NCBI RefSeq assembly: GCF_902729405.1
Contig: NZ_LR746496.1
Location: forward strand, 3,472,001-3,536,000
DNA: 64,000 bases
Direction of reading: 5' to 3'
Origin: Acididesulfobacillus acetoxydans
GTDB lineage: Bacteria; Bacillota; Desulfitobacteriia; Desulfitobacteriales; Desulfitobacteriaceae
The notes beneath the pieces were generated by a model. That model did no database searches. It was not told where the DNA came from and saw only the letters and a list, made by a program, of their open reading frames with translations. The stretch's first letter is position 1. Each line of letters opens with the position of its first letter. The translations under genes and the position numbers were made by a program. Positions 1-64,000 of this stretch are shown piece by piece.

Positions 1-709
1 CTCCGCAGGCGGCAAAATCCTCCCCGGTGAGCGTCATCAGCACAAATTTTCCTTCATAGGCCGGCTCCAGACTAGCCAAAGCCCTCTGCAGCAACCTCAC
101 TTGGGCCAGGGGTTTCTGATCGAAAACCTGATGATGGACGTATGTCAAATCCAGACCCGTTTCCAAAAGTTTGGCCGCGATCAGATGGGTCCGAACCGAA
201 GTATTTCCATACTGAAAAGAACCCGTATCCGTAACCAAAGCGGTATATAAATTCATGGCGATATCGCGTCCCAGGGGCACACCGAGTTCCAGCACAACCT
301 GATAAACCAGTTCTCCCGTGGCAGCCGCCTCCGGGTCGACAACATTCACCCCGGCAAAATGCCGGTTGGAAATATGGTGATCCAAACTTAAAAGGAGTGT
401 ATCCCCGGGCACTTGGTCCGGTTTAAGACCGGCCCTGGCCAAATCGGCACAATCTATGAGAAGGAGCGCCGGCGCCGTCTTGCCGGCCGGTGCCCTCCGA
501 ATCCTTGTTGCCCCCGGCAAGAACGTCAGGTTGTGCGGCAAGGGATCCGGGTTGTAAAATTCGACTTCTTTGCCCAGACTCTCCAGGGCCAGACCCAAGG
601 CGAGCATCGAGCCGATACAGTCCCCGTCGGGAGATACATGGGAGAAAAGCGCCACTTTTGGCGCTTTCCCCAGTTCGTTCACCAATCTCAGCATTTCCTC
701 ACTCTTCAT
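1..709 (-). CDS. nrnA: DHH-family oligoribonuclease/pAp phosphatase NrnA, 3' end cut by window
   Basis: Translating the minus strand from ATG at 709 gives an open frame to the window edge (236 codons). It has the DHH phosphoesterase signatures: SHVSPDGDCIGS near residues 24-35 (motif I metal ligands), an LLIDCADLARAG segment, LDHHISNRHF (the DHH motif) and LVTDTGSFQYGN. This is the N-terminal DHH domain of NrnA, which degrades 2-5 nt RNAs and dephosphorylates 3',5'-pAp; the C-terminal DHHA1 domain lies outside the window. The start overlaps the last 11 bases of rbfA, so the two are translationally coupled, and the rbfA-nrnA order is the usual Firmicutes one. Family assignment is firm; the substrate is by homology. 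Confidence 0.9.
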   Translation of the reverse strand, partial: MKSEEMLRLVNELGKAPKVALFSHVSPDGDCIGSMLALGLALESLGKEVEFYNPDPLPHNLTFLPGATRIRRAPAGKTAPALLLIDCADLARAGLKPDQVPGDTLLLSLDHHISNRHFAGVNVVDPEAAATGELVYQVVLELGVPLGRDIAMNLYTALVTDTGSFQYGNTSVRTHLIAAKLLETGLDLTYVHHQVFDQKPLAQVRLLQRALASLEPAYEGKFVLMTLTGEDFAACG

Positions 710-1067
710 GGGAATCACCCGTGCCACTGTTTTGCACTTCCCGCAAGAGTTTGGCGATATGCGCACCGTGCTCAATGGATGGATCATATTTGAACACAAT
801 TTCCGGTGTCTGCCGTAAACGCACCCGTTTGCCAATTTCACTGCGTATATAGCCGGCAGCACGATTGAGAACCAAGAGAGAGGCTTTGGCATCTTCCGGA
901 CTGCCCAGGACACTGACGTAAACCTTAGCACGACTCAAGTCTTCCGCGGCATCAACGGCCGTAACCGTCACAAAGCCAAGGCGGGGGTCTTTCAACTGCT
1001 CGCGGATCAACTGGGATATTTCCTCTTTCAAAGTCTCAGCCAGCCGATTTGCCCGGTGTTTGGTCAC
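699..1067 (-). CDS. rbfA: 30S ribosome-binding factor RbfA
   Basis: A 122-residue protein, normal length for RbfA, which binds the 16S 5' helix during late 30S maturation. The KH-like fold is recognisable from the N-terminal RANRLAETLKEEISQLI helix, the DPRLGFVTVT strand, AKVYVSVLG, and the C-terminal RQTPEIVFKYDPSIEHG segment typical of the family. The start is GTG at 1067: GGAGG lies 8 nt upstream, and a nearby ATG at 1074 is out of frame. The gene sits directly downstream of infB (23-nt gap) without the ylxP gene that separates them in Bacillus subtilis. It overlaps nrnA by 11 nt. It belongs to the nusA-infB operon and is probably not independently transcribed. Confidence 0.95.
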   Translation of the reverse strand: MTKHRANRLAETLKEEISQLIREQLKDPRLGFVTVTAVDAAEDLSRAKVYVSVLGSPEDAKASLLVLNRAAGYIRSEIGKRVRLRQTPEIVFKYDPSIEHGAHIAKLLREVQNSGTGDSHEE

Positions 1068-1090
1068 AGGTCATCCCTCCACGGTCCATA

Positions 1091-4000
1091 CTAAAGTTGA
1101 CGTTTCACTTCTTCAAGGATGAACGCCTCTATAATATCTCCCTCTTTGATGTCATTAAAACGTTCAAGACCCAGTCCGCACTCATATCCTTCGCTGACCT
1201 CGCGCACATCGTCTTTAAAACGGCGCAGGGAATCAATATTGCCTTCATGGACGACCACTCCGTCCCGAATTACCCGAACTTTAAACGAACGGTTGATCTT
1301 GCCTTCTGTCACGAAGCAACCGGCCACACTCCCAACCTTGGGTACCTTAAAGATCTGGCGCACCTCAGCCTTACCTTGGACCGTCTCCTTGAAATCCGGA
1401 TCCAAAAGTCCGCTCATAGCCGCCTTGACATCCTCGATTGCGTCATAGATAACCCGGTAAAGCCGCACATCCACTCCCTGCAGGTCCGCCGTGTCCTTTG
1501 TATTGGAATCCGGGCGCACATTAAAACCGATGATGATCGCATTGGAAGCAGCCGCCAGCATCACATCCGTCTCGGTAATGGCCCCAACTCCCCCATGAAT
1601 CGGATTTACGCGTACTTCCGCGGTGGACAACCGCTCCAAGGATTGGCGCAGAGCCTCGACGGAACCCTGTACATCCGCTTTAATAATGATGTTGAGCTCT
1701 TTAACCTCACCTTCCTTAATACGGTCAAAGAGATCATCCAAACTCACCTTTACCGTTTGCTTAGCCTCTTCTGCCTTCCGTTCCGACACACGGGCGGTCG
1801 CAATCTGGCGAGCGAGCTTTTCGTCACTGACAATATCGAAGGTCTCACCCGCCATGGGCACCTCCGAAAGGCCTTGGACCTCAACCGGAGTGGAAGGTCC
1901 GGCCTTCTTAACCCGACGGCCTTTGTCGTCAATCATGGCCCGAATTTTCCCGAAGGCCGCGCCGGCCACCATGACATCCCCGACATTCAGCGTCCCCTTC
2001 GCCACAAGTACCGTGGCCACCGGCCCTTTGCCCTTGTCTAATTCCGCTTCAATCACGGTTCCGGCCGCCGGCCGATTGGGATTGGCCTGCAACTCCCGAA
2101 CCTCTGCCACCAGCAAAATCATTTCCAGAAGTTGTCCCAAATTGGCTTTGGTTTTGGCTGATACGGGAACAGCGATGGTATCCCCGCCCCATTCTTCGAC
2201 CACCAAACCATATTCGGTCAGTTCCTGTTTGACCTTGTCGGGGTTTGCGTTTTCCTTGTCAATCTTATTGATGGCTACGATAATAGGCACCTTGGCCGCC
2301 TTGGCATGGTTGATGGCCTCAATCGTCTGAGGCATGATTCCGTCATCGGCGGCAACCACCAGGACCGCGATATCTGTCACTTGGGCTCCTCTGGCCCGCA
2401 TGGCCGTAAAAGCCTCATGGCCCGGCGTATCCAGAAAAGTGATCTTCTGCCCCTTAATCTCCACCTGGTAGGCCCCAATGTGCTGGGTTATGCCACCCGC
2501 CTCGGAGGCAATCACATTCGTCGTTCGAATGGCATCCAGAAGCGAAGTTTTCCCGTGGTCGACATGCCCCATCACCGTGACGACCGGCGGCCGTGGCTTC
2601 AGGGTTTCCGGCGGGTCGACGATTTCTTCTATCACGGTGAGAGGTTTTTCCACTTTGACCTCAACCGTTACGCCCATATCGTTAGCCACAATCGTTGCCG
2701 TTTCGGCATCCAATTCCTGGTTAATGGTCGCCATAACCCCGAGGTTCATCAGCTTCACTATCAATTCTCCCGCCTTACGGCTCATACGGGAAGCTAATTC
2801 TTGCACGGAAATCGATTCCGGAATCACTATGTGTTTCGGTGTCGTATCTTTAACTTCTTTCACCGGCGGCCTATTATTACGACGGTGCGGCCGGCGCAGT
2901 TCCTTTTCGTTGTCACGTCTTTTATCAAAAACCCGATCCGGGGTTTTCTTCTTCTCAGGCACCTGACGCTTAACCGGCTGCTCCGCCGTCGTGGCCGTGC
3001 CCGCTGCGGAGGAAGGACGAGTGGGGCGCCCGGTCCCGGGTCTGCCCGTATGGCCTTCCATTCCCGGACGCGACGGACGGCCCTCCATTCCCGGACGCGG
3101 CGGACGCCCTTCCATTCCCGGACGCGACGGACGCCCTTCCATTCCCGGACGCGGCGGACGCCCTTCCATTCCCGGACGCGGCGGACGCCCTTCCATTCCC
3201 GGACGCGGCGGACGCCCTTCCATTCCCGGACGCGGCGGACGCCCCTCCATTCCCGGACGCGGCGGACGCCCCTCCGTTCCCGGACGCGGCGGACGCCCTT
3301 CCATTCCCGGACGCGGCGGACGCCCTTCCATTCCCGGACGCGGCGGACGCCCTTCCATTCCCGGACGCGACGGACGGCCCTCCATTCCCGGACGCGGCGG
3401 ACGCCCTTCCATTCCCGGACGCGGCGGACGCCCTTCCATTCCCGGACGCGGCGGACGCCCTTCCATTCCCGGACGCGGCGGACGCCCTTCCATTCCCGGA
3501 CGCGGCGGACGCCCTTCCATTCCCGGACGCGACGGACGGCCCTCCATTCCCGGACGCGGCGGACGCCCTTCCATTCCCGGACGCGGCGGACGCCCTTCCA
3601 TTCCCGGACGCGGCGGACGCCCTTCCATTCCCGGACGCGACGGACGCCCTTCCATTCCCGGACGCGGCGGACGCCCCTCCATTCCCGGACGCGGCGGACG
3701 CCCCTCCATTCCCGGACGCGGCGGACGCCCTTCCATTCCCGGACGCGGCGGGCGGCCCTCCATTCCCGGACGCGGCGGACGCCCTTCCATTCCCGGACGC
3801 GGCGGGCGGCCCTCCATTCCCGGACGCGGCGGACGGCTCCCGGGCTCCGAACGGACCGCGCCTCCCTGAACCCTGTCGTTCGGGGAACCCGGCAGCGCTG
3901 CCGCCGAGCTTATCGAACGGGCCTCGCCTCCGTTCGTCTCTTCGTCCGAGCCCGAAGCAACCTGTAAGGGGCCCTGCGCTATCTTTTCTTCCGCGTCCCG

Positions 4001-4237
4001 ACCCGGTCTTGAAGACTGCTTGTTCTCCTGTGGGGCTGAATAGTGGGGCTCCGGCCGAACTCTATCCCTTTCTTTTTCCAGAGAACGAAGTTGTACGCGC
4101 AGACCGTCTGCGTCAGCCTTTTCCACTGTACTCAAATGATTTTTAACATCGACCCCCATGGCTTCCAATCTGGACATCACGTCTTTGCTGCTCAAGTTTA
4201 ATTCCTTTGCCAATTCATGGACACGGACATTTGTCAT
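1091..4237 (-). CDS. infB: translation initiation factor IF-2 with giant Arg/Pro repeat
   Basis: A 1048-residue IF-2, the GTPase that positions initiator tRNA on the ribosome. An N-terminal IF2_N domain ([18 protein letters not shown]) is followed by a linker, about 29 tandem RPPRPGMEG units (residues ~135-395), a basic linker, a second IF2_N domain ([17 protein letters not shown]), then the GTPase with GHVDHGKT (G1), DTPGHEAF (G3), NKIDKENA (G4) and the C-terminal domains II-IV. I start it at ATG 4237, which has GGGGGTGAA upstream. A GTG six codons earlier lies inside that ribosome-binding site. The GTPase core looks intact. The repeat makes the protein roughly 300 residues longer than it needs to be for the known domains. 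It is cotranscribed with nusA, ylxR and ylxQ upstream. Confidence 0.96.
3054..3836. repeat. 27-bp tandem repeat, ~29 copies, inside infB
   Basis: About 29 head-to-tail copies of a 27-bp unit, each coding RPPRPGMEG on the minus strand. Units are almost identical at the DNA level. Variants are five copies with Ser for the second Pro (cgcgacgg instead of cgcggcgg), one Thr for Met, and a few synonymous c/t changes. The uniformity, including at third positions, points to recent expansion or homogenisation by slippage or unequal recombination. Copy number should vary between strains. The opposite strand is also open through the repeat, but only as a shadow. Confidence 0.97.
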
Positions 4238-4284
4238 AAAAAACTTCACCCCCACTTTTTCAGCACCGCGTTTCGCTCAAGCCG

Positions 4285-4581
4285 TCATCTCCTTGCCTCT
4301 AAGATCGCCCCGGCAAATCCTTGGTCCAATATCAAAACGGCCGCCCTCGGCGAGAGTCCTAAACACAGACCCAACTCCTCCTTATGGCCTGCAATCACGA
4401 CCTCCAAATGACAATCACGAGCCCACTGCAGATACTTCTTCTGGGCCGCTGGAACATCTTCGGCCAAAAGGAGAAGATATCCCCTTCCCTTCTTGAGCAT
4501 AGCCTCTACCTGCGCGTCCCCTGAGGCCACTTTTCCGGCCCTGCGGGCCAAACCCAACAAGGCCTTGACCTTTTCTGTCAT
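4285..4581 (-). CDS. ylxQ: L7Ae/L30e/S12e-family RNA-binding protein YlxQ
   Basis: A 98-residue protein with the L7Ae-like fold: VKALLGLARRAGKVASGD at the N-terminus, a LLLLAEDVPAAQKKYL strand-helix, and the RAAVLILDQGFAGAIL end. YlxQ-type proteins bind kink-turn RNA in related bacteria. Their exact role next to nusA and infB is not settled. The start ATG at 4581 overlaps the ylxR stop (ATGA), and infB begins 47 nt downstream, so this is a classic coupled operon gene. Confidence 0.9.
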   Translation of the reverse strand: MTEKVKALLGLARRAGKVASGDAQVEAMLKKGRGYLLLLAEDVPAAQKKYLQWARDCHLEVVIAGHKEELGLCLGLSPRAAVLILDQGFAGAILEARR

Positions 4582-4844
4582 TGGAACTCCAACTTCCCTT
4601 CCAGTTCGTTGAGAACCGCTTCAGGAACCGGAACGCCGAAAGCCTTTTCCAGGCGATGTCCCTTGGCCGCTTTTTTCAGGCATTCGGGATCGGGGCAAAG
4701 GTAGGCGCCGCGCCCGTTTCGTTTCCCTGTCGGATCGATTTCGACCCTGCCCTCCGGTGTTTTGACGATCCGAAGAAGTTCCCTCTTCGGTTTCATCTGC
4801 TGGCAACCCAAACACATGCGCATGGGGATTTTGCGGACTTTCAT
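4578..4844 (-). CDS. rnpM: YlxR/RnpM (DUF448) RNA-binding protein
   Basis: An 88-residue DUF448 protein. The family hallmarks are MRMCLGCQQMKPKREL (paired Cys), RIVKTPEGRVEIDPTGK and the strongly conserved GRGAYLCPDPECLKKA. In Bacillus subtilis the orthologue RnpM has been described as a modulator of RNase P; in this organism that is inference. The start ATG at 4844 has AAGGGGTGA immediately upstream, overlapping the end of nusA by proximity (4-nt gap). It precedes ylxQ by an ATGA overlap. Gene order nusA-ylxR-ylxQ-infB is conserved across Firmicutes. Confidence 0.93.
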   Translation of the reverse strand: MKVRKIPMRMCLGCQQMKPKRELLRIVKTPEGRVEIDPTGKRNGRGAYLCPDPECLKKAAKGHRLEKAFGVPVPEAVLNELEGKLEFQ

Positions 4845-4848
4845 TCCA

Positions 4849-6759
4849 TCACCCCTTAGCCTTCTTCTTGCCGCGGCGGCTCCCTCTCTCCTGTTCGGCG
4901 AAATACTTTTGCATCGCCCTGTCCCGTTCGCTCAGCTTCTCTTCTTTCGGCGGAACGGCCGGTCCCTCCTGGCCTGTCATCCCGCCTTCTGAGCGGTAAT
5001 CTTCTTCCCCTTTTTTGGTTAATCCGTTGGAATTATCATATTCGGGTGAATTGATAAGGTCACCGGGCCGAACCGGATCGGTCGCTTCCCCCGTATGCCC
5101 GCCTACGGCGTACTCATCCTCGCCTTCGGCATCCTCGCCTTCGGCATCCTCGCCTTCGGCATACTCGTCCTCGGCATACTCGCCTTCGGCGTACTCGCCT
5201 TCGGCATACTCGCCTTCGGCATACTCGCCTTCGCCGTACTCGCCTTCGGCATACTCGCCTTCGGCATACTCGCCTTCGGCGTACTCGTCTTCGGCATACT
5301 CGCCTTCGGCGTACTCGTCCCCGGCATACTCACCTTCGGCATACTCACCTTCGGCATACTCGCCTTCGGCATACTCGCCTTCGGCATACTCGCCTTCGGC
5401 ATACTCGCCTTCGCCGTACTCGCCTTCGGCGTACTCGTCCTCGGCATACTCGCCTTCGGCATACTCACCTTCGGCATACTCGTCCTCGGCATACTCACCT
5501 TCGGCATACTCACCTTCGGCATACTCGTCCTCGGCATACTCACCTTCGGCATACTCGCCTTCGGCATACTCACCTTCGGCATACTCGCCTTCGGCGTACT
5601 CGTCCTCGCCGTACTCGCCTTCGGCATATCCGTCGTGGTCCGCATAACCTTGATATATACCGTTCTCGGCAGTTTCGTCGTATTCCGCGGGCATGTCCTC
5701 CGTCTGGGTGGGAATCAACTCCTGAGCCGCCGCTTGAGACTCGCTCTTAATGTCAATTTTCCAACCCGTTAACTTAGCTGCCAAGCGAGCGTTCTGACCC
5801 TCTTTCCCAATAGCCAAAGACAACTGATAGTCGGGGACAACAACGAGCGCCACTTTCTCATTGGCTCTGGGATAGACGTCCGTCACCTTCGCAGGCGAAA
5901 GCGCATTGGCAACATAATCCCGCGGGTCTGCGGAATAGTTGACAATGTCGATTTTTTCGCCCTTCAGTTCAGTGACTATCGTTTGCACCCGGCTGCCCTT
6001 CGGCCCGACACAGGCTCCCACCGGATCCACGTTGGCGTCCCGTGAATAAACGGCTATCTTGGAACGCGCTCCGGCCTCGCGCGAAACGCCTTTGATTTCC
6101 ACAACTCCGTCATGTATTTCCGGTACTTCCAACTCAAAAAGTCTCTTAATCAAGCCGGGGTGTGTACGGGAAAGAAGCACCTGGGGGCCTTTCGTGGTTT
6201 TCTTAACTTCTACCACAAAGGTCTTGATCCGCTCAAAAGGTCGGTATACTTCGCCCGGAATCTGTTCCTGAGCCATGAGAAGAGCCTCCACCTTGCCCAG
6301 GTCAATGACGACGCTTTTTTGTTCATAGCGCTGGACTACACCTGTGACAATATCGCCCTCCCGGTTGATGTATTCGTCGTAAATCATGCCCCGTTCCGCT
6401 TCCCGGATGCGCTGGACGACCACTTGTTTGGCAGTCTGGGCCGCAATCCGGCCAAACTGACGCGGCGTTACTTCGTTCTCTACGATGTCGTCCAATTGAT
6501 AATTAGGATCCACCTTGTGAGCGTCTTCCAAGCTGATTTGGGTACGGGAGTCCTCCACTTGTTCCACCACCGTCTTACGGGCGAATACCTGAAATTCCCC
6601 GCTGACCCGGTCAATGCTCACCCTAACGTTCTGCAAAGAAGCAAAATTTTTCTTATATGCGGAGATCAACGCTGCCTCTATCGCTTCAAAAAGAACCTCT
6701 GCGGATATTCCCCGCTCTTTCTCCAGTTCATGAATCGCTTCGATGAACTCCATATTCAT
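4849..6759 (-). CDS. nusA: transcription termination/antitermination factor NusA with long acidic repeat tail
   Basis: A 636-residue NusA; Gram-positive NusA is usually under 400 residues. The normal part is complete: N-terminal RNA-polymerase-binding domain (residues ~3-125), S1 domain (~135-200, GDIVTGVVQRYEQKSVVIDL), and two KH domains to ~345 (VGACVGPKGSRVQTIV and LAIGKEGQNARLAAKL GxxG loops). From ~378 to ~547 follow about 34 copies of YAEGE and variants (YAEDE, YGEGE, DAEGE), then a mixed-charge tail ending in RRGKKKAKG. The repeat carries roughly two acids per five residues and a Tyr per unit. Two in-frame ATGs (6759, 6753) could start it; 6759 follows AAGGGGG. It is the second gene of the rimP-nusA operon. 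Confidence 0.96.
   Translation of the reverse strand: MNMEFIEAIHELEKERGISAEVLFEAIEAALISAYKKNFASLQNVRVSIDRVSGEFQVFARKTVVEQVEDSRTQISLEDAHKVDPNYQLDDIVENEVTPRQFGRIAAQTAKQVVVQRIREAERGMIYDEYINREGDIVTGVVQRYEQKSVVIDLGKVEALLMAQEQIPGEVYRPFERIKTFVVEVKKTTKGPQVLLSRTHPGLIKRLFELEVPEIHDGVVEIKGVSREAGARSKIAVYSRDANVDPVGACVGPKGSRVQTIVTELKGEKIDIVNYSADPRDYVANALSPAKVTDVYPRANEKVALVVVPDYQLSLAIGKEGQNARLAAKLTGWKIDIKSESQAAAQELIPTQTEDMPAEYDETAENGIYQGYADHDGYAEGEYGEDEYAEGEYAEGEYAEGEYAEGEYAEDEYAEGEYAEGEYAEDEYAEGEYAEGEYAEDEYAEGEYGEGEYAEGEYAEGEYAEGEYAEGEYAEGEYAGDEYAEGEYAEDEYAEGEYAEGEYAEGEYGEGEYAEGEYAEGEYAEGEYAEDEYAEGEDAEGEDAEGEDEYAVGGHTGEATDPVRPGDLINSPEYDNSNGLTKKGEEDYRSEGGMTGQEGPAVPPKEEKLSERDRAMQKYFAEQERGSRRGKKKAKG
5118..5627. 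repeat. 15-bp tandem repeat, ~34 copies, inside nusA
   Basis: About 34 near-identical 15-bp units (forward-strand consensus tcgccttcggcatac) coding YAEGE on the minus strand. Changes are mainly single bases: tcctcg for tcgcct gives D for G, and gccgta for ggcata gives G for A or a synonymous codon. Like the infB repeat 1.3 kb away it is nucleotide-homogeneous, which suggests recent expansion. Frame is preserved throughout. Confidence 0.97.
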
Positions 6760-6799
6760 TCGCGTTTTCCCCCTTGTTCCGTCTGGAATCCCCCACCAA

Positions 6800-7258
6800 T
6801 CAGAAGTCCACCAGCAAATGCGCCCGAGCGATCAGATCATACGGCAGCCTAATCTGTTCGCCCTGATACTCGAGAATGACTTCCTCCCCCTCCATACCTT
6901 CCAGGTAGCCGGAAAACTCACCGTAACCATGAACGTTTTCTCGAGTGAACACTTGGACAAGCTGACCGCGATAGCGCAGATAATCGTCCTTTTTCTTCAA
7001 GGGGCGCTCCAATCCGGGCGAAGACACTTCAAGCATGTAAGCCTGCGGGATCAGATCTGCCTCATCCAGGATATCTCCGACAGCACGGCTGATCTCCGAA
7101 CAATCATCCAGATCCGCTCCGCCTTCCTTATCAATGTAGAGGCGCAAAAACCAGTGAATCCCCTCTTTTATGTATTCAACATCCACGAGTTCCAAGCCAC
7201 GGGCGTGAACTACCGGCTCGACCAGGGAAGTCACCGCTTCGACCACGTTCTGCTGCAT
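6800..7258 (-). CDS. rimP: ribosome maturation factor RimP
   Basis: A 152-residue RimP, involved in 30S assembly. It has the family's N-terminal alpha/beta domain (GLELVDVEYIKEG, LRLYIDKEGG, DDCSEISRAVGDILD) and YMLEVSSPGLERPLK, the most conserved RimP stretch, followed by the C-terminal Sm-like barrel (YRGQLVQVFT, GYLEGMEGEEVILEY). The ATG at 7258 follows AAGGAG with 7-nt spacing. It is the first gene of the rimP-nusA-ylxR-ylxQ-infB-rbfA-nrnA operon; 40 nt separate it from nusA. Confidence 0.95.
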   Translation of the reverse strand: MQQNVVEAVTSLVEPVVHARGLELVDVEYIKEGIHWFLRLYIDKEGGADLDDCSEISRAVGDILDEADLIPQAYMLEVSSPGLERPLKKKDDYLRYRGQLVQVFTRENVHGYGEFSGYLEGMEGEEVILEYQGEQIRLPYDLIARAHLLVDF

Positions 7259-7311
7259 GCCACCGCTCCTTTACTAAGAACTTAACCCATAGTCTAACGA
7301 AACCTTTCCGG

Positions 7312-7317
7312 ATTATA
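7312..7317 (-). promoter_or_regulatory. putative -10 element upstream of rimP operon
   Basis: A perfect TATAAT on the minus strand, about 54 nt before the rimP start codon. No good -35 hexamer lies at 16-18 nt (the 17-nt position reads AAGCAT), so strength or sigma factor is uncertain. It is the best promoter candidate in the polC-rimP gap. Confidence 0.4.
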
Positions 7318-7364
7318 CTTTAAGCAGGTCAGCCATGCTTTCCACCGGGACACAGAACAAATGA

Positions 7365-7388
7365 AAGAGTGGGCTAGAACCCACTCTT
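7365..7388 (-). terminator. hairpin between polC and rimP
   Basis: A perfect 9-bp stem (AAGAGTGGG / CCCACTCTT) with a 6-nt loop. Read on the minus strand, it lies upstream of rimP and about 100 nt downstream of the polC stop. The following sequence (TTTCATTTG) is only moderately T-rich, so it is a plausible but not textbook terminator for proS-polC. Confidence 0.55.
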
Positions 7389-7488
7389 AACCAACCTTGC
7401 CAAATTACCGTATTTAATATAACATAACTTTCTCTGCTAGGCAACTCTTTGTCAGCCCTTCGTCCACTTTTTAGCAGAATTCTTTTGC

Positions 7489-10400
7489 TTAAGAGAACAA
7501 ACTCAGCTGGTTCTCCTCCGGCAGGCCCTTCAAACAGCCCATTTGGCCTAAAACCTCAATGACCGCCGCAGATAGTTTGGCCAGTGAATGCAATTCCTCG
7601 ACAGAAAGAATGCCTTGTGTATCACGCAGCCGCACTACATTCTGAGCGGCCGAGCTTCCCATGCCCTGAATGGCCGCGAACGGAGGGAGCAAGCCGGTAG
7701 GTGTCACTTTAAAGCGGGTTGCGTCCGATTCCCATAAATCCACCGGCCTCACGCACACCCCTCTGCTATACATTTCCACCACCAATTCTAAAATTGTCAC
7801 TAAGTTCTTCTCCTTGGCCGTGGCTTCGTTCCCTCTGCCCTCGATTTCCTTAATTTTCGCCCGGCAGGCGTCCTTACCCCTCAGTATGAGCTCAAGATCG
7901 AACTCGTCGGCACGAACCGTAAAAAAAGTCGCGTAGAAGGCCTGAGGATAATACACCTTAAACCAAGCAATGCGAAAAGCCATGGTAACATAGGCTACGG
8001 CATGGGCCTTCGGAAACATATACTTGATTTTTTGGCAGGATTTGATATACCACTCCGGAACCTGGTGCTGCCTCATCTCTTCTATGTCTTCCGCCTTGAG
8101 TCCTTTCCCTTTGCGAACCCCCTCCATAATCTTAAAGGCCCGTCCCGGCTCCAACCCCCGGTAAATGAGATATACCATAATGTCATCGCGGCAGGCGATG
8201 ATTTCGGAGATCGTCGCCGTTCCGGAGCGGACAAGATCCTGGGCATTCCCCAGCCAGACATCCGTGCCATGGGAAAGCCCCGAAATCCTGACCAGGTCCG
8301 AAAAGCTCTGGGGCCGCGTATCTTCAAGCATCTGCCGTACAAACTTGGTTCCGAATTCCGGGATACCGTAGGTCCCCGTATTGGAGCAAATCTCCTCGGC
8401 GCTCACCCCCAGAGCATCGGGCTGCCAAAACAAGGAGAGAGTCTTGGGATCGTCCAGGGGAATCGTTTTGGCGTTCACCCCCGTCAAGTCCTCCAGCATT
8501 TTGATCACAGTCGGATCGTCGTGCCCCAGAATATCAAGTTTCACCAGGCGGCCCGAGATCGAATGGTAATCGAAGTGAGTCGTCACGGTCTCCGATTTCG
8601 GATCATCGGCCGGCCTCTGCAAGGGGGTAAAGTCAAAAACATCACATTCTTTGGGTACGACCATCAAGCCTCCGGGGTGCTGCCCCGTCGTCCGCTTCAC
8701 CCCGGTGCAGCCTTCCACCAGCCGCGCCATTTCTGCGGAGCGGACCTTCACTTGGCGCTCTTCCAGGTAATTCTTGACATAGCCGTAAGCCGTTTTATCC
8801 GCTATCGTCGCAATGGTCCCGGCGCGGAAGACATTATCCCGGCCAAAGAGCTCTTCCGTGAATTTGTGCGCCTTGGGCTGGTAATCACCGGAAAAATTCA
8901 AATCGATGTCCGGAACCTTATCCCCCTTAAAACCCAAAAAAGTCTCAAAAGGAATATCGTGCCCGTCTTTAGCCATCTTCCCCCCGCAACGCGGACAATC
9001 CTTATCCGCCAAATCCACACCCGAACCGGCACTCCCGTCCTCAACCCAGATGGAATGAAGACACTCTGGATTAAGACAACGATAGTGGGGGGGAAGGGGA
9101 TTCACCTCTGTTATTCCGGTCAGGGTCGCCACCAAGGAAGAACCCACCGACCCTCTTGAACCGACCAAATAGCCATCCTCATTGGATTTCTTCACCAGAA
9201 GATGAGCAATCAGATAGAGCACAGAAAACCCATGCCCAATAATGGCGTTCAGTTCCTTCTCCAGGCGTTTTCGCACCACATCCGGCAAATCCCTGCCATA
9301 TAACTCACGCGCCCTCTGCCAGGACATAGATTCTATTTTTTCCTCCGCTCCGGGAATCGTCGGCGAAAAGAGGTCATCGGGAAACGGCTTCAGGACTTCT
9401 ACCTGGGCGGCCAAGTGTTGCGGTGCTCTAACCACGACCTCGAAAGCCTCCGTCTCGCCGAGATAAGAAAATTCCTCCAGCATTTCTTCGGTCGTCCGAA
9501 AGTACAGAGGAGCTTGATCATCCGCATCCTCAAAACCCTTGCCGGCCATCAGGATCCGGCGATACGCCTCGTCTTCCGGGTCAAGGAAATGGACATCACC
9601 TGTAGCCGCCACCGGCTTGTTCAGAGCCCTGCCCAGACGCAGGACCGTACGGTTGAGTTCCCGCAACCCTTCTTCATTCCGGACGAGACCGCTGCGCAAC
9701 ATGAAGGCGTTGTTCCCGCGCGGCTGAATCTCTAAATAATCATAAAAAGAAGCCACCTCGAGAAGTTTTTCCCAAGGTTCCTGCTTGAGAATGGCCTGAA
9801 CCAGTTCTCCGGCCTCACAGGCGGAACCGATAATGAGACCGGTGCGATGCCGGGCCAGCACTGATTTGGGAATGCGCGGGCGGCGATGAAAATACTCCAG
9901 GTGAGAACACGTGATGAGCTTGTACAGGTTCTTGAGTCCGACTGCATCACGCACCAAGAGCACCATGTGGCGGCTCTTCATCTGCTGGGGTGGAGTACTC
10001 GGTTCGGAGATGTCATCAATGAGATAACCCTCCACTCCCAGGATTATTTTCACTCCGTATTTTTTCCCGGCCTCCACTGCTTCCGGAAAGGCCTGAACCA
10101 CACCATGGTCCGTAATAGCCAGCGCGGCATGTCCCCAGAGACCCGCCCGGCGGATGAGGTCTTCTGCCGAAGAGATACCGTCCATGGCGGACATCCGGGT
10201 ATGCAAATGAAGCTCCACCCGTTTTTCCGCGGCTTGATCGACCCTCACCATGGGGGACACTCTGACCATATCCTTGGGCATGAAGGTCAGTTCGCCGGAA
10301 AAACGGTCAAACTGAACCGGGCCGCCGGCTTTGATCCATTCACCGTCCCGCAAATCCAGAGGCGCGGCTTTTTCACCGCCAAACACCTTGGCCGACATGG

Positions 10401-11169
10401 AATCCGTCCTGTCCGTCAGATTAAACGTCGTCAGTTTGCGCCCGCTTTTCAATTGCCGCTGCTCCAGCGCAAATACCCGTCCTGTCAACACAACTCGGCG
10501 TTCCTCATCCACAATGCTCCTCAGCGGGACAGGTTCCTCTTCAATCTCTTTACCCAGAATGCAGTCCGACCTGGGGGGTGCTTTCTTTTCAGGAGCAGGC
10601 GCCATTAACCGTTCAAGGCATTCCTTTTCCGCCTGCTCTGTTAACCGGTCATAATCAGGCTCTTGCCGCCCCGGGTCGTATTCACACCGAATTCGGAGCC
10701 GAATCCCAAAAGTGTCAAAGAAATACTCTTCCACTTGGGCTTGCTTCAATTGAAAATATTCCACACCCAAAGCGTTGGGCGCAGGCAAGACCAGTGTCTC
10801 CCCCCGAATTTCATAGCCCGAACCCAGCCAACCCTTCATCGCCGGAAAACTTTCTCCCAACTCACGCACGATCCGCGGCCAGTTCCGGCTGCAAATCTGG
10901 GCCAACGCCTGATCTCCTTCGGGACACTCCAAATGCCATTCCATCCCAATCCCCGGTGCGTTCCCCTCCAAGACCTCTCTCAGGGGCCCTAATGAGCATT
11001 CGTCAACTTCGCAGGGTGAATAAAGATGGAAAATCCACTTTTTCTTCTCAGGGTATACCTCCACCCGTTTCAACGCCAGCAAGTCCAGGACGGGCCCCAG
11101 CCTCTCCCGCCAAGTGGGCATAAAGCGGGAGAGGAGCGGGACCTCCGCCAGCGGCATCAGCCTAGCCAT
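7489..11169 (-). CDS. polC: DNA polymerase III alpha subunit PolC lacking the exonuclease domain
   Basis: A 1226-residue C-family replicase; PolC of Bacillus and Staphylococcus is about 1440. Order seen: N-terminal domain (1-215), OB fold (~225-305), PHP domain from RVELHLHTRMSAMDG (H321, H323) with AITDHGVVQAF and LGVEGYL, then directly HMVLLVRDAVGLKNLYKL. The DnaQ-like 3'-5' exonuclease usually inserted there, with its DxExTG motif, is absent. The polymerase part has the PolC zinc module (CLNPEC ... CPRCGGK), the catalytic PDIDLNFSGDY, KLDILGHDDPT and a fingers/HhH C-terminus ending QLSLFS (beta-clamp-binding type). ATG 11169 follows GAGGAAAACGA. No frameshift is visible, so the domain is missing rather than split. 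Proofreading would need a separate protein or the PHP site (inference). Confidence 0.95.
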   Translation of the reverse strand: MARLMPLAEVPLLSRFMPTWRERLGPVLDLLALKRVEVYPEKKKWIFHLYSPCEVDECSLGPLREVLEGNAPGIGMEWHLECPEGDQALAQICSRNWPRIVRELGESFPAMKGWLGSGYEIRGETLVLPAPNALGVEYFQLKQAQVEEYFFDTFGIRLRIRCEYDPGRQEPDYDRLTEQAEKECLERLMAPAPEKKAPPRSDCILGKEIEEEPVPLRSIVDEERRVVLTGRVFALEQRQLKSGRKLTTFNLTDRTDSMSAKVFGGEKAAPLDLRDGEWIKAGGPVQFDRFSGELTFMPKDMVRVSPMVRVDQAAEKRVELHLHTRMSAMDGISSAEDLIRRAGLWGHAALAITDHGVVQAFPEAVEAGKKYGVKIILGVEGYLIDDISEPSTPPQQMKSRHMVLLVRDAVGLKNLYKLITCSHLEYFHRRPRIPKSVLARHRTGLIIGSACEAGELVQAILKQEPWEKLLEVASFYDYLEIQPRGNNAFMLRSGLVRNEEGLRELNRTVLRLGRALNKPVAATGDVHFLDPEDEAYRRILMAGKGFEDADDQAPLYFRTTEEMLEEFSYLGETEAFEVVVRAPQHLAAQVEVLKPFPDDLFSPTIPGAEEKIESMSWQRARELYGRDLPDVVRKRLEKELNAIIGHGFSVLYLIAHLLVKKSNEDGYLVGSRGSVGSSLVATLTGITEVNPLPPHYRCLNPECLHSIWVEDGSAGSGVDLADKDCPRCGGKMAKDGHDIPFETFLGFKGDKVPDIDLNFSGDYQPKAHKFTEELFGRDNVFRAGTIATIADKTAYGYVKNYLEERQVKVRSAEMARLVEGCTGVKRTTGQHPGGLMVVPKECDVFDFTPLQRPADDPKSETVTTHFDYHSISGRLVKLDILGHDDPTVIKMLEDLTGVNAKTIPLDDPKTLSLFWQPDALGVSAEEICSNTGTYGIPEFGTKFVRQMLEDTRPQSFSDLVRISGLSHGTDVWLGNAQDLVRSGTATISEIIACRDDIMVYLIYRGLEPGRAFKIMEGVRKGKGLKAEDIEEMRQHQVPEWYIKSCQKIKYMFPKAHAVAYVTMAFRIAWFKVYYPQAFYATFFTVRADEFDLELILRGKDACRAKIKEIEGRGNEATAKEKNLVTILELVVEMYSRGVCVRPVDLWESDATRFKVTPTGLLPPFAAIQGMGSSAAQNVVRLRDTQGILSVEELHSLAKLSAAVIEVLGQMGCLKGLPEENQLSLFS

Positions 11170-11281
11170 TCGTTTTCCTCACTCTCCCACGCGTTTTTTC
11201 GAGGCCGGTGATGCACATGCCAAGCCTCTGATCCCTCTCTAGCTATATCAGCCGATTTTGGGGCCGATTTTTGGGGAATGT

Positions 11282-13006
11282 CTAATGTTCCAGGGCCTTC
11301 TGGACAATCCCTTGGACCTTTTGGGCCACCTCCGCCACCGGCACCAACTCTGTAGCCCCGGTTTTGCGCGCTCGGAGTTCGACCTGCCCTTGTGCCAAAG
11401 CCTTGCTGCCGACCGTAACCCGCAGGGGGTAACCCACAAGGTCGGCGTCTTTAAATTTAACTCCCGGGCGCTCATCCCGGTCGTCGATCACCACTTCGAT
11501 CCCCATCCCGAGCATCTGCCAGTAAAGCTGCTCGGCTGTTTCCCCCACCTGCGCATCTTTGGCGCCGACCGGCACAATGATACAGTGGTAAGGTGCAATC
11601 GCAACCGGCCAAATAATCCCGTTTTCATCGTTATTTTGTTCGATGGCCGCGGCCGCCGTCCGGGTCACACCGATCCCGTAACACCCCATCACGCAAGGCT
11701 TCTCCTCGCCCGTCTCGTCAAGATAGGTCGCCTGCATGATTTTACTGTATTTTGTGCCCAAATTAAAGACCTGACCCACTTCAATGCCGCGAGCCGCTTC
11801 CAGCGGAGCACCGCACTTCGGACAGGCTTCTCCTTTCTCCACCATCCTCAGATCAAATACCTTATCCAACCGGAAATCCCGCTCCGGTACCGCGTTGAGA
11901 TAGTGATAGTCGGCCTTGTTGGCGCCGCAGACGGTCTGACTCAGTAAGGGAACTTCCAAATCCGCCACGACCGTTAAATCGTCCGGAATACCCACCGGCC
12001 CCACAAAACCGGCCTCCGCTCCCAAAACCCGGCGGACTGTTTCCGGCCCCGCCAACTCCAGCCGGATGAAGCCCCCCAGCGCATTGTTGAGTTTGATTTC
12101 GTTGACTTCCCGGTCTCCCCGGACCAAAACCAGGAACACTTTCTCGTCACCTTGGTACAGCAGAGCTTTCAAGAGCCGGTGTTTCGGCAGGTTCAAGAAA
12201 GTACTGAGCGCTTCTATGGACTTCGCTCCCGGAGTGTGAACAAGTATCCGTTCCTCGCCCCCAGCCTCCGTCCTGACAGAACGGGGCAGGCACTCCGCTC
12301 GCTCGACATTGGCTGCGTAATCACACTTGGGGCAGAAAACTACGGCCGCCTCCCCGGAATCCGCCAAGACCATGAACTCGTGTGAACCCCCGGTTCCCCC
12401 GATAGCCCCCTGATCCGCTTCCACCGGACGAAACTTTAGACCGCAGCGTCTAAAGATACGGGCATAGGCATCATACATTTTGCGGTAGCTGACCATAGCC
12501 TCTCGTTCATCCCGATCAAAGGAATACAGGTCCTTCATGATAAATTCCCTGCCCCGCATCAAACCGAAACGCGGCCTGCGCTCATCCCTGTACTTATTTT
12601 GAATTTGGTAGAGGAGCAGCGGCAGCTGCTTGTAGGACCTGACCTCTGAGCGGATAAGTTCCGTGATCAGTTCCTCATGAGTCGGGCCCAAACAAAATTC
12701 ACGTTCATGCCGGTCGCGCAGCCGGAACATTTCCGGCCCGTAAACCTCCCAGCGGCCGCTTTCCCGCCACAGTTCCGCCGGCTGGACAATGGGCAGAAGG
12801 ACTTCCTGCCCGCCCTCGGCGTCCATCTCTTCGCGGACGATCTGTTCAATCTTCCTCAAAACCCTCAGTCCGAGGGGCAAATGCGTATAAATCCCGGCCG
12901 CCGCCTTGCGAATGTAACCCGCTCTCAACATCAGGCGATGACTGACAACCTCCGCCTCCGCGGGCACTTCCCGCAAAGTCGGATCGAAAAGTTGGCTTAC
13001 GCGCAT
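11282..13006 (-). CDS. proS: prolyl-tRNA synthetase (bacterial type, with INS editing domain)
   Basis: A 574-residue class II ProRS that charges tRNA-Pro. Motif 1 region ([15 protein letters not shown]), motif 2 ([20 protein letters not shown]), the ~180-residue INS/YbaK-like editing insert ([17 protein letters not shown] ... GFVGPVGIP), motif 3 ([17 protein letters not shown]) and a C-terminal anticodon-binding domain are all present. I take ATG at 13006, preceded by AAAGGA with 8-nt spacing; a longer frame upstream to 13051 has no site. It lies between ispG and polC as in many Firmicutes. No T-box leader was recognised in the 164-nt upstream gap. Confidence 0.95.
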
Positions 13007-13170
13007 CGAATCATTCCTTTCTGTCTGTCTCTGCCGGCATTCCGCCGCCATCTCAGCTCTCTCTCTAACCCTGATCTCCTCTATCCAGCCTTAGCCCTTC
13101 ATCGAAATTCGTTCACTATCCCGCCCCGCGGGAATCCTCCCCGTCCACAGCCGACCCTTCGCCCGGCCGG

Positions 13171-14244
13171 TTAACCCCCGGTCTTACCCAGATAAGCCTC
13201 AATCTCCCGCCAAAGAGCCGGCAAAAGCTCCTCTTCCGGTAAGCTGGCAATGATTTGCCCTTTACGGAACAACAGACCCTTCCCTTTGCCGCCGGCAATG
13301 CCGAAATCGGCTTCCCTGGCTTCACCGGGCCCATTGACCGCACAACCCATGACCGCTACTTTCAAAGGCTTGTCCAGGGGCGGCAAATGCGTAAGCCGCT
13401 CTTCCACCCGCGCGGCCAAAGCCGCCAGGTCAACCTGCGTTCGTCCGCAGGTCGGACAGCTGATCAGTTCCACTCCCTGCCGGCGTAAACCCAAAACCTG
13501 CAGGATCTGTAAGGCAACAGGGATTTCCTGCACCGGATCCCCGGTGAGGGATACCCGAATGGTATCGCCAATCCCTTCAGCCAGCAGAGCGCCGATTCCT
13601 ACCGCCGATTTGACCACACCGGACTTTACTGTCCCGGCCTCCGTGACACCCACATGCAGCGGATAATTTACGGTCTCCGCCATCTTCCGATAAGCGGCAA
13701 GCATCAAGGGCACCTGTGACGCCTTAAGGGAGATCTTGATCTCCTCATAGCCCAGCTCTTCCAGAAGGTGCACATGCCCCAAAGCGCTTTCCACCATGCC
13801 TTCGGCCGTCGGCCCCCCGCAGCGGTCGAGGATTTCCCTCTCCAACGAGCCGGCATTCACCCCGATGCGTACCGGGACCCGCCTCTCTTGGGCTGCGCGG
13901 ATCACTTCTTTCACCTTCCAAGGGGCCCCGATATTCCCCGGGTTCAGGCGCAGGCCGTGAACACCTTCCGCCAGAGCCCGGATGGCCAAACGGTAGTCAA
14001 AATGCACGTCCGCGATGACCGGCAGCGGACTCCGTCTGACAATACGCCCCAAAGCCGCGGCCGCTGCTTCATCCGGAACGGCCACCCTGACGACTTCGCA
14101 GCCCGAGTCGGCCAGCGCTCTGATCTGGTCCAGAGTTTTCTCCGGATCACGCGTATCCGTATTTGTCATGGACTGTATCACGACCGGGGCCCCCCCGCCG
14201 ATGGTAACTTTGCCGACGTGCACGGCCCGTCTAAGCCTACGCAA
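13171..14244 (-). CDS. ispG: 4-hydroxy-3-methylbut-2-enyl diphosphate synthase (flavodoxin/ferredoxin) IspG
   Basis: IspG/GcpE carries out the penultimate step of the MEP isoprenoid pathway, a [4Fe-4S] reductive ring opening. The TIM-barrel half shows VVIQSMTNTDTRD, PVIADVHFDYRLA and GLRLNPGNIG. The Fe-S half has SCPTCGRTQVDL and MGCAVNGPGEA, giving the three cluster cysteines. Start choice: three in-frame TTGs (14259, 14250, 14244) surround a GGAGG, and only 14244 has a proper 8-nt spacing, giving MRRLRRAVHVGKV. The longer version from 14259 cannot be excluded. dxr lies 1.2 kb upstream in the same run, so two MEP genes are clustered. Confidence 0.93.
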   Translation of the reverse strand: MRRLRRAVHVGKVTIGGGAPVVIQSMTNTDTRDPEKTLDQIRALADSGCEVVRVAVPDEAAAAALGRIVRRSPLPVIADVHFDYRLAIRALAEGVHGLRLNPGNIGAPWKVKEVIRAAQERRVPVRIGVNAGSLEREILDRCGGPTAEGMVESALGHVHLLEELGYEEIKISLKASQVPLMLAAYRKMAETVNYPLHVGVTEAGTVKSGVVKSAVGIGALLAEGIGDTIRVSLTGDPVQEIPVALQILQVLGLRRQGVELISCPTCGRTQVDLAALAARVEERLTHLPPLDKPLKVAVMGCAVNGPGEAREADFGIAGGKGKGLLFRKGQIIASLPEEELLPALWREIEAYLGKTGG

Positions 14245-14405
14245 AATCAAGCCCTCCAAAATTCAGAGTGGGTCACCATGGTGCCCGGGCGCGCCTTCGG
14301 AGCAGGAAAAGGCGGCCCGACTGCCGCTGAGCAAACCCTTTGTGCATTCACCTGAAAACCGCGGTCCAAAAGTTACAAAGAGTTTTCGGAGCAGGCCCTG
14401 CCGCC

Positions 14406-15470
14406 TTATCCGCCCTTGACAAATAACTGCAGAATATCGTGGTAAGTCACGGCTAACATAACGAGCACGAGTAAGACGAAACCGACAAAATGAATCAGGT
14501 TTTCCCGCTCCGGATTGAGCGGTTTACCGCGCAGCCCCTCGACAGCCAGGAAAACAAGCCTGCTCCCATCCAAGGCCGGAATCGGAAACAAATTGAGCAG
14601 CCCCAGCTGGATGCTCAAGACTCCGGTCAGCCCCAGAAGATTGGCCAAACCCTCTTTGGCCCCCTGGCCGATGGCTTGGGCGATGGCCACCGGCCCCCCC
14701 ACTTGCGCGGGTATCTTACCGGTTATCATTTCAACAATGGCCACCAAGATGAACTTCGTAAACTCGACCGTTCGCTCCCAACCCAACCCGACCGCCTGGA
14801 AAATGGACAGGCGCCGGTAGACAATTTCCGGGGCGATTCCGATGAGGCCGTAGCCTGTCTGCGGATCTTTCTCGGTCCTCACCTTGATAGTCCGGGTTTT
14901 GCCGCCTCGCTCCAGGGTAATGAGCAAATTCTGATTCGGCAGGGCATGAATAACATCGGTCAGCCTGTTCCAGTCCGGTGTCGCTTCGCCGTCAACGGCG
15001 ACAATCCGGTCGCCGGGAACAATCCCGGCCTTCTCCGCCGCCTTTCCTTGAACCAGGGAACCCACCGCGTTTCCCTGGGCCTGCGCCGGCAGCCCCAGGT
15101 AAGCAAAGACCCCCACAAACAAGAGCATCGCCAGGACAAAATTCATAATCGGCCCGGCCGCGATCACCGCCATGCGTTGCCAGACTCTCTTGTTCATGAA
15201 GCTCCGCTTGTCGTCGGCCGGCGCAATTTGCGGCTCGCCCGTCTCGTCCGGTTCCGGATCCATGCCGTAGAGCCTGACAAAACCTCCCAGGGGAATGAGC
15301 CGCCAAGCGTAGAGCGTTTCCTTCCCCTGATGCCACAAGAGTTTCGGCCCAAAACCGAAACTGAACTCCAATACCTTAATTCCGGTCATGCGGGCAATCA
15401 TGAAGTGCCCGAATTCGTGAATCATCACCATCGAGCCGAAAACGAAAATCACAGCTAAGGCTGTTACCAT
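14406..15470 (-). CDS. rseP: RIP metalloprotease RseP/RasP (site-2 protease)
   Basis: A 354-residue membrane zinc protease of family M50B, which cuts anti-sigma factors and leftover signal peptides within the membrane. The catalytic HEFGHFM is in the first transmembrane segment. A PDZ domain (GSLVQGKAAEKAGIVPGDRIV) lies in the middle, and NLFPIPALDGSRL provides the third metal ligand Asp. There are about four hydrophobic segments. ATG 15470 has GGAGG 8 nt upstream; an in-frame GTG at 15488 lies upstream of that site. Two nt separate it from the dxr stop. Confidence 0.93.
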   Translation of the reverse strand: MVTALAVIFVFGSMVMIHEFGHFMIARMTGIKVLEFSFGFGPKLLWHQGKETLYAWRLIPLGGFVRLYGMDPEPDETGEPQIAPADDKRSFMNKRVWQRMAVIAAGPIMNFVLAMLLFVGVFAYLGLPAQAQGNAVGSLVQGKAAEKAGIVPGDRIVAVDGEATPDWNRLTDVIHALPNQNLLITLERGGKTRTIKVRTEKDPQTGYGLIGIAPEIVYRRLSIFQAVGLGWERTVEFTKFILVAIVEMITGKIPAQVGGPVAIAQAIGQGAKEGLANLLGLTGVLSIQLGLLNLFPIPALDGSRLVFLAVEGLRGKPLNPERENLIHFVGFVLLVLVMLAVTYHDILQLFVKGG

Positions 15471-15472
15471 GG

Positions 15473-16621
15473 TTACCCCCTCCTGCACAAGTCCTGAGCC
15501 AGACTCCGCGCCCAGAGATCCGCTTCCAATATCGTTGCCAAATCTCCTTCCTCCGACACCTCGTGTTTGGCACAGACTTCCCCGGCAATTTCCGTGATCC
15601 GGGCATAGGGAATCACCCGGTTCAGAAAGGATTCCACCGCCACTTCATTGGCTGCGTTAAGGACCGCCGGCAGGGTGCCTCCCCTTTTCCCCACCCGGTA
15701 AGCCAGCTCAAGCGCGGGGAACCTCTCCCTGTCGGGCTCAAAAAAGCTCAAAGTCTGTCCCCGCAAATTCAAGCGTCGGAAGGAATTGGGCCAGCGTCCG
15801 GGATAGCTGAAAGCGTACTGAATCGGCAAACGCATATCCGCCCGGCCCAACTGAGCCAGGACGGAACCGTCCCGGTACTCCACCAGCGAGTGCACGATAC
15901 TTTGAGGATGAATCAAAACCTCAATCTTTTCGTAAGGCATGGCGAAAAGATGGTGGGCTTCAATGACCTCCAGTCCTTTATTCATCAGGGTAGCGGAGTC
16001 CACCGTTATTTTTGCGCCCATCTTCCAATTGGGGTGTTGCAAAGCCCGCTCGGGCGTAATCCCCGCCAGTTCTTCCTCCGGCACGTTCCAAAACGGTCCG
16101 CCGGAAGCCGTGAGGATCAGCTTGGCGACACTCTCCCTCTCCTCTTCCAGGCACTGGAAAATGGCGGAATGTTCGCTGTCCACAGGCACAACGGGGCAAC
16201 CCGCGCGTTTGGCCGCGGCCATAACCAGATCACCGGCCACAACCAAAGTTTCCTTATTGGCTAAGGCGACCGCCTTTCCCGCTTGCAAGGCAGCCAAGGT
16301 AGGCTCCAAACCGATGCGCCCGCTGAGCGCATTAAGTACAGTATCGGCCGGACCGGCCTGCACCGCGCGCAAGAGTCCCGGCATACCCTGGTCCACGGCA
16401 ACCGGCAGGTCCCGCACCCGTTCCCGCAATTCTCGGGCCGCCTCTTCTTCCATCATGACCGCCAGCGCCGGACGGAAAGCCCGCACCTGCTCCTCCATGC
16501 GCCGCACATTGCCGGCTGCGGTCAAAGCGTAAACCGTCAGCTTGTCCGGGTTTTCCCCCACAACCTCAAGAGCCTGCCGCCCAATCGACCCTGTAGAACC
16601 CAAAATGGCGAGTGTCTTCAA
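15473..16621 (-). CDS. dxr: 1-deoxy-D-xylulose 5-phosphate reductoisomerase
   Basis: A 382-residue Dxr, the first committed enzyme of the MEP pathway (DXP to MEP, NADPH-dependent). The Rossmann motif LGSTGSIGRQALEV is at the N-terminus. ANKETLVVAGDLV, PVDSEHSAIFQCL and TASGGPFWNVP carry the metal- and substrate-binding residues, and KMGAKITVDSATLMNKGLE is diagnostic. The start is TTG at 16621 behind GGGAG. It is followed almost immediately by rseP. Confidence 0.96.
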   Translation of the reverse strand: MKTLAILGSTGSIGRQALEVVGENPDKLTVYALTAAGNVRRMEEQVRAFRPALAVMMEEEAARELRERVRDLPVAVDQGMPGLLRAVQAGPADTVLNALSGRIGLEPTLAALQAGKAVALANKETLVVAGDLVMAAAKRAGCPVVPVDSEHSAIFQCLEEERESVAKLILTASGGPFWNVPEEELAGITPERALQHPNWKMGAKITVDSATLMNKGLEVIEAHHLFAMPYEKIEVLIHPQSIVHSLVEYRDGSVLAQLGRADMRLPIQYAFSYPGRWPNSFRRLNLRGQTLSFFEPDRERFPALELAYRVGKRGGTLPAVLNAANEVAVESFLNRVIPYARITEIAGEVCAKHEVSEEGDLATILEADLWARSLAQDLCRRG

Positions 16622-16637
16622 GATAATCTCCCTTCGC

Positions 16638-17726
16638 TTATTTTAGAACTCCGGTTTTCCGCAAAGCGCCGTAAAAGATAACGAGCGTTGGACCGAGGAT
16701 TAAGCCGATACCTCCGAACAATTGCAGACCGACATACATGGAGACCAACGTCGGCAGGGGGTCGAGGCCCAGGTTCTTGGACATGATCTTCGGTTCCAGG
16801 AACTGCCTCAGAACCACCGTAATCACCCACATAGCCAGGACTTTCAACCCGGTGCTGAGCGAACCCCACAACAGCAGGGCGACGATCCAGGGGATGAACA
16901 ACATCCCGGTCCCGACCACCGGAACCAAGTCCAGGATTCCCGCCAAAACCCCCAAGAGCACCGCGTAGCGGTTACCGATGATGGCGAGCCCCAGCATAGT
17001 GGTTACGGCCGTCACGGAAACCAGCATGATCTCCGCCCGGAGAAAGCCGATCAAAGCGCTGCCCAAATTTTGGCTCACGGCCTGGGCACTCTGATGCCAG
17101 CGTTTGGGGAAGAGCCCGGCCAAAAAACGCTTAACCCGCGGAAAGCTGGCGCTGGTCAAAAGGGTCGCCACCACCGAGACCACCATAATGATGAAAACCC
17201 CCGGCAGGGCGGCCAAAAAGCCCAAAAGCGCCAGACTTCCCGACTTGGCCCAATCTTGCATTGAGCGTACCAGGCTTGCCGTCGAGGAATAGAGAGCATT
17301 TTGCACTTGGGGATTGACTTTAACGAAGCGTTCGACCGAATCGATCTGTCTGTTGACGATATCCAGAACATAAGAATAGCTGGGCACCGAGTTTGCCAGT
17401 TCACTCAATTCGGTGTAAAGGCGGGCCACCAGCAGGAAGACAAAAAGGGCGATGACCGCCAAGCCCGCGACCAAGGTCAACAGGGAAGCGTAGGGCCTGC
17501 GAATGCGCAAAGTGCGCATGATGGCCAGCACCACCGGCTCCAGCAAAAAAGCGAGCACAAGCGCCAACAAAAACGGCAGAAAAGCAACCAGCAGTTTCTG
17601 CAGAACAGCTCCGAAGACAGGCAGAAAATCCCGGACGAAGTAAGTAAACAGCCGGATGGCGAACAGCAGAGCCGTTATAATCACCAAGCGGTTAAGATTT
17701 GTCCACAACGGGTGCCGTGAATCCAT
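16638..17726 (-). CDS. AI-2E family (YtvI-like) membrane permease
   Basis: A 362-residue polytopic membrane protein with about eight hydrophobic segments. The large loop around residues 110-180 and the C-terminal PTLVSMYVGLQLFGGIGLILGP segment, together with the preceding LDLVPVVGTGMLFIPW, are typical of the AI-2 exporter superfamily (Pfam AI-2E_transport). Some members are sporulation proteins (YtvI) and others Na+/H+ antiporters, so the substrate is unknown. It sits between cdsA and dxr, a position not occupied in Bacillus. Spacings of 12 and 16 nt imply cotranscription. Confidence 0.85.
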   Translation of the reverse strand: MDSRHPLWTNLNRLVIITALLFAIRLFTYFVRDFLPVFGAVLQKLLVAFLPFLLALVLAFLLEPVVLAIMRTLRIRRPYASLLTLVAGLAVIALFVFLLVARLYTELSELANSVPSYSYVLDIVNRQIDSVERFVKVNPQVQNALYSSTASLVRSMQDWAKSGSLALLGFLAALPGVFIIMVVSVVATLLTSASFPRVKRFLAGLFPKRWHQSAQAVSQNLGSALIGFLRAEIMLVSVTAVTTMLGLAIIGNRYAVLLGVLAGILDLVPVVGTGMLFIPWIVALLLWGSLSTGLKVLAMWVITVVLRQFLEPKIMSKNLGLDPLPTLVSMYVGLQLFGGIGLILGPTLVIFYGALRKTGVLK

Positions 17727-17738
17727 ATCGGTATCCCC

Positions 17739-18527
17739 TTACTGCAGGCAACTAACCAAATAATACACCAGAGGCAAGACAAATACAAAACTGTCAAAGC
17801 GATCGAGAAAACCCCCGTGGCCGGGAATCGTTCGGCCGGAGTCCTTGACGCCGGCAGCCCGTTTGAGGGCCGACTCGAAAAGGTCGCCTATCTGGGCGCC
17901 GATACCCACCGAGAGCGCCAGCCCTAAGAGAAAACCCGCCGGCACCCCCGCCAGCCAAGGTCTCAAAGCGAAGCCGGCTCCCAAGCTGAACAAAAGCCCC
18001 CCGACTGAGCCTTCAACTGTTTTGTTCGGGCTCACGGCCGGGGCCAGAGGATGCCGTCCAAGCACTTTCCCTATAAGGTATGCGCCCGTGTCGCTCGCCC
18101 AGACCAGAAAGAAAGTGACAAATGTCCACTTTATCCCCCATGGTTCCGGGAGACCCCGCAGGAGTAAAAGATAGGACATAAGCCCCGCCGTGTACGTCAC
18201 CGCCAGCAAATTGTAAAGGGCCTCCGCCAGGTTTGTTTTCGGGTAGTTAAGAGCGAATCTCCCCCCGGCCACCAGCAAAGAGAATACGAACCCGGGTCCC
18301 AGGCCAGCCCTGCCGTACAGGAACACCCCCAGCAACCAAAGCATGACTTCCAGCGCATCCGCCTTGAACCAAGCCCGGTGGCCCAAACGCTCTCCGATGC
18401 GCATAAACTCGTGTAAAGCAAAGAGGCTGATGGTGAGCGCCAAAACGAGCGTATAAGCCCCCCCAAGATAGGTTAGTCCTAAAAGGAGCGCAGCCCCAAT
18501 CACGGCGCTGACTGTACGTCTTCCCAT
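17739..18527 (-). CDS. cdsA: phosphatidate cytidylyltransferase CdsA
   Basis: A 262-residue integral membrane enzyme making CDP-diacylglycerol from CTP and phosphatidic acid. The family signature is near the C-terminus: KRAAGVKDSGRTIPGHGG followed by FLDRFDS. SPNKTVEGSVGG and VWASDTGAYLIGK are further conserved stretches. About seven transmembrane segments are present. ATG 18527 follows GAGAGGTGACCC. It is 14 nt downstream of uppS, the usual order. Confidence 0.95.
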   Translation of the reverse strand: MGRRTVSAVIGAALLLGLTYLGGAYTLVLALTISLFALHEFMRIGERLGHRAWFKADALEVMLWLLGVFLYGRAGLGPGFVFSLLVAGGRFALNYPKTNLAEALYNLLAVTYTAGLMSYLLLLRGLPEPWGIKWTFVTFFLVWASDTGAYLIGKVLGRHPLAPAVSPNKTVEGSVGGLLFSLGAGFALRPWLAGVPAGFLLGLALSVGIGAQIGDLFESALKRAAGVKDSGRTIPGHGGFLDRFDSFVFVLPLVYYLVSCLQ

Positions 18528-18541
18528 GGGTCACCTCTCGT

Positions 18542-19306
18542 TCACTCGTTCGCCAGTCCGCCGAAGCGGCGGTTACGCCGCTGATAAGCTCGGATGGCCT
18601 GCAGAAGGGCTTCTTCGTCAAAGTCCGGCCAATAATCCCGGACAACGACCATCTCCGTATAAGCACACTGCCACAATAAGAAGTTGCTCAGCCGCATCTC
18701 CCCCGAAGTACGAATGAGCAAGTCCGGATCCGGTATTCCGGCCGTATACAAGTAGCGATCAACTACATTTTCGTCAATTTCAGCGGGCTTAAGGCGGCCT
18801 CCCTGCACATCCCTGCAGATACCTTGCACCGCCCCCACCAGTTCGGCCCGTCCCCCATAGTTTAAGGCCAGATTCAGCACCAACCCGCGATTACTTTTTG
18901 TCTGTTCAAAGGCCCGCGCCAGCTCTGTCCGCGCTTCCGCCGGCAAATGCTCAATCTGTCCCACAGCCCGGATCACGACATCGTTTTCATCGAGTTCCCG
19001 TAGTTCCCGCCTCAAATACTCTGTTAACAAATTCATGAGAATCCCGACTTCTTCCTTTGGGCGCCGCCAATTCTCAGTCGAAAAGGCGTAAACCGTCAAG
19101 TATTCAACTCCCAGGCCGGAGCAGGCTTTCACGACTCCCCGCAAGGCCTCCACTCCTGCTTTGTGTCCGAGTGATCTGGGGAGTCCCCTCCGGATCGCCC
19201 AGCGCCCGTTGCCATCCATAATAATGGCGATGTGGCGGGGTATGCGTCCGCGGTCTATTTGGGCTGAGCTCACTTCTTTATTTCGTTTCCAGGGACCAGA
19301 CCACAT
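18542..19306 (-). CDS. uppS: isoprenyl transferase / undecaprenyl diphosphate synthase
   Basis: A 254-residue cis-prenyltransferase that makes the C55 carrier lipid for cell-wall synthesis. It shows HIAIIMDGNGRWAIRRG (catalytic Asp and diphosphate-binding loop), GHKAGVEALRGVV, YLTVYAFSTENWRRP, and the C-terminal PDPDLLIRTSGEMRLSNFLL and CAYTEMV. I start at ATG 19306 (GGGGGTGG upstream); the open frame extends another 43 codons to 19435 but that part is low-complexity and unlike the family. Confidence 0.95.
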   Translation of the reverse strand: MWSGPWKRNKEVSSAQIDRGRIPRHIAIIMDGNGRWAIRRGLPRSLGHKAGVEALRGVVKACSGLGVEYLTVYAFSTENWRRPKEEVGILMNLLTEYLRRELRELDENDVVIRAVGQIEHLPAEARTELARAFEQTKSNRGLVLNLALNYGGRAELVGAVQGICRDVQGGRLKPAEIDENVVDRYLYTAGIPDPDLLIRTSGEMRLSNFLLWQCAYTEMVVVRDYWPDFDEEALLQAIRAYQRRNRRFGGLANE

Positions 19307-19444
19307 TCCGCCACCCCCAAACCCTGTTCTTGCAATATTACCCGCCGCCGTCGGCCCGGCCTGCCGCCCGCGTGCCGGCTCGCCCTCGTCCGTATCTCTT
19401 AGCCTAAAGTCTCGAACCCCCCCGGCAGGCGCCAAAGGAGTCCG

Positions 19445-19669
19445 TCAATCCGCAAAACCGGGCGCACCGTCTTCTGCCCTGTCTTCGGCAGTGCGGGCCA
19501 CGACAAACTCCAGCCCCTGTTTCCTGCGCACCCGAACAACCCTAACCGCCCCGGCGGGCAAAATCCGTCCCCGGGGCCCGGTCCGCTGCACCGTGTACTC
19601 CAGTCCCAGGCTTTCCAGCTCCGCCTTTACCTCATCCCAAAGACACGCCAGCCAGCGCTCCTCGTTCAT
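19445..19669 (-). CDS. small hypothetical protein between frr and uppS
   Basis: A 74-residue protein. Its ATG at 19669 overlaps the frr stop (ATGA), with GGAAGT just upstream, which argues that it is translated. Composition is charged, with an N-terminal amphipathic helix ([19 protein letters not shown]) and strands such as [16 protein letters not shown] and GLEFVVART. It has no cysteine cluster or signal peptide. I do not recognise a named domain. From general knowledge, small unnamed genes do occur at this place in some Peptococcaceae, but I cannot verify homology. A role in ribosome recycling or envelope synthesis would be guesswork. Confidence 0.65.
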
Positions 19670-20223
19670 ACTTCCAGGATCTCTTTTTCTTTCAAATCCA
19701 GAATGTGGTCAATCTCTTTGACAAACTTATCCGTCATTTTCTGCAAGTCGTCCTGGGCCCTCTTCAGCTCGTCTTCCGTAGCTTTATGATCCTTCTCCAA
19801 CTTCTTCATATGGTCGTTGGCATCCCTACGCACGTTGCGCACGGCTACGCGGGACTCTTCAGCCTTTTTCTTCAAACTCTTGACGATTTCGCTGCGTTTT
19901 TCAGCCGTAAGCTGAGGGATAATGAGACGGATAACCACGCCGTCACTCGAAGGATTCAGACCGAGATCGGATTTCAAGATCGCCTTTTCAATCGACGGAA
20001 GCGTGGTTTTGTCCCAGGGCTGAATGGCTAATACCCTGGACTCGGGAACCGAAAGATTAGCCAACTGTTTAACCGGGGTGGGCGTACCGTAATAATCGAC
20101 CATCACTCTGTCCAAAAGGGCCGGATTGGCCCGCCCGGCGCGCACACTCCCATACTCCCTGCGCAAGGCCTCCACCCCTTTGCGCATTCTCTCTTCCGAA
20201 TCCTTGAGTACATCTTCAATCAT
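19666..20223 (-). CDS. frr: ribosome recycling factor
   Basis: 185 residues, the exact family length. It has the RRF hallmarks [42 protein letters not shown], the [15 protein letters not shown] domain-II strand, [19 protein letters not shown] and the C-terminal coiled helix ending in a [14 protein letters not shown] tail. RRF splits post-termination ribosomes with EF-G. It overlaps pyrH by 4 nt and the small downstream ORF by 4 nt. Confidence 0.97.
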
Positions 20224-20945
20224 TCGTTGTCCCTCCCCACATAGGTCCCAATCGGCTGACCGATTATGACTTTCCTAATATTGCCTTTTTCGGTCAGGTT
20301 AAAGACAATCATCGGTATGTGATTGTCCATACACAGGGATGTCGCCGTAGAATCCATGACCCCAAGTCCTTGACTCAGAACATCCAAATACGACAGGTGC
20401 TCAAAGCGTTTGGCCCGCGGGTTTTTCAGCGGATCGGAATCGTAGACACCGTCGACCTGTTTGGCCATCAGGATGACCTCTGCCTCAATCTCCGCGGCCC
20501 GTAAAGCTGCCGTCGTATCAGTGGAAAAGTAAGGATTCCCCGTACCGGCCGCAAAAATCACGACCCGCCCTTTTTCCATGTGACGAATCGCCCGCCGGCG
20601 GATATAGGGCTCCGCGACCTGCCGCATTTCAATGGCAGACAGGACTCGGGTATCGGCACCGGCTTTTTCCAGGGCATCCTGAAGCGCCAGGGCGTTCATC
20701 ACCGTGGCCAACATTCCCATATAGTCGGCTGTTGCCCTTTCCATTCCCTGGGAGCTGCCGGCAATTCCCCGCCAGATATTTCCCCCTCCGACCACCAAAG
20801 CCACGTCGACTCCCATTTGGCGGACTTCAGTCACCTGTTCGGCCACGGAGACCAGCATATCATGGGCAATGCCAAAACCTTGGCTGCCGGCCAGAGCCTC
20901 CCCGCTCAGTTTCAGGACAATCCGGCGGTAACGCACTTCGTCCAT
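20220..20945 (-). CDS. pyrH: UMP kinase PyrH
   Basis: A 241-residue amino-acid-kinase-fold UMP kinase (UMP + ATP to UDP). It has [13 protein letters not shown] at the N-terminus, [13 protein letters not shown], the [19 protein letters not shown] helix, and [19 protein letters not shown] for nucleotide binding. ATG 20945 has GGAGG six nt upstream. About 120 nt and a strong terminator separate it from tsf, so pyrH-frr-uppS-cdsA-... likely has its own promoter in 20946-21030; none was clear. Confidence 0.97.
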
Positions 20946-21029
20946 CGGATACCTCCATATAAATTATTTCTACATCCAATCGGAAAAGTCCTCTTCGGCC
21001 CGCCAAGAAACATACCGGACCTGTTAAGG

Positions 21030-21055
21030 AAAAAGAGAACACCCTGGTGTTCTCT
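21030..21055 (-). terminator. rho-independent terminator downstream of tsf
   Basis: On the minus strand a 9-bp perfect stem AGAGAACAC / GTGTTCTCT with a 4-nt loop is followed directly by TTTTT. It lies 12-34 nt after the tsf stop and closes the rpsB-tsf unit. Confidence 0.85.
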
Positions 21056-21067
21056 GAAGAATGAGAC

Positions 21068-21721
21068 TCAGCGATTCATTTCTTTCATGACTTCAGAGGC
21101 AAAATCATCTTGACGCTTGGCCAGTCCCTCACCCAGTTCATAACGACTGAAACGGCGAATCACGACGCGCTCCCCTATCTTCGAGGTCTTTTCCAGCACC
21201 AGATCCTTGACCGTCACGTCGGGATCTTTGATGAAAGGCTGCTCCAGCAGGCAAATTTCTTTATAGAATTTCTCGATTCGTCCTTCCACCATCTTTTCGA
21301 TAATTTTCTCCGGTTTCCCTTCATTCAAGGCCTGAGCCCTGAAAATATCTTTGTTGTGCTGCAGGACCTCCGCGGGAACATCTTCCCTGCTGACGTATTG
21401 CGGATTTGCCGCCGCGATCTGCATAGCGACATCCCGGACAAAGGAGCGAAATTCCTCCCCCCGGGCCACAAAATCCGTCTCACAGTTAACCTCCACCAAG
21501 ACGCCGATCCTGCCCCCTCCGTGAATATATGACTCCACCAAACCTTCGGCTGCAATCCTGCCTTCCTTTTTGGCAGCGGCAGCCAGGCCTTTCACCCGCA
21601 AATAATCGATAGCCTTGTCCATATCCCCCGCGCATTCCGAGAGGGCTCTTTTGCAATCCATCATACCGGCCCCGGTTCTTTCCCGAAGCTCTTTCACCAT
21701 ACCCGCACTGATCACAGACAT
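21068..21721 (-). CDS. tsf: translation elongation factor Ts
   Basis: A 217-residue EF-Ts, the short form (E. coli and B. subtilis are about 280-290). The UBA-like N-terminus ([19 protein letters not shown]) and the EF-Tu-contacting core ([16 protein letters not shown] and [19 protein letters not shown]) are intact. ATG 21721 has GGAGG at 7-nt spacing; the TTG two codons earlier is too close to the site. Downstream partner of rpsB. Confidence 0.96.
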
Positions 21722-21770
21722 ATTCAAACCTCCAGACCGTTCTTTTTGCCCCAGTTCTCTTTACCTCATG

Positions 21771-21823
21771 AAAAAGGCAGGATGGCAGGGGCAATACGAA
21801 AACCGTCCCCTCTTCACCCTGCC
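21771..21823 (-). terminator. rpsB-tsf intercistronic hairpin with T-tract (possible attenuator)
   Basis: On the minus strand the outer stem GGCAGG / CCTGCC (21818-21823 with 21776-21781) encloses an inner AGGGG / CCCCT pairing and is followed by TTTTT. It lies between the rpsB stop and the tsf ribosome-binding site. Partial termination here would set the S2:EF-Ts ratio. The structure is visible; the function is inference. Confidence 0.55.
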
Positions 21824-21839
21824 CGCTTTTACCCGAACA

Positions 21840-22574
21840 TCACTCGGCAGCCGCTTCTGTATTCTCGGACGCTTCCTCCGCTTCATCCAAGCTGCCCTGC
21901 TGTCCTTCGAGAATTGCGTCAGCCATTTTCGAAGTGAGCAATTTCACGGCCCGGATGGCGTCGTCATTGGCCGGGATAATCACGTCGATCTCATCCGGAT
22001 CGCAATTCGTATCCACGATCCCCACGATCGGAATGTCCAACCGGCGTGCCTCGGCGACCGCAATCCTTTCTTTGCGCGGGTCGATCACGAAAAGGGCGCT
22101 GGGCAGTTTTTTCATGTTCTTAATTCCACCCAGGAAACGTTCCAGCTTGCCCATCTCGTGGCGCAGGTTGGCCACTTCTTTCTTCGGCAGGACATCGAAG
22201 ACCCCCTCCGACTCCATGCGCTCCAGGGCGTGCAGACGCTCAACCCGCTTTTGAATGGTCTGGAAGTTGGTAAGCATGCCTCCCAGCCATCTCTCGTTGA
22301 CATAGTACATGCCGCAACGCTCGGCTTCCTCACGTACGGACTCCTGTGCCTGTTTCTTGGTCCCGACAAAAAGCATAGTCCCGCCCTCGGCCGCCAAATC
22401 GCGGACGAAATTATAAGCTTCGTCCACCTTCTTGACTGTCTTCTGCAGATCAATGATATAAATACCATTGCGCTCCGTGAAGATGTAGCGTGCCATCTTA
22501 GGGTTCCAGCGACGCGTTTGATGACCGAAGTGAACACCGGCTTCCAGTAATTGTTTCATGGAAATAACAGCCAT
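21840..22574 (-). CDS. rpsB: 30S ribosomal protein S2
   Basis: A 244-residue S2 with [70 protein letters not shown] and [20 protein letters not shown], all signature stretches. It ends in a short acidic tail. ATG 22574 lies behind GAGGAGGTGC; the frame runs further upstream but without a site. First gene of the rpsB-tsf operon. Confidence 0.98.
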
Positions 22575-22621
22575 TGTGTTGCACCTCCTCTCTTTGTTTT
22601 TCCTCCGCAGGTTCATCCCGA

Positions 22622-22652
22622 GGCGCCCCCCGGAAACCCGAGGACCGGCACC
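22622..22652 (-). promoter_or_regulatory. GC-rich leader hairpin upstream of rpsB
   Basis: In the presumed rpsB 5' leader, GGTGCC pairs with GGCGCC and inside it CCTCGG pairs with CCGGGG around a GTTT loop. It sits about 50-80 nt before the start codon. An S2 autoregulatory structure would be a natural role, but I cannot match it to a known Rfam S2 leader. Confidence 0.45.
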
Positions 22653-22691
22653 CCAATCCCTCTGCGTGTGTCGTTATGTCACACTGCGAAT

Positions 22692-22720
22692 AGAATATCA
22701 CACCCTACCCCGCAATGCAA
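22692..22720 (-). promoter_or_regulatory. putative sigma-A promoter of rpsB-tsf (extended -10)
   Basis: Minus strand TTGCAT, 17-nt spacer, TATTCT, with TG one base before the -10 (TGATATTCT), an extended -10 arrangement. The predicted start at about 22685 gives a ~110-nt leader containing the hairpin at 22622-22652. Confidence 0.5.
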
Positions 22721-22863
22721 CATGCAGGCGGGTTCTTCAAGCAACTCGGACGGGATCCGTATGCGCTTGCCCGTCCGGCAGCTATTTTCCTGCTCTGTCG
22801 GCTGCACTTTTGCGGCATGGGAGTCTGCCCCTGAATAGTCACGAAAAGGTTCGGATCTCCGCC

Positions 22864-23652
22864 CTAGCCGCGCTTGGTATACTTCTCCAGTTCGTCGAGC
22901 AGATAATCGTTCAATACCCGGATGTAAGTCCCTTTCATGCCTAAGGATTTGGACTCGATTACCCCGGCTGATTCAAACTTGCGCAGGGCGTTGACGATGA
23001 CCGACCTCGTGATCCCCACCCGGTCGGCAATTTTGCTCGCCACCAGCAAACCGTCCCCGCCTCCTAATTCGGCAAAGATGTGCTCCACCGCTTCCAGTTC
23101 GGAATAGGAAAGCGTACCCACGGCAATTTGCACCGCCGCTTTTTTACGTGCTTCTTCTTCGGCCCGTTCCGCCTTGACCCTTAGGATCTCCATACCCACC
23201 ACGGTCGCGCCGTATTCGGCCAAGACCAAATCCCCGTCCGTAAACTCCTGGTCAAACTTGGCGAGCACTAAAGTGCCCACCCGTTCGCCGCCGCCCATGA
23301 TCGGAACGACTGTCGTGATCTTATTGCTGAATTGGCAGCGTTCCTTATAATTGAAGACACAACCGTTGGCCACCTGAGTCGAATTGGCCGTAGTTTCCGT
23401 GATCTTCATCAATCCTTCATTATAGACCTCGGGAAACCGTTCCGAATGGACGACAATATCTTCCATAGTTCCGCAGGCGAAATCCTGCATAAAACTGTAA
23501 CCGAGGATTTTGCCCCGCCTGCCTACGATGTAACAATTTGCCTCGACAGCCTGCCTCAACACCTTGGCCATCTCCTCAAAATCGACCGGATGGCCGGCAG
23601 CCCGCTGTATAAGCCTATTTATAGTCCTGGTTTTTTCTAACAAGGTTCGCAC
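22864..23652 (-). CDS. codY: GTP- and branched-chain-amino-acid-sensing repressor CodY
   Basis: A 262-residue CodY, global regulator of nutrient limitation in Firmicutes. The N-terminal GAF domain (to ~155) includes [19 protein letters not shown] and [19 protein letters not shown], and a linker helix leads to the C-terminal winged helix with [20 protein letters not shown]. The start is GTG at 23652 behind GGAGG at 8 nt. It is the last gene of the xerC-hslV-hslU-codY group, as in B. subtilis (codV-W-X-Y). Here rpsB follows directly; the flagellar cluster that separates them in Bacillus is not present. Confidence 0.97.
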
Positions 23653-23784
23653 GGAAATTTCCTCCTTTTTTCGTTCCCAACAAAAGTTCCTTCAAGAATT
23701 GGACTGTTCCGTTTTCCGGAGAAGGCCCCCTCGGAACCAAACATTCCGCTTCCCGGGGACTGTCCTTTTGAAATGAAAATCACT

Positions 23785-25164
23785 TTACAAGATGTAGCGG
23801 GAAAGATCTTGGTTGCGGGCGACATCGCCCAGCCGGTGCTGAACATACTCCCGGTTAACCGTGACCGTATAATCTTCCGGAAGCTCGGACGCTTCAAAAG
23901 ACAATTCCTCTAAAACTTTCTCCACGATAGTATGCAGGCGGCGAGCTCCGATATTTTCAGTGCTGGAATTCACCTGAAAGGCCACCCCCGCTATTTCCTC
24001 TATAGCATTCTCGCTAAATTCAACCCTTATTCCTTCCGTTTCCAATAAGGCGGCGTACTGCTTAATCAGGGATGATTGTGGCTCAGTCAGGATGCGCCTG
24101 AAATCCTCAACACTCAGCGACTCCAGTTCCACCCGGATGGGGAACCGTCCCTGCAACTCCGGAATCAAGTCCGAGGGTTTGCTGACATGAAAAGCCCCGG
24201 CCGCAATAAAAAGCATATGGTCCGTCTTCACCGGCCCGTATTTCGTGTTGACCGTGGACCCTTCGACGATGGGTAAAATATCCCGCTGCACTCCTCCGCG
24301 GGAAACGTCGGGGCCGGAGGCTTCCCGCCCGGCAATCTTATCGATCTCGTCCAGGAAGACGATCCCTTCCTGTTCGGCCCGCCGGATGGCCTCCTGCACC
24401 GCGGCATCCTGATCGATCAGGTTTTGGGCCTCTTCCTGGATCAGAATTTTGCGTGCCTCCCGCACCGTCACTTTCCGTTTCTTCCGTTTCTTGGGCAGCA
24501 TACCGGCCATCATATCCTGGAGGTTGATCCCTATCTCCAGGCCGCTCCCGCCCAACATGTCTGTAAGGGGTGTGCTTTCTTCCACTTCGATCTCGATTTC
24601 GCGCTCTTCGAGCTCTCCCCGGCGCAATTGTTCGGCAGCCCGTTCCCGTCCTCTTTCAACTTCCGCCGAAGGTTTGGCCTCTTCCTGAGGTGGATTCTGC
24701 CCTCCGAATAAAGCCTGAAAAGGATTGAAGTTCGTGTTTTCGCTCTGCTTGCCGGGGACCAGCAAGGCGGTCAGGCGCTTCTCGGCATTCACGGCCGCCT
24801 GGGCCTCCACTTGGCCCATGCGCTCGGCCTTGACCATGCGCAGCGAGCTCTCCGCTAAGTCCCGGACGATCGACTCCACATCCCGGCCGACATAACCCAC
24901 TTCCGTAAATTTGGTCGCTTCAACCTTAATGAACGGCGCCCGCACGAGCTTGGCCAAGCGCCGCGCTATCTCCGTCTTGCCTACCCCTGTCGGCCCAATC
25001 ATGAGGATGTTCTTCGGCAGAATCTCGTCCCTCAGCTCTTCCGTCAGCTTCTGGCGGCGGTAACGATTGCGCAGGGCGATAGCCACGGCCCGTTTGGCTT
25101 GTTTTTGACCGACAATATACCGATCAAGCTCTTTAACAATCTCCCGGGGTGTTAACTGTTCCAT
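23785..25164 (-). CDS. hslU: ATP-dependent protease ATPase subunit HslU (ClpY)
   Basis: A 459-residue AAA+ unfoldase, partner of HslV. It has [20 protein letters not shown] at the N-terminus, Walker [32 protein letters not shown] (pore loop), an intermediate I-domain rich in Glu (~110-240), Walker [13 protein letters not shown], sensor 1 FIAAGAFH and the C-terminal RHxxL-type tail ending DLSRYIL, which inserts into HslV. It lies 2 nt downstream of hslV. Confidence 0.97.
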
Positions 25165-25166
25165 TC

Positions 25167-25697
25167 TTAGAGTTCCTCCATCGTTATCCGGTCATTGGTA
25201 TAAACACAAATGGACGCGGCGATTTGCATCGCTTCCGTCACCAGCTTTCCCGCCGGCAAATCCGTATGCTTGGCCAGGGCCCGGGCAGCGGCCAGAGCAT
25301 AGTTTCCGCCGGAACCAATGGCCATGATTCCGTCATCCGGTTCAATCACTTCTCCCGAACCGGATATGAGCAGCAGGTTTTGGCGGTCGGCAACCAGGAG
25401 CAGGGCCTCCAAATTCTTCAGCATTTTATCCGTGCGCCACTCCTTGGCCAATTCCACAGCACTGCGTTGCAAGTTCCCGTGGTATTCTTCCAGCTTTTGC
25501 TCGAACTTTTCGAAAAGCGTGAACGCATCAGCCACAGAACCGGCAAATCCCGCAATCACCTGACCGTGAAACAAGCGCCGCACCTTGCGGGCCCCATGCT
25601 TCATCACTGTGGCCTGGCCGAATGTGACCTGGCCGTCCCCCGCCATCGCCACCTGCTCACCTTTTTTCACCGCTACAATCGTCGTGGCATGAAACAC
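25167..25697 (-). CDS. hslV: ATP-dependent protease peptidase subunit HslV (ClpQ)
   Basis: Proteasome-beta-like peptidase. [19 protein letters not shown] places the likely N-terminal nucleophile Thr after a short propeptide; [18 protein letters not shown] and [17 protein letters not shown] are conserved. B. subtilis ClpQ uses Ser, whereas this protein retains Thr-Thr. The start is ambiguous: TTG 25703 lies one nt after GGAGG, whereas GTG 25697 has a 7-nt spacing and is preferred (MFHATT...). A strong promoter lies directly upstream. Confidence 0.94.
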
Positions 25698-25721
25698 CGG
25701 CAATCCTCCTTACAACGCACA

Positions 25722-25750
25722 AGTTTACTTGGAAATCCGCCCTGAGTCAA
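25722..25750 (-). promoter_or_regulatory. sigma-A promoter of hslV-hslU(-codY)
   Basis: Minus strand TTGACT, exactly 17 nt, TAAACT (5/6 and 4/6 to consensus), ending about 25 nt before the hslV start codon. It separates hslVU-codY transcription from xerC, whose stop is about 165 nt upstream of the -35. Confidence 0.7.
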
Positions 25751-25912
25751 GAGTAATTGTAGTCAATTAACGTCTTTTTGCGAAAATTTCACAGAGTTTT
25801 AACATAGCGCCCCAAAATCCGGCGGAAACCGTCCCCAAAATCAGAGTAAGGAGTCTCCGCACTGCGGCGCGTTCACGCCGGCTCACCGTACAGCACCGTC
25901 CGCCGACACCGG

Positions 25913-26806
25913 CTAGGCCTTGGCTCTGGGATGGGTACCCCTGTAGACCTCTTTTAAACGTTCTCTGGTCAAGTGCGTGTAGATCTGAGTTGAAGATAAT
26001 TTCTCGTGCCCCAGAAGTTCCTGGACACTTCTCAGGTCGGCGCCCCCGTCCAGCAGGTGGGTGGCGAAGGTATGCCTGAGCATATGCGGGTGAACATGGC
26101 ATTCCAGAGCGGCCTTCTCCACCAGGTTGTCGAGAATCCGCCGCACCGAGCGGGCAGATAATCTGGCGCCCCGGTTGTTGAGCAGAAGCGCCTCCTCCCG
26201 GTCATGGCGGGCCGAGGTATAACGGTTGACCGCCCCCCGGCAAGGAGCGGTCATAGGGATAACCCTTTCTTTGCTTCCTTTCCCCTTCACCCGGACCAGG
26301 CCCGCTTCACAATCCACATCCTGCCGGTCCAAGCCCACTAACTCACTGACTCTCAGCCCGGAACCGTATAACATCTCCAAAAGAACCTGATTCCTGAGCC
26401 CCAGCACCGTGTCTTGCACCGGCGAGCGCATTAGTTTTTCCACTTGCTCCGCATAGAGAAAATCCGGCAATTTCCGTCCTAATTTCGGACTGGCCACTCT
26501 TCTGACCGGATTAACCGTGACGATCCCTTCGCGGCAAAGAAACTTAAAGAACGTACGCAAAGCCGCCAATTTGCGGGCGATGCTTTTCCGGGCCAGCCCC
26601 TTCTCGGCCAGCAGCCCGAAGAAGGCCCTGATCGTCCTGAGGTCCACCCGCGCGACCTCAAGTTCTTCCGGCTCAACCCCCAGACGGTCAGCCGCAAAGG
26701 AAAGAAACTGGTTCAAATCGGTCTGGTAAGCGGCGATGGTCCGGCCGGCGCGGTTCAAAGAAACCTGCTGCCCGTAAAAAAGCGACAGAGCCTCATCCCA
26801 GGTCAT
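25913..26806 (-). CDS. xerC: tyrosine recombinase XerC
   Basis: A tyrosine recombinase of about 298 residues that resolves chromosome dimers at dif. The N-terminal SAM-like core-binding domain (AAYQTDLNQFLSF, RKSIARKLAALRTFFKFL) precedes the catalytic domain with R (GSGLRVSELVGL), K (KGSKERVIPM), HMLRHTFATHLLDGG (HxxR), LLGHEKLSSTQIYTHL (H and nucleophile Tyr). Start: ATG 26806 (MTWDEALSLF) or GTG 26815 (MSGMTWD...); both overlap the trmFO 3' end and neither has a decisive site. The genomic context trmFO-xerC-hslV supports the housekeeping XerC role rather than a phage integrase. Confidence 0.93.
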   Translation of the reverse strand: MTWDEALSLFYGQQVSLNRAGRTIAAYQTDLNQFLSFAADRLGVEPEELEVARVDLRTIRAFFGLLAEKGLARKSIARKLAALRTFFKFLCREGIVTVNPVRRVASPKLGRKLPDFLYAEQVEKLMRSPVQDTVLGLRNQVLLEMLYGSGLRVSELVGLDRQDVDCEAGLVRVKGKGSKERVIPMTAPCRGAVNRYTSARHDREEALLLNNRGARLSARSVRRILDNLVEKAALECHVHPHMLRHTFATHLLDGGADLRSVQELLGHEKLSSTQIYTHLTRERLKEVYRGTHPRAKA

Positions 26807-28127
26807 CCCGCTCACCTGCCCTCAGACCGCTCTCCGCCAAAAAAACATTTAACGCCTCCAAAGCGCGGGCGGAGAGCCTGGCGTTTTTTTCTCGTTTCCC
26901 TTTGATTCGTTCCGGCAAGGGCGGCAGCAAACCGAAATTGACGTTCATCGGCTGAAAGTCCTGACTGGGGGAGCCCTCTAAATGCCGGGCCAATCCGCCC
27001 AAGGCCGTTTCGGCCGGAAAAGTCAGGGTCGGTTGTCCAGCCAAACGGCGCCAGGCGTTTAACCCTGCTGTGAGCCCGCTGGCCGCTGATTCGATATACC
27101 CTTCCACCCCGGTCATCTGCCCGGCGAAGAAAATCCGCTCGTCCCGGCGCAGGCTGAAGTCCGCCCTCAGAACCTTGGGGGCGTTGAGAAACGTATTGCG
27201 ATGCATCACCCCATAGCGCACAAATTCCGCCTGCTCCAGTCCCGGGATCAAACGGAACACCCGCTTTTGTTCCGGCCATTTCAAATGGGTTTGAAAACCG
27301 ACCAGATTAAATAATGTCCCGGCCAGGTTTTCTTTGCGCAGCTGAACCACGGCAAAAGGCTGCCGTCCTGTGTGCGGGTCGATCAAACCGACCGGCTTCA
27401 ACGGACCGAAAGCCAAGGTCTGAGGGCCCCGGGCAGCCATCACTTCCACGGGCATACAACCTTCAAACACCCTGCCCTGTTCAAAACCCGGTACAATCGC
27501 CGTCTCCGCCCCGACCAATTCCCGGCAAAAGCGCTCATAGTCCGACTTGTCCAGGGGACAGTTGACATAATCCGCCTCTCCTTTGTCATAGCGGGAGGCC
27601 CAAAAAGCCTTATCAAAATCAATCGACTCCAAAGTTACGATGGGTGCCGCCGCGTCGAAAAAAGACAGCGCATTTTCGCCGGTGATACGGGCGATATCCT
27701 CGGCCAAAGGACCGGCAGTCAGCGGACCGCTGGCCACCACAACCACACCTGCCGCCGGTATTTTCGCGATCTCCCGGCGTACGATCCTGACCCGCGGCTG
27801 TCCTTGCAACCCAGCCGTCACTTCCCGGGCAAAGCCCTCGCGGTCCACTGCCAAAGCTCCTCCCGCCGGGACCCGGTGCTTATCGGCCGCCCGCATGATT
27901 AACGAATCTAAACGGCGCATTTCCTCTTTCAGGAGGCCGGCTGCATTCTCCAGTCCCGCAGCCCGTAAAGAATTGCTGCAAACCAGCTCGGCCAGATCCC
28001 CGGTATGGTGAGCGGGGGTCTGCCGGAGCGGGCGCATTTCATAGATGACGACCTCCACCCCGTGCCGTGCCAACTGCCAGGCCGCCTCAGAACCGGCCAG
28101 CCCTCCCCCGATGATCTCAACTTGCAT
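26793..28127 (-). CDS. trmFO: methylenetetrahydrofolate-tRNA-(uracil-5-)-methyltransferase TrmFO
   Basis: A 444-residue FAD- and folate-dependent enzyme forming m5U54 in the tRNA T-loop (GidA-like fold). It has MQVEIIGGGLAGSEAAWQLA (FAD Rossmann), LVCSNSLRAAGLENAAGLLKEEMR, NCPLDKSDYERF, FEGCMPVEVMAARG, and GQMTGVEGYIESAASGL. ATG 28127 follows GGGAG at 8 nt; a TTG at 28142 is inside the ribosome-binding site. Located between topA and xerC as in Bacillus. Confidence 0.96.
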   Translation of the reverse strand: MQVEIIGGGLAGSEAAWQLARHGVEVVIYEMRPLRQTPAHHTGDLAELVCSNSLRAAGLENAAGLLKEEMRRLDSLIMRAADKHRVPAGGALAVDREGFAREVTAGLQGQPRVRIVRREIAKIPAAGVVVVASGPLTAGPLAEDIARITGENALSFFDAAAPIVTLESIDFDKAFWASRYDKGEADYVNCPLDKSDYERFCRELVGAETAIVPGFEQGRVFEGCMPVEVMAARGPQTLAFGPLKPVGLIDPHTGRQPFAVVQLRKENLAGTLFNLVGFQTHLKWPEQKRVFRLIPGLEQAEFVRYGVMHRNTFLNAPKVLRADFSLRRDERIFFAGQMTGVEGYIESAASGLTAGLNAWRRLAGQPTLTFPAETALGGLARHLEGSPSQDFQPMNVNFGLLPPLPERIKGKREKNARLSARALEALNVFLAESGLRAGERDDLG

Positions 28128-28151
28128 ACCCTGCTCTCCCAATTCTCCAAG

Positions 28152-30254
28152 TCAATTGGCATTTTCCATTTCCTGCACGACCTTGGCATAACGGCACTCC
28201 GGATTTGTGCAGACATAGCGCTTCTGACGCCGGGAAGTCTTAACGACCATGAGTTGGCCGCATTCCGGACAGGGTTCCGGCGCCGGCAGGTCCCAAGTCA
28301 CAAAATCGCAGTCCGGGTAGCCGCTGCACCCGTAAAATTTACGCCCTTTTTTCGAACGCCGGACCACCAGCGCTTTCCCACAGCGCGGACAGTGGGCTCC
28401 GGTCTCTTCTAAGAGGGCTTTCGTGTTCTTGCACTCCGGGAACCCCGGACAAGCGAGAAATTTGCCGTAACGCCCCATGCGTACGACCATTCTGCGGCCG
28501 CAGTGTTCACAAACTTCATCGGTCACCTGTTCTTCGAGTTGGACTTTGCCGATTTTTTCCTCCGCTTCCTCCAGGGTCCGGGCAAATGGGGCGTAGAAAG
28601 CATCGATCACTTGCCGCCAAGAGACTTCTCCTTCTTCAACATCATCCAGCTGTTCTTCAAACTTGGCGGTAAATTCGATGTTGACGATGTCCGTGAAAAA
28701 CTCTTTCAGAAGATTGAGCACGATCTCGCCCAATTCCGTGGGGGAAAGGTGTTTCCCTTCCTTCACGACATAACCGCGGGTCTGAATCGTCTCGATCGTG
28801 GGAGCATACGTACTCGGCCGCCCGATGCCCTCTTCCTCCATTTTCCGCACCAAAGTCGCTTCCGTGTAGCGCGGGGGCGGTTCGGTAAAATGCTGCTTTT
28901 CCTCCAAACGAGCCAAGGCGACCGTTTCCCCCGACACGACCGGAACCGCCAGGGCGCCCTCGTCTTCGTCAGTTTTATCTTCTTCATCCCGGCTTTCCTG
29001 ATAAACCGCCAAGTAGCCTGGAAAACGCACTGTCGAGGTATTGGCTCGAAAAAGATAGCTGCCTGCCGCTACATCGACCGTCAAAGTATCCAACAGAGCC
29101 GCACTCATCTGGCTGGCCAGGAAACGTTCCCAGACCAAACGGTAGAGGCGCAGTTGATCCCTGCTCAAAAATTCCTTCATTTGTTCAGGCGTTCTCAGCA
29201 CGGAGGTGGGGCGAATGGCTTCATGCGCTTCCTGAGCCCGCCCTTTAGTCACAAACCGGCGGGCTTCCGGTGGATAGTACTCCGACCCGTGTTCGGCCAG
29301 GATATAGGCTTTCGCTTCCTCCTGAGCCGCCTCCGCAATGCGCACGGAATCCGTCCTCATATAAGTGATGAGCCCGTCACTCCCTTGGGCCCCCAATTCG
29401 ATTCCCTCATACAGCTGCTGGGCGATCAACATCGTCTTCTTAGGGGAGAAATTCAGTTTGCGGTACGCTTCCTGCTGCAGGCTGCTGGTCGTAAACGGAG
29501 GCGCCGGCTGCTTCTTCTTCTCCCTCTTGCGTACGTCCGTCACCTGAAAGAAAAGAGCTTTCAACTCCGCCAGGACCGCGTCCATCTCTTCTTTGGACTT
29601 GATTTCGAGTTTTTCGCCGGACTTCTTGATCAGTTTAGCGGAAAAAGTCCCGCCCTTAGCCTCTAAAAAGGCGGTCAAAGTCCAATACTCCTCCGGAACG
29701 AAAGCGCGGATATCCTCTTCCCGATCACCCACTAAACGCACCGCCACTGATTGAACCCGGCCGGCACTAAGCCCCTTTTTCACTTTTCTCCAGAGCAACG
29801 GACTCAGCTGATAGCCGACCAGGCGGTCAAGCACCCGACGCGCCTGTTGGGCTTCCACTTTATGCAGGTCAATCGCCCGCACATGTTTCAAAGACGTCTG
29901 AATCGCCTGTTTCGTGATTTCGTGAAACTCAATGCGGCATTTTTCATCCAAATTGAGCCCCAAAAGGTGCCCCAGATGCCAGGCGATGGCTTCGCCTTCC
30001 CGGTCCGGGTCGGAGGCCAGAAGCACTCGGTCGGCATTTTTGGCCGCGGTTCGCAATTCTTTAATGAGTCCTCCCTTGCCGCGAATCGCAATGTACTTCG
30101 GCGCGAAGCCATGCTCGATGTCTACTCCGAGCTGACTCTTGGGAAGATCACGCAGATGGCCCATCGATGCTTTAACGGTATAACGGCTTCCCAGGAATTT
30201 GCCGATGGACTTTGCTTTGGCGGGAGACTCAACAATGACCAAAGTCTTGGACAT
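28152..30254 (-). CDS. topA: DNA topoisomerase I with three C4 zinc fingers
   Basis: A 700-residue type IA topoisomerase. TOPRIM domain (LVIVESPAKAKSIGKFLG, ASDPDREGEAIAWHL acidic triad), cleavage/strand-passage domains with the active tyrosine in LITYMRTDSVRIAEAA, and GIGRPSTYAPTIETIQTRGYV. The C-terminus has three zinc ribbons (CEHCGRRM..., CPRCGKAL..., CPECGQLM...). It relaxes negative supercoils. ATG 30254 follows GAGGTGAAGC. dprA lies 74 nt upstream. Confidence 0.97.
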   Translation of the reverse strand: MSKTLVIVESPAKAKSIGKFLGSRYTVKASMGHLRDLPKSQLGVDIEHGFAPKYIAIRGKGGLIKELRTAAKNADRVLLASDPDREGEAIAWHLGHLLGLNLDEKCRIEFHEITKQAIQTSLKHVRAIDLHKVEAQQARRVLDRLVGYQLSPLLWRKVKKGLSAGRVQSVAVRLVGDREEDIRAFVPEEYWTLTAFLEAKGGTFSAKLIKKSGEKLEIKSKEEMDAVLAELKALFFQVTDVRKREKKKQPAPPFTTSSLQQEAYRKLNFSPKKTMLIAQQLYEGIELGAQGSDGLITYMRTDSVRIAEAAQEEAKAYILAEHGSEYYPPEARRFVTKGRAQEAHEAIRPTSVLRTPEQMKEFLSRDQLRLYRLVWERFLASQMSAALLDTLTVDVAAGSYLFRANTSTVRFPGYLAVYQESRDEEDKTDEDEGALAVPVVSGETVALARLEEKQHFTEPPPRYTEATLVRKMEEEGIGRPSTYAPTIETIQTRGYVVKEGKHLSPTELGEIVLNLLKEFFTDIVNIEFTAKFEEQLDDVEEGEVSWRQVIDAFYAPFARTLEEAEEKIGKVQLEEQVTDEVCEHCGRRMVVRMGRYGKFLACPGFPECKNTKALLEETGAHCPRCGKALVVRRSKKGRKFYGCSGYPDCDFVTWDLPAPEPCPECGQLMVVKTSRRQKRYVCTNPECRYAKVVQEMENAN

Positions 30255-30328
30255 GCTTCACCTCAAAATCCTTTTGCTTGCATTCTTTTTTGACTAAGCA
30301 TTATCTTAACGTCTTTTTGTCCGGCTGT

Positions 30329-31639
30329 CTAGATTTTCCGGGCCAGAACGTAAAGCTGTCCCGGAAGCTGCTCGATAACCCCCGCCAGCTGAAGCTCCAA
30401 GAGGAGGAGCGGCAGTTCCTGCACCGCCATCTTCACCCTGCAGGCCAGTTGGTCAATGTGAATGGGCAAATCACTCATCTGCTCCAGGATTTCTGCCTGA
30501 GCAGGGTCGACAGCCCCACCAGGACCGCGCCCCTTAGAGCAGCCCCGGCCAAGAGCACCCCTGCCTTCTTCCCTCCCGGCGGCTGAGACATGCGGAGCCC
30601 CTCTGCCCTTGGCATCTCCGGGTTCATCGATGTTCAACTCTAGCTGAACGAGTGCACTCTGCCGGTTCGCCGCTGACTTCCCGGGGGCTGAGCCGCAACA
30701 GGCGGCTTCCCGCCGGGCAGCGAACTGCGGCCCGCGCCCGGGTTCCCTGCCGGCCCCCCCGCCTTTTTGCCAAACGGGGATTTCCGCCCAGATATCGTCG
30801 ACTTCATCTACTATTCTTGCCCCTTGTCTCAGCAAATGATTCGTCCCTTTGCTCATTTCACTGAAAATGGGACCGGGAAGAGCGAAAACCTCCCGTCCCT
30901 GTTCCAAGGCAAAATCCGCCGTTATAAGGGCCCCGCTTTTGGCCGCCGCTTCAATCACTACGACCCCCCTGCAGGCGCCGCTGATAAGGCGGTTGCGGGC
31001 GGGAAAATGCCCGCCGTCGGGAGGGGTTCCCGGGGTAAACTCACTGACGAGGGCCCCTTTTTCCAGGACCGCTTCCGCCAGTTTCCGGTTTTCCGGCGGG
31101 TAGATCGTATCCAGGCCATTCCCCAAAAAAGCCCAGGTCACACCGTCGGCGGCCAGGGCCCCTTTGTGAGCAGAGGTATCAATTCCCCTCGCCAGACCGC
31201 TGACAATGACGATCCCGCGTTCCGCCACTTTGCGCGCCAAAAATTCGGCGGCGGCTTTACCGTAAGGAGTCCCGCGCCGCGAGCCCACGATGGCTAAACC
31301 CTCCTGTCCTTCGGACAAATGTCCTTTGAAATAGAGGAGGGGCGGGGCATCCGCCAGTTCGGCCAGAAGTTTCGGGTAACTCCTCTCCGCGGGCGCGACC
31401 AGCCGGATCCCGGCCCGGTCCAGTTCCTCCGCCACCCGTTCGGGTAAGATCTTTTTTCTTAAATCCAGCATCTCACTGACCCAAGCGGCCTTCCAGTCCG
31501 TGAAGGCCCGGGCAGGCGCCTGCCAAGCCGCCTCCGCACTGCCAAAGACGGCAATCAGCTGTCTCAGCCGCCGGCTGCCCAAACCGGGGACCGCCCGCAG
31601 CGCCGCCCTGAACCTTTTTTCTCTCTCTAGATTCTCCAT
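30329..31639 (-). CDS. dprA: DNA-processing protein DprA with long low-complexity linker
   Basis: A 436-residue DprA/Smf (B. subtilis about 300). An N-terminal SAM-like helix bundle is followed by the Rossmann-like DNA-binding domain: LAIVGSRRGTPYGKAAA, GIVIVSGLARGIDTSAH, FPARNRLISGACRGVVVIEA, GREVFALPGP. A linker of roughly 85 residues, rich in Gly, Arg and Ala (from about residue 300), leads to the C-terminal winged helix (QAEILEQMSDLPIHIDQLA). DprA loads RecA on incoming ssDNA during transformation. No other competence gene is in the window. ATG 31639 follows GGGGGG. Confidence 0.93.
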   Translation of the reverse strand: MENLEREKRFRAALRAVPGLGSRRLRQLIAVFGSAEAAWQAPARAFTDWKAAWVSEMLDLRKKILPERVAEELDRAGIRLVAPAERSYPKLLAELADAPPLLYFKGHLSEGQEGLAIVGSRRGTPYGKAAAEFLARKVAERGIVIVSGLARGIDTSAHKGALAADGVTWAFLGNGLDTIYPPENRKLAEAVLEKGALVSEFTPGTPPDGGHFPARNRLISGACRGVVVIEAAAKSGALITADFALEQGREVFALPGPIFSEMSKGTNHLLRQGARIVDEVDDIWAEIPVWQKGGGAGREPGRGPQFAARREAACCGSAPGKSAANRQSALVQLELNIDEPGDAKGRGAPHVSAAGREEGRGALGRGCSKGRGPGGAVDPAQAEILEQMSDLPIHIDQLACRVKMAVQELPLLLLELQLAGVIEQLPGQLYVLARKI

Positions 31640-31737
31640 AAGGCCCCCCACCTTTTCAGCCCTTCCCGGCTTCGGTCTTCTCACTTCTCTTTTGCGGGGA
31701 CCTTTTCCTGCTTCATATCCTGTCGAAATGGCAATCC

Positions 31738-32655
31738 TTAGGTAAAATAATGTAGCAAGAGACTGAAGTCACTCTTATCTTCCATAACCTGACTCAAATC
31801 TCCTACCTGCGCCATCCTCTCTTTCATGTTGCGCAGAGTGAAATCCTCCGTGCGCACGCCCGTTATGACTTCCTCCCAGCAAAGAGGCGCGGACACCGTA
31901 GCCAAAGGCGTCGGACGCACACTGTAGGTTCCCGCCATCGTCCGGCCCCGCCCGTTTTGCAGATAATCCAGATAGACTTTTCCTTCCCGCTTCTTCACGC
32001 TGCGCTCCAGCGTACAGTCCGCCGGACGTTGCCCGGCCAGAAAACGGCATACACCCTGTATGCCCCTCTGGACTTCCGCGTAAGTGTAGTGCGGAGCAAG
32101 AGGAAGAAGAATGTGGATGCCCGCGGCACCGGAGGTCTTGACGAGAAACTTCAGCTTTAGCTCCAGCAAGATCTCCCCCAGCCAGCGGGCCACTCGCAGA
32201 GCCTCTAAGCTGCCGGAGGGCGGGTCGGGATCCAAGTCAAACACCGCCCACTCCGGGTAATCCGGGCGCTCCCTCGTAGAAGCCCAGGCGTGAATTTCAA
32301 CGCAGCCCAGATTAATGAGATAAATCAGGGTCGCGAGCCGGTCACAGATGACATAGGTCAAGCCCTGCCGGGAATGAGGATCCCGAAAACGCTCCACCCA
32401 AGACGGGGCCTGGGCCGGACACTCTTTCTGATAAAAGGAAGCACCCCCGATCCCCTCGGGATAGCGCACCATCGTAAACGGGCTTTTCGCAATTTGGGGC
32501 AGAATGTAGGGGGCCATTTCCGTGTAATACTGAATGAGTTCCCCTTTACTGATTCCACATTCAGGGAAATACACCTTTTCCAGGTTGGTCAGGGTTAAGG
32601 TTTGCCCGGCCACGCGGACGGAAACCTCCTGTCTGCTAGGGTTCGATTTGGGCAT
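31738..32655 (-). CDS. LigD-type NHEJ polymerase (AEP primase fold)
   Basis: A 305-residue stand-alone LigD POL domain, which fills gaps, preferably with ribonucleotides, at double-strand breaks. It has LTNLEKVYFPECGISKGELI, VRYPEGIGGASFYQKECP, EIHAWASTRERPDYPEW followed by VFDLDPDPP (catalytic Asp pair), KTSGAAGIHILLPL and YLDYLQNGRGRTMAGTYSVR. The start ATG 32655 overlaps the ligase gene by 20 nt. No phosphoesterase domain is present in either protein. Confidence 0.93.
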   Translation of the reverse strand: MPKSNPSRQEVSVRVAGQTLTLTNLEKVYFPECGISKGELIQYYTEMAPYILPQIAKSPFTMVRYPEGIGGASFYQKECPAQAPSWVERFRDPHSRQGLTYVICDRLATLIYLINLGCVEIHAWASTRERPDYPEWAVFDLDPDPPSGSLEALRVARWLGEILLELKLKFLVKTSGAAGIHILLPLAPHYTYAEVQRGIQGVCRFLAGQRPADCTLERSVKKREGKVYLDYLQNGRGRTMAGTYSVRPTPLATVSAPLCWEEVITGVRTEDFTLRNMKERMAQVGDLSQVMEDKSDFSLLLHYFT

Positions 32656-33541
32656 GACGCAACTTCCCTCCGGGGGTCCATTCCAGAAAGCGCACCTTGA
32701 CCCGCCACTCAGGCCTCAGCCAGATCATCTCGGTATCCCGCTCCCTGCCCGGGCCTTCCCCTGTGAACGGGCTTACTTTCACTTGCTCGACGCGCTCCCT
32801 GCCCAAGGACTCTTGCAGGCGTTCCAAACCGCCGGATACACTGCAGACATAGACAAAATCCTCTCCCACCGGCCGCCCCAGGCATACTGCCTTAATCGTT
32901 TCCCCTTTTAGCTTAATCCCGCCTACCAGAAACTCACCTTTTTGCCAGTGTTTAATTTTCTGCCAGGCCCGATCCTTGCCCGGGCGGTACGGACTCGAGT
33001 ATTCTTTGGCCACAATTCCCTCCAGGCCCATTTCCCCTGTGGCCGACCAAAGCTTATTCCCGTCGCTGAAGCTTTCGATCACTTGAGTGTGCGGCCCGGG
33101 GAGGGCAATCTCGGTCAGAAATTCCAGCCGTTCCTGCAGGGACCGCGCACGGAGATCTTCCCCCTGCCAAAATAACAGGTCAAAAATCACGTACTCCACC
33201 GTCTGCCCGGACGTTTGGGGAAATTGCCCGAGACCGCTGCGCACACGCTTAAGCAGGGAGGGAAAATCCGGCTTCCCCCCCTGCAGACAAACGACCTCCC
33301 CGTCAATAATGCTCCCCGGCTTCAGCCATCCCAGACCGGCAGGGAGTTCCGGAAACCACGCCTGGCCGGACCGGCCGCTTTTGGTCTGAAAGACTATTCC
33401 CTCCGGCCCATGATAGGCCAGCCAACGGAACCCGTCCCATTTCACTTGGTAAAGATAGTTACCCACGGGTAAGCTCGGTACCGATTGTGGCTCCATGGGT
33501 TGAAGCGGAAACTGCACCGTCCGAAAAACGTCCTTCGCCAA
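32636..33541 (-). CDS. ATP-dependent DNA ligase (LigD ligase-type)
   Basis: A 301-residue ligase with the adenylation motif I YQVKWDGFRWL (Lys), IIDGEVVCL (motif III), YVIFDLLFW, GLEGIVAKEY (motif IV) and AWQKIKHW (motif V), followed by an OB domain. It matches the ligase module of LigD. The likely start is TTG 33541, 9 nt after AAAGGGGG; ATG at 33496 (MEPQSVPS) is an alternative. It sits 4 nt after ku and overlaps the polymerase gene, forming one NHEJ operon. Confidence 0.92.
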   Translation of the reverse strand: MAKDVFRTVQFPLQPMEPQSVPSLPVGNYLYQVKWDGFRWLAYHGPEGIVFQTKSGRSGQAWFPELPAGLGWLKPGSIIDGEVVCLQGGKPDFPSLLKRVRSGLGQFPQTSGQTVEYVIFDLLFWQGEDLRARSLQERLEFLTEIALPGPHTQVIESFSDGNKLWSATGEMGLEGIVAKEYSSPYRPGKDRAWQKIKHWQKGEFLVGGIKLKGETIKAVCLGRPVGEDFVYVCSVSGGLERLQESLGRERVEQVKVSPFTGEGPGRERDTEMIWLRPEWRVKVRFLEWTPGGKLRHAQIEP

Positions 33542-33545
33542 GCCG

Positions 33546-34658
33546 TCAAGCCCCCTTTGCTTTGACTGCCCGCTTGCGCGGCTTCAGTCCGGAGGGGACG
33601 GGCTCTTCCGGGCCAGGCGGCTCCTTTGTCCGCGCACCGCCCGCAGCCGTGCCCGTCGTTGCCGGCGCCTTTGTCCGCGCACCTCGCGCAGCCGCACCCG
33701 TCGTTGCCGGCGCCTCGGTGTTCGCGTTTTCGCTCGCGTCCGCCCTCGCCTTCGCACTTTCGTCCGCCCTGCCGCTGACATCCGTGTTTACTTGCCGGTT
33801 AACGCTCGCCTCTTCTCGATTTGATAAAGACCGATCCTCCGGCGGCTCTTCGTTTTCCTCTGCTCCTTCGGCATCGCTTTCTCTCGCTCCGTCTTTCTTC
33901 TCCTCGGCTCTGGCGATGCTGGCCCTGAGGGCTTCCATCAAATCCAGAACCTGGCCCCCTCTGGGAGCGGTTGGTACTCGCAAGGATTCTCCTTTCACTT
34001 TCTGCTCGATCATCTCGGCCAGCTTATCCCGCATCCCGTCCCGATATTTTCCGGGCTCAAACGGTTTCGCCAGCTGTTCGACCAACTGCCTGGCCAGCAT
34101 GAGTTCGGTTTCTGTCGGCTGAATCTCCTGCCACGGCCTCTCCATACGCCGAATTTCATCCGCGTAAAACATCGTCTCCAAAACCAGGCCCTCTTCAAAA
34201 ACGCGTAAACACGCCAGGTACTGCTTGGATCGCAGCGTCAGATGTGCCAGCGCCACCTTCCCGCTTTCCAGCATGGCCAGGCAGAGCAGGCGGTAAGCCT
34301 TGGCGGCCGTATCCTCCGGAGAAAGGTAATATGACTTCTGGTAATAAACCGGATCGATCTCCTTCAAGTCCACAAAGTCCAAAATATCAATGGAGCGGGC
34401 CGACGGCTCCTGCACGGAAGCCAATTCCTCGTCCGTCAGAATCACATAGCGATCCTTTTCATATTCATACCCTTTGACCAGGTCCCGGTTCTCAACCTCC
34501 GTTTTGCAGCGCGGGCACTGTTTGACATAGCGGATGCGCCCCTGACAGGCATTGTGCAGGTAGTGAAATTGAAACTCTTTGGACTCTGTCGCCGCCTGCA
34601 TTTTGACCGGAACGTTGACCAAACCAAAGCTGATGGAGCCCTTCCACAGCGTGTGCAT
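33546..34658 (-). CDS. ku: Ku homodimer DNA end-binding protein with long C-terminal tail
   Basis: A 370-residue bacterial Ku. The core (residues 1-~255) is typical: MHTLWKGSISFGLVNVPVKM, a CPRCKTEV zinc-like pair, GYEYEKDRYVILTDEELA, SKQYLACLRVFEEGLVLETM and ELMLARQLVEQLAKPFEP. The remaining ~115 residues are low-complexity, Glu/Ala-rich then basic (ends PRKRAVKAKGA), including a duplicated 15-residue APATTG...GARTK unit. Basic Ku tails in other bacteria affect DNA threading and ligase stimulation. First gene of ku-ligase-polymerase; ATG 34658 behind GGAGGG. Confidence 0.95.
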   Translation of the reverse strand: MHTLWKGSISFGLVNVPVKMQAATESKEFQFHYLHNACQGRIRYVKQCPRCKTEVENRDLVKGYEYEKDRYVILTDEELASVQEPSARSIDILDFVDLKEIDPVYYQKSYYLSPEDTAAKAYRLLCLAMLESGKVALAHLTLRSKQYLACLRVFEEGLVLETMFYADEIRRMERPWQEIQPTETELMLARQLVEQLAKPFEPGKYRDGMRDKLAEMIEQKVKGESLRVPTAPRGGQVLDLMEALRASIARAEEKKDGARESDAEGAEENEEPPEDRSLSNREEASVNRQVNTDVSGRADESAKARADASENANTEAPATTGAAARGARTKAPATTGTAAGGARTKEPPGPEEPVPSGLKPRKRAVKAKGA

Positions 34659-34714
34659 ATCAATTCCCTCCTCACCCCTTAGTGTGAGCAGGGAATCTCT
34701 TTTCCATGTAAAAA

Positions 34715-34789
34715 CAGATCCCGGTAAGATCAGATCCCGGTAAGATTCAGATCTCGGTAAGATTCAGATCCCGGTAAAAACAGATCCCG
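34715..34789. repeat. ~17-bp tandem repeat upstream of ku
   Basis: Four and a half copies of cagatcccggtaagatt (16-17 bp; one copy has atctc, one ends taaaaa) between the DUF3786 gene and ku. The spacing is too short and regular for CRISPR and there are no spacers. It lies in the region where a ku promoter should be. Confidence 0.9.
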
Positions 34790-34800
34790 CCGCCGGCCGT

Positions 34801-35409
34801 TCAGCCGCCTTTGGACATTTTCTGAAGAGTGGCCGCGACAAAACCCGCCATCACCGCGTAATCTTCTGCAGGGAGAATCCGGGCAGCCGAGGCATCAAAA
34901 AGGATATTTCCGTTGGGGGGAAATTCATCGTCTCCGCCCCAAATAACCAAGGTGACCGGGATATGCGGAAACACGGGAATGGTTACCGCCGCATCCCCGT
35001 GGGCAGCGACCCTCCCTCCCAACCTGAGTCCGACCTCCGACAGCGCTTGCGGCCTTTCGCCGAAGGCCTGAACCAGCGGCCGGATAGCGCGGTTGCTGAA
35101 AGGTTGAATGTAAATACTCCCCCCCGGAATTTCCTTGTAGGAAATCAGCCGGCCCTGCTCTTGCACCGGTCCGCTCCTGCTCAAATAATGCAAGATAAGG
35201 ATCCGGGCAAAGACGGGCAGGTCCCCCTCAGGAGTCGGCTCAGGGGAAAATCTTCCACTCGGGTGTTCCACTTCACTCTTATACCCCAAAAAATCCACCT
35301 CTATCCGGTTATCCGCCACGGGATAACCGGAATACTTGCGGATTTGCTCCAAAGAGGCAGCTCCGAATTGAGCCAAGGCGCTCTCCAGGGCAGCATTATA
35401 ATTCATCAT
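34801..35409 (-). CDS. DUF3786 domain protein
   Basis: A 202-residue cytoplasmic protein. ILILHYLSRSG, GRLISYKEIPGG and especially the C-terminal IPVTLVIWGGDDEFPPNGNILFD-like block (positions ~150-172) followed by PAEDYAVMAGFVAATL fit DUF3786, a family of anaerobic bacteria and archaea. Function is unknown. The start at ATG 35409 (second ATG 35406) follows GGGAGGTG and overlaps the upstream TIM-barrel gene by 14 nt, so the two are cotranslated. Confidence 0.8.
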   Translation of the reverse strand: MMNYNAALESALAQFGAASLEQIRKYSGYPVADNRIEVDFLGYKSEVEHPSGRFSPEPTPEGDLPVFARILILHYLSRSGPVQEQGRLISYKEIPGGSIYIQPFSNRAIRPLVQAFGERPQALSEVGLRLGGRVAAHGDAAVTIPVFPHIPVTLVIWGGDDEFPPNGNILFDASAARILPAEDYAVMAGFVAATLQKMSKGG

Positions 35410-36247
35410 GACTCACACCTCCCGCATCCCGGTAAGCAGCCTGTAATTGCAAGGCATCCTCTTCCAGATTAGGACTTTCACAAATAGCCAGCCCCTCGAC
35501 TCCGAAGACGCGCAAGGCCCGCATCAATTCCCGGTAGTTGAAATCCGAATTCCTGAGCACAAGGTGGCGTTTCTCACCTTTCAATCCGTACTCAATACCG
35601 GAAATGTGAAAGTGGGCCCGTTTGACCCAAGAATCACCGAGTGCCTCCGCCGTAAAGTCCAAGATTCGGCTGAATTCGTCATAACTATTGAGCCTGCCGT
35701 TTGACCTGGCGTGCAGATGGCTGAAATCGATGCAGGGCAAGACGCCCGGAATCGTTTGGGCCAGGTGCACAGTCTCCTCCAGATCCCCATACTGGCTCGG
35801 TTTTCCCGTAGTTTCCGGCCGCAGCAGCACTGAATTCCCTTCCGCCGTCAATGCCTCCCTGACCGAACTCAGCTCTTGCACAATCCGTTTGAACACTATC
35901 TCCGGGGAATCCCCGTGATAGAAAGCGGGGTGAAAAACAACCGCCTCGATCCCGGCCATCCGAGCCACTCGGGCCGTATGAAGAAGACGCTCCCGGCTCG
36001 CCGCGACTTTCTCCGCTTCACGCGAATTGAAATTGATCCAGTAGGGCCCATGGCAGCTCAGGCGAATTCCTGTGTCTTCCGACAGTTGCTTGATTTGCCC
36101 AGCTTTCTCCTCACCCATACGCACCCCCTGGACGAATTCCAACTCCAGTGCGCCCAGACCGAGTTCCTGAATTTTCCGGATTCCTCCTTGGCTCGAACGG
36201 TCCGTTGCCGACAACGGTACCCCCGCCGTGCCAAATAATAGTGGCAA
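35396..36247 (-). CDS. endonuclease IV-like / xylose-isomerase-like TIM barrel protein
   Basis: About 283 residues from TTG 36247, which lies 8 nt after GGGGGGAG and gives MPLLFGTAGVPLSA. The open frame extends 70 codons further upstream but that part is unlike the family. It has LSCHGPYWINFNSR, AVVFHPAFYHG, LLRPETTGKPSQYGDLEE, CIDFSHLHAR, FHISGIEYGLKGEKRH and ICESPNLEEDAL. These correspond to the metal-binding His, Glu and Asp positions of AP endonuclease family 2 (Nfo) proteins. Whether it is a true endonuclease IV or a relative is not certain. It lies close to the NHEJ operon and is divergent from a spore gene, which fits spore DNA repair (inference). Confidence 0.8.
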   Translation of the reverse strand: MPLLFGTAGVPLSATDRSSQGGIRKIQELGLGALELEFVQGVRMGEEKAGQIKQLSEDTGIRLSCHGPYWINFNSREAEKVAASRERLLHTARVARMAGIEAVVFHPAFYHGDSPEIVFKRIVQELSSVREALTAEGNSVLLRPETTGKPSQYGDLEETVHLAQTIPGVLPCIDFSHLHARSNGRLNSYDEFSRILDFTAEALGDSWVKRAHFHISGIEYGLKGEKRHLVLRNSDFNYRELMRALRVFGVEGLAICESPNLEEDALQLQAAYRDAGGVSHDEL

Positions 36248-36459
36248 GCGACTCACTCCCCCCGCACCGCTATTCTTTCGGAGCACCAGACCGCGCCTAT
36301 CTTTAAGCAGCGGCAGATGGCTCCCCTCTTTATGATACACTGTTTGACAGAAAAAAGCTGTAAGATACATATTCGACTTCGAACGAGCAACACTATAAAG
36401 GCCGGGTCCGAAACAAAACAAGCGGAAAAGCACGCTCCGGCGGAAGGAGGAGGACAAAG

Positions 36460-36633
36460 ATGGCCAGACGCAACAAAAACACCATGTCGCCGGCCCTAAA
36501 ACAGGAAATCGCCCGTGAACTGGGCTTTGCCGACACGGTGCAAAAAGAGGGATTCGGCGCAGTTTCGGCTCGGAACTGCGGCAACATGGTCAAGGCTGCC
36601 ATCCAAATCGCTGAACGTAACCTAATGCGCTGA
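36460..36633 (+). CDS. alpha/beta-type small acid-soluble spore protein
   Basis: A 57-residue protein translated from ATG 36460 with GGAAGGAGGAGG upstream. Its sequence shows ALKQEIARELGFADTVQKE and FGAVSARNCGNMVKAAIQIA, matching the two helices of alpha/beta SASPs, which coat DNA in dormant spores (Gly-rich turn between them; the usual EIA-ELG GPR cleavage region is recognisable). The N-terminus is short and basic. It is expected to be forespore-specific (sigma-G/F). I see no clean sigma-G promoter, although TTGACA and CATATT-like words lie about 100-120 nt upstream. It shows that the organism forms spores. Confidence 0.88.
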   Translation: MARRNKNTMSPALKQEIARELGFADTVQKEGFGAVSARNCGNMVKAAIQIAERNLMR

Positions 36634-36674
36634 GCAATAGGCTGCGCTGATATGCGGTGCCGTCACTGATTTGG

Positions 36675-37478
36675 TCATTTCAAGACGCGACGGCCACCTC
36701 GGTAAGCCTTCACCCAGTAGGGATCTGCGAGAGGCTGAATTTCGACCTGCCGCCGGGTCGCGGACACGAATTCTCCCCCGCCCAGATATATTCCCACATG
36801 GCTGGCCCCGGGACCGCCCGTGCTAAAAAAGACCAGATCACCCGGAATTAGGCACGAGCGCGCCACGCCGACCCCTTCCCGAAACTGCTCGTAAGTTGTC
36901 CGCGCTAAATGGATACCCACAAAGGCGAAAGCTTTCTGGGTGAAAGCAGAACAGTCAATTCCCGTCCGGCTCTCTCCTCCCCAAGCGTAGGGAACTCCCA
37001 GCCAGGTGAGCGCGTGCTGTATTAAAAGAGCACGCGCTTTTTCCCGCAACCGCGGAGTCGTTGCCGCCGGACCCTCGGTGCTGACGTGAGCAGCCGAATC
37101 AGTGTCGGGGACGGCGCTGCGACCCGCACCGGCAGTTCCGGCTGCTGTTCCCTTGGCGGGGGGTATGACTTTTGGCGGCGTCGGTCCCGCCAACTCCTGC
37201 TCCGGCTCCTGCCTTTGCTCAGCGCGCCAGACCCCCGACACCGCTCCCGTCAGGTCAGAGGGATGCCAGACCCCATTCGCCGCATCGTGGCCTGCCTGCG
37301 CGACGCCGCCAGAAATCCCTCCCGCCGGGTTGTCCGGAATACCCCACCGGGGACATTGCCTTTCTCCGCCGGCAGTTAGTTCCGGCAGCGGAAGCATAAC
37401 AACCCCCGCCAACAAGAGCAGGGCCAGACCGATAGAATAAGAAGGCACGGTTTTGTGGAGTGGCAGCGCCGCCTGCAT
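36675..37478 (-). CDS. secreted NlpC/P60 peptidoglycan hydrolase
   Basis: About 267 residues from ATG 37478. An N-terminal hydrophobic segment (SIGLALLLLAGVVMLPLP) acts as signal or anchor, then a ~120-residue Gly/Pro/Ala-rich linker, then a C-terminal NlpC/P60 domain. That domain has LTWLGVPYAWGGESRTGIDCS (catalytic Cys), PGDLVFFST, GASHVGIYLGGGEFVSAT (catalytic His) and a final VKAYRGGRRVL. Such DL-endopeptidases cut stem peptides, often in growth, sporulation or germination. The upstream frame to 37526 lacks a good site. Confidence 0.9.
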   Translation of the reverse strand: MQAALPLHKTVPSYSIGLALLLLAGVVMLPLPELTAGGERQCPRWGIPDNPAGGISGGVAQAGHDAANGVWHPSDLTGAVSGVWRAEQRQEPEQELAGPTPPKVIPPAKGTAAGTAGAGRSAVPDTDSAAHVSTEGPAATTPRLREKARALLIQHALTWLGVPYAWGGESRTGIDCSAFTQKAFAFVGIHLARTTYEQFREGVGVARSCLIPGDLVFFSTGGPGASHVGIYLGGGEFVSATRRQVEIQPLADPYWVKAYRGGRRVLK

Positions 37479-37783
37479 ACTTTTCCCTTCTTCTAGACAA
37501 AAATCCACCTTTAGACAGAACTCCACTACTTTTCTATGCCTGCAGGCTTTCTTTTAGCACCTCTCTCAACCTTCGGCCGCCAACACCCGCCCCGGGGCCG
37601 GCTCGGCTCTGTTGGACGTCAGAGGCTGGCCCAGACCGACAAAAAAGCGGCCGGCGACCGCAGGGGGCGCCTTCTTCCGGGCCGTCCCACGGCACCCCCG
37701 GTTTTTCCGTATCTTGCGACTGCCACAGCTTCCCCCTGTCCCGCGGTATTCGCGGCTTCTCCGTATCCCACGGTACCCAGACC
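37479..37783. other. 305-bp intergenic region, nothing recognised
   Basis: Between hsp20 (minus) and the NlpC/P60 gene (minus). It is C-rich on the plus strand, with short runs of ggtttttccg-like words. The palindrome GCCTGCAGGC followed by TTTCTTTT at about 37540 is too tight for a terminator. I see no coding potential or promoter. Confidence 0.5.
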
Positions 37784-38212
37784 TTAGTGAAAATTCACCT
37801 CGATATTCCGGGCCGAAGGATGCTTATCTTTAAGGAAAGAGAGTTCCAGCAACCCGTTTCTGTAGCTGGCGTGAGCCCCATCCGTTTTCACTCTCGCCGG
37901 AAGTGTGATAGTCCGGGAAAAGTGGCCGTAGTAACGCTCGGAACGCCTGGAAACCCGGCCTTCCTCCTGGGCCGTACCCCGCTTGACCTCACCCTGAATC
38001 GTCAGCTGGTCTTCATCGAGCTGGATGTTTAAATCCTCTTTATTCTCGATGCCTGGGATCTCCGCGGTCACAATGACGGCATCCGACGTTTCTTCCACAT
38101 CCACACGGTAGGTCCATTCGGACCAATTTTCTCTGCCCCCGTTCCGGTAGCGATCCAGATCATTCCAGATCGGTTCAAACAAGCGGAATGGGTCATACGG
38201 AATCAATGCCAT
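37784..38212 (-). CDS. Hsp20/alpha-crystallin small heat-shock protein
   Basis: A 142-residue holdase chaperone. The alpha-crystallin domain runs from ~33 to ~130: YRVDVEETSDAVIVTAEIPG, EDLNIQLDEDQLTIQGE, RSERYYGHFSRTITLP and the NGLLELSFLK strand. The N-terminal PYDPFRLFEPIW is typical of the bacterial class A. There is no CIRCE element upstream. The 5' flank contains a T-rich stretch (ggaattttttcagg) 20-30 nt before the start that is only a weak CodY-box match. Confidence 0.95.
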   Translation of the reverse strand: MALIPYDPFRLFEPIWNDLDRYRNGGRENWSEWTYRVDVEETSDAVIVTAEIPGIENKEDLNIQLDEDQLTIQGEVKRGTAQEEGRVSRRSERYYGHFSRTITLPARVKTDGAHASYRNGLLELSFLKDKHPSARNIEVNFH

Positions 38213-38333
38213 AGTTTTATCACCCCGTTCGGAATTTTTTCAGGAACTAGTATGCCCGCTCCGAAACGGAATTATTAACTCTCATGTGACTAAAGTCAGA
38301 GGATTCCCCGTTGCTTACGGCATTTCGCCAGGG

Positions 38334-39929
38334 CTACCCTTTACCGGCGTGCCGGTTCCCCTCCTCAGTACGGGCATCTTTTGGCTGTATTTTTCGGACC
38401 GAAGCGTGGGCCAAGCCGATAGAACCTTCCAGATAATCAACAAACTGCCGCGCGGTTCGCCCCGAGCGCCCGTTGTGCATCATTTCCCAACGCAAAGCCA
38501 TCCTCTCCAGCTCACCGTCCTCAACGGTCAACCCACGCCGCCGCGCTAAGCCCCGCGCTATTTGCAAATACCCCTTTTGATCCGGCGCTGAAAAGGTAAT
38601 GGTAAGACCAAAACGGTCCGCCAGAGACAGTTTCTCGTCCACACTGTCGCGGGCATGAACCTCATCTCCCTGACGGTCCGTGAAATTTTCCTTGACTAAG
38701 TGGCGCCGGTTCGAAGTTGCGTAAATCAAGACATTCCCGGGCTCTGCCGTCAGTCCGCCTTCCAAAACCGTCTTCAGGTTTTTGTATCCGAGTTCGGTGT
38801 CATCGAAAGACAGATCATCGACGAAAAGAATGAATTTTTGCGGACTCCCCCAGAGAGAGTGAACCACATCCGGCAGATCCTCAAGGGCGCTTTTGCTCAA
38901 TTCCACCAAGCGCAAACCTTCGGCCCGGTAAGTATTAAGCAGAGCCTTGACCGCCGACGACTTGCCGGTACCGCGATTGCCGTAGAGAAGCACATTGTTG
39001 GCCCGAAACCCGGCCAGGAAGTGCTCCGTATTTTCTGCCAGGATACTCAGTTCCCGTTCCAGGCCAAAGAGCTGTGTCCGCTGAACGCAGTCCGGGTTAA
39101 CAATCCCCTTTAAGCGATGCCCCTCCCAGCGAAACGCAAGGTAACGGCTGAGGATACCATACCCGTTCTCGAAATGATAGCCGGCCAAAAAATCAACCAT
39201 TTCCTCAACGCTGCCCGAACCCGTCAGATACGCCTCCGTTTCCAGGCACCCTTCATCCCACCGCCCGTTCGCATTCCCTCGTTCGTTCGCATCCTCTCGT
39301 CCGTTCGCGCCTTCTCTTCCGTTTGCGCCTTCTCTTCCGTTTGCATCCCCTTCCGCTTTCCCTGCTCTCCTCAATCCCCCGCCATACGCCCCGTCTCCCT
39401 GCCCCCTGCACTCCTGCTGCGTCTGGCGCCCCTCCTTCTTCTGCGACAGGTTCCCGCCGCTCCCAAGGGACAGACCCTCGTCCCACTCCGGCCAAAGCAT
39501 GGGCGGATCACAGAGGGCGTATTCACCCGGCACTTGCTCATTCCACAATTCCTCGATCCCTTCTTTAACCCGACGGGCGCTGAAGGCAACCAGAGCCCGG
39601 CAGATTTCCAAGTCCCGCGTGGCCGATGTTCTTAGCGTAGGATTCAATCCGGAAGCACCCGCGGCAGCGGCGGTTTTGCTGAACAAATTTTCGTCTTCCA
39701 TGATCAAGTTTGCTAAATGAGCCGGCCAGCCCAACTCCAGCGCCAAGCCGCAAACGTCATAATAACACCTGTGAATAAGGTCAAAGTCGCTTTCTTCCAA
39801 GGCAGCCGCCCGAAATAGTTGCCCGAACGCCTCGATCAACGGATCCTCCTTGAGGGTCCTGTAGACCACCGGTTCCTCCAGCGAAAAGCAGAGCCTTTTA
39901 AATTCCGCCCGAACTCTTTGAGTCGTCAT
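38334..39929 (-). CDS. DUF815-family AAA ATPase
   Basis: 531 residues from ATG 39929 (GGGAGGAG upstream). The N-terminal helical part (1-~150) is followed by a low-complexity insert containing repeated ANGREG-like units (~190-235), then the ATPase: AENTEHFLAGFRANNVLLYG, GNRGTGKSSAVKALLN (Walker A), FILFVDDLSFDD (Walker B), NVLIYATSNRRHLV (sensor 1), RTARQFVDYL. It matches DUF815, the MoxR-like AAA group described as a predicted ATPase; function unknown. It has a large palindrome between promoter and start codon. Confidence 0.88.
   Translation of the reverse strand: MTTQRVRAEFKRLCFSLEEPVVYRTLKEDPLIEAFGQLFRAAALEESDFDLIHRCYYDVCGLALELGWPAHLANLIMEDENLFSKTAAAAGASGLNPTLRTSATRDLEICRALVAFSARRVKEGIEELWNEQVPGEYALCDPPMLWPEWDEGLSLGSGGNLSQKKEGRQTQQECRGQGDGAYGGGLRRAGKAEGDANGREGANGREGANGREDANERGNANGRWDEGCLETEAYLTGSGSVEEMVDFLAGYHFENGYGILSRYLAFRWEGHRLKGIVNPDCVQRTQLFGLERELSILAENTEHFLAGFRANNVLLYGNRGTGKSSAVKALLNTYRAEGLRLVELSKSALEDLPDVVHSLWGSPQKFILFVDDLSFDDTELGYKNLKTVLEGGLTAEPGNVLIYATSNRRHLVKENFTDRQGDEVHARDSVDEKLSLADRFGLTITFSAPDQKGYLQIARGLARRRGLTVEDGELERMALRWEMMHNGRSGRTARQFVDYLEGSIGLAHASVRKIQPKDARTEEGNRHAGKG
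39264..39350. repeat. ~18-bp degenerate tandem repeat inside DUF815 gene
   Basis: About five copies of an 18-bp unit (cgttcgcatcctctcgtc and variants) that code ANGREG/ANERGN on the minus strand. They expand the low-complexity insert between the N-terminal part and the ATPase domain. Confidence 0.75.
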
Positions 39930-40003
39930 ATTTTTCTCCTCCCGAATGTCCCCATAGCTGAAGCCAGTGGCGTGGTGGCCAAGTTTTTGGGTCAATTTCT
40001 CGT

Positions 40004-40034
40004 TTTCACGTGTGTATCTAAACACTACGTGAAA
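40004..40034. promoter_or_regulatory. large inverted repeat in DUF815 5' leader, operator candidate
   Basis: TTTCACGT (40004-40011) and ACGTGAAA (40027-40034) are perfect 8-bp arms; inner GTGT/ACAC bases extend the pairing. It lies about 75-105 nt upstream of the DUF815 start codon, immediately downstream of a perfect TATAAT on the minus strand (40047-40052). The position suits a repressor site or an RNA hairpin. It is not CIRCE. Confidence 0.45.
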
Positions 40035-40046
40035 CACCACTTCTAT

Positions 40047-40052
40047 ATTATA
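40047..40052 (-). promoter_or_regulatory. putative -10 of DUF815 gene
   Basis: Perfect TATAAT on the minus strand, 118 nt before the DUF815 ATG. No convincing -35 at 16-18 nt (TCCAAA at 17 nt). Confidence 0.4.
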
Positions 40053-40208
40053 ACAAGAATCCATGAGGTTTTGGAGGTTCACATTGAGTATCCTGCCAAA
40101 AACCTGATTGGCAGCGGCATGCCGAAATGAGCGATCGGTTGGAGAGCTCGGAGCAGACACCGGTTTACCCTTGTCCTAAGGGAAACTTCTTCTTCCCGTC
40201 AGGGGGAG

Positions 40209-40229
40209 AAAAAGCGGCCCCCGTGCCGC
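40209..40229 (-). terminator. terminator downstream of MFS gene
   Basis: Minus strand GCGGC / GCCGC stem with a 6-nt loop followed by TTTTT, 125 nt after the MFS stop codon. The stem is short but GC-only. The remainder of the 424-bp gap to the DUF815 gene holds the promoter and palindrome described separately. Confidence 0.55.
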
Positions 40230-40353
40230 GCACAGAAACCGCTCCTTCAAGGTCTTTTGCCATATATTCTTGTTGTTATTGTTATGCCCTCCGCCGGGAA
40301 CACTTTGCCTTTATCCCGTTACACACCCCGGCTTAGTCGCATTTTTACTAAAA

Positions 40354-41673
40354 CTACTGTTGTTGCAATGCTGCCTGATAGTTGTAGGCGTGCTTCTTGT
40401 TGTCGGGGTGATGGAAGAGCAGAACGCCCAAGACCGCCGTCAGGTTAAGCACAACCACCAAAGCAAAAGCACCTGCGAAAGAACCGGTCAGCTGGATGAT
40501 CCAGCCGGTCAAGGTGGAAGCAATGAGGCCGGCAACGGCGAAAAAGAAATCCATAATGCCCATAGCCGTACCAGTACGCTGCTTGATCATGTCGACGTTG
40601 ATGGCGTAAAACGTGGAATTGGAAGCCATACCAAAGCCGACCGCCAGAGAGATGCAAATCAGCGCCAGCATTAAGGAGTGATAGAAAATGATCGGTGCCA
40701 GGCTGGCCGCCGCCAACAGTTGAGTGATCCAGATCGGGTAAGAACGTGCGTAACGAAGACTTCCCGTATTTCTGTAAATCCGATCTGAGAGGTGACCCAC
40801 ACTGAAGAGCATGATCGAAGCCAAAGCCCAGGGCAAGACTGAGAACCAGCCTACTTGGCTGAGATCCAAATGGTAAGACTTGCTCAAGAAAGTCGGCAGC
40901 CAACCCATGAAGAAGAAGAGATTATAGCCAAAGACGAAGAAGGCCCAGTCGTTGGAAAGCAAGGTGGGATTGGTCAGCAAAAACTTCCACATACCAGGCA
41001 TTGCGGCATGGCTGGTGCGCCGAATCTCCTTGTCGCTGATCCCGCGCCTCACCTGAGCGGTCTCACGAATCCGCTTGAGTTCAGCATCATTGACCCGGTT
41101 CGAATTCTCGGGGAAATCACGGTATAACCCGTACCACACTGGAATCCAGATGAAGCCCAAAACCCCCAAGATGATAAACATTCCCTGCCAGCCGAAGAAG
41201 GTCGCCAGAGCAGCGACAATGGGGCCGCCCAGCATCAAAGCCAGCGGCACCGCCACGAGAGCATTGCCCAAAGCAACCGCCCGTTCGTTACTCGGGAGCC
41301 AGTCTCCCACCACCCGGTTCAAAGCCGGAAAGTTCGGCCCTTCGGCCACGCCCAGCATCATCCGCACCGTAAACAGCATCGCTAAACCGGTGGCGAAAGC
41401 CGTAGAAAAAATACTCAGGGACCAAACCAAAGCGGCGAAGACCCAAACCTTACGGGCTCCCCATTTATCTACCATCAGTCCCCCGAAGAAGACCAAAATG
41501 GCGTAGCCGATATTAAAGGCCCCCAGCGTTAATCCTATATCTTCGGAATTCATGTGGAACTGTTTGCTCAACAGCGGCATCGCAAAGGCAATGGCCGAGC
41601 GATCCACATAATTTATGACCGTAATCAAAAAGACCAGACCAATAATTAGCCAGCGAAATTTCGTTTCTTTCAT
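40354..41673 (-). CDS. MFS transporter, anion:cation symporter (ACS) type
   Basis: A 439-residue 12-TM permease. RWLIIGLVFLITVINYVDRSAIAFAMP (TM1 with the NYxDR signature of the ACS family: hexuronates, galactonate, phthalate, tartrate and similar organic anions), GGLMVDKWGARKVW (MFS motif A), and RMMLGVAEGPNFPALNRVVGDWLP are clear. The substrate is an organic anion by family; which one is unknown. ATG 41673 has GGAGGAG 9 nt upstream; the ATG at 41682 overlaps that site. A canonical sigma-54 promoter lies 228 nt upstream, so expression needs an enhancer-binding activator. Confidence 0.92.
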   Translation of the reverse strand: MKETKFRWLIIGLVFLITVINYVDRSAIAFAMPLLSKQFHMNSEDIGLTLGAFNIGYAILVFFGGLMVDKWGARKVWVFAALVWSLSIFSTAFATGLAMLFTVRMMLGVAEGPNFPALNRVVGDWLPSNERAVALGNALVAVPLALMLGGPIVAALATFFGWQGMFIILGVLGFIWIPVWYGLYRDFPENSNRVNDAELKRIRETAQVRRGISDKEIRRTSHAAMPGMWKFLLTNPTLLSNDWAFFVFGYNLFFFMGWLPTFLSKSYHLDLSQVGWFSVLPWALASIMLFSVGHLSDRIYRNTGSLRYARSYPIWITQLLAAASLAPIIFYHSLMLALICISLAVGFGMASNSTFYAINVDMIKQRTGTAMGIMDFFFAVAGLIASTLTGWIIQLTGSFAGAFALVVVLNLTAVLGVLLFHHPDNKKHAYNYQAALQQQ

Positions 41674-41900
41674 CCGGATCATCTCCTCCTGCTATTATGA
41701 CGTTTCCCTGATTTAAACTATAACCTCTGCCCAGCGACCTCCTTTCCCTCGGCCTAATCAACAAAGAATCACAAGACGGAAGTGCGATGAGTAGACCGCC
41801 CTCAATGTCCGCCCGCCTCAAGATCCCTACTTAATTGGTTGACTTGGCCTCTTTAAACAAAGGCGGCCGAGTGCTGATGGATATTGATATAGCAAGTAGT

Positions 41901-41916
41901 AGCAAAATTCGTGCCA
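41901..41916 (-). promoter_or_regulatory. sigma-54 promoter of the MFS gene
   Basis: Minus strand TGGCACGAATTTTGCT: full -24 (TGGCACG) and -12 (TTGCT) elements with the invariant GG and GC 10 nt apart. It is co-directional with the MFS gene and leaves a ~215-nt leader. Beside it at 41933-41947 is a 10/15 match to the CodY box (core CTGAAAAT). Confidence 0.82.
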
Positions 41917-42083
41917 AACATCCGGAGAAACGGTAATTCTGAAAATATTGAAGTAATCCGCCATTCAGGCACTTTGTACTTATACGTTTATTCACATATG
42001 TCTTCCTCCTTTTGGCCCGTGGCTATTCTCTTTGCAGGCCCGCCCCCTTACCTGCCCACTTTTTTCTCACCTTTCTGAGAAAT

Positions 42084-42100
42084 TGCCTACTTTTTAGGCA
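42084..42100. promoter_or_regulatory. inverted repeat ~170 bp upstream of the -24 element, UAS candidate
   Basis: TGCCTA-N5-TAGGCA, 168-184 bp upstream of the MFS -24 element, the usual distance for an enhancer-binding site. It also lies just beyond the terminator of the neighbouring gene, so a role in that structure is possible. Confidence 0.35.
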
Positions 42101-42110
42101 GTTCGCTCTG

Positions 42111-42138
42111 AAAAAAAAGAGAAGCTTGCTTGCTTCTC
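42111..42138 (-). terminator. strong rho-independent terminator
   Basis: Minus strand stem GAGAAGC / GCTTCTC, 6-nt loop, followed by eight T. It lies 31-59 nt after the stop of the small membrane protein gene and isolates it from the MFS promoter region. Confidence 0.88.
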
Positions 42139-42169
42139 CTGTACGCAACTCCGGATTTTTCACCAAGGA

Positions 42170-42499
42170 CTATTTAGCCGCAGGGTGTATAGTAGGGTGT
42201 ACACATTCAGGGTATGCCGCGTTTCCGGTGGCTCCGGCTCCTGTCTCATTTCTGCGTTTGTTGTAATAGTACAACGCCAGGTCGGCCGAGACCATAATTA
42301 GGTTCAGTATATAGAGGTACAAAACATAATCATAACTGAAGAACAGCTTGTGCAAAATACCGGCAATATATCCCAAGATAAGAATTCCCAAGAAGGCCGG
42401 GCTTTTTCCGGCCGTCGACCGCGACTTGTACGACTGATAGATCGAGAACGGCCAGGCGGCTCCAAAACATATCAACATGATTGCTTCCAAAAAACTCAT
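42170..42499 (-). CDS. small three-helix membrane protein (SemiSWEET/PQ-loop-like)
   Basis: 109 residues from ATG 42499 (GAGGAG upstream); the frame runs 15 codons further up without support. Three hydrophobic helices: SFLEAIMLICFGAAWPFSIYQS, PAFLGILILGYIAGILHKLF and YVLYLYILNLIMVSADLALYY. The first ends in WPFSIYQSYKSRSTAGKSP, resembling the PQ-loop 'P...S..K....GKS' pattern of SemiSWEET-like half-transporters, so a PQ-loop relative is my best guess. The tail is hydrophilic. It is monocistronic with its own terminator. Confidence 0.72.
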   Translation of the reverse strand: MSFLEAIMLICFGAAWPFSIYQSYKSRSTAGKSPAFLGILILGYIAGILHKLFFSYDYVLYLYILNLIMVSADLALYYYNKRRNETGAGATGNAAYPECVHPTIHPAAK

Positions 42500-42651
42500 C
42501 TTACCCAACTCCTCGCATTTTTGCCGAACCCTATTATACAACATTTTCGTAGCGTGGCTTCATTTATAAACAAAGAAGTAAAATATTTAAGAATCACGCA
42601 ATAAGCTCTTATACGCACTTTCACAAAAGCGTTTTTTTTTAACTCGCCACT

Positions 42652-42731
42652 CCTTTTTTAACCCGCTCCTTTTTTAACCCGAAACGTCTCTTTTAACCCG
42701 AAACGCCTTTTTTAACCCGAAACGTCTCTTT
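42652..42731. repeat. taacccgaaacg tandem repeat, ~4 copies
   Basis: Four units of about 17-21 bp with core ttttttaacccgaaacgtctc lie upstream of the ferredoxin gene and downstream (5') of the small membrane protein gene. They are non-coding and of unknown role. They could be slippage-generated or a clustered binding site. The rest of the 400-bp gap 42500-42900 holds the ferredoxin promoter. Confidence 0.85.
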
Positions 42732-42825
42732 TCTCCGCCGGCTGAGCCTTCCCCGAGTGACGGGCCCCACGGGTCTCCCCCCACTGCTCTGGGCGAAAAA
42801 ACATTCCCCTTTCCCCGTTTAGGCA

Positions 42826-42854
42826 TTGATCAAGCGGGGTTTATGCGTTATCCT
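42826..42854 (+). promoter_or_regulatory. putative sigma-A promoter of the ferredoxin gene
   Basis: TTGATC, 17-nt spacer, TATCCT (4/6 each), 47 nt before the ferredoxin ATG. The -35 lies in the self-complementary word TTGATCAA. Confidence 0.5.
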
Positions 42855-42900
42855 TGCATTGGCGATGTCCACCCGCAATTTTGAAAGGAGTGTTTAGCCC

Positions 42901-43089
42901 ATGTATGCCACAGTAAATCAGGCGGATTGTATCGGTTGCGGTTCCTGTGAAGCCGTTTGCCCCGAGGTTTTTCGGATGAATGATCAGGGGCTGGCCGAAG
43001 CCTACACAAATCCGGTTCCGCCCGAAGCCGAGGAGTCCGCTAAAGAAGCGGCACAAATGTGCCCTGGCGAAGCCATCGTACTGGAGTAG
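42901..43089 (+). CDS. 4Fe-4S ferredoxin
   Basis: A 62-residue electron carrier: ADCIGCGSCEAVCPEVF (CxxCxxC...CP) and the distal AQMCPGEAIVLE cysteine complete one [4Fe-4S] cluster; the second site of clostridial 2[4Fe-4S] ferredoxins is missing. It resembles the single-cluster ferredoxins of Bacillus and Moorella. The protein is acidic. AAAGGAG lies about 12 nt before the ATG. It is monocistronic, with a strong terminator. The redox partner is not evident from neighbours. Confidence 0.95.
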   Translation: MYATVNQADCIGCGSCEAVCPEVFRMNDQGLAEAYTNPVPPEAEESAKEAAQMCPGEAIVLE

Positions 43090-43216
43090 AAAACCGCTCC
43101 TCATCAGCTCTGGCTTCTTAATTTCCGGACCGACCCCGAGTTCACTGCCCTGTGGTCTCCGGCCACAACCAGACCTGGCCTTGACTCGACATATCAGAGA
43201 TTTTTGACTCGATCTA

Positions 43217-43250
43217 TCAGGGATTTGGCAATGTCCAAATCCCTGATTTC
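43217..43250 (+). terminator. terminator downstream of ferredoxin
   Basis: A perfect 12-bp stem TCAGGGATTTGG / CCAAATCCCTGA with loop CAATGT, followed by TTTCTCTTTG. It lies about 130 nt after the ferredoxin stop and also faces the end of the LysR gene. Confidence 0.8.
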
Positions 43251-43297
43251 TCTTTGAATACGATGGGCTTTAATACTCAATTATTCCGTCGGCATCA

Positions 43298-44194
43298 TTA
43301 AAAACGACCTGCCATTCCGGTTAAACACCCGGCGAACAACTTGATCGTTTTGGTCTGCCATTCCGCTGTCAAATGAATATACGAAAATGATCGCCCCAGG
43401 GAGAAACCTTGGGGATTGACCTGCTTCAGGGTGTTCAAAGAAAGTTCCTTCCGGACGGTCCAATTGGAAAGAACCGAAATTCCCAGTCCCGCCTCGACCG
43501 ATTGCTTAATAATTTGAATACTGCCCAATTCCAGGATATGGGTCGGAGAAATGGCGAGATCTTTGAGAGCCTTCTCTGCCACCCTTCTGGTTCCGGATCC
43601 TTCCTCCCGCAAAAGCCAGGTCTGGGTCGCCAGTTCCTCTGCCAGCGGTGCCGTCCCGGCATAAAAATTGTTGTTTGAGGCCGCGATGACAATAACTTCA
43701 TCCCGGGCAAAAGGAACCACCGTCAAATTTTCGCTGCCGGCCAGGTCGGTTTCGATAATCCCGATGTCCGCTTCATGGTTTCGCACTTGGCGGACCACTT
43801 CATCGCTGTTTACGATATTGACCACGAAGGAAATCTTGGGATAGGATTGCTGAAATTGTCGGAGAACATACGGCAAGATGTATTCGCCAAAGGTATAACT
43901 GGCGCTAACCACGATACTGCCGGTATCACCGCCGAGTACTTCATCGACCAAACGTTTCATTTCATTATAATGCTCAAGGATCCGGAGGGCCTCATGGAAA
44001 ACAATTTCGCCCGCTTTCGTAGTATTGACAGAGCGTTTGCCCCGTTCCAGCAAGCTGGCGTCAAATTCGGCTTCCAGGCTCTGAATATGCTGGGTCACCG
44101 CCGGCTGGGTTATATGCAGAGCGGCGGCGGCTCGTGAGAAGCTCTGCTCCTGTACCACCTTGACAAAAGAAAGGAGACGGTGGTCCAAATTCAT
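43298..44194 (-). CDS. LysR-family regulator, CysL/YeiE-like
   Basis: 298 residues from ATG 44194. The N-terminal winged helix is LLSFVKVVQEQSFSRAAAAL, HITQPAVTQHIQSLEAEF. The effector domain (~90-298) has GSIVVSASYTFGEYILPYVL and VRNHEADIGIIE, a pattern I associate with CysL/YeiE-type LysR proteins that respond to sulfur or sulfite status. It is divergent from a TDT transporter (226-bp gap), the classic arrangement in which the regulator controls the neighbour. Ligand is inference. Confidence 0.85.
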   Translation of the reverse strand: MNLDHRLLSFVKVVQEQSFSRAAAALHITQPAVTQHIQSLEAEFDASLLERGKRSVNTTKAGEIVFHEALRILEHYNEMKRLVDEVLGGDTGSIVVSASYTFGEYILPYVLRQFQQSYPKISFVVNIVNSDEVVRQVRNHEADIGIIETDLAGSENLTVVPFARDEVIVIAASNNNFYAGTAPLAEELATQTWLLREEGSGTRRVAEKALKDLAISPTHILELGSIQIIKQSVEAGLGISVLSNWTVRKELSLNTLKQVNPQGFSLGRSFSYIHLTAEWQTKTIKLFAGCLTGMAGRF

Positions 44195-44333
44195 CACCCG
44201 CTTTCTGAAAGTACGCGCAGCATGACATCTTTGAGGGCCAACCTCCTGCCGTGCAGCATCATCATTGGAGACCGCAAACGGAGGCACTTCAGCAAATAAC
44301 TAGCCCTTATCTATTTCATAAACATAAACGATT

Positions 44334-44351
44334 TTACTTATAGTATTGTAA
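44334..44351. promoter_or_regulatory. possible LysR operator in the divergent gap
   Basis: TTAC-N10-GTAA, a dyad containing a T-N11-A core, midway between the LysR and TDT start codons. LysR regulators bind such sites. The match is short and the gap is AT-rich, so chance is possible. Confidence 0.3.
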
Positions 44352-44420
44352 GCCTTATCCTACAACTAGTCAAATAACCGGAAGGTCATTAAACATCATC
44401 ATTGTTTGGAGGAATGATTT

Positions 44421-45569
44421 ATGTTAGGAGCTCAACTTAAAACAGGACGTCGTCAAATTGACAGACGTCCGTCTCTCTCGCGTCAGTTCGGCACTAATTG
44501 GTTCACCGTGGTCATGGGAATCGGCATCGTCGCCGCCCTGAGCTACGCCTCGCCCATTGCCCTGCCCGGACGGTATATGATTGGCAAAGCCCTTTTTCTC
44601 CTTGTCAGCGGAGTCTTTCTTGTCGCCCTCGCTTTATGGGTACGGCGATGGTTTCACCATACTGATGAGGCTTTAAAAGACTTTTCCGACCCTAATAAAG
44701 CCCTCTTCTACGGCGCCTTAGCCATGGGTATCAACGTGGTGGGCAACGATTTTCTCATCATCGGCACACATCTGCTCTCCCCAGCCACTGCCATTCTGAT
44801 GAGCAAAGTCATTTGGCTGTGCGGTGTTGCGGTTTCTCTCTTTACTATTATTACAGTACCCTATCTGCTCTTTGTCACCCACCAGGTTTCTCTTGAAGAT
44901 ACCCATGCCAGCTGGCTCATCCCGATCGTTCCTCCCATTGTCGCGGCAGCCACCGGGACCAACCTCATCCCCTATTGGAACTCGCCGGCCCAGCAGTTTT
45001 TCTTCACCATTCTCATTTTAGCCATGTTCGGTATGACTTTCTTTCTCTTCATCATGGTCAGCAGCCTCTACTATTCGCGGCTGGTTTATAAAGGCAAAAT
45101 CGGCGGCGGTTTTGTTCCCAGTGTCTGGATCGAGATAGGCCCTATCGGCATGTCCATGACTGTCTTCAGCAACCTTCCTTTTGTCACCCAATCCCTTTTT
45201 GGCGCTTGGAGCAGCGGGTTTCACGCTCTGGGGATTGCTTTTGCCATTGCCATGTGGGGAGTCGGCATCTGGTGGATCGTTATTGCCAGTCTCTACTCCC
45301 TTCTGCACCTCACTGACAAGGACAGCACCATCCCTTACAGCCTGGGCTGGTGGAGCTACGTTTTTCCGCTGGGAAGCTTTACGACCGGAACCTATGCCTT
45401 GAACCGTCTTGTCGGGCACTCGTTCTTTGCCGTCGCCGGATTGATTCAATTCCTTGTCCTGGCGGGATTCTTCTCCCTGGTCGCCATCAAGACCCTCATT
45501 GGCATTTGGAATGGATCCCTGTTGCCTTGGCGTTCCTCACATCTTCGTCTCTCTCAGCAGAAAGTCTGA
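44421..45569 (+). CDS. TDT-family transporter (SLAC1/TehA/SSU1 type)
   Basis: A 382-residue protein with ten predicted helices, starting NWFTVVMGIGIVAALSYASP. IVPPIVAAATGTNLIPYW and WIEIGPIGMSMTVFSNLP are typical of tellurite-resistance/dicarboxylate transporters. The family includes malate permeases, sulfite exporters and anion channels. The partner regulator makes sulfite or another small anion the favoured guess. ATG 44421 has GGAGG 8 nt upstream. Confidence 0.88.
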   Translation: MLGAQLKTGRRQIDRRPSLSRQFGTNWFTVVMGIGIVAALSYASPIALPGRYMIGKALFLLVSGVFLVALALWVRRWFHHTDEALKDFSDPNKALFYGALAMGINVVGNDFLIIGTHLLSPATAILMSKVIWLCGVAVSLFTIITVPYLLFVTHQVSLEDTHASWLIPIVPPIVAAATGTNLIPYWNSPAQQFFFTILILAMFGMTFFLFIMVSSLYYSRLVYKGKIGGGFVPSVWIEIGPIGMSMTVFSNLPFVTQSLFGAWSSGFHALGIAFAIAMWGVGIWWIVIASLYSLLHLTDKDSTIPYSLGWWSYVFPLGSFTTGTYALNRLVGHSFFAVAGLIQFLVLAGFFSLVAIKTLIGIWNGSLLPWRSSHLRLSQQKV

Positions 45570-45977
45570 CCCACGTTGACGGCATAACCCTGCCTTCATG
45601 GGCCAAGTGCCTCTGACATAGGTCGTTACTCTGGCCGCCTTGCCCAACTAAATCGTACTCACCCTTTACCCGCCATAAACAACATCTATCTCCGCCTTGA
45701 CCTATACCGTTGCTTTCCCTTCCGGCACCCCTCCGATATTGCGCACTGACTATTCAGGCATGGATCCCTATGCCGCAAAAATGTTACCCGCCAGGGCTGA
45801 AAACAGTTGCCGGGCTTCTCCGGCTCGCAGCAGCGAATCATGCAGCGGCAGCGGAATCCCCTATTGTGACGAATCTTTCGGCCCTTGAATAGTCGGATTG
45901 CCCTAGCCAGTTGCTAAAAATGCCGGCGGCACTCCGTGTCACCTCGTACCTTCCGATACGGTCCTGTGTTATACTGA
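45570..45977. other. ~400-bp gap with an extended -10 at its end
   Basis: There is no coding potential that I trust between the TDT transporter and the methyltransferase. Two overlapping short open frames around 45697-45892 have unlikely composition and no ribosome-binding site. At 45967-45975 TGTTATACT is an extended -10 on the plus strand, about 48 nt before the methyltransferase start, without a -35. Confidence 0.5.
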
Positions 45978-46022
45978 TTGAAAAACGTTCAGGATAACAC
46001 GGGCCCGAAAGGAGTGCCGAAA

Positions 46023-46955
46023 ATGCCCAATGACAAGATTATGACCATACCCCAAGAACTCTTAATTCTTGGGGCAGCCGTAAAAACCGGAATAGTCGAG
46101 GCTCTGCGCACAAACACCACCTATACCGCCCTGGCAGAGAAATTAAACCTGAATCCGCGCGCCGTTTGGGTAGTGGTGGAAGCTTTGGCCGCTCTCGGCT
46201 ACGTGGTCAAAGAGGGGGAAACCGTAAGTCTCTCTGCCCAGGCCCGCGACATGCTCTATAACCAGGAGTCGCCCGATTTTCTCGGCTTTTCCTTCATGCA
46301 TCGCTACAATCTGATCCGCTCCTGGGTCCATTTGCCGGAGGTTCTGGTGAACGGGCAGCCCGTGCCGCGGGATCAGGATCCGGAAAACACCCGCTATTTC
46401 ATGGAAGGTATGGGCCGGGGAGCCCGGAACGCCGCCCCGGCAATAGCGGACTTTCTCCTTGGCAAAACGGCCGGAGGAGCGCGGGTCCTCGACATCGGCG
46501 GCGGCCCGCTGATTTACGGCGCCGCGTTTGCGGCCAAGGGAGCGCAAGTAACCGTGCTGGACCTGCCGCCCGTAGTGGAGTTGATGGGAGAAAGAGCCGA
46601 AAAGGCAGGCATCACCATGATTTCGGGAGATTTTAACCGGGGCTTGCCCGCCGGTCCCTTCGATTTAGCCTTCCTCGGAAACATTTGTCACATCTTCGGC
46701 GAAGCGGAAAACGCAGAACTGTTCCGCAAGGTGGGTCAAGCGTTGCGCAGCGGCGGGGAAATCGCCGTTATCGACACCGTACGCGGAACCAAATCTTCTG
46801 CCGCTGTTTTTGGCGTAAATATGTTAGTCAATACCGTCAACGGCGGGACCTGGACCTTCGAGCAGTATAACGCTTGGCTTGGCACAGCTGGTTTTACCCA
46901 TGTGACTCTCGACGAAGTAGCCGACCGGCAAGTAATCAGAGCGGTTAAACCCTGA
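46023..46955 (+). CDS. SAM-dependent O-methyltransferase-like protein (winged-helix dimerisation + class I fold)
   Basis: 310 residues from ATG 46023 (GAAAGGAG upstream). The N-terminal winged-helix dimerisation domain (LLILGAAVKTGIVEAL, YTALAEKLNLNPRAVWVVVEAL) precedes a class I methyltransferase domain with RVLDIGGGPLIYGAAFAAKG (SAM motif I), VTVLDLPPVVEL, and FDLAFLGNICHIFGEAENAEL. The architecture matches plant/bacterial O-methyltransferases such as hydroxyneurosporene and BchU enzymes and related anaerobe proteins. The acceptor is unknown. It stands alone. Confidence 0.85.
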   Translation: MPNDKIMTIPQELLILGAAVKTGIVEALRTNTTYTALAEKLNLNPRAVWVVVEALAALGYVVKEGETVSLSAQARDMLYNQESPDFLGFSFMHRYNLIRSWVHLPEVLVNGQPVPRDQDPENTRYFMEGMGRGARNAAPAIADFLLGKTAGGARVLDIGGGPLIYGAAFAAKGAQVTVLDLPPVVELMGERAEKAGITMISGDFNRGLPAGPFDLAFLGNICHIFGEAENAELFRKVGQALRSGGEIAVIDTVRGTKSSAAVFGVNMLVNTVNGGTWTFEQYNAWLGTAGFTHVTLDEVADRQVIRAVKP

Positions 46956-47078
46956 TGCCGTCAAACCCTGGATACCGTCCAGCCTTGATAAAGTATCCTT
47001 TTTTGGGGGCGGGCAGAGCTATTTTGTCCGCGTGACCTATTCGTCCAACATATCTGCCGCTCAACATAAACGAAATCT

Positions 47079-47114
47079 GAGCCGGTGCTTCCCAACTTGG
47101 CGACGCACCGGCTC
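47079..47114. repeat. 10-bp perfect inverted repeat next to the TnpB remnant
   Basis: GAGCCGGTGC and GCACCGGCTC are separated by 16 nt, with no T-run on either side. It directly abuts the first recognisable codons of the TnpB fragment, so it may be a transposon-derived hairpin or a deletion scar. Confidence 0.6.
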
Positions 47115-47115
47115 G

Positions 47116-47473
47116 CGTATCTGCACCAATGCCGCTCTCTATGCCCTGCGCCAACACTTCTTTGCGCCGGGAAAACTGCTGAGTTTCAACAAACTCCACC
47201 ATACAGTGTAAAACAAATGAGAACTACCGTTTAATCCAAGCCGGAGCAAGCCAGCAGACCTTAAAGAGTGCGCACGAAGCCATGAAATCCTTCCTGGCAC
47301 TCGGCAGAAAAGCGGCGTTAGGGCAATATCCACCGGATAAAGTCAAGATCCCCAAGTATCTGCCCAAGGACGGCTACTCTCAACTTCTTTGTTCGACCCA
47401 TGCGATCACTGTTCACGATGGCTATTTTCAGGCGCCAATGTCCAATCTGTTCATGAAAGAACATCTAGATTGA
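47116..47473 (+). pseudogene. remnant of IS200/IS605-family TnpB (N-terminal part, frameshifted)
   Basis: Plus-strand translation gives NAALYALRQHFFAPGKLL, SFNKLHHTV, then after a one-base shift NENYRLIQAGASQQTLKSAH, EAMKSFLALGRK, DKVKIPKYLPKDGYSQLL and DGYFQAPMSNLFMKEH, stopping at 47471. These follow the N-terminal region of TnpB/OrfB proteins (NxxLYxxRQxFF, QQTL, KSFFALL, IPxYLPKDG). The RuvC catalytic half is absent; the sequence runs into the 3' end of the convergent aldehyde dehydrogenase gene. It is a dead fragment with one frameshift. Confidence 0.68.
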
Positions 47474-48884
47474 AGACGACTAGTTTGGGCTCCGTCATTT
47501 CCTGAATGGCATATTTTGGACCTTCCCGACCGTTCCCGCTTTCCTTAACGCCGCCGTAAGGAGTTTGATCAGCCCTGTAGACAGAAGTATCGTTGACAAT
47601 GACTCCGCCGACTTCCAACTCGCGGGCCGCCTTATTGGCAATTTCAATTGAGGATGTAAAAACACCGGCTTGGAGGCCGTATTTGGAAGCATTAGTCATT
47701 TTAACCGCTTCGTCAAAATCGTCGTACGGAATCACACTGACTACGGGAGCGAAGACCTCTTCACAGACGACCTTCATCTCAGGTTCAACGTTGGTCAAAA
47801 TGGTCGGCTCAAACAGAGCACCCCGGCGCTTGCCGCCGCTCACCAGAGTCGCGCCCCCTGCCAAAGCGGCCTTGACCCAAGTTTCAGCCCTGATCGCTTC
47901 CGCTTCGCTAATCATGGGGCCCAGGTCCGTGTCCGCGTCCAGTGGATTACCGAGGACGAGTTCGCGGGTTTTGGCGGCCAGCATCTCCGTGAAACGTTCG
48001 TAAATGTCCCTGTGCACCAGCAGGCGCTGGATCGAAATACAGACTTGGCCGGCATTGACAAAGGGCATACGGCTGCACGCTGCCGCCGCTTTCTCCAAAT
48101 CCGCATCCTTGTGCACAATAGTGACCGAGTTTGAACCGAGTTCCATGGTCGCTTTCCGTAAGCCCACGGTCGCCATGATCCTCTTTCCGACTTTCGCGGA
48201 CCCTGTGAAAGAGTAGAAAGCGATTCTCTCATCCCGCAAAAGCAAGTCGCCGACTTCATTGCCGCCGCCGACCACCAAATTGAGATACCCCGGGGGGAGT
48301 CCCGCTTCTTCCAGGATGCGGCAAATGTTTATTCCGGAAATCGGGGTGGCGGAGGAAGGCTTGAAGACCACCGTATTGCCGGCAGCCAGGGCCGGAGCCA
48401 CTTTATGACAAGCAAGATTTAAAGGAAAGTTGAAGGGACTGATAGCACAGACCACCCCGATGGGAACCCGAACAGTATAAGCCAGTCTGTTTTCGGCCCC
48501 CGGAGCAGCTTCAACCGGAATCATCTCGCCTGTGATGCGTTTGGCTTCCTCCGCCGCGATCTGCAACACCTGGGCGGCCCGAAGGACCTCGGTTTTAGCG
48601 TCTTTTAAGACTTTTCCCGCCTCCCGGGTTATGGTCAGCGCGAGTTCGTCAACTCTCTCCGCCAGCAAAGCCGAACCCTTGGCCAAAATCTCGTACCGCC
48701 GGTAAGGCGGAAGCGGAGACTGGCGAAACGCTTCCAGCGCCGCCGATACAGCGGCATCCACCTCGGCCTCCCCCGATACGGATACCCTGGCAAAGACTTC
48801 GCCGCTGAATTTGTCCACCACATCCAATTTGTTCTCAGTTTCCAGCCATCGACCGTTAATATAGATGGGATAACTCTCTAACAC
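47451..48884 (-). CDS. NAD(P)-dependent aldehyde dehydrogenase
   Basis: A 477-residue ALDH. PIGVVCAISPFNFPLNLACHK, FKPSSATPISG, FTGSAKVGKRI (NAD loop), MELGSNSVTIV (general base Glu), NAGQVCISIQRL (catalytic Cys) and EEVFAPVVSVIPYDDFDEA are in place. It most resembles the succinate-semialdehyde / non-phosphorylating G3P / phosphonoacetaldehyde dehydrogenase branch. With the aminotransferase upstream it would oxidise the semialdehyde product of an omega-amino acid (inference). The start is GTG 48884 behind GAGGGGG. The extreme 3' end overlaps a TnpB remnant on the other strand. Confidence 0.9.
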   Translation of the reverse strand: MLESYPIYINGRWLETENKLDVVDKFSGEVFARVSVSGEAEVDAAVSAALEAFRQSPLPPYRRYEILAKGSALLAERVDELALTITREAGKVLKDAKTEVLRAAQVLQIAAEEAKRITGEMIPVEAAPGAENRLAYTVRVPIGVVCAISPFNFPLNLACHKVAPALAAGNTVVFKPSSATPISGINICRILEEAGLPPGYLNLVVGGGNEVGDLLLRDERIAFYSFTGSAKVGKRIMATVGLRKATMELGSNSVTIVHKDADLEKAAAACSRMPFVNAGQVCISIQRLLVHRDIYERFTEMLAAKTRELVLGNPLDADTDLGPMISEAEAIRAETWVKAALAGGATLVSGGKRRGALFEPTILTNVEPEMKVVCEEVFAPVVSVIPYDDFDEAVKMTNASKYGLQAGVFTSSIEIANKAARELEVGGVIVNDTSVYRADQTPYGGVKESGNGREGPKYAIQEMTEPKLVVFNLDVLS

Positions 48885-48995
48885 CGGATTGCCCCCTCAC
48901 ACGCTATACTTAGACTTTACGATTGCCCGCCGCGGCCGGTGGGGTTTCCACAGGGGTTGACGCCAGGACCTCTCCCGGCCGGCAACGCCCGCGCT

Positions 48996-50342
48996 TCAGC
49001 GAGCGACTTGCCGCCCCCGCGCTTTCTCGACCTTATCCAGGGCAGATTCCAGAATGTCCAACCCTTGATCCAGCTTCTCATCCGTGATCACCAGCGGCAT
49101 CAGCATCCGAACTACATTGCCGAACACCCCCGCCCCGATAATGAGAAGGCCCTGCTTGGCGCACTCCTCAATGACCTGAGCCGTCTCTTTTTTGGCGGGT
49201 TCTTTGGTCCGGCGATCTTGCACCAATTCAATCGCCGTCATTGCACCCAGACCGCGCACATCTCCGATCAGGGGGCATTTCTCTTGCAGTTGCCGCAGGC
49301 GGTCCATGACCTTGGTCCCGATCTCAGCCGAGCGTTCCACCAGCTTTTCCTGTTCCAGATAGGCCAGAGTCGCCAGCGCTGCCGCACAAGCCAAGGGATT
49401 ACCCGCATAGGTTCCCCCCAGTCCGCCGGGGCCTGGGGCATCCATGATTTCGGCTTTTCCCGTTACCGCGCTGAGCGGCATACCGGAGGCAATCGATTTG
49501 GCCATCGTCATGAGATCCGGCTCCAGTCCGTAATGATCAGACGCAAACATTCTCCCCGTACGGCCAAAACCCGTCTGCACCTCATCCACAATGAAGAGTA
49601 CGCCGTGCTTTCGGGCGATCTTTTCGACCCCCGGTAAGAATTCCGGCGGAGGCACAATAAATCCGCCTTCTCCCTGCACAGGTTCGACAATCACGGCCGC
49701 AATGGCGTCCGGATCCACCTCGGCCGCGAAAAAACGTTCAAACTGCTCCAGGCAATGCATGCCGCAACCGGGATAAGAGGCTCGGTAATAACAACGGTAA
49801 CAGTAAGCGGAAGGAAGTTTGTAAACCTCCGGCGCAAAGGGACCGAAGCCGTACTTATATGGCTTTACCTTGCTCGTTAAAGCCATGGCCAGGTTGGTCC
49901 GTCCGTGGAAAGCCATCTCCAAAGCCACAATACCACTCTTCTTCGTGGCCGCCCGCGCGATTTTGACGGCATTTTCAACCGCCTCCGCCCCGCTGTTAAC
50001 GAGCACCGATTTTTTCTCATATTTCCCGGGCGTAATCTGGGCCAGCTTCTCTGCCAGAGAAACGAAACCTTCATACATCGTGATCATAAAACAGGTGTGA
50101 ATCAGCTTATCCGCTTGCTCTTTGATCGCTTGGACAACCGGCGGGGGACAGTGACCGGCGTTCAAAACCCCGATACCCCCGTAAAAATCGATGTATTCAT
50201 TACCATCCACATCGGTGAGACACGCCCCTTCGGCCCTCTCAATGAAGATGGGTACCCCGTGGGCAATGCCGCGAGCCACATACTTGTTTTTTTTCTCCAA
50301 CAGTGCCTGGGATTTTGGCCCGGGTATTTCTCTGTTCGGCAT
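48996..50342 (-). CDS. class III PLP aminotransferase (GABA/omega-amino acid type)
   Basis: 448 residues from ATG 50342. GNEYIDFYGGIGVLNAGHCP, NSGAEAVENAVKIARAAT, FHGRTNLAMALTSK, EPVQGEGGFIVPP, LFIVDEVQTGFGRTGRMF and MTMAKSIASGMPLSAVTG (PLP lysine) define a 4-aminobutyrate aminotransferase-like enzyme. It transfers the omega-amino group to 2-oxoglutarate, giving a semialdehyde for the downstream dehydrogenase. A CYRCYYRASYPGCGMHC segment in the middle contains five Cys, which is common in GabT homologues of anaerobes. 111 nt separate it from the dehydrogenase gene. Confidence 0.9.
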   Translation of the reverse strand: MPNREIPGPKSQALLEKKNKYVARGIAHGVPIFIERAEGACLTDVDGNEYIDFYGGIGVLNAGHCPPPVVQAIKEQADKLIHTCFMITMYEGFVSLAEKLAQITPGKYEKKSVLVNSGAEAVENAVKIARAATKKSGIVALEMAFHGRTNLAMALTSKVKPYKYGFGPFAPEVYKLPSAYCYRCYYRASYPGCGMHCLEQFERFFAAEVDPDAIAAVIVEPVQGEGGFIVPPPEFLPGVEKIARKHGVLFIVDEVQTGFGRTGRMFASDHYGLEPDLMTMAKSIASGMPLSAVTGKAEIMDAPGPGGLGGTYAGNPLACAAALATLAYLEQEKLVERSAEIGTKVMDRLRQLQEKCPLIGDVRGLGAMTAIELVQDRRTKEPAKKETAQVIEECAKQGLLIIGAGVFGNVVRMLMPLVITDEKLDQGLDILESALDKVEKARGRQVAR

Positions 50343-50745
50343 ATTCAACCTTCTCCCCTTTCTCATGAAGCAAGTTTTCTCCGCGCTAAACAGTTTCCTC
50401 TTTACGGTGGAGCGGGAATTATCGCGCTCACGCGGTTCGGGTTTTTCCCGTGCTACGCAGCTTCCTTTTTACCCGCTTTTACCCACAGCAAAAGGCTGTC
50501 CACCGCAAGATACCCACCTTTCATGACTTGAAGAACGCTATATTATAAGGCACCCCTCGGCGCCTGCGGCCCGCTCGCCAGCGCCCCAAAGTCCGTCCGG
50601 AATGGTGTCTATAGCAGTGTCTGCTAATTTCACAATTTCGACCCTTCTGGCTTCCTTGGCGCGCAAAGCCGCGGCTCCCTGATGGGCACATATCCCTCGG
50701 GCCGCCTGCCCGGACATGCGAGAGTGCCGAACCTGTCACCCCCCT
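50343..50745. other. 403-bp gap between permease and aminotransferase
   Basis: No gene is recognised. A TATAAT on the minus strand (50542-50547) is preceded by a small hairpin GGCGCC-GAGG-GGTGCC (50550s) and lies about 200 nt before the aminotransferase start. It may be a secondary promoter, or the hairpin may be a weak terminator. A separate transcript for the aminotransferase/dehydrogenase pair is therefore possible. Confidence 0.4.
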
Positions 50746-52152
50746 CTATTTATCCGCCACCACGCTGCCTACTCGTTTGCCGAGTTCCGGATTCATCTTA
50801 GTGGCGACCAAAGCATAGGCTATGACCAAAACAAGGTAGATGAGGACTACGTAGGGAAAGACGTTGAAGGGTACCGGTTGACCGGGCTGCACCAATCCCC
50901 AGAGGGGCAGAAGCATGGTGAGGGTACTCACGGCTGGCACAATTCCATGCAGCCAGACCCTGAACTCTCCCGGGCGCTGGCGTTTGAAAAAGACAGTCAG
51001 GGCAAAATTCAGAGTTATATAGACGAGAATGACACCGATAGCTCCCAAGGTACTCAGATAACCATAAACGTCGAGCGGGGCCGCCGTGATGCTCCAGATA
51101 AAGGTTACCAGGCAGGCAACAACCAGATAGAAACGTATGGCGGCCACGGGCGTCTGTTTACGCCCCACTCCTGCCAGCCATTTAGGCAGGAGTCCTTCAC
51201 GGGCAGCACTGAATATCACCCGGGATTGCCCGTTAGTGGCCCCGATCAGACAGGCCAGAGTGCTGGTAAAGCCGGCGAGATAAGCCAGAATGACGAAGCC
51301 GCCCAGAGCGACTTTAGCCGCGTCTATGAAGGGCACACTCGCCTTAGCAATGGCCGCTTCGTCGGCATGCAGACCGATAATCGTCGCATAACCGAGAAAA
51401 GTGTACAACAGCCCGGCCACAATGACCGAGGCATAGACCGCGCGGGGCACATTCTTCCGCGGGTTTTCAGTCTCCTCCGCCAGCGGGGCCGAGTTTCCCA
51501 CCCCTATGAACATAAATATGGCGATGGGGAAGCCCAACCCGACACCCCCCCAGCCGTTCTTCAGGTTCGCCGGGTTAAGCGGGGCAAAACTGATGTAAGC
51601 GTGGGCAACGATCAGCATGGCTATCGCCGATATTAACAAAAGACCCACTTCAAAGGCAAAAACCGTCACAATCGTCCGCACGGACAACTTAATGCCGGAG
51701 GTCGTCAACCAGTAAACGAGCAGCACGAACAAAACACTGATCAGCCACCAGGGCACCTGGACACTCAAGAAATTCTTCAGGATATCCGCCGTCCAATAAC
51801 CACCCATAGTTATGACCGAACCAATAGCCACAATATAAGAAAAGACGTACATGAGCGCCACGATCACGCTCATGCGCCGACCGAAAGATTTGCCGATGAA
51901 GGTAACATAAGATCCGGTGCTCGGCAGGGCTTTGGTAAACTCGGTAATCGCATTGGCATGGAAACCCATGGCTATCGCCGCCAAGAGGATGGTCAAGGGG
52001 GCTGCTATGCCGGCCCCGCCCACGATGAGGGAAAGAGAAAAGTAGATACACATAGCCGGGGCCACATTGGCCAGGGAAGAAGAGACTATTTCGCTCAGGC
52101 TCAAAGCGTTTTTCCTGAGTCGGGGTACTTCGACCCTCACGTCATCGGACAT
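50746..52152 (-). CDS. APC-family amino acid permease
   Basis: A 468-residue, 12-TM amino acid-polyamine-organocation permease. NALSLSEIVSSSLANVAPAM, KALPSTGSYVTFIGKSFG (the GSxxxF-type TM1-2 region), FIGVGNSAPLAEETENPRKNVPRA (TM6 and the conserved EETxNPxKxxPRA) are diagnostic. ATG 52152 has GGGAGG at 7 nt; the frame extends 91 codons upstream but that part overlaps promoter sequence. A canonical sigma-54 promoter lies about 410 nt upstream and the activator gene is next. Substrate: likely the amino acid processed by the aminotransferase (inference). Confidence 0.92.
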   Translation of the reverse strand: MSDDVRVEVPRLRKNALSLSEIVSSSLANVAPAMCIYFSLSLIVGGAGIAAPLTILLAAIAMGFHANAITEFTKALPSTGSYVTFIGKSFGRRMSVIVALMYVFSYIVAIGSVITMGGYWTADILKNFLSVQVPWWLISVLFVLLVYWLTTSGIKLSVRTIVTVFAFEVGLLLISAIAMLIVAHAYISFAPLNPANLKNGWGGVGLGFPIAIFMFIGVGNSAPLAEETENPRKNVPRAVYASVIVAGLLYTFLGYATIIGLHADEAAIAKASVPFIDAAKVALGGFVILAYLAGFTSTLACLIGATNGQSRVIFSAAREGLLPKWLAGVGRKQTPVAAIRFYLVVACLVTFIWSITAAPLDVYGYLSTLGAIGVILVYITLNFALTVFFKRQRPGEFRVWLHGIVPAVSTLTMLLPLWGLVQPGQPVPFNVFPYVVLIYLVLVIAYALVATKMNPELGKRVGSVVADK

Positions 52153-52561
52153 GGATAAACACCTCCCGCGATCTTGGATTACTTTCCGCGCACCGTTCGC
52201 CAAAATACTCCTTTTTTCACTCTTTCCAATCTTCACTCCACTTACAACATGCTCCGCCCTCCTTTCCCCCTGCAACGGCTTCTCATCCAACTTCTTCCTT
52301 GGAAGTAAAACAACAACCCCCTTAGGGACTGGGGTCAATCCGACTCCTCCGCTCCGGCCCAACGGCGCAAATAAAGAAACCTTGGCTGCGCCAAACTTTA
52401 GCGCAGGCCGAAGACTTAGTTGCACTTATAACGAATTCTCGAAATCTCTGATTTCGTAAGAATTCTTATGCCCTATGGGTATGCGCCGTGAAAGTTATAC
52501 TTCCTGCTTAGCCAAAAAATACATGTCCTCTAAATATCCTTGGGAACTTAGTAATTTCCGT
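52153..52561 (-). other. 409-nt leader between sigma-54 promoter and permease
   Basis: The leader contains a near-perfect 33-bp palindrome at 52433-52465: GAATTCT-CGAAATC, 3-nt centre, GATTTCG-(ta)-AGAATTC, i.e. 14 paired bases with a two-base bulge. No T-run follows on the minus strand, so it is not a simple terminator. It could be an operator, a leader RNA structure or an mRNA-stability element. No short gene is convincing. Confidence 0.6.
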
Positions 52562-52577
52562 AGCAACTGCTGTGCCA
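52562..52577 (-). promoter_or_regulatory. sigma-54 promoter of the permease (operon)
   Basis: Minus strand TGGCACAGCAGTTGCT: exact TGGCAC (-24) and TTGCT (-12) with 10 nt between GG and GC. It is co-directional with the permease and lies 200 nt downstream of the sigma-54 activator gene. Confidence 0.82.
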
Positions 52578-52751
52578 GACTCGTGCCCGTTGGATATTTT
52601 CGGCCTTTCCGCCCTTCTTCGGGCCTCCGAGAAGAATCAGGGGGGGCCGCCTTCATGCGCCATTGCATTAAAAGCGACCCCTCACCCCTTACCGCACTCG
52701 TTCCGCCTGCACTGTTTCCGCTTCGTTCCCTCATGCCCAGCTAAATTCGCA

Positions 52752-52769
52752 TCATGCATCCCTGCATGA
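52752..52769. promoter_or_regulatory. inverted repeat 175-192 bp upstream of the -24, UAS candidate
   Basis: TCATGCA-N4-TGCATGA, perfect 7-bp arms, at a typical enhancer distance from the permease promoter and 12 bp beyond the stop codon of the activator gene. It is a natural binding-site candidate for that activator. Confidence 0.45.
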
Positions 52770-52780
52770 GACAAAGCCCC

Positions 52781-54523
52781 CTAGGTTGTCTCTTCATCCC
52801 GGTAGCGCGCTAGATTCTTCGAAATTCCATAACGATGTAACTTCCTTACAATGGTCGACTGATTGACTTCTAAGGCATCCGCCATCCGGTAGGTATTGGG
52901 AAAACGAGCCAAAGCCTTGGCCAAAAGCTGCCTTTCCAACTCTTCCATAGCCTCTTTCAGGGGGCAAATATCTAAGACCAGCAGCTTCTCGCCCCCTGGG
53001 TCCGCCCGGCGAAGATACTCCGGCAAGTGTTGCGGTAAAATTTCCGGTCCATCCACGGTCACGACGAAGCGCTCGATCAGGTTTTCCAGCTCCCGAACGT
53101 TACCCGGCCAATTGTAAGCAACCAAGTATTTCAACGCCTCCGCTGATACCCGTTTTTGCAGTTCATATTTCTCCCCGCACGCAGCCAGAAAATGCTCAAT
53201 CAAGCCCGGAATATCTTCCCTGCGCATGCGCAACGGCGGAATAACCACCGGTACGACATTGAGACGGTAATATAGATCCTCGCGAAATTTCTTCTCTTTG
53301 ATCAAGCTCTTCATATCGCGATTGGTCGCGGCTATGATCCGAACATTGATCGCGACCGGTTCGCCTCCCCCGACGCGCATGATTCTCCTCTCCTGAACAA
53401 CATGAAGAAGCTTGACCTGGAGATTGAGAGGCAGCTCCGTGATCTCATCCAAGAACACAGTGCCGCCTTGGGCCAGTTCAAAAAGCCCTTTTTTGCCCTC
53501 TTTCTTGGCGCCGGTAAAGGCACCGAACTCATAGCCGAAGAGTTCGGACTCGATCAGGGTTTCCGGGATAGCCCCACAGTTAACCGTAATGTACGGTTTT
53601 TCCCGGCGCTTGCTCCAGTCGTGGACTTTTGCCGCGACCACGCCTTTGCCGACTCCTGATTCTCCTTCGATGAGCACCGTGGAATCAACCCCCGCCACCC
53701 TTTCCGCCAGTTCCAAAATATTCCGCATGGCTGGGCTATCGCTGACGACATCCGTCAGTTTCAACCTTTCCAGGCGCAATTTGGCGATTTCGCTGCGGTA
53801 GCTATCCATCAGTTTCTCTGTCTCTTCCAAGCGCTGCCGCAGGTTGCTCAGTTCGGTAATGTCACGGGAATTCGTGACGACGCGGATGATCTTACCTTGT
53901 TCATCAAAGACGGGATTGCCTGTGACAATAATCTTGTGACCGTTCTTCGTCGTCTGGACAGACGTCAAGCGTTTCTTCAGTTTAATCACCTGGGGAGTAA
54001 TGCTCGGGGAGAAAAGGCCCTCCTCCTCCAGTGTACTCACATGTTTGCCGACAATTTCCGCTTCGTTCAAGCCATAAAAACCCTGGCCCGCCTTATTGAC
54101 CCGCAGGGTGTAACCTTGACCGTCAGTCACAAAGATTTCATCAAATGACGAGTCAAAAATAGCCTCCAGCTCACGGTTTTCTTGTCTTACCGTTTCCAGT
54201 TCCCGCTCCTTAGCCTCCCAGCCGCTCATGTCCTGAAAAGAGCTCACCACGCCGCCCAGCCGGCCCTCCTTACGGAAAGGCTGGTGATGAAAGACCAAGA
54301 CGCGACCGTTCACGGCCACTTTATCCCGCCAGATGGGCGTACCCGTGCTCAACACCGCCATAATCCCCCTGCCGGGCGGAATGCTGCTCGCGGGCAGACC
54401 GACGAGTCCTTCCTGAATATTCAGAAGTTCGGCCGCAGCCTTATTTGCGGCCACAACCCGTCCTTCAAGATCTATAACGATAACGCCATGGTAAATTTCC
54501 GCAAATGCCCTCTCCAAGCTCAC
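52781..54523 (-). CDS. sigma-54-dependent enhancer-binding regulator (PAS-PAS-AAA-HTH)
   Basis: 580 residues from GTG 54523 (GGGGAGG, 8-nt spacing). Two PAS domains (IVIDLEGRVVAANKAAAELL; IFVTDGQGYTLRVNKAGQGF) and a coiled linker precede the AAA+ domain: GESGVGKGVVAAKVHD (Walker A), FGYEFGAFTGAKKEGKKG (GAFTGA loop for sigma-54 contact), TVFLDEITELPL (Walker B), and NWPGNVRELENLIERF. The C-terminal HTH (NTYRMADALEVNQSTIVRKL) is TyrR/RocR-like. There is no receiver domain, so it senses a small molecule through the PAS domains. It very probably drives the permease promoter just downstream. Confidence 0.93.
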   Translation of the reverse strand: MSLERAFAEIYHGVIVIDLEGRVVAANKAAAELLNIQEGLVGLPASSIPPGRGIMAVLSTGTPIWRDKVAVNGRVLVFHHQPFRKEGRLGGVVSSFQDMSGWEAKERELETVRQENRELEAIFDSSFDEIFVTDGQGYTLRVNKAGQGFYGLNEAEIVGKHVSTLEEEGLFSPSITPQVIKLKKRLTSVQTTKNGHKIIVTGNPVFDEQGKIIRVVTNSRDITELSNLRQRLEETEKLMDSYRSEIAKLRLERLKLTDVVSDSPAMRNILELAERVAGVDSTVLIEGESGVGKGVVAAKVHDWSKRREKPYITVNCGAIPETLIESELFGYEFGAFTGAKKEGKKGLFELAQGGTVFLDEITELPLNLQVKLLHVVQERRIMRVGGGEPVAINVRIIAATNRDMKSLIKEKKFREDLYYRLNVVPVVIPPLRMRREDIPGLIEHFLAACGEKYELQKRVSAEALKYLVAYNWPGNVRELENLIERFVVTVDGPEILPQHLPEYLRRADPGGEKLLVLDICPLKEAMEELERQLLAKALARFPNTYRMADALEVNQSTIVRKLHRYGISKNLARYRDEETT

Positions 54524-54651
54524 ATTCCACACCTCCCCAGTGCACGTTGTCCTGCAGACCTCTCCTTTCACACCTTGTCTCCCACTTCCCTCAGACCCAA
54601 CAACTGCCTACTACTGTCACTACTTCCATTCCCGTGCCAGAATTCCGTATA

Positions 54652-54975
54652 CTACGTGGTCAACAAAATGATCATAAAGCCACTCTGCTTCCCGGACTGT
54701 TTTTTCGAATAATCCAATACTGTACATCTTGCACCCAGTGCAGTAAATATTGGTATTTGCTGACCACCGCCGGAAGCTAGACCCAGTATGTCAGCATTCC
54801 TCATTTCACAAAACCACTCCCTAGGTACGGGTTTAGTAGGTGTTAATAGTACAAACCAATCATCACTTTTTGCTCTTTCAAAGACGTCATGACCAATAGG
54901 TCGTCCCCATTCCCAGCCCTTGTCAATCCATTTATCAAAAAAGCTGGAATTCAATTCGGTATATTTTTCACCCAT
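54652..54975 (-). pseudogene. truncated class I SAM methyltransferase
   Basis: A 107-codon frame from ATG 54975 begins like a full-length family of ~250-residue Firmicutes methyltransferases: MGEKYTELNSSFFDKWIDKG, WEWGRPIGHDVF, VPREWFCEMRNADILGLASG and GGGQQIPIFTALGARCTVLDYS (SAM motif I). It then changes to an unrelated tail (KKQSGKQSGFMIILLTT) and stops. No downstream remainder of the methyltransferase was found, so the catalytic half has been deleted. The start overlaps the preceding gene by 8 nt. Confidence 0.72.
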
Positions 54976-55612
54976 TCAGTAACCCCTTCCCACCAGGCCG
55001 CAGCTGCGTCAGCCGTTTGAATCGACCCACGTCCCTGGGTGTCCACTTTTTGTGATAATGAACAGTCGCAAGACAAGTTCCCGGCGCCGTTTCAATTTCA
55101 TCATAGGTATGGTCAGGGTATACTGCCAGAACCATAGTTACATGAGATGAACCGTAAAATACGGAATCACCCGGCTCTGGGGCCGTGCAATTCCGGATCA
55201 GCCTGCCAGTATCGCTGAAAAAAACCTTTTGGTTTTCTACCCGACGATCGAAATAAGAGGTAGACGGGTTGTTGCCAGGGAAGGCGGAGTAGTGATCCGG
55301 ATGTCTTTTGTAATCTGCGGCCATCAGGCTGCCAATATCGATGCCTGCTGCCTGGTAACTCAGGCGCGGCACGTCGGTACAGACTAGAAGACCGAATCTC
55401 AGGAGTCGACCGCCCGAGTAGTCGTAAAGAATCCCCTGTAAACTCTTTGCAGCCTGAACAACCTTTTCTTCTTGAGACAGTCCAGTCGCGGAGGTTATCA
55501 CTCCCAGCCGGGCTGGATGAAATGTATGAAAGAACCATACATAGAAGCCGGCGATGGGAAGAAGAATAACCAGAATGACCAGCCATTTAAGGCCACGAAA
55601 CACACAAAACAC
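54968..55612 (-). CDS. membrane-anchored DUF1287-like protein (NlpC/P60-clan fold)
   Basis: 214 residues from GTG 55612. An N-terminal helix (WLVILVILLPIAGFYVWFF) anchors an extracytoplasmic domain. LLVCTDVPRLSYQAAGIDI carries a Cys followed by Asp; DRRVENQKVFFSDTG, EPGDSVFYGSSHVTMVLAVY carries a His. This Cys/His arrangement and the surrounding words fit DUF1287 of the cysteine-peptidase clan. The substrate is unknown. It is followed by, and overlaps, a truncated methyltransferase gene. Confidence 0.7.
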   Translation of the reverse strand: MFCVFRGLKWLVILVILLPIAGFYVWFFHTFHPARLGVITSATGLSQEEKVVQAAKSLQGILYDYSGGRLLRFGLLVCTDVPRLSYQAAGIDIGSLMAADYKRHPDHYSAFPGNNPSTSYFDRRVENQKVFFSDTGRLIRNCTAPEPGDSVFYGSSHVTMVLAVYPDHTYDEIETAPGTCLATVHYHKKWTPRDVGRFKRLTQLRPGGKGLLNG

Positions 55613-55859
55613 CTACCTTCCTACCCCTACCATTTCCCTCAATGAGTCATTCATTCGACACGCTTCCTCTAGTTCCTGCTTCGAAGGTTAATGGCCCCGA
55701 AAAAAGCAGCTATCACAGGCCCTCTCACCCGCTCAGATACCGCAGATCACCGGCAACATCAGGCGAATCCAACCCCCGCGACTTCGGGGTAGCTCACTGA
55801 ACAGCCGGCGACTGGCCTGAGATTCCAAGCCGCTCCGAAGAACCTCCGCCCCTGCACCG
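55613..55859. other. non-coding stretch, nothing recognised
   Basis: Between the DUF1287-like gene and the terminator of the FMN-binding protein gene. I see no open frame of protein-like composition, no tRNA and no promoter with both elements. Confidence 0.4.
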
Positions 55860-55916
55860 AAAAAGAAAGAGGCGCTCATTCAAGAAACCTTCCGTTTCTC
55901 GAGAGTACCTCTTTCT
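55860..55916 (-). terminator. long hairpin terminator after the FMN-binding protein gene
   Basis: Outer stem AGAAAGAGG / CCTCTTTCT (9 bp) with an inner hairpin AGAAAC / GTTTCT inside it. On the minus strand it is followed by TTTTTCGG. It lies about 140 nt downstream of the stop at 56053. Confidence 0.65.
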
Positions 55917-56052
55917 CTTGCCCGGGTAGAGCCTAAATTACAATCTTTCTAGTATGAATGTCTTCATTGCCCCCTAAATCGCTTTCAAAAGGCCTGTATA
56001 GCCCGAAAAACCCAATTTCCGTTTTAGACTTTACCTAAACTTCCTTAAAAAT

Positions 56053-56364
56053 CTAAAGCAGCTTTTCCCTCTGTTCTGCCTTAAACAAGACCAAGCCGCC
56101 ATCCACAGATGCTTTCCCCGTTAGACGGTATCCCTTGGAGCCGCCCTCTCGCACTGCAATAATGACCTGCATCAAGCCATTTGCCTTGATGTTCTGCTGG
56201 GTCTTTTCCATCTTATAAACCCCAAAGGTCAATATGTCGTTCTCCCGCACTTCTTTAACTTTTCCTACCACGATCAGATGGGGTTCCCCTTCGGCCGAAA
56301 CCGTGGCAATCGGTACCATGGGAGCCTGGTCGATTAATTCTTTGATTTCCTCGCTTATTATCAC
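56053..56364 (-). CDS. pyridoxamine 5'-phosphate oxidase-like FMN-binding protein
   Basis: 103 residues from GTG 56364 (GGAGG upstream). The split-barrel start MVPIATVSAEGEPHLIVVGK, VRENDILTFGVYKMEKTQQN and VIIAVREGGSKGYRLTGKAS are typical of small PNPOx-family flavoproteins of anaerobes. These are usually ~130 residues; this one ends soon after the GYRLTGKA strand, so it may be slightly truncated. The reaction is unknown. A 14-bp palindrome lies about 50-65 nt upstream of the start, between it and the crp-like gene. Confidence 0.8.
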   Translation of the reverse strand: MIISEEIKELIDQAPMVPIATVSAEGEPHLIVVGKVKEVRENDILTFGVYKMEKTQQNIKANGLMQVIIAVREGGSKGYRLTGKASVDGGLVLFKAEQREKLL

Positions 56365-56414
56365 GCTTATCGCCTCCTTGACAACTATCTTAGAGCATCC
56401 CCAAGAATCTCACA

Positions 56415-56428
56415 GTAAACTTGTTTAC
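56415..56428. promoter_or_regulatory. palindrome GTAAACTTGTTTAC, candidate Crp/Fnr-family operator
   Basis: A perfect 14-bp palindrome (GTAAAC-TT-GTTTAC) 51-64 nt upstream of the FMN-binding protein start and 59 nt downstream of the regulator gene. It differs from the Fnr box (TTGAT-N4-ATCAA) and the Crp box. The location suggests a target of the adjacent regulator. Confidence 0.5.
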
Positions 56429-56486
56429 ACTTTAGGAATTTTTTTCTGCCAACTGAATAGGCAGCGGCTGTTCTTGAACCCCCGTC

Positions 56487-57179
56487 TCATTGACCTTCTG
56501 GAAAATTTCTTAAGAGGCACGGGTCAGATGCTAAAAAGTAAGACTTCCCCTTGCGTTGGATGACTCCAGACTCTTTCAATCCGCCGATAATCTGAGCAAC
56601 TTTGACTCTTGAAACGCCGATCATGTCAGCTAACTCCTGCTGTGTGAGGTCCAACTCAATCAGAATCCCTTTCTCAACCGGCCGCCCGTGCTCGTCAGCC
56701 AAATGATGCAGAACGTGCAGAAGTCTTTCTCTGGCAGATGTGCCAGTTATCTCCCCAGCCAACCTGATAAACTCGTAAAGTTTTTGTCCCAGGTGGCTGA
56801 TCATCTTCACAGCGAGAGCCGGATTACTTTTTATCACGGTTTCAAACTGAGCCATGCTAAAAGAACAGACCTTTGTCGTCTCAATGGCTTTGGCGCTGTA
56901 CAGATGCTCTTCTCTTTGAAAAAGTACGGTTTCCCCGAGAACTTCCCCTTGCCCCAAAATGTCAACAATAATCTCGCGTCCACCCTCAGTTAACTGAACA
57001 AGCTTCAGCTTACCACCCTTCACTAGGAAAAGGGTATCTGCCGGCTCACCTTGGGTGAACAAATAACTCCCTTTTTCGATGATCTGTTTGCTAGCGGCGA
57101 GGCATACATTGGCAAATTCCTCTTTCTCCAATCCGCGAAACAATTCCAGTTCCTTAAGGCAGTTGATACATTTCGCCAA
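56487..57179 (-). CDS. Crp/Fnr-family transcriptional regulator
   Basis: 230 residues from TTG 57179. The cyclic-nucleotide-binding-like beta-roll (EKGSYLFTQGEPADTLFLVK, GREIIVDILGQGEVLGETVL) is followed by the long dimer helix and the HTH LTQQELADMIGVSRVKVAQI. The N-terminus has KCINCLKELELF, a CxxC pair seen in many Crp/Fnr proteins of anaerobes. There are too few cysteines there for an FNR-type 4Fe-4S cluster unless C93- or C107-like residues further in contribute. The signal is unknown. Probable target: the downstream FMN-binding protein. Confidence 0.9.
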   Translation of the reverse strand: MAKCINCLKELELFRGLEKEEFANVCLAASKQIIEKGSYLFTQGEPADTLFLVKGGKLKLVQLTEGGREIIVDILGQGEVLGETVLFQREEHLYSAKAIETTKVCSFSMAQFETVIKSNPALAVKMISHLGQKLYEFIRLAGEITGTSARERLLHVLHHLADEHGRPVEKGILIELDLTQQELADMIGVSRVKVAQIIGGLKESGVIQRKGKSYFLASDPCLLRNFPEGQ

Positions 57180-57235
57180 TCCGGTTCATCCTTCCAAATT
57201 GCCTTTATACGGTCGCCGTTAAGCCTCCGCTTTAC

Positions 57236-57343
57236 TTAAGTATCCGTTTTTTCACGGTAGTCAGCGGGTGGGCCGCCCACCCTGCACCCTATTTCGCTGT
57301 ATTTGTCCTTAGAATGAATATCAGCAACTGCAACTATCTTCAT
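57236..57343 (-). pseudogene. N-terminal stub of a calcineurin-like metallophosphoesterase
   Basis: From ATG 57343, with GGGAGGAG upstream, a 35-codon frame reads MKIVAVADIHSKDKYSEIGC and then PPADYREKTDT before a stop. MKIxAVxDIH is the first strand and DxH metal-binding motif of metallophosphoesterases. The rest is missing, and the sequence continues into a copy of the 37-bp element also found at 59940. A good ribosome-binding site in front of a cut-off gene marks a deletion or insertion junction. Confidence 0.5.
57272..57308. repeat. 37-bp imperfect repeat, copy 1
   Basis: gccgcccaccctgcaccc followed by tatttcgctgtatttgtcc; about 32 of 37 positions match 59940-59975. This copy carries an extra inverted arm (GGGTGGGC-c-GCCCACCC). 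Confidence 0.7.
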
Positions 57344-57608
57344 TAATTCTCCTCCCTTCAAACTGTTAGCGGCATGTTATGCCGCTCTGCGGGTAGAAGG
57401 CCACCATCCGGCGACTCCACACGCAAGACTCGCTACCTGCCGCTGGCTAGGATTTATCCAGCCAGCTTCTTGAACTTAGCAAGGCGCTACGGCGGGGTAA
57501 TGGCTTATCCGTGAGGTGGCCGGAGCATGGCAATACGCGGCCATCTGTAGCGGGAAAAAGAAATTGACCTTCATGCATCGGCGAAAAGAAATGCGGACAG
57601 ATTTTGGC
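57344..57608. other. hairpin-rich non-coding stretch of unknown nature
   Basis: At least three stems lie within 200 bp: AGCGGCAT-GTT-ATGCCGCT (57368-57386, 8 bp), GCTGGCT-a-GGAT-tt-ATCC-AGCCAGC (57442-57466, 11 paired bases), and TGGCCG...CGGCCA (about 57520-57546). No open frame fits. The stretch lies between the metallophosphoesterase stub and the CPBP gene. It could be a structured RNA or the end of a lost mobile element. It is not a tRNA, rRNA or riboswitch that I can name. Confidence 0.45.
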
Positions 57609-58433
57609 TTATGTATCCCTCTGGGCCTTTCCGAATCGAGACAAAGTTCGTGGTCTCCAAATGACGATAACGATAATGGCCACTAAGGCCAAGATTACAC
57701 TAGTAACACGCGGATCATAATAAGAGCCATTAATAGGAAACAGTTGCCACGTAACGTTGATCGTCATATGAAAAAGTGCCACAGCGAAGACACTCTTGCC
57801 GGCATTGTTGTAAAGCCAGACCATTATCACTCGTAGTGCCACCGTGCCTAGTGACCACCAAGCAATCCACGACATCGAACGGTACGCATGGGTTAACGCA
57901 ACAAAATGGAAGATTGCCCAAACGGCCCCTAAAACAATACTGGCCTGTAGCACCCCCAAACGATGTTGCAACGGATCGATGACATAGCCTGACCAGCCCA
58001 GTTCCTCGCCTAGAGCGCCAACAAAAAACAGAATACACAAAATCAAAGTCTGAACTATTGGGATCTGAGGAATTGGAACAGGCGTTCCTTCTAAGCGCAT
58101 TACATCGAACGACAAAACCATCACAAATGGCATCAACAGAAGTGTCGGAACGTACCACCGCTTCAACGTAATATGTTTGTAATCTATGGCCCGCTTAAGC
58201 AATACCTTTGCACCCACTGACCCATTCTCATGGTAAGAAAGAATCAATGCGGCCAGCACTGGACAAACTGCCATCAGTGCGTCTATTGGTAGGCCTGGTA
58301 ATAGTTGCCGACCTGTCAAACCACCCATCACCCAGAAAGGAATGGCTAAAGCAAAGACTAATGCAAAGAATACCAAGATCGATGTGCCCGATGGAGATTT
58401 CCCCTGTGCAGTTGCTTCTTCTGAGTTATCCAT
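57609..58433 (-). CDS. CPBP-family intramembrane metalloprotease (CAAX protease-like)
   Basis: 274 residues from ATG 58433, with about eight hydrophobic helices. Motif 1 is GALGEELGWSGYVID (EExxx with Ser where many members have Arg, followed by GY), motif 2 is WAIFHFVALTH, and FHMTINVTW supplies the H...N pair. CPBP proteins in Firmicutes include bacteriocin-immunity and Rce1-like proteases; the substrate is unknown. The frame extends 39 codons upstream without a site. Confidence 0.85.
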   Translation of the reverse strand: MDNSEEATAQGKSPSGTSILVFFALVFALAIPFWVMGGLTGRQLLPGLPIDALMAVCPVLAALILSYHENGSVGAKVLLKRAIDYKHITLKRWYVPTLLLMPFVMVLSFDVMRLEGTPVPIPQIPIVQTLILCILFFVGALGEELGWSGYVIDPLQHRLGVLQASIVLGAVWAIFHFVALTHAYRSMSWIAWWSLGTVALRVIMVWLYNNAGKSVFAVALFHMTINVTWQLFPINGSYYDPRVTSVILALVAIIVIVIWRPRTLSRFGKAQRDT

Positions 58434-58599
58434 CTTATATACCCCTGGAGCAAGTATGAGAATCTCTAAATCCGGATACCCCGCGAAATCTGTACCCCAT
58501 CGTCCACCCTCAATGCTCCCAACGGCAATTATCTTTCGATAAGGTCTCACGAAATACCAGCGGATAAGAATGACCCCGGGATGTCACCCGGCATCCCGT

Positions 58600-59000
58600 C
58601 TACTGATGATTTACCTTAGAGATCAATAGTAACACCCACTGGAAGACTTCTTGTGCCAGAAAAACCGCTCGTTTGTATTCGGACTCATCTACTGGTTCCC
58701 AATCCCCAGGGTAGCGAGTTGTAGCTGCATAATCCGTAAAATTGCTGCCTCTTTGAGATTTTCAGGAATTTCAACTTTTCCGGAGTCCTCAATTAGCCGT
58801 TAAAGGTATCCTATGAAATGGGTTCTCGGGATATCTGACCCCAAGAGTACCATTACCCCTTTTAGTGCCTTTTCAGATGACTGTTGGGCATCAAAGCAAA
58901 GATCTTCATATAGTATATCTTGCGTTTGTCTGCCAAACCCTGCCCTTGTAAGATTACTCTTTGCTCTCTGGAGCCACATTTTCCATGGTTCATCGCTCAT
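58600..59000 (-). pseudogene. HEPN-domain toxin (HepT-like), inactivated
   Basis: From ATG 59000 the frame reads MSDEPWKMWLQRAKSNLTRA ... YEDLCFDAQQSSEKALKGVM, typical HEPN, up to PRTHFIGYL, where an in-frame TAA stops it after 66 codons. Reading on gives RLIEDSGKVEIPENLKEAAI, and then in the next frame TDYAATTRYPGDWEPVDESE and YKRAVFLAQEVFQWVLLLI up to a TAG at 58600. That is the normal C-terminal half of the family. One nonsense change plus one single-base indel therefore separate it from a functional ~133-residue protein. It overlaps the MNT antitoxin gene by 11 nt, as in intact modules. Confidence 0.82.
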
Positions 59001-59295
59001 AAACGACACGTCCTTTTGCCGCCTCAGCATACACGAACCCTTGGGTATCCCGGTGCTTTTCTACTTTTTCCGGGGTCTCCACAAGTATGTCTACGGCGGC
59101 AGGAACATCGACAAATGTTCGATACAACTGTTGCGACAAAGTACGACGATTATCTATGTCTCGTTTCAGTATCAAGAAATCATAATCGCTGTGTGGCCCT
59201 TCTTGTCCTCTGCCTCTGGACCCACAAAGGATGATTCTGTCGGGGTTTATGGATTGTACAATTCTGCCAATTAATGTATTGAGCATTTCATCCAC
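58990..59295 (-). CDS. MNT-type nucleotidyltransferase antitoxin (MntA-like)
   Basis: 101 residues from GTG 59295 (GAGGG at 8 nt). IILCGSRGRGQEGPHSDYDF is the GSxGRGxxxxxSDxD nucleotidyltransferase motif; VDILVETPEKVEKH supplies the third Asp. MNT proteins AMPylate their HEPN partner to silence it. Here the motif is intact although the partner is broken. Confidence 0.88.
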   Translation of the reverse strand: MDEMLNTLIGRIVQSINPDRIILCGSRGRGQEGPHSDYDFLILKRDIDNRRTLSQQLYRTFVDVPAAVDILVETPEKVEKHRDTQGFVYAEAAKGRVVYER

Positions 59296-59351
59296 AGTGG
59301 CAACCCTCTTTCTTCCTTTGTAAGATTATACCATACATCAAGAGAGAGCAA

Positions 59352-59374
59352 AAGCCCTGATCCCAGGGCTTTTT
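59352..59374. terminator. bidirectional terminator
   Basis: An 8-bp perfect stem AAGCCCTG-ATCC-CAGGGCTT with TTTTT on the plus side and TTTT on the minus side. It lies upstream of the antitoxin gene, so it protects the toxin-antitoxin pair from read-through. Confidence 0.75.
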
Positions 59375-59440
59375 GCTAAACGCGCTCGCACTCCCTCATC
59401 TTAAAAAGGTTTTGGTAAATCTTCTTGTCCAAGCGTTGTA

Positions 59441-59748
59441 TCCGTCCCGACTACCAAACTTAGCAAAGAAAGCTATAACACTTACCTGGCGTTTTTCGGG
59501 ACAACATTTTTGATGGGTCCCGCGGCTGCCGCGGTTAGTATTGTCTATGCGGCTAAGAAATACAATTTGGCAGATATATACGGCAAGCTCCTGCGCAAAC
59601 CGGTAATTCTCGCAGTTGTGTCGGCAAGACCGGGGCCATAAAGGCCAATCCTTACGACGTATGTTTATTATTCATTCTGGCTGGGGAACTCATCGGTCGC
59701 TATCTGTTCTATGCAACAGCAGTTTCGATGACAATCGGCTTGTCGTAA
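59441..59748 (+). pseudogene. C-terminal fragment of a DmsC-like membrane anchor
   Basis: Plus-strand frame: KLSKESYNTYLAFFGTTFLM, GPAAAAVSIVYAAKKYNLAD, IYGKLLRKPVILAVVSA, then a frameshift, then ANPYDVCLLFILAGELIGRY and LFYATAVSMTIGLS before TAA at 59746. GExxGRxLFYA at the very end is a DmsC (DMSO reductase anchor) hallmark, and hydrophobic helices precede it. The 5' part is missing. It is probably a leftover of a second DMSO-reductase-type operon on the opposite strand from the intact NrfD-type one next door. Confidence 0.55.
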
Positions 59749-60072
59749 GGGGTAACTGTCTGTTCCTCTTGTTCTGCTGTCCTCACCTGTATAACCAGCA
59801 TTGATCCCATCACCATCGGAAAATTCTAAGGCACTGAGTCAGACTCCGCCCATCTGGCGCTCCTGACAGAACTCCCGCCAAACCGGGGCGGTGCCTAAAC
59901 AAGTCTCCCATAGCATAAGGAGCACTATCCGGGAGAAAAGCCGCCCACCCCGCACCTATTTCGCTGTACTTACCCACATTATACCCTACTCGGCTGTTTC
60001 TTCGCTTGCATACGATTCTAGCCGTCTTACTTTATTACTTGTGTGCCTAAGGGTTACGCTGTTGAGGAGTAC
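59749..60072. other. 324-bp gap with repeat copy 2
   Basis: No gene was recognised. It contains the second copy of the 37-bp repeat (59940-59975) and, on the minus strand, a TATAAT at 59978-59983 directly upstream of it, so the repeat would be at the start of any transcript from there. Confidence 0.5.
59940..59975. repeat. 37-bp imperfect repeat, copy 2
   Basis: gccgcccaccccgcacc followed by tatttcgctgtacttaccc; direct orientation relative to 57272-57308, with one deletion and about four substitutions. The two copies bracket the CPBP, HEPN/MNT and DmsC-fragment segment. Confidence 0.7.
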
Positions 60073-60735
60073 TCAAAATTTCTCAACGGACCCGCCGGCG
60101 CCCCCCACAGTCTGAGACATAGTGCGGCCGGAATCCGCCAAGCACTCGACTACCCCTCTCTCTGCCGCCCAGGCCTGCACACACATAAGCGTCAGCGTCG
60201 CCAAGCTTTTGTAGAAAGTCAGCTCTGTCCGGCCTATGACCGATGCACAGAAAGGAGGAAGCCAGCAGGCCAGGTGCGCCCCCAGCAGAAGGTCCGCCTC
60301 CGCGGTTGAAGCCCCGGTTTTCCAAGCATAAGCCAGCGCTTCCAACTCTATCGCCAGATGGTCCGGAAGTTCGGAAGCGCCGGAGCGCACCCGCAGCCCC
60401 AAAGACGCGTAAAGCCTGAGCACCTCCTCCGTGGCTTCCCCGGTAACCATTCCTTCCTCGTGGCGTGGACGATCTGTGTGCCAAACCGCCTCGTAAGGGG
60501 GGCAAGGCACCGGACCCGGCCCCACAAAAAGACGCTCGTACTCCTGCCGTAAGGATGCCCTCTCCCGGGTGAGAGCCGCAAAGAGATCCGCCAGAATGTC
60601 TTCTCCGGGCAAAGCAAGCTCATGCCACAACTCGCGTGCGCTCTCCTCCCGCCCCGGCTCCAACCGGTCCGCGACGGCGAGTACTTCGGGCGGAGTCCAC
60701 CACGAACTCAAGAGTCCGGCCACCTCTCCTTTCAC
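60073..60735 (-). CDS. TorD/DmsD-family redox enzyme maturation chaperone
   Basis: 220 residues from GTG 60735, overlapping the NrfD stop by 4 nt. It has the family signature YERLFVGPGPVPCPPYEAVW and PDHLAIELEALAYAWKTG in an all-helical context. These chaperones bind the twin-arginine signal peptide of the molybdoenzyme and assist cofactor insertion. Its presence supports Tat export of the catalytic subunit, whose N-terminus is outside the window. Confidence 0.9.
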   Translation of the reverse strand: MKGEVAGLLSSWWTPPEVLAVADRLEPGREESARELWHELALPGEDILADLFAALTRERASLRQEYERLFVGPGPVPCPPYEAVWHTDRPRHEEGMVTGEATEEVLRLYASLGLRVRSGASELPDHLAIELEALAYAWKTGASTAEADLLLGAHLACWLPPFCASVIGRTELTFYKSLATLTLMCVQAWAAERGVVECLADSGRTMSQTVGGAGGSVEKF

Positions 60736-61994
60736 GTCGCCTCACCCCTCACGATCCGGCGGCGGGCCCCGTCGGTGTCCAACCTATCGCCCGCTTCCGG
60801 GGTGGCTTCCGTCAGAGACGCTTTAATGCTCAGATAACGATAACCCAGTGTGACGAGCAAAGCGATCAAGGCTAAAAGGCCGAGGAGAATCGTAAGCTCC
60901 ACCCAGGTGGGAGTATAATGCCCCACCAATTGAAACACGGACTCGCCCGGAACGTAGGTTCCCAGGGAAATTCCCGGGGGCAGTTGAATAAGCGGGTTAG
61001 CCATCCCCGCCACGACCAGTTCCACCTGGTAAGCATATACCCCGACCAGAATCAGAACGGCGGACGCGGCAATCAGGCCCACCCGGCGCCTCAGACTGGG
61101 AAGGATAAGAAAGAGCAACGGAATAGCGCCGCCGATCACCCACTCCAGCCAGAAGAAGAGTTGGTAGCCCCCGCCCGGCAGCAGGGTGCTAAGCACCTGC
61201 AGATCTTTTGGCACTCCGTCCCAGAGTACCGTCAGGTAATCGCTCAAGACGAAAAAGAGATCGATGGCCAAGCTGACCGCCATAAGTCCGCTCAGTTTGC
61301 GCCAAGTTTCGCCGCGCACAACCAGCGCGTCCACCCGCTGCAAAATCCAGAGGATCAAGCTTACCAGAGCCGTGCCGGAGAGAATCGCCGACACGACAAA
61401 GAGCGGCGCCATCAAAGCCGTATTCCAGAAAGGCCGCGAGATCTGGAGACCGAAAATCCAGGCCGTGATCGAGTGCAGAGCAAAGGCCGCCGGCAAGCCG
61501 ATTCCCGCCGCCCATTTTAAGCCTCTGGCCCGCTTTGCTTCCGGCATCTTGGCGGACATCAGCCATAGCTCCGCCACAGCCAGGAGAAAATAGAGCGTGA
61601 TAATGGTAATATCCCAAATCATAGGGGAAGACCAATGGGCATAGATAAATAGGTTGAGCAGCCTGTCCGGCCGGCCCAAATCCGGCAGAATCGAAACCCC
61701 GGCCACCAAAACGCAAACAGCCGCCGTCAATACCCCCAGTTTGGCCAAAGGTTTCAGTCCCTTGATTCCGAACACCTCCGCCGACGAGGCCACAATGAGT
61801 CCGCCGGCCGAGAGCTTAACGAAAAAAGCAAAGGAAAGAATATATAATCCCCAGGAAATCACATCCCGCATGCCGGTGGCGCCCAAGCCGAAAATCAACT
61901 CGTAGACCCATGCCCCGAGGGCAGCCAGGAGCAGAATGCTTAAAACAACGAGCCAAGTCAGATACCTCGTGCGAGTCGATGGGTCCTTAACCAT
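60732..61994 (-). CDS. NrfD/PsrC-family quinone-reactive membrane subunit
   Basis: 420 residues from ATG 61994 (AAAGGAGG upstream). About nine to ten helices, with the PsrC/NrfD pattern WGLYILSFAFFVKLSAGGLI, VSILPDLGRPDRLLNLFIYA, SPMIWDITIITLYFLLA and WVIGGAIPLLFLILPS. It anchors the complex and exchanges electrons with menaquinone. It is preceded by the Fe-S subunit (17-nt gap) and followed by the chaperone. Confidence 0.92.
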   Translation of the reverse strand: MVKDPSTRTRYLTWLVVLSILLLAALGAWVYELIFGLGATGMRDVISWGLYILSFAFFVKLSAGGLIVASSAEVFGIKGLKPLAKLGVLTAAVCVLVAGVSILPDLGRPDRLLNLFIYAHWSSPMIWDITIITLYFLLAVAELWLMSAKMPEAKRARGLKWAAGIGLPAAFALHSITAWIFGLQISRPFWNTALMAPLFVVSAILSGTALVSLILWILQRVDALVVRGETWRKLSGLMAVSLAIDLFFVLSDYLTVLWDGVPKDLQVLSTLLPGGGYQLFFWLEWVIGGAIPLLFLILPSLRRRVGLIAASAVLILVGVYAYQVELVVAGMANPLIQLPPGISLGTYVPGESVFQLVGHYTPTWVELTILLGLLALIALLVTLGYRYLSIKASLTEATPEAGDRLDTDGARRRIVRGEAT

Positions 61995-62011
61995 AACCGT
62001 TCCCTCCTTTC

Positions 62012-62728
62012 TCAATCCGTCAGGCGCCCTTGCCTATCCACAGCCAGATAGTAAACGCTCGGGCGGGTCCCCAAATCAGCCAGCAACTGCCGTCCGCCTT
62101 GCCGGTTCACCGCTTGGCTGACCTCACTGGCCGGGTCATTCAAGTCTCCGAAGATACGGGCTCCCGCCGGACAGGTTTCCACACACATCGGTTTTTTTCC
62201 CACATCGATCCGCTCAACGCAGAAGGTGCATTTCTCAGCCACACCCACCGGGCGCACCGGCGTGAAGACGAGTCTTCCGCCCGTGCGGTAGTCCCGTCCG
62301 TAACCCACCGGAAAATCCGGCGCATACTGTTCTTTTTCCCAATTGAAAGCCCGCGCCCCGTAAGGACAGGCGGCCAGACAATAGCGACAGCCGATGCAGC
62401 GCTCAAAATCCACTAAAACCACTCCATCCTCCCGGCGGAAAGTCGCCGAGACGGGGCAGACCTTCTCACAAGGCGCGTCGGCACAATGCTGACAAGCAGT
62501 CGGCTGATAGGCTAAGGCCAGGTTCGGAAAGACGCCGTGCGGCACATCGATCGCCTGGCTGGCCGGCGGCGCGCCGGATACGGATGCGGACGCGGACGGC
62601 TCGCCTGTCAGCACCCGGTTCCAAAAGATCCCTAAGGGCTCGTTGTTGATGGATTTACAGCTCACCGCGCAGGTCCAGCAGCCCACACAGCGATTCTGGT
62701 CAATCACCATGCCCCAATGCTTGGTCAT
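62012..62728 (-). CDS. four-cluster ferredoxin-type electron-transfer subunit (DmsB/PsrB/NrfC-like)
   Basis: 238 residues with four [4Fe-4S] motifs: QNRCVGCWTCAVSCKSIN, ACQHCADAPCEKVCP, RCIGCRYCLAACPYGARAF and KCTFCVERI...CVETCPAGARIFGDL. The second set has the CxxCxxxPC spacing of this family. It carries electrons between the membrane subunit and the molybdopterin subunit. No Tat signal is seen, so it is carried by the catalytic subunit. ATG 62728 lies 7 nt after the catalytic gene. Confidence 0.95.
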   Translation of the reverse strand: MTKHWGMVIDQNRCVGCWTCAVSCKSINNEPLGIFWNRVLTGEPSASASVSGAPPASQAIDVPHGVFPNLALAYQPTACQHCADAPCEKVCPVSATFRREDGVVLVDFERCIGCRYCLAACPYGARAFNWEKEQYAPDFPVGYGRDYRTGGRLVFTPVRPVGVAEKCTFCVERIDVGKKPMCVETCPAGARIFGDLNDPASEVSQAVNRQGGRQLLADLGTRPSVYYLAVDRQGRLTD

Positions 62729-62735
62729 ACTCTAT

Positions 62736-64000
62736 TCACCCCTTTACCTTTTCGACTTGGACCAAACAATCATAATAGGCCGCGTTGGATTGGAAGTTCG
62801 GAACAATCGTCTGGGCGGGGTTGGCGATCTGATGGGTCAGATTGTTCGGGTGCCCTTCGATATAGTGTTTCACCTGGCGGGTCGCCCAGCCGCCTTGGTA
62901 GCAGTTGGTCACGCCCTGTTTAATCCCTTCCGTCAGGCGGGCCCGTACTTTCATCTCTCCCCGCCCGTTAAACACCCGCACCACATCTCCGTCCGCAATT
63001 CCCCGTTTGGCGGCATCCCGCGGATTGATTTCCAGGAATCCTTCCCCGTTATTGTTGATTTCCTTCAGCCAAGGCAAATTGCAATACTGTGAATGCGTGC
63101 GGAAGCGAGTATGCGTGCTGAGAAAAACTAAAGGATATTTTTGTAAGAGAGGATTATTGGGAAAAGCCTCCGCTTGTTCTTTGTAATCACAGACCTCTTG
63201 CTCATAGGGAATGAGTAATTCCACGTAAAACTCGATTTTTCCCGACTTGGTCGGAAATTGTTTGTTGTAAAAAGGCACATAGGGGACACTTTCCGTATTC
63301 AGCCGGTAAGCACCCTTCGTCAGCTGGTCCCAAGTGAGACCGCGCACCGTGGGATCCGCTTGGGGATCCCCGATATGGAGAACTTCTTTGATAAAATCAT
63401 CCGGAGTCTTATGAAAATACTGTCCGACTCCCATCTTCTCGGCGACCAGGCCGATAGCCTCAAAGTCGGATTTCGATTCCCAAAGCGGCTGAATCGTCTT
63501 GGGCATATACTGAAGATAATAATTACCGGAGCCGAGCAAATCCGTCTTCTCCAGATAAGTGCAAGCCGGTAAGACGATATCGGCCAGTTCCGCCGTCGCC
63601 GAGAGGACATAGTCGGACACGACTAAGAAGTCCAGCGAGTTGAGAGCTTTCATCACCTTGTTGCGATCCGACATCTGCTGGGCATAATTATCAACCATGA
63701 ACCAGGCGGCTTTGACGGGATAGGGTTTGCTCTCCAGCATGGCATCACACGCCTGCATAGGGGGTAAATAAGTGTACTGTTTTTTATCGGGATAAAACCA
63801 GCTCGGAATGTCATAGGCCGTGGTCAAAAGGGCGCCGCTGTAAATAGTGACACCGCCGCCGTGCACGCCGATGTTTCCGGTCAAGGCCGACAGCGTCAGG
63901 AGCGCTTGGAAAGTCAGATCTGCGCGATACCAGTGCGAAAGACCGAAACCGGCTTTCACTCCGGCCGGATGATTCCCCGCATAAAGTTCCGCCAGTTGCA
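62736..64000 (-). CDS. molybdopterin oxidoreductase catalytic subunit, C-terminal part (cut by window)
   Basis: The minus-strand frame is open at the window edge (421 codons seen). FQALLTLSALTGNIGVHGGGV, AELADIVLPACTYLEKTDLL, GSGNYYLQYMPKTIQPLWES, FLSTHTRFRTHSQYCNLPWL, EINPRDAAKRGIADGDVVRV and the C-terminal Moly-binding domain identify the DMSO reductase superfamily, PsrA/DmsA/TtrA branch. The N-terminal Tat signal, Fe-S site and metal ligand are outside the window, so substrate (S0/polysulfide, thiosulfate, DMSO, arsenate or similar) cannot be decided. Confidence 0.92.
   Translation of the reverse strand, partial: QLAELYAGNHPAGVKAGFGLSHWYRADLTFQALLTLSALTGNIGVHGGGVTIYSGALLTTAYDIPSWFYPDKKQYTYLPPMQACDAMLESKPYPVKAAWFMVDNYAQQMSDRNKVMKALNSLDFLVVSDYVLSATAELADIVLPACTYLEKTDLLGSGNYYLQYMPKTIQPLWESKSDFEAIGLVAEKMGVGQYFHKTPDDFIKEVLHIGDPQADPTVRGLTWDQLTKGAYRLNTESVPYVPFYNKQFPTKSGKIEFYVELLIPYEQEVCDYKEQAEAFPNNPLLQKYPLVFLSTHTRFRTHSQYCNLPWLKEINNNGEGFLEINPRDAAKRGIADGDVVRVFNGRGEMKVRARLTEGIKQGVTNCYQGGWATRQVKHYIEGHPNNLTHQIANPAQTIVPNFQSNAAYYDCLVQVEKVKG

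Follow-up and report, generated by a model that had tools for sequence, protein, structure and literature searches.

The PolC polymerase encoded in the window (the whole stretch of 64,000 nucleotides of Acididesulfobacillus acetoxydans that was analysed) has no DEDDh exonuclease. We put at roughly 60% the probability that this lineage has lost the domain, which other PolCs carry in a loop of the PHP domain, and that the PHP of the same PolC chain would excise misinserted bases, as a trinuclear-zinc exonuclease comparable to that of Mycobacterium tuberculosis DnaE1, perhaps with assistance from the PHP of the partner polymerase DnaE1. The features on which the analysis is based are the following:

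7489..11169, minus strand: polC without the DEDDh exonuclease insertion (1226 amino acids, ATG start; Pfam, NCBIfam and exonuclease HMM)
10270..10494, minus strand: OB-fold domain, residues 226-300 (Pfam PF01336, 26.1 bits, slightly below the cut-off of 27)
9580..10224, minus strand: PHP domain, about residues 316-530 (PF02811)
within 9580..10224, minus strand: the nine PHP metal ligands His321, His323, Asp330, His355, Glu380, His401, Cys451, Asp525 and His527
9970..10029, minus strand: loop of 20 residues (381-400), the site of the exonuclease in other PolCs
8887..8913, minus strand: polymerase active-site motif PDIDLNFSG, residues 753-761
7495..7509, minus strand: C-terminal QLSLF, read from the sequence
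11282..13051, minus strand: proS, upstream neighbour of polC (named by gene order)
6800..7258, minus strand: rimP, downstream neighbour of polC
4849..6759, minus strand: nusA, with an expanded tail repeat of the EYAEG type

The names proS, rimP and nusA are assumed from the standard gene order, and QLSLF is taken to be a clamp-binding-type motif. The window protein is recognised by the curated NCBIfam PolC models NF001688 (1542 bits, cut-off 873) and TIGR01405 (1419 bits, cut-off 1043), and the best stretch of the matches to the PolC models begins downstream of the exonuclease columns. It displays the layout of a PolC, with the OB-fold (just under its cut-off) ahead of the PHP and the HhH in C-terminal position; DNA_pol3_alpha, the finger domain and HHH_6 were also matched by Pfam, the last one above its cut-off. 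For the N-terminal subdomains NI and NII, the matches to PF11490 (18.1 bits, E 0.0026) and PF14480 (13 bits, E 0.1) were both below cut-off. The Pfam match to PHP is single and unbroken (residues 319-476), and the outer limits of the domain given above were chosen around this match and the last metal ligand. The structure predicted for residues 205-620 has a pLDDT of 91.7 and a pTM of 0.84, and its best PDB match by E-value is 3f2b (4e-45, query TM 0.81), a Geobacillus kaustophilus PolC from which the exonuclease was taken out for crystallisation (PMC12592400). As in the window PolC, the exonuclease of 3f2b is absent and the PHP is closed; unlike in the window PolC, the removal was by design and one PHP ligand is mutated (PMC5636811). 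The canonical PolCs (Bacillus subtilis; Enterococcus faecium, 9qpc) share the PHP, palm, finger and HhH with the window protein, but they contain a DEDDh exonuclease inside the PHP whereas the window protein has none, together with a weak N-terminal domain match.

No exonuclease was found in the window PolC by Pfam at E<=1, and an exonuclease HMM built from 28 exonuclease-bearing relatives gave about -1 bit. Over 177 PolC rows (second copies included), the scores of this HMM were of 274.8 to 340.4 bits for 52 rows and of 15 bits or less for 125 rows. The interval between the ligands Glu380 and His401, of 20 residues in the window PolC, extends over 212 to 216 residues in the 43 distinct exonuclease-bearing PolCs and over 12 to 23 residues in 104 of the 107 distinct exonuclease-less ones; the three remaining intervals are of 30, 44 and 84 residues and none of them scores as an exonuclease. 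The PolC of the congener CEB3 is 93% identical to that of the window and has the same architecture. It belongs with the window to a clade of 20 rows (the window, CEB3 and 18 more, from the same genus, family, order and class and from named relatives), and the comparison of these PolCs, which the sequence-only reading had advised, showed that all 20 are devoid of exonuclease. The absence of a DEDDh exonuclease is thus confirmed. The continuous PHP without DnaQ-like insert that this reading had described is borne out by the single Pfam match, the HMM score and the short loop, and the nine ligands and the motif PDIDLNFSG were both found, the PHP metal ligands and the polymerase aspartates being parts that it had considered intact. 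Its estimate of a protein about 210 residues shorter than the Bacillus PolC is correct to a few residues. An exonuclease located elsewhere in the protein is ruled out by Pfam, by the NCBIfam models and by the exonuclease HMM, the proposed profile search for RNase_T/DEDD having detected none in the protein. A deletion due to an assembly error is ruled out by the architecture shared with CEB3 and the 18 other rows of the clade.

This architecture is already in print and is not new. PolCs without the exonuclease insertion were described in Clostridia and Negativicutes by Timinskas et al. 2013 (PMC3919608), who report that they represent 6% of PolCs (all but one in these two classes) and 16% of the PolC+DnaE1 systems, and who still accept them as PolC. 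Compared with these variants as that study presents them, the window shows the same kept PHP, the same absent insert and a DnaE1 in the genome, with no essential difference. Among 299 genomes of the phylum, 217 contain a PolC: 117 are exonuclease-less (35 classed by reading the protein and with the exonuclease HMM, namely L149-L181, the window and L256, and 82 solely by frame length and the start of the TIGR01405 match), 91 are exonuclease-bearing, two have a decayed exonuclease (G137 and G266) and seven are unresolved at contig ends (G193, G127, G273, G083, G297, G196 and G076). The other 82 genomes gave only matches of DnaE strength to the PolC model. The 117 of 217 obtained here and the 6% of PMC3919608 come from two samples that are weighted differently. 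The row counts exclude six PolC sequences that are short or broken (L007, L008, L018, L073, L125 and L184) and fifteen second copies (L005, L119-L123, L126, L127 and L129-L135); the 163 rows left include near-copies and a recount was made on 150 rows with less than 99% core identity. Exonuclease-less PolC is therefore common among the relatives sampled, and PolC is a drug target commonly pictured with the built-in DEDDh proofreader that more than half of these PolC genomes lack.

The nine-ligand motif of the PHP proofreading exonucleases, HHDHEH[C/H]DH (PMC12926913), is complete in the window PolC. Its form HHDHEHCDH is unaltered in the window PolC and is kept by 106 of the 107 distinct exonuclease-less PolCs, versus 37 of the 43 distinct exonuclease-bearing ones, these being counts of rows that share ancestry and not of independent events. 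The six exceptions among the latter (L089-L094), which make up a single clade, presumably of Bacilli, all have Asn instead of Asp as eighth ligand. The polymerase motif is kept in 110 of the 111 exonuclease-less rows. It is reported in PMC5636811 that mycobacteria depend on the PHP as their essential replicative exonuclease, that mutation of D23 or D226 abolishes the PHP exonuclease of M. tuberculosis, and that the G. kaustophilus PolC, in which one ligand is mutated, shows no such activity. According to the same source, the DEDD domain of PolC occupies a loop that borders the PHP site and has 29 residues in M. tuberculosis DnaE1 and 18 in Taq; the 20 residues of the window are roughly similar to these values, with loop limits possibly drawn differently. 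M. tuberculosis DnaE1 has nine PHP ligands like the window PolC, in which PHP proofreading is presumed, but the former is a DnaE-type polymerase with demonstrated activity (PMC5636811) while the latter is a PolC known from its sequence. A catalytic activity of the PHP, and proofreading by it, would thus be predicted for the exonuclease-less PolCs. The conservation of the ligands may instead reflect structure or another activity, since they are also intact in 37 of the 43 exonuclease-bearing PolCs.

The sequence-only reading had left three outcomes side by side, a separate exonuclease, proofreading by the PHP and tolerance of a higher mutation rate; the second is the best supported and the dependence on a separate DnaQ is not upheld. 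The genome of the window (a single 4.52 Mb contig, completeness 97.7%) contains two RNase_T matches, the helicase DinG (a frame of 968 amino acids with an exonuclease domain) and KapD (203 amino acids, 192.8 bits for an NCBIfam cut-off of 169), and at least one such match is present in 79 of the 117 exonuclease-less genomes. These proteins, or an unrecognised DnaQ, might act in trans as a stand-alone DEDDh proofreader, which we regard as very improbable: the other 38 exonuclease-less genomes have no RNase_T match, and the mean number of matches is not clearly higher without the exonuclease (1.16, n=117) than beyond PolC in the exonuclease-bearing genomes (1.00, n=91; p=0.26). An earlier comparison of 64 exonuclease-less genomes (still including the unresolved G076, which is not in the set of 117) with 86 exonuclease-bearing ones gave means of 1.08 and 1.01 (p=0.43). 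No separate DnaQ passes the TIGR00573 cut-off in the window's own genome, the sole match being inside the DinG frame, and among the 10 genomes searched with this model the cut-off was passed only by that genome, via DinG. In G181 and G206, which lack any RNase_T match, TIGR00573 matched weakly and in part (18 bits); PF00929 and TIGR00573 could overlook distant DEDD nucleases. The 38 genomes without RNase_T and the lack of clear enrichment leave proofreading by the PHP, a predicted activity, as the best reading. These 38 genomes, in which no RNase_T protein was found to substitute for the domain, offer natural cases for asking whether the PHP alone can guard the genome, a question for the C-family replicases.

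PolC is only assumed to be the main replicase, because the genome also has a DnaE1 (NF005298, 1568 bits, above cut-off), with PHP ligands that appear intact by eye. DnaE1 could be the main replicase and PolC limited in its role, in which case strong proofreading by PolC would be dispensable or the PHP of DnaE1 would edit in trans. Timinskas et al. (PMC3919608) raise such a possibility, and the 82 of 299 genomes with matches of DnaE strength only suggest that PolC is dispensable in some lineages. We consider this division of labour rather unlikely, given the retention of the PHP ligands and of the polymerase motif in nearly all the exonuclease-less PolCs (106/107 and 110/111) and the presence of a full-length PolC, with or without exonuclease, in all seven single-contig genomes of the window's family. 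The genome also encodes a DnaE2-like polymerase (best model NF004225, 804.6 bits, below the cut-off of 939), and the protein encoded ahead of it, a candidate for ImuB, has no Pfam or NCBIfam match; the combination PolC+DnaE1+DnaE2 is given for 3 of 945 genomes in PMC3919608. As to the third outcome, the lineage would tolerate mutations at a higher rate, with mismatch repair acting as a buffer, the repeats being a by-product. MutS1 is present (1020.8 bits) and the genome is rich in repeats: arrays counted in 12 stretches per genome, in four genomes differing in G+C, amount per 100 kb to 9.6 in the window genome and 5.4 in the exonuclease-less G206, versus 2.9 and 4.2 in the exonuclease-bearing G312 and G301. 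Seven arrays of at least five copies occur in the window genome and none in each of the three others. G206, which has neither exonuclease nor RNase_T match, is among these (240 kb), and an exonuclease-less state found throughout the 20-row clade and in 117 of 217 PolC genomes is more in keeping with a stable condition than with a mutator. Both exonuclease-less genomes are above both exonuclease-bearing ones in array density, which may reflect a weak link; with n=4, genomes of unlike G+C decide nothing in either direction. The nine NusA tails compared all come from loci with an exonuclease-less PolC and the large expansion is found only in the window and CEB3, the seven others being shorter and partly repetitive tails of the Tyr/Asp/Glu type; the suggested bearing of the exonuclease loss on the repeat expansions is not established. 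We find tolerance of mutations highly unlikely as an explanation.

The chances are evenly balanced for a wider proposal: the loss of DEDDh in the PolCs of Bacillota would be recurrent and stepwise, from catalytic death to deletion, and in many genomes no C-family proofreader other than the PHP would remain. The loss would be reversible where a foreign exonuclease-bearing PolC, encoded at a different locus, takes the place of the whole polymerase, as in the window's family. If true, the PHP would suffice by itself as replicative proofreader in organisms that use PolC. On the trees of the polymerase core, the exonuclease state changes at least six times (104 rows) or at least five times (60 rows), well-supported branches forcing only three or four of these changes, and such counts by themselves do not separate gain from loss. 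A single clade of exonuclease-less PolCs is rejected (AU p=0.00014; 36 versus 24 rows, short-search tree). Exonuclease identity and core identity vary together (Mantel r 0.973; 0 of 999 permutations; 43 distinct rows), which would fit a domain that was inserted once, passed down with the gene and lost several times.

Intermediate states were found in the family f23 (16 genomes). Eleven of its PolCs match the PolC model continuously through the exonuclease, and the five of them that were read (L257-L261) keep the DEDDh motifs. In the genus g97, whose three species share a branch (100%), the PolCs of G137 and G266 retain 198 residues of the exonuclease, from which the DEDDh residues are gone, and the exonuclease HMM gives 29 and 44 bits for these remnants versus 241 to 270 for the five intact PolCs of f23. 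In G103 the exonuclease is deleted, 39 residues standing in its place. All three species keep HHDHEHCDH and none has a match to RNase_T or TIGR00573. The dN/dS values of the decayed pair are of 0.36 for the remnant and 0.10 for the core, those of an intact pair of similar core identity being of 0.086 for the exonuclease and 0.064 for the core; the remnant evolves faster, yet not freely. The three genomes are draft assemblies of 130 to 160 contigs, and the decay is common to two species. From these sequences, g97 appears to show a PolC exonuclease caught mid-decay, with catalytic residues lost in two species and the domain deleted in the third. With its intact PHP ligands, this decay runs against the generalisation of a 2026 survey, and we found no published report of decayed PolC exonucleases in the open-access papers searched. 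The series of g97 and an apparent replacement of the whole gene suggest how a replicase may lose, and a lineage regain, a proofreading domain.

The replacement concerns the window's own family, which from the named loci we infer to be Desulfitobacteriaceae. Of the 45 genomes searched with the window PolC, 17 have an exonuclease-less PolC and 21 a full-length exonuclease-bearing one among the matches listed; two genomes (G309 and G328) have both, and the other nine gave fragments or nothing among these matches. As these two are genome bins (contamination of 8% in G309 and 6% in G328), the co-occurrence is weaker evidence there than in single-contig cases. Two of the 17 exonuclease-less genes are broken, by two stops in G328 and into two pieces in G320. 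The exonuclease-bearing PolCs of the family are placed far from the exonuclease-less ones in the tree, and an AU test rejects (p=0.0033) the grouping of five exonuclease-less and three exonuclease-bearing family PolCs in a single clade. It would seem that a distantly related exonuclease-bearing PolC was transferred and replaced the exonuclease-less gene, at another locus, in many species of the family; no published report of such a replacement was found in the open-access papers searched.

The gene neighbourhood is consistent with this replacement. The order proS-polC-rimP-nusA of the window also occurs with exonuclease-bearing PolCs. In the family, proS adjoins the exonuclease-less polC in every locus whose flank extends that far, and rimP and nusA then follow in many of these loci (further away or beyond the flank in L014, L018, L020 and L025). 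By contrast, proS, ispG, rimP and nusA are absent from the flanks of eight exonuclease-bearing loci of the family, from seven genomes (L095-L097, L183 and L185-L188), three of the eight loci having short flanks, of about 1.5 kb. No mobile context was detected among six neighbours searched around the exonuclease-bearing PolC at L187, which comprise only metabolic and signalling genes. In six genomes with an exonuclease-bearing PolC, tblastn found no PolC remnant in the 9 to 10 kb after proS, and in two exonuclease-bearing genomes (G124 and G003) proS and rimP are directly adjacent.

Many genomes of the Desulfitobacteriaceae carry, in place of the PolC lacking the exonuclease, a distantly related PolC with a DEDDh exonuclease inserted in the PHP domain (L095-L097, L136-L148, L183 and L185-L188). 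At the loci where the position was checked, the genes for these exonuclease-containing enzymes are located away from proS and rimP. At L018, L125 and L184, the proS-adjacent polC of the exonuclease-less type is interrupted by stops, and the same genome bin also contains an exonuclease-containing PolC. In genome G336, of the Paradesulfitobacterium type, a stop-containing fragment (C18:59808-60074) displays 41% identity to the PolC C-terminus; it lies about 1.2 kb past polC, beside L025/L123, and may be the leftover of a second PolC.

In the genus g97 (family f23), the exonuclease domain of PolC is devoid of catalytic residues in two species and deleted in one, while the PHP metal ligands are intact in all three proteins (L254 from G137, L255 from G266 and L256 from G103). 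These PolCs represent an exonuclease domain caught mid-decay. The PolC of G068 (L169) has an acidic, alanine/proline-rich loop of 84 residues at the exonuclease site, between the PHP ligands E and H; by score, this loop is not recognised as an exonuclease.

The genome of A. acetoxydans also encodes a DnaE2-like polymerase (L004, 2288042-2290882), a rare combination in a bacterium with PolC and DnaE1. The preceding 347-aa protein had no match in Pfam and NCBIfam searches.

Two large tandem repeats are present in the window:
5115-5628, nusA tail, 15-bp unit repeated 34 times
3054-3835, further downstream, 27-bp unit repeated 29 times
Both units are also repeated in the congener CEB3 (L009), where the 27-bp array is truncated by the locus end.
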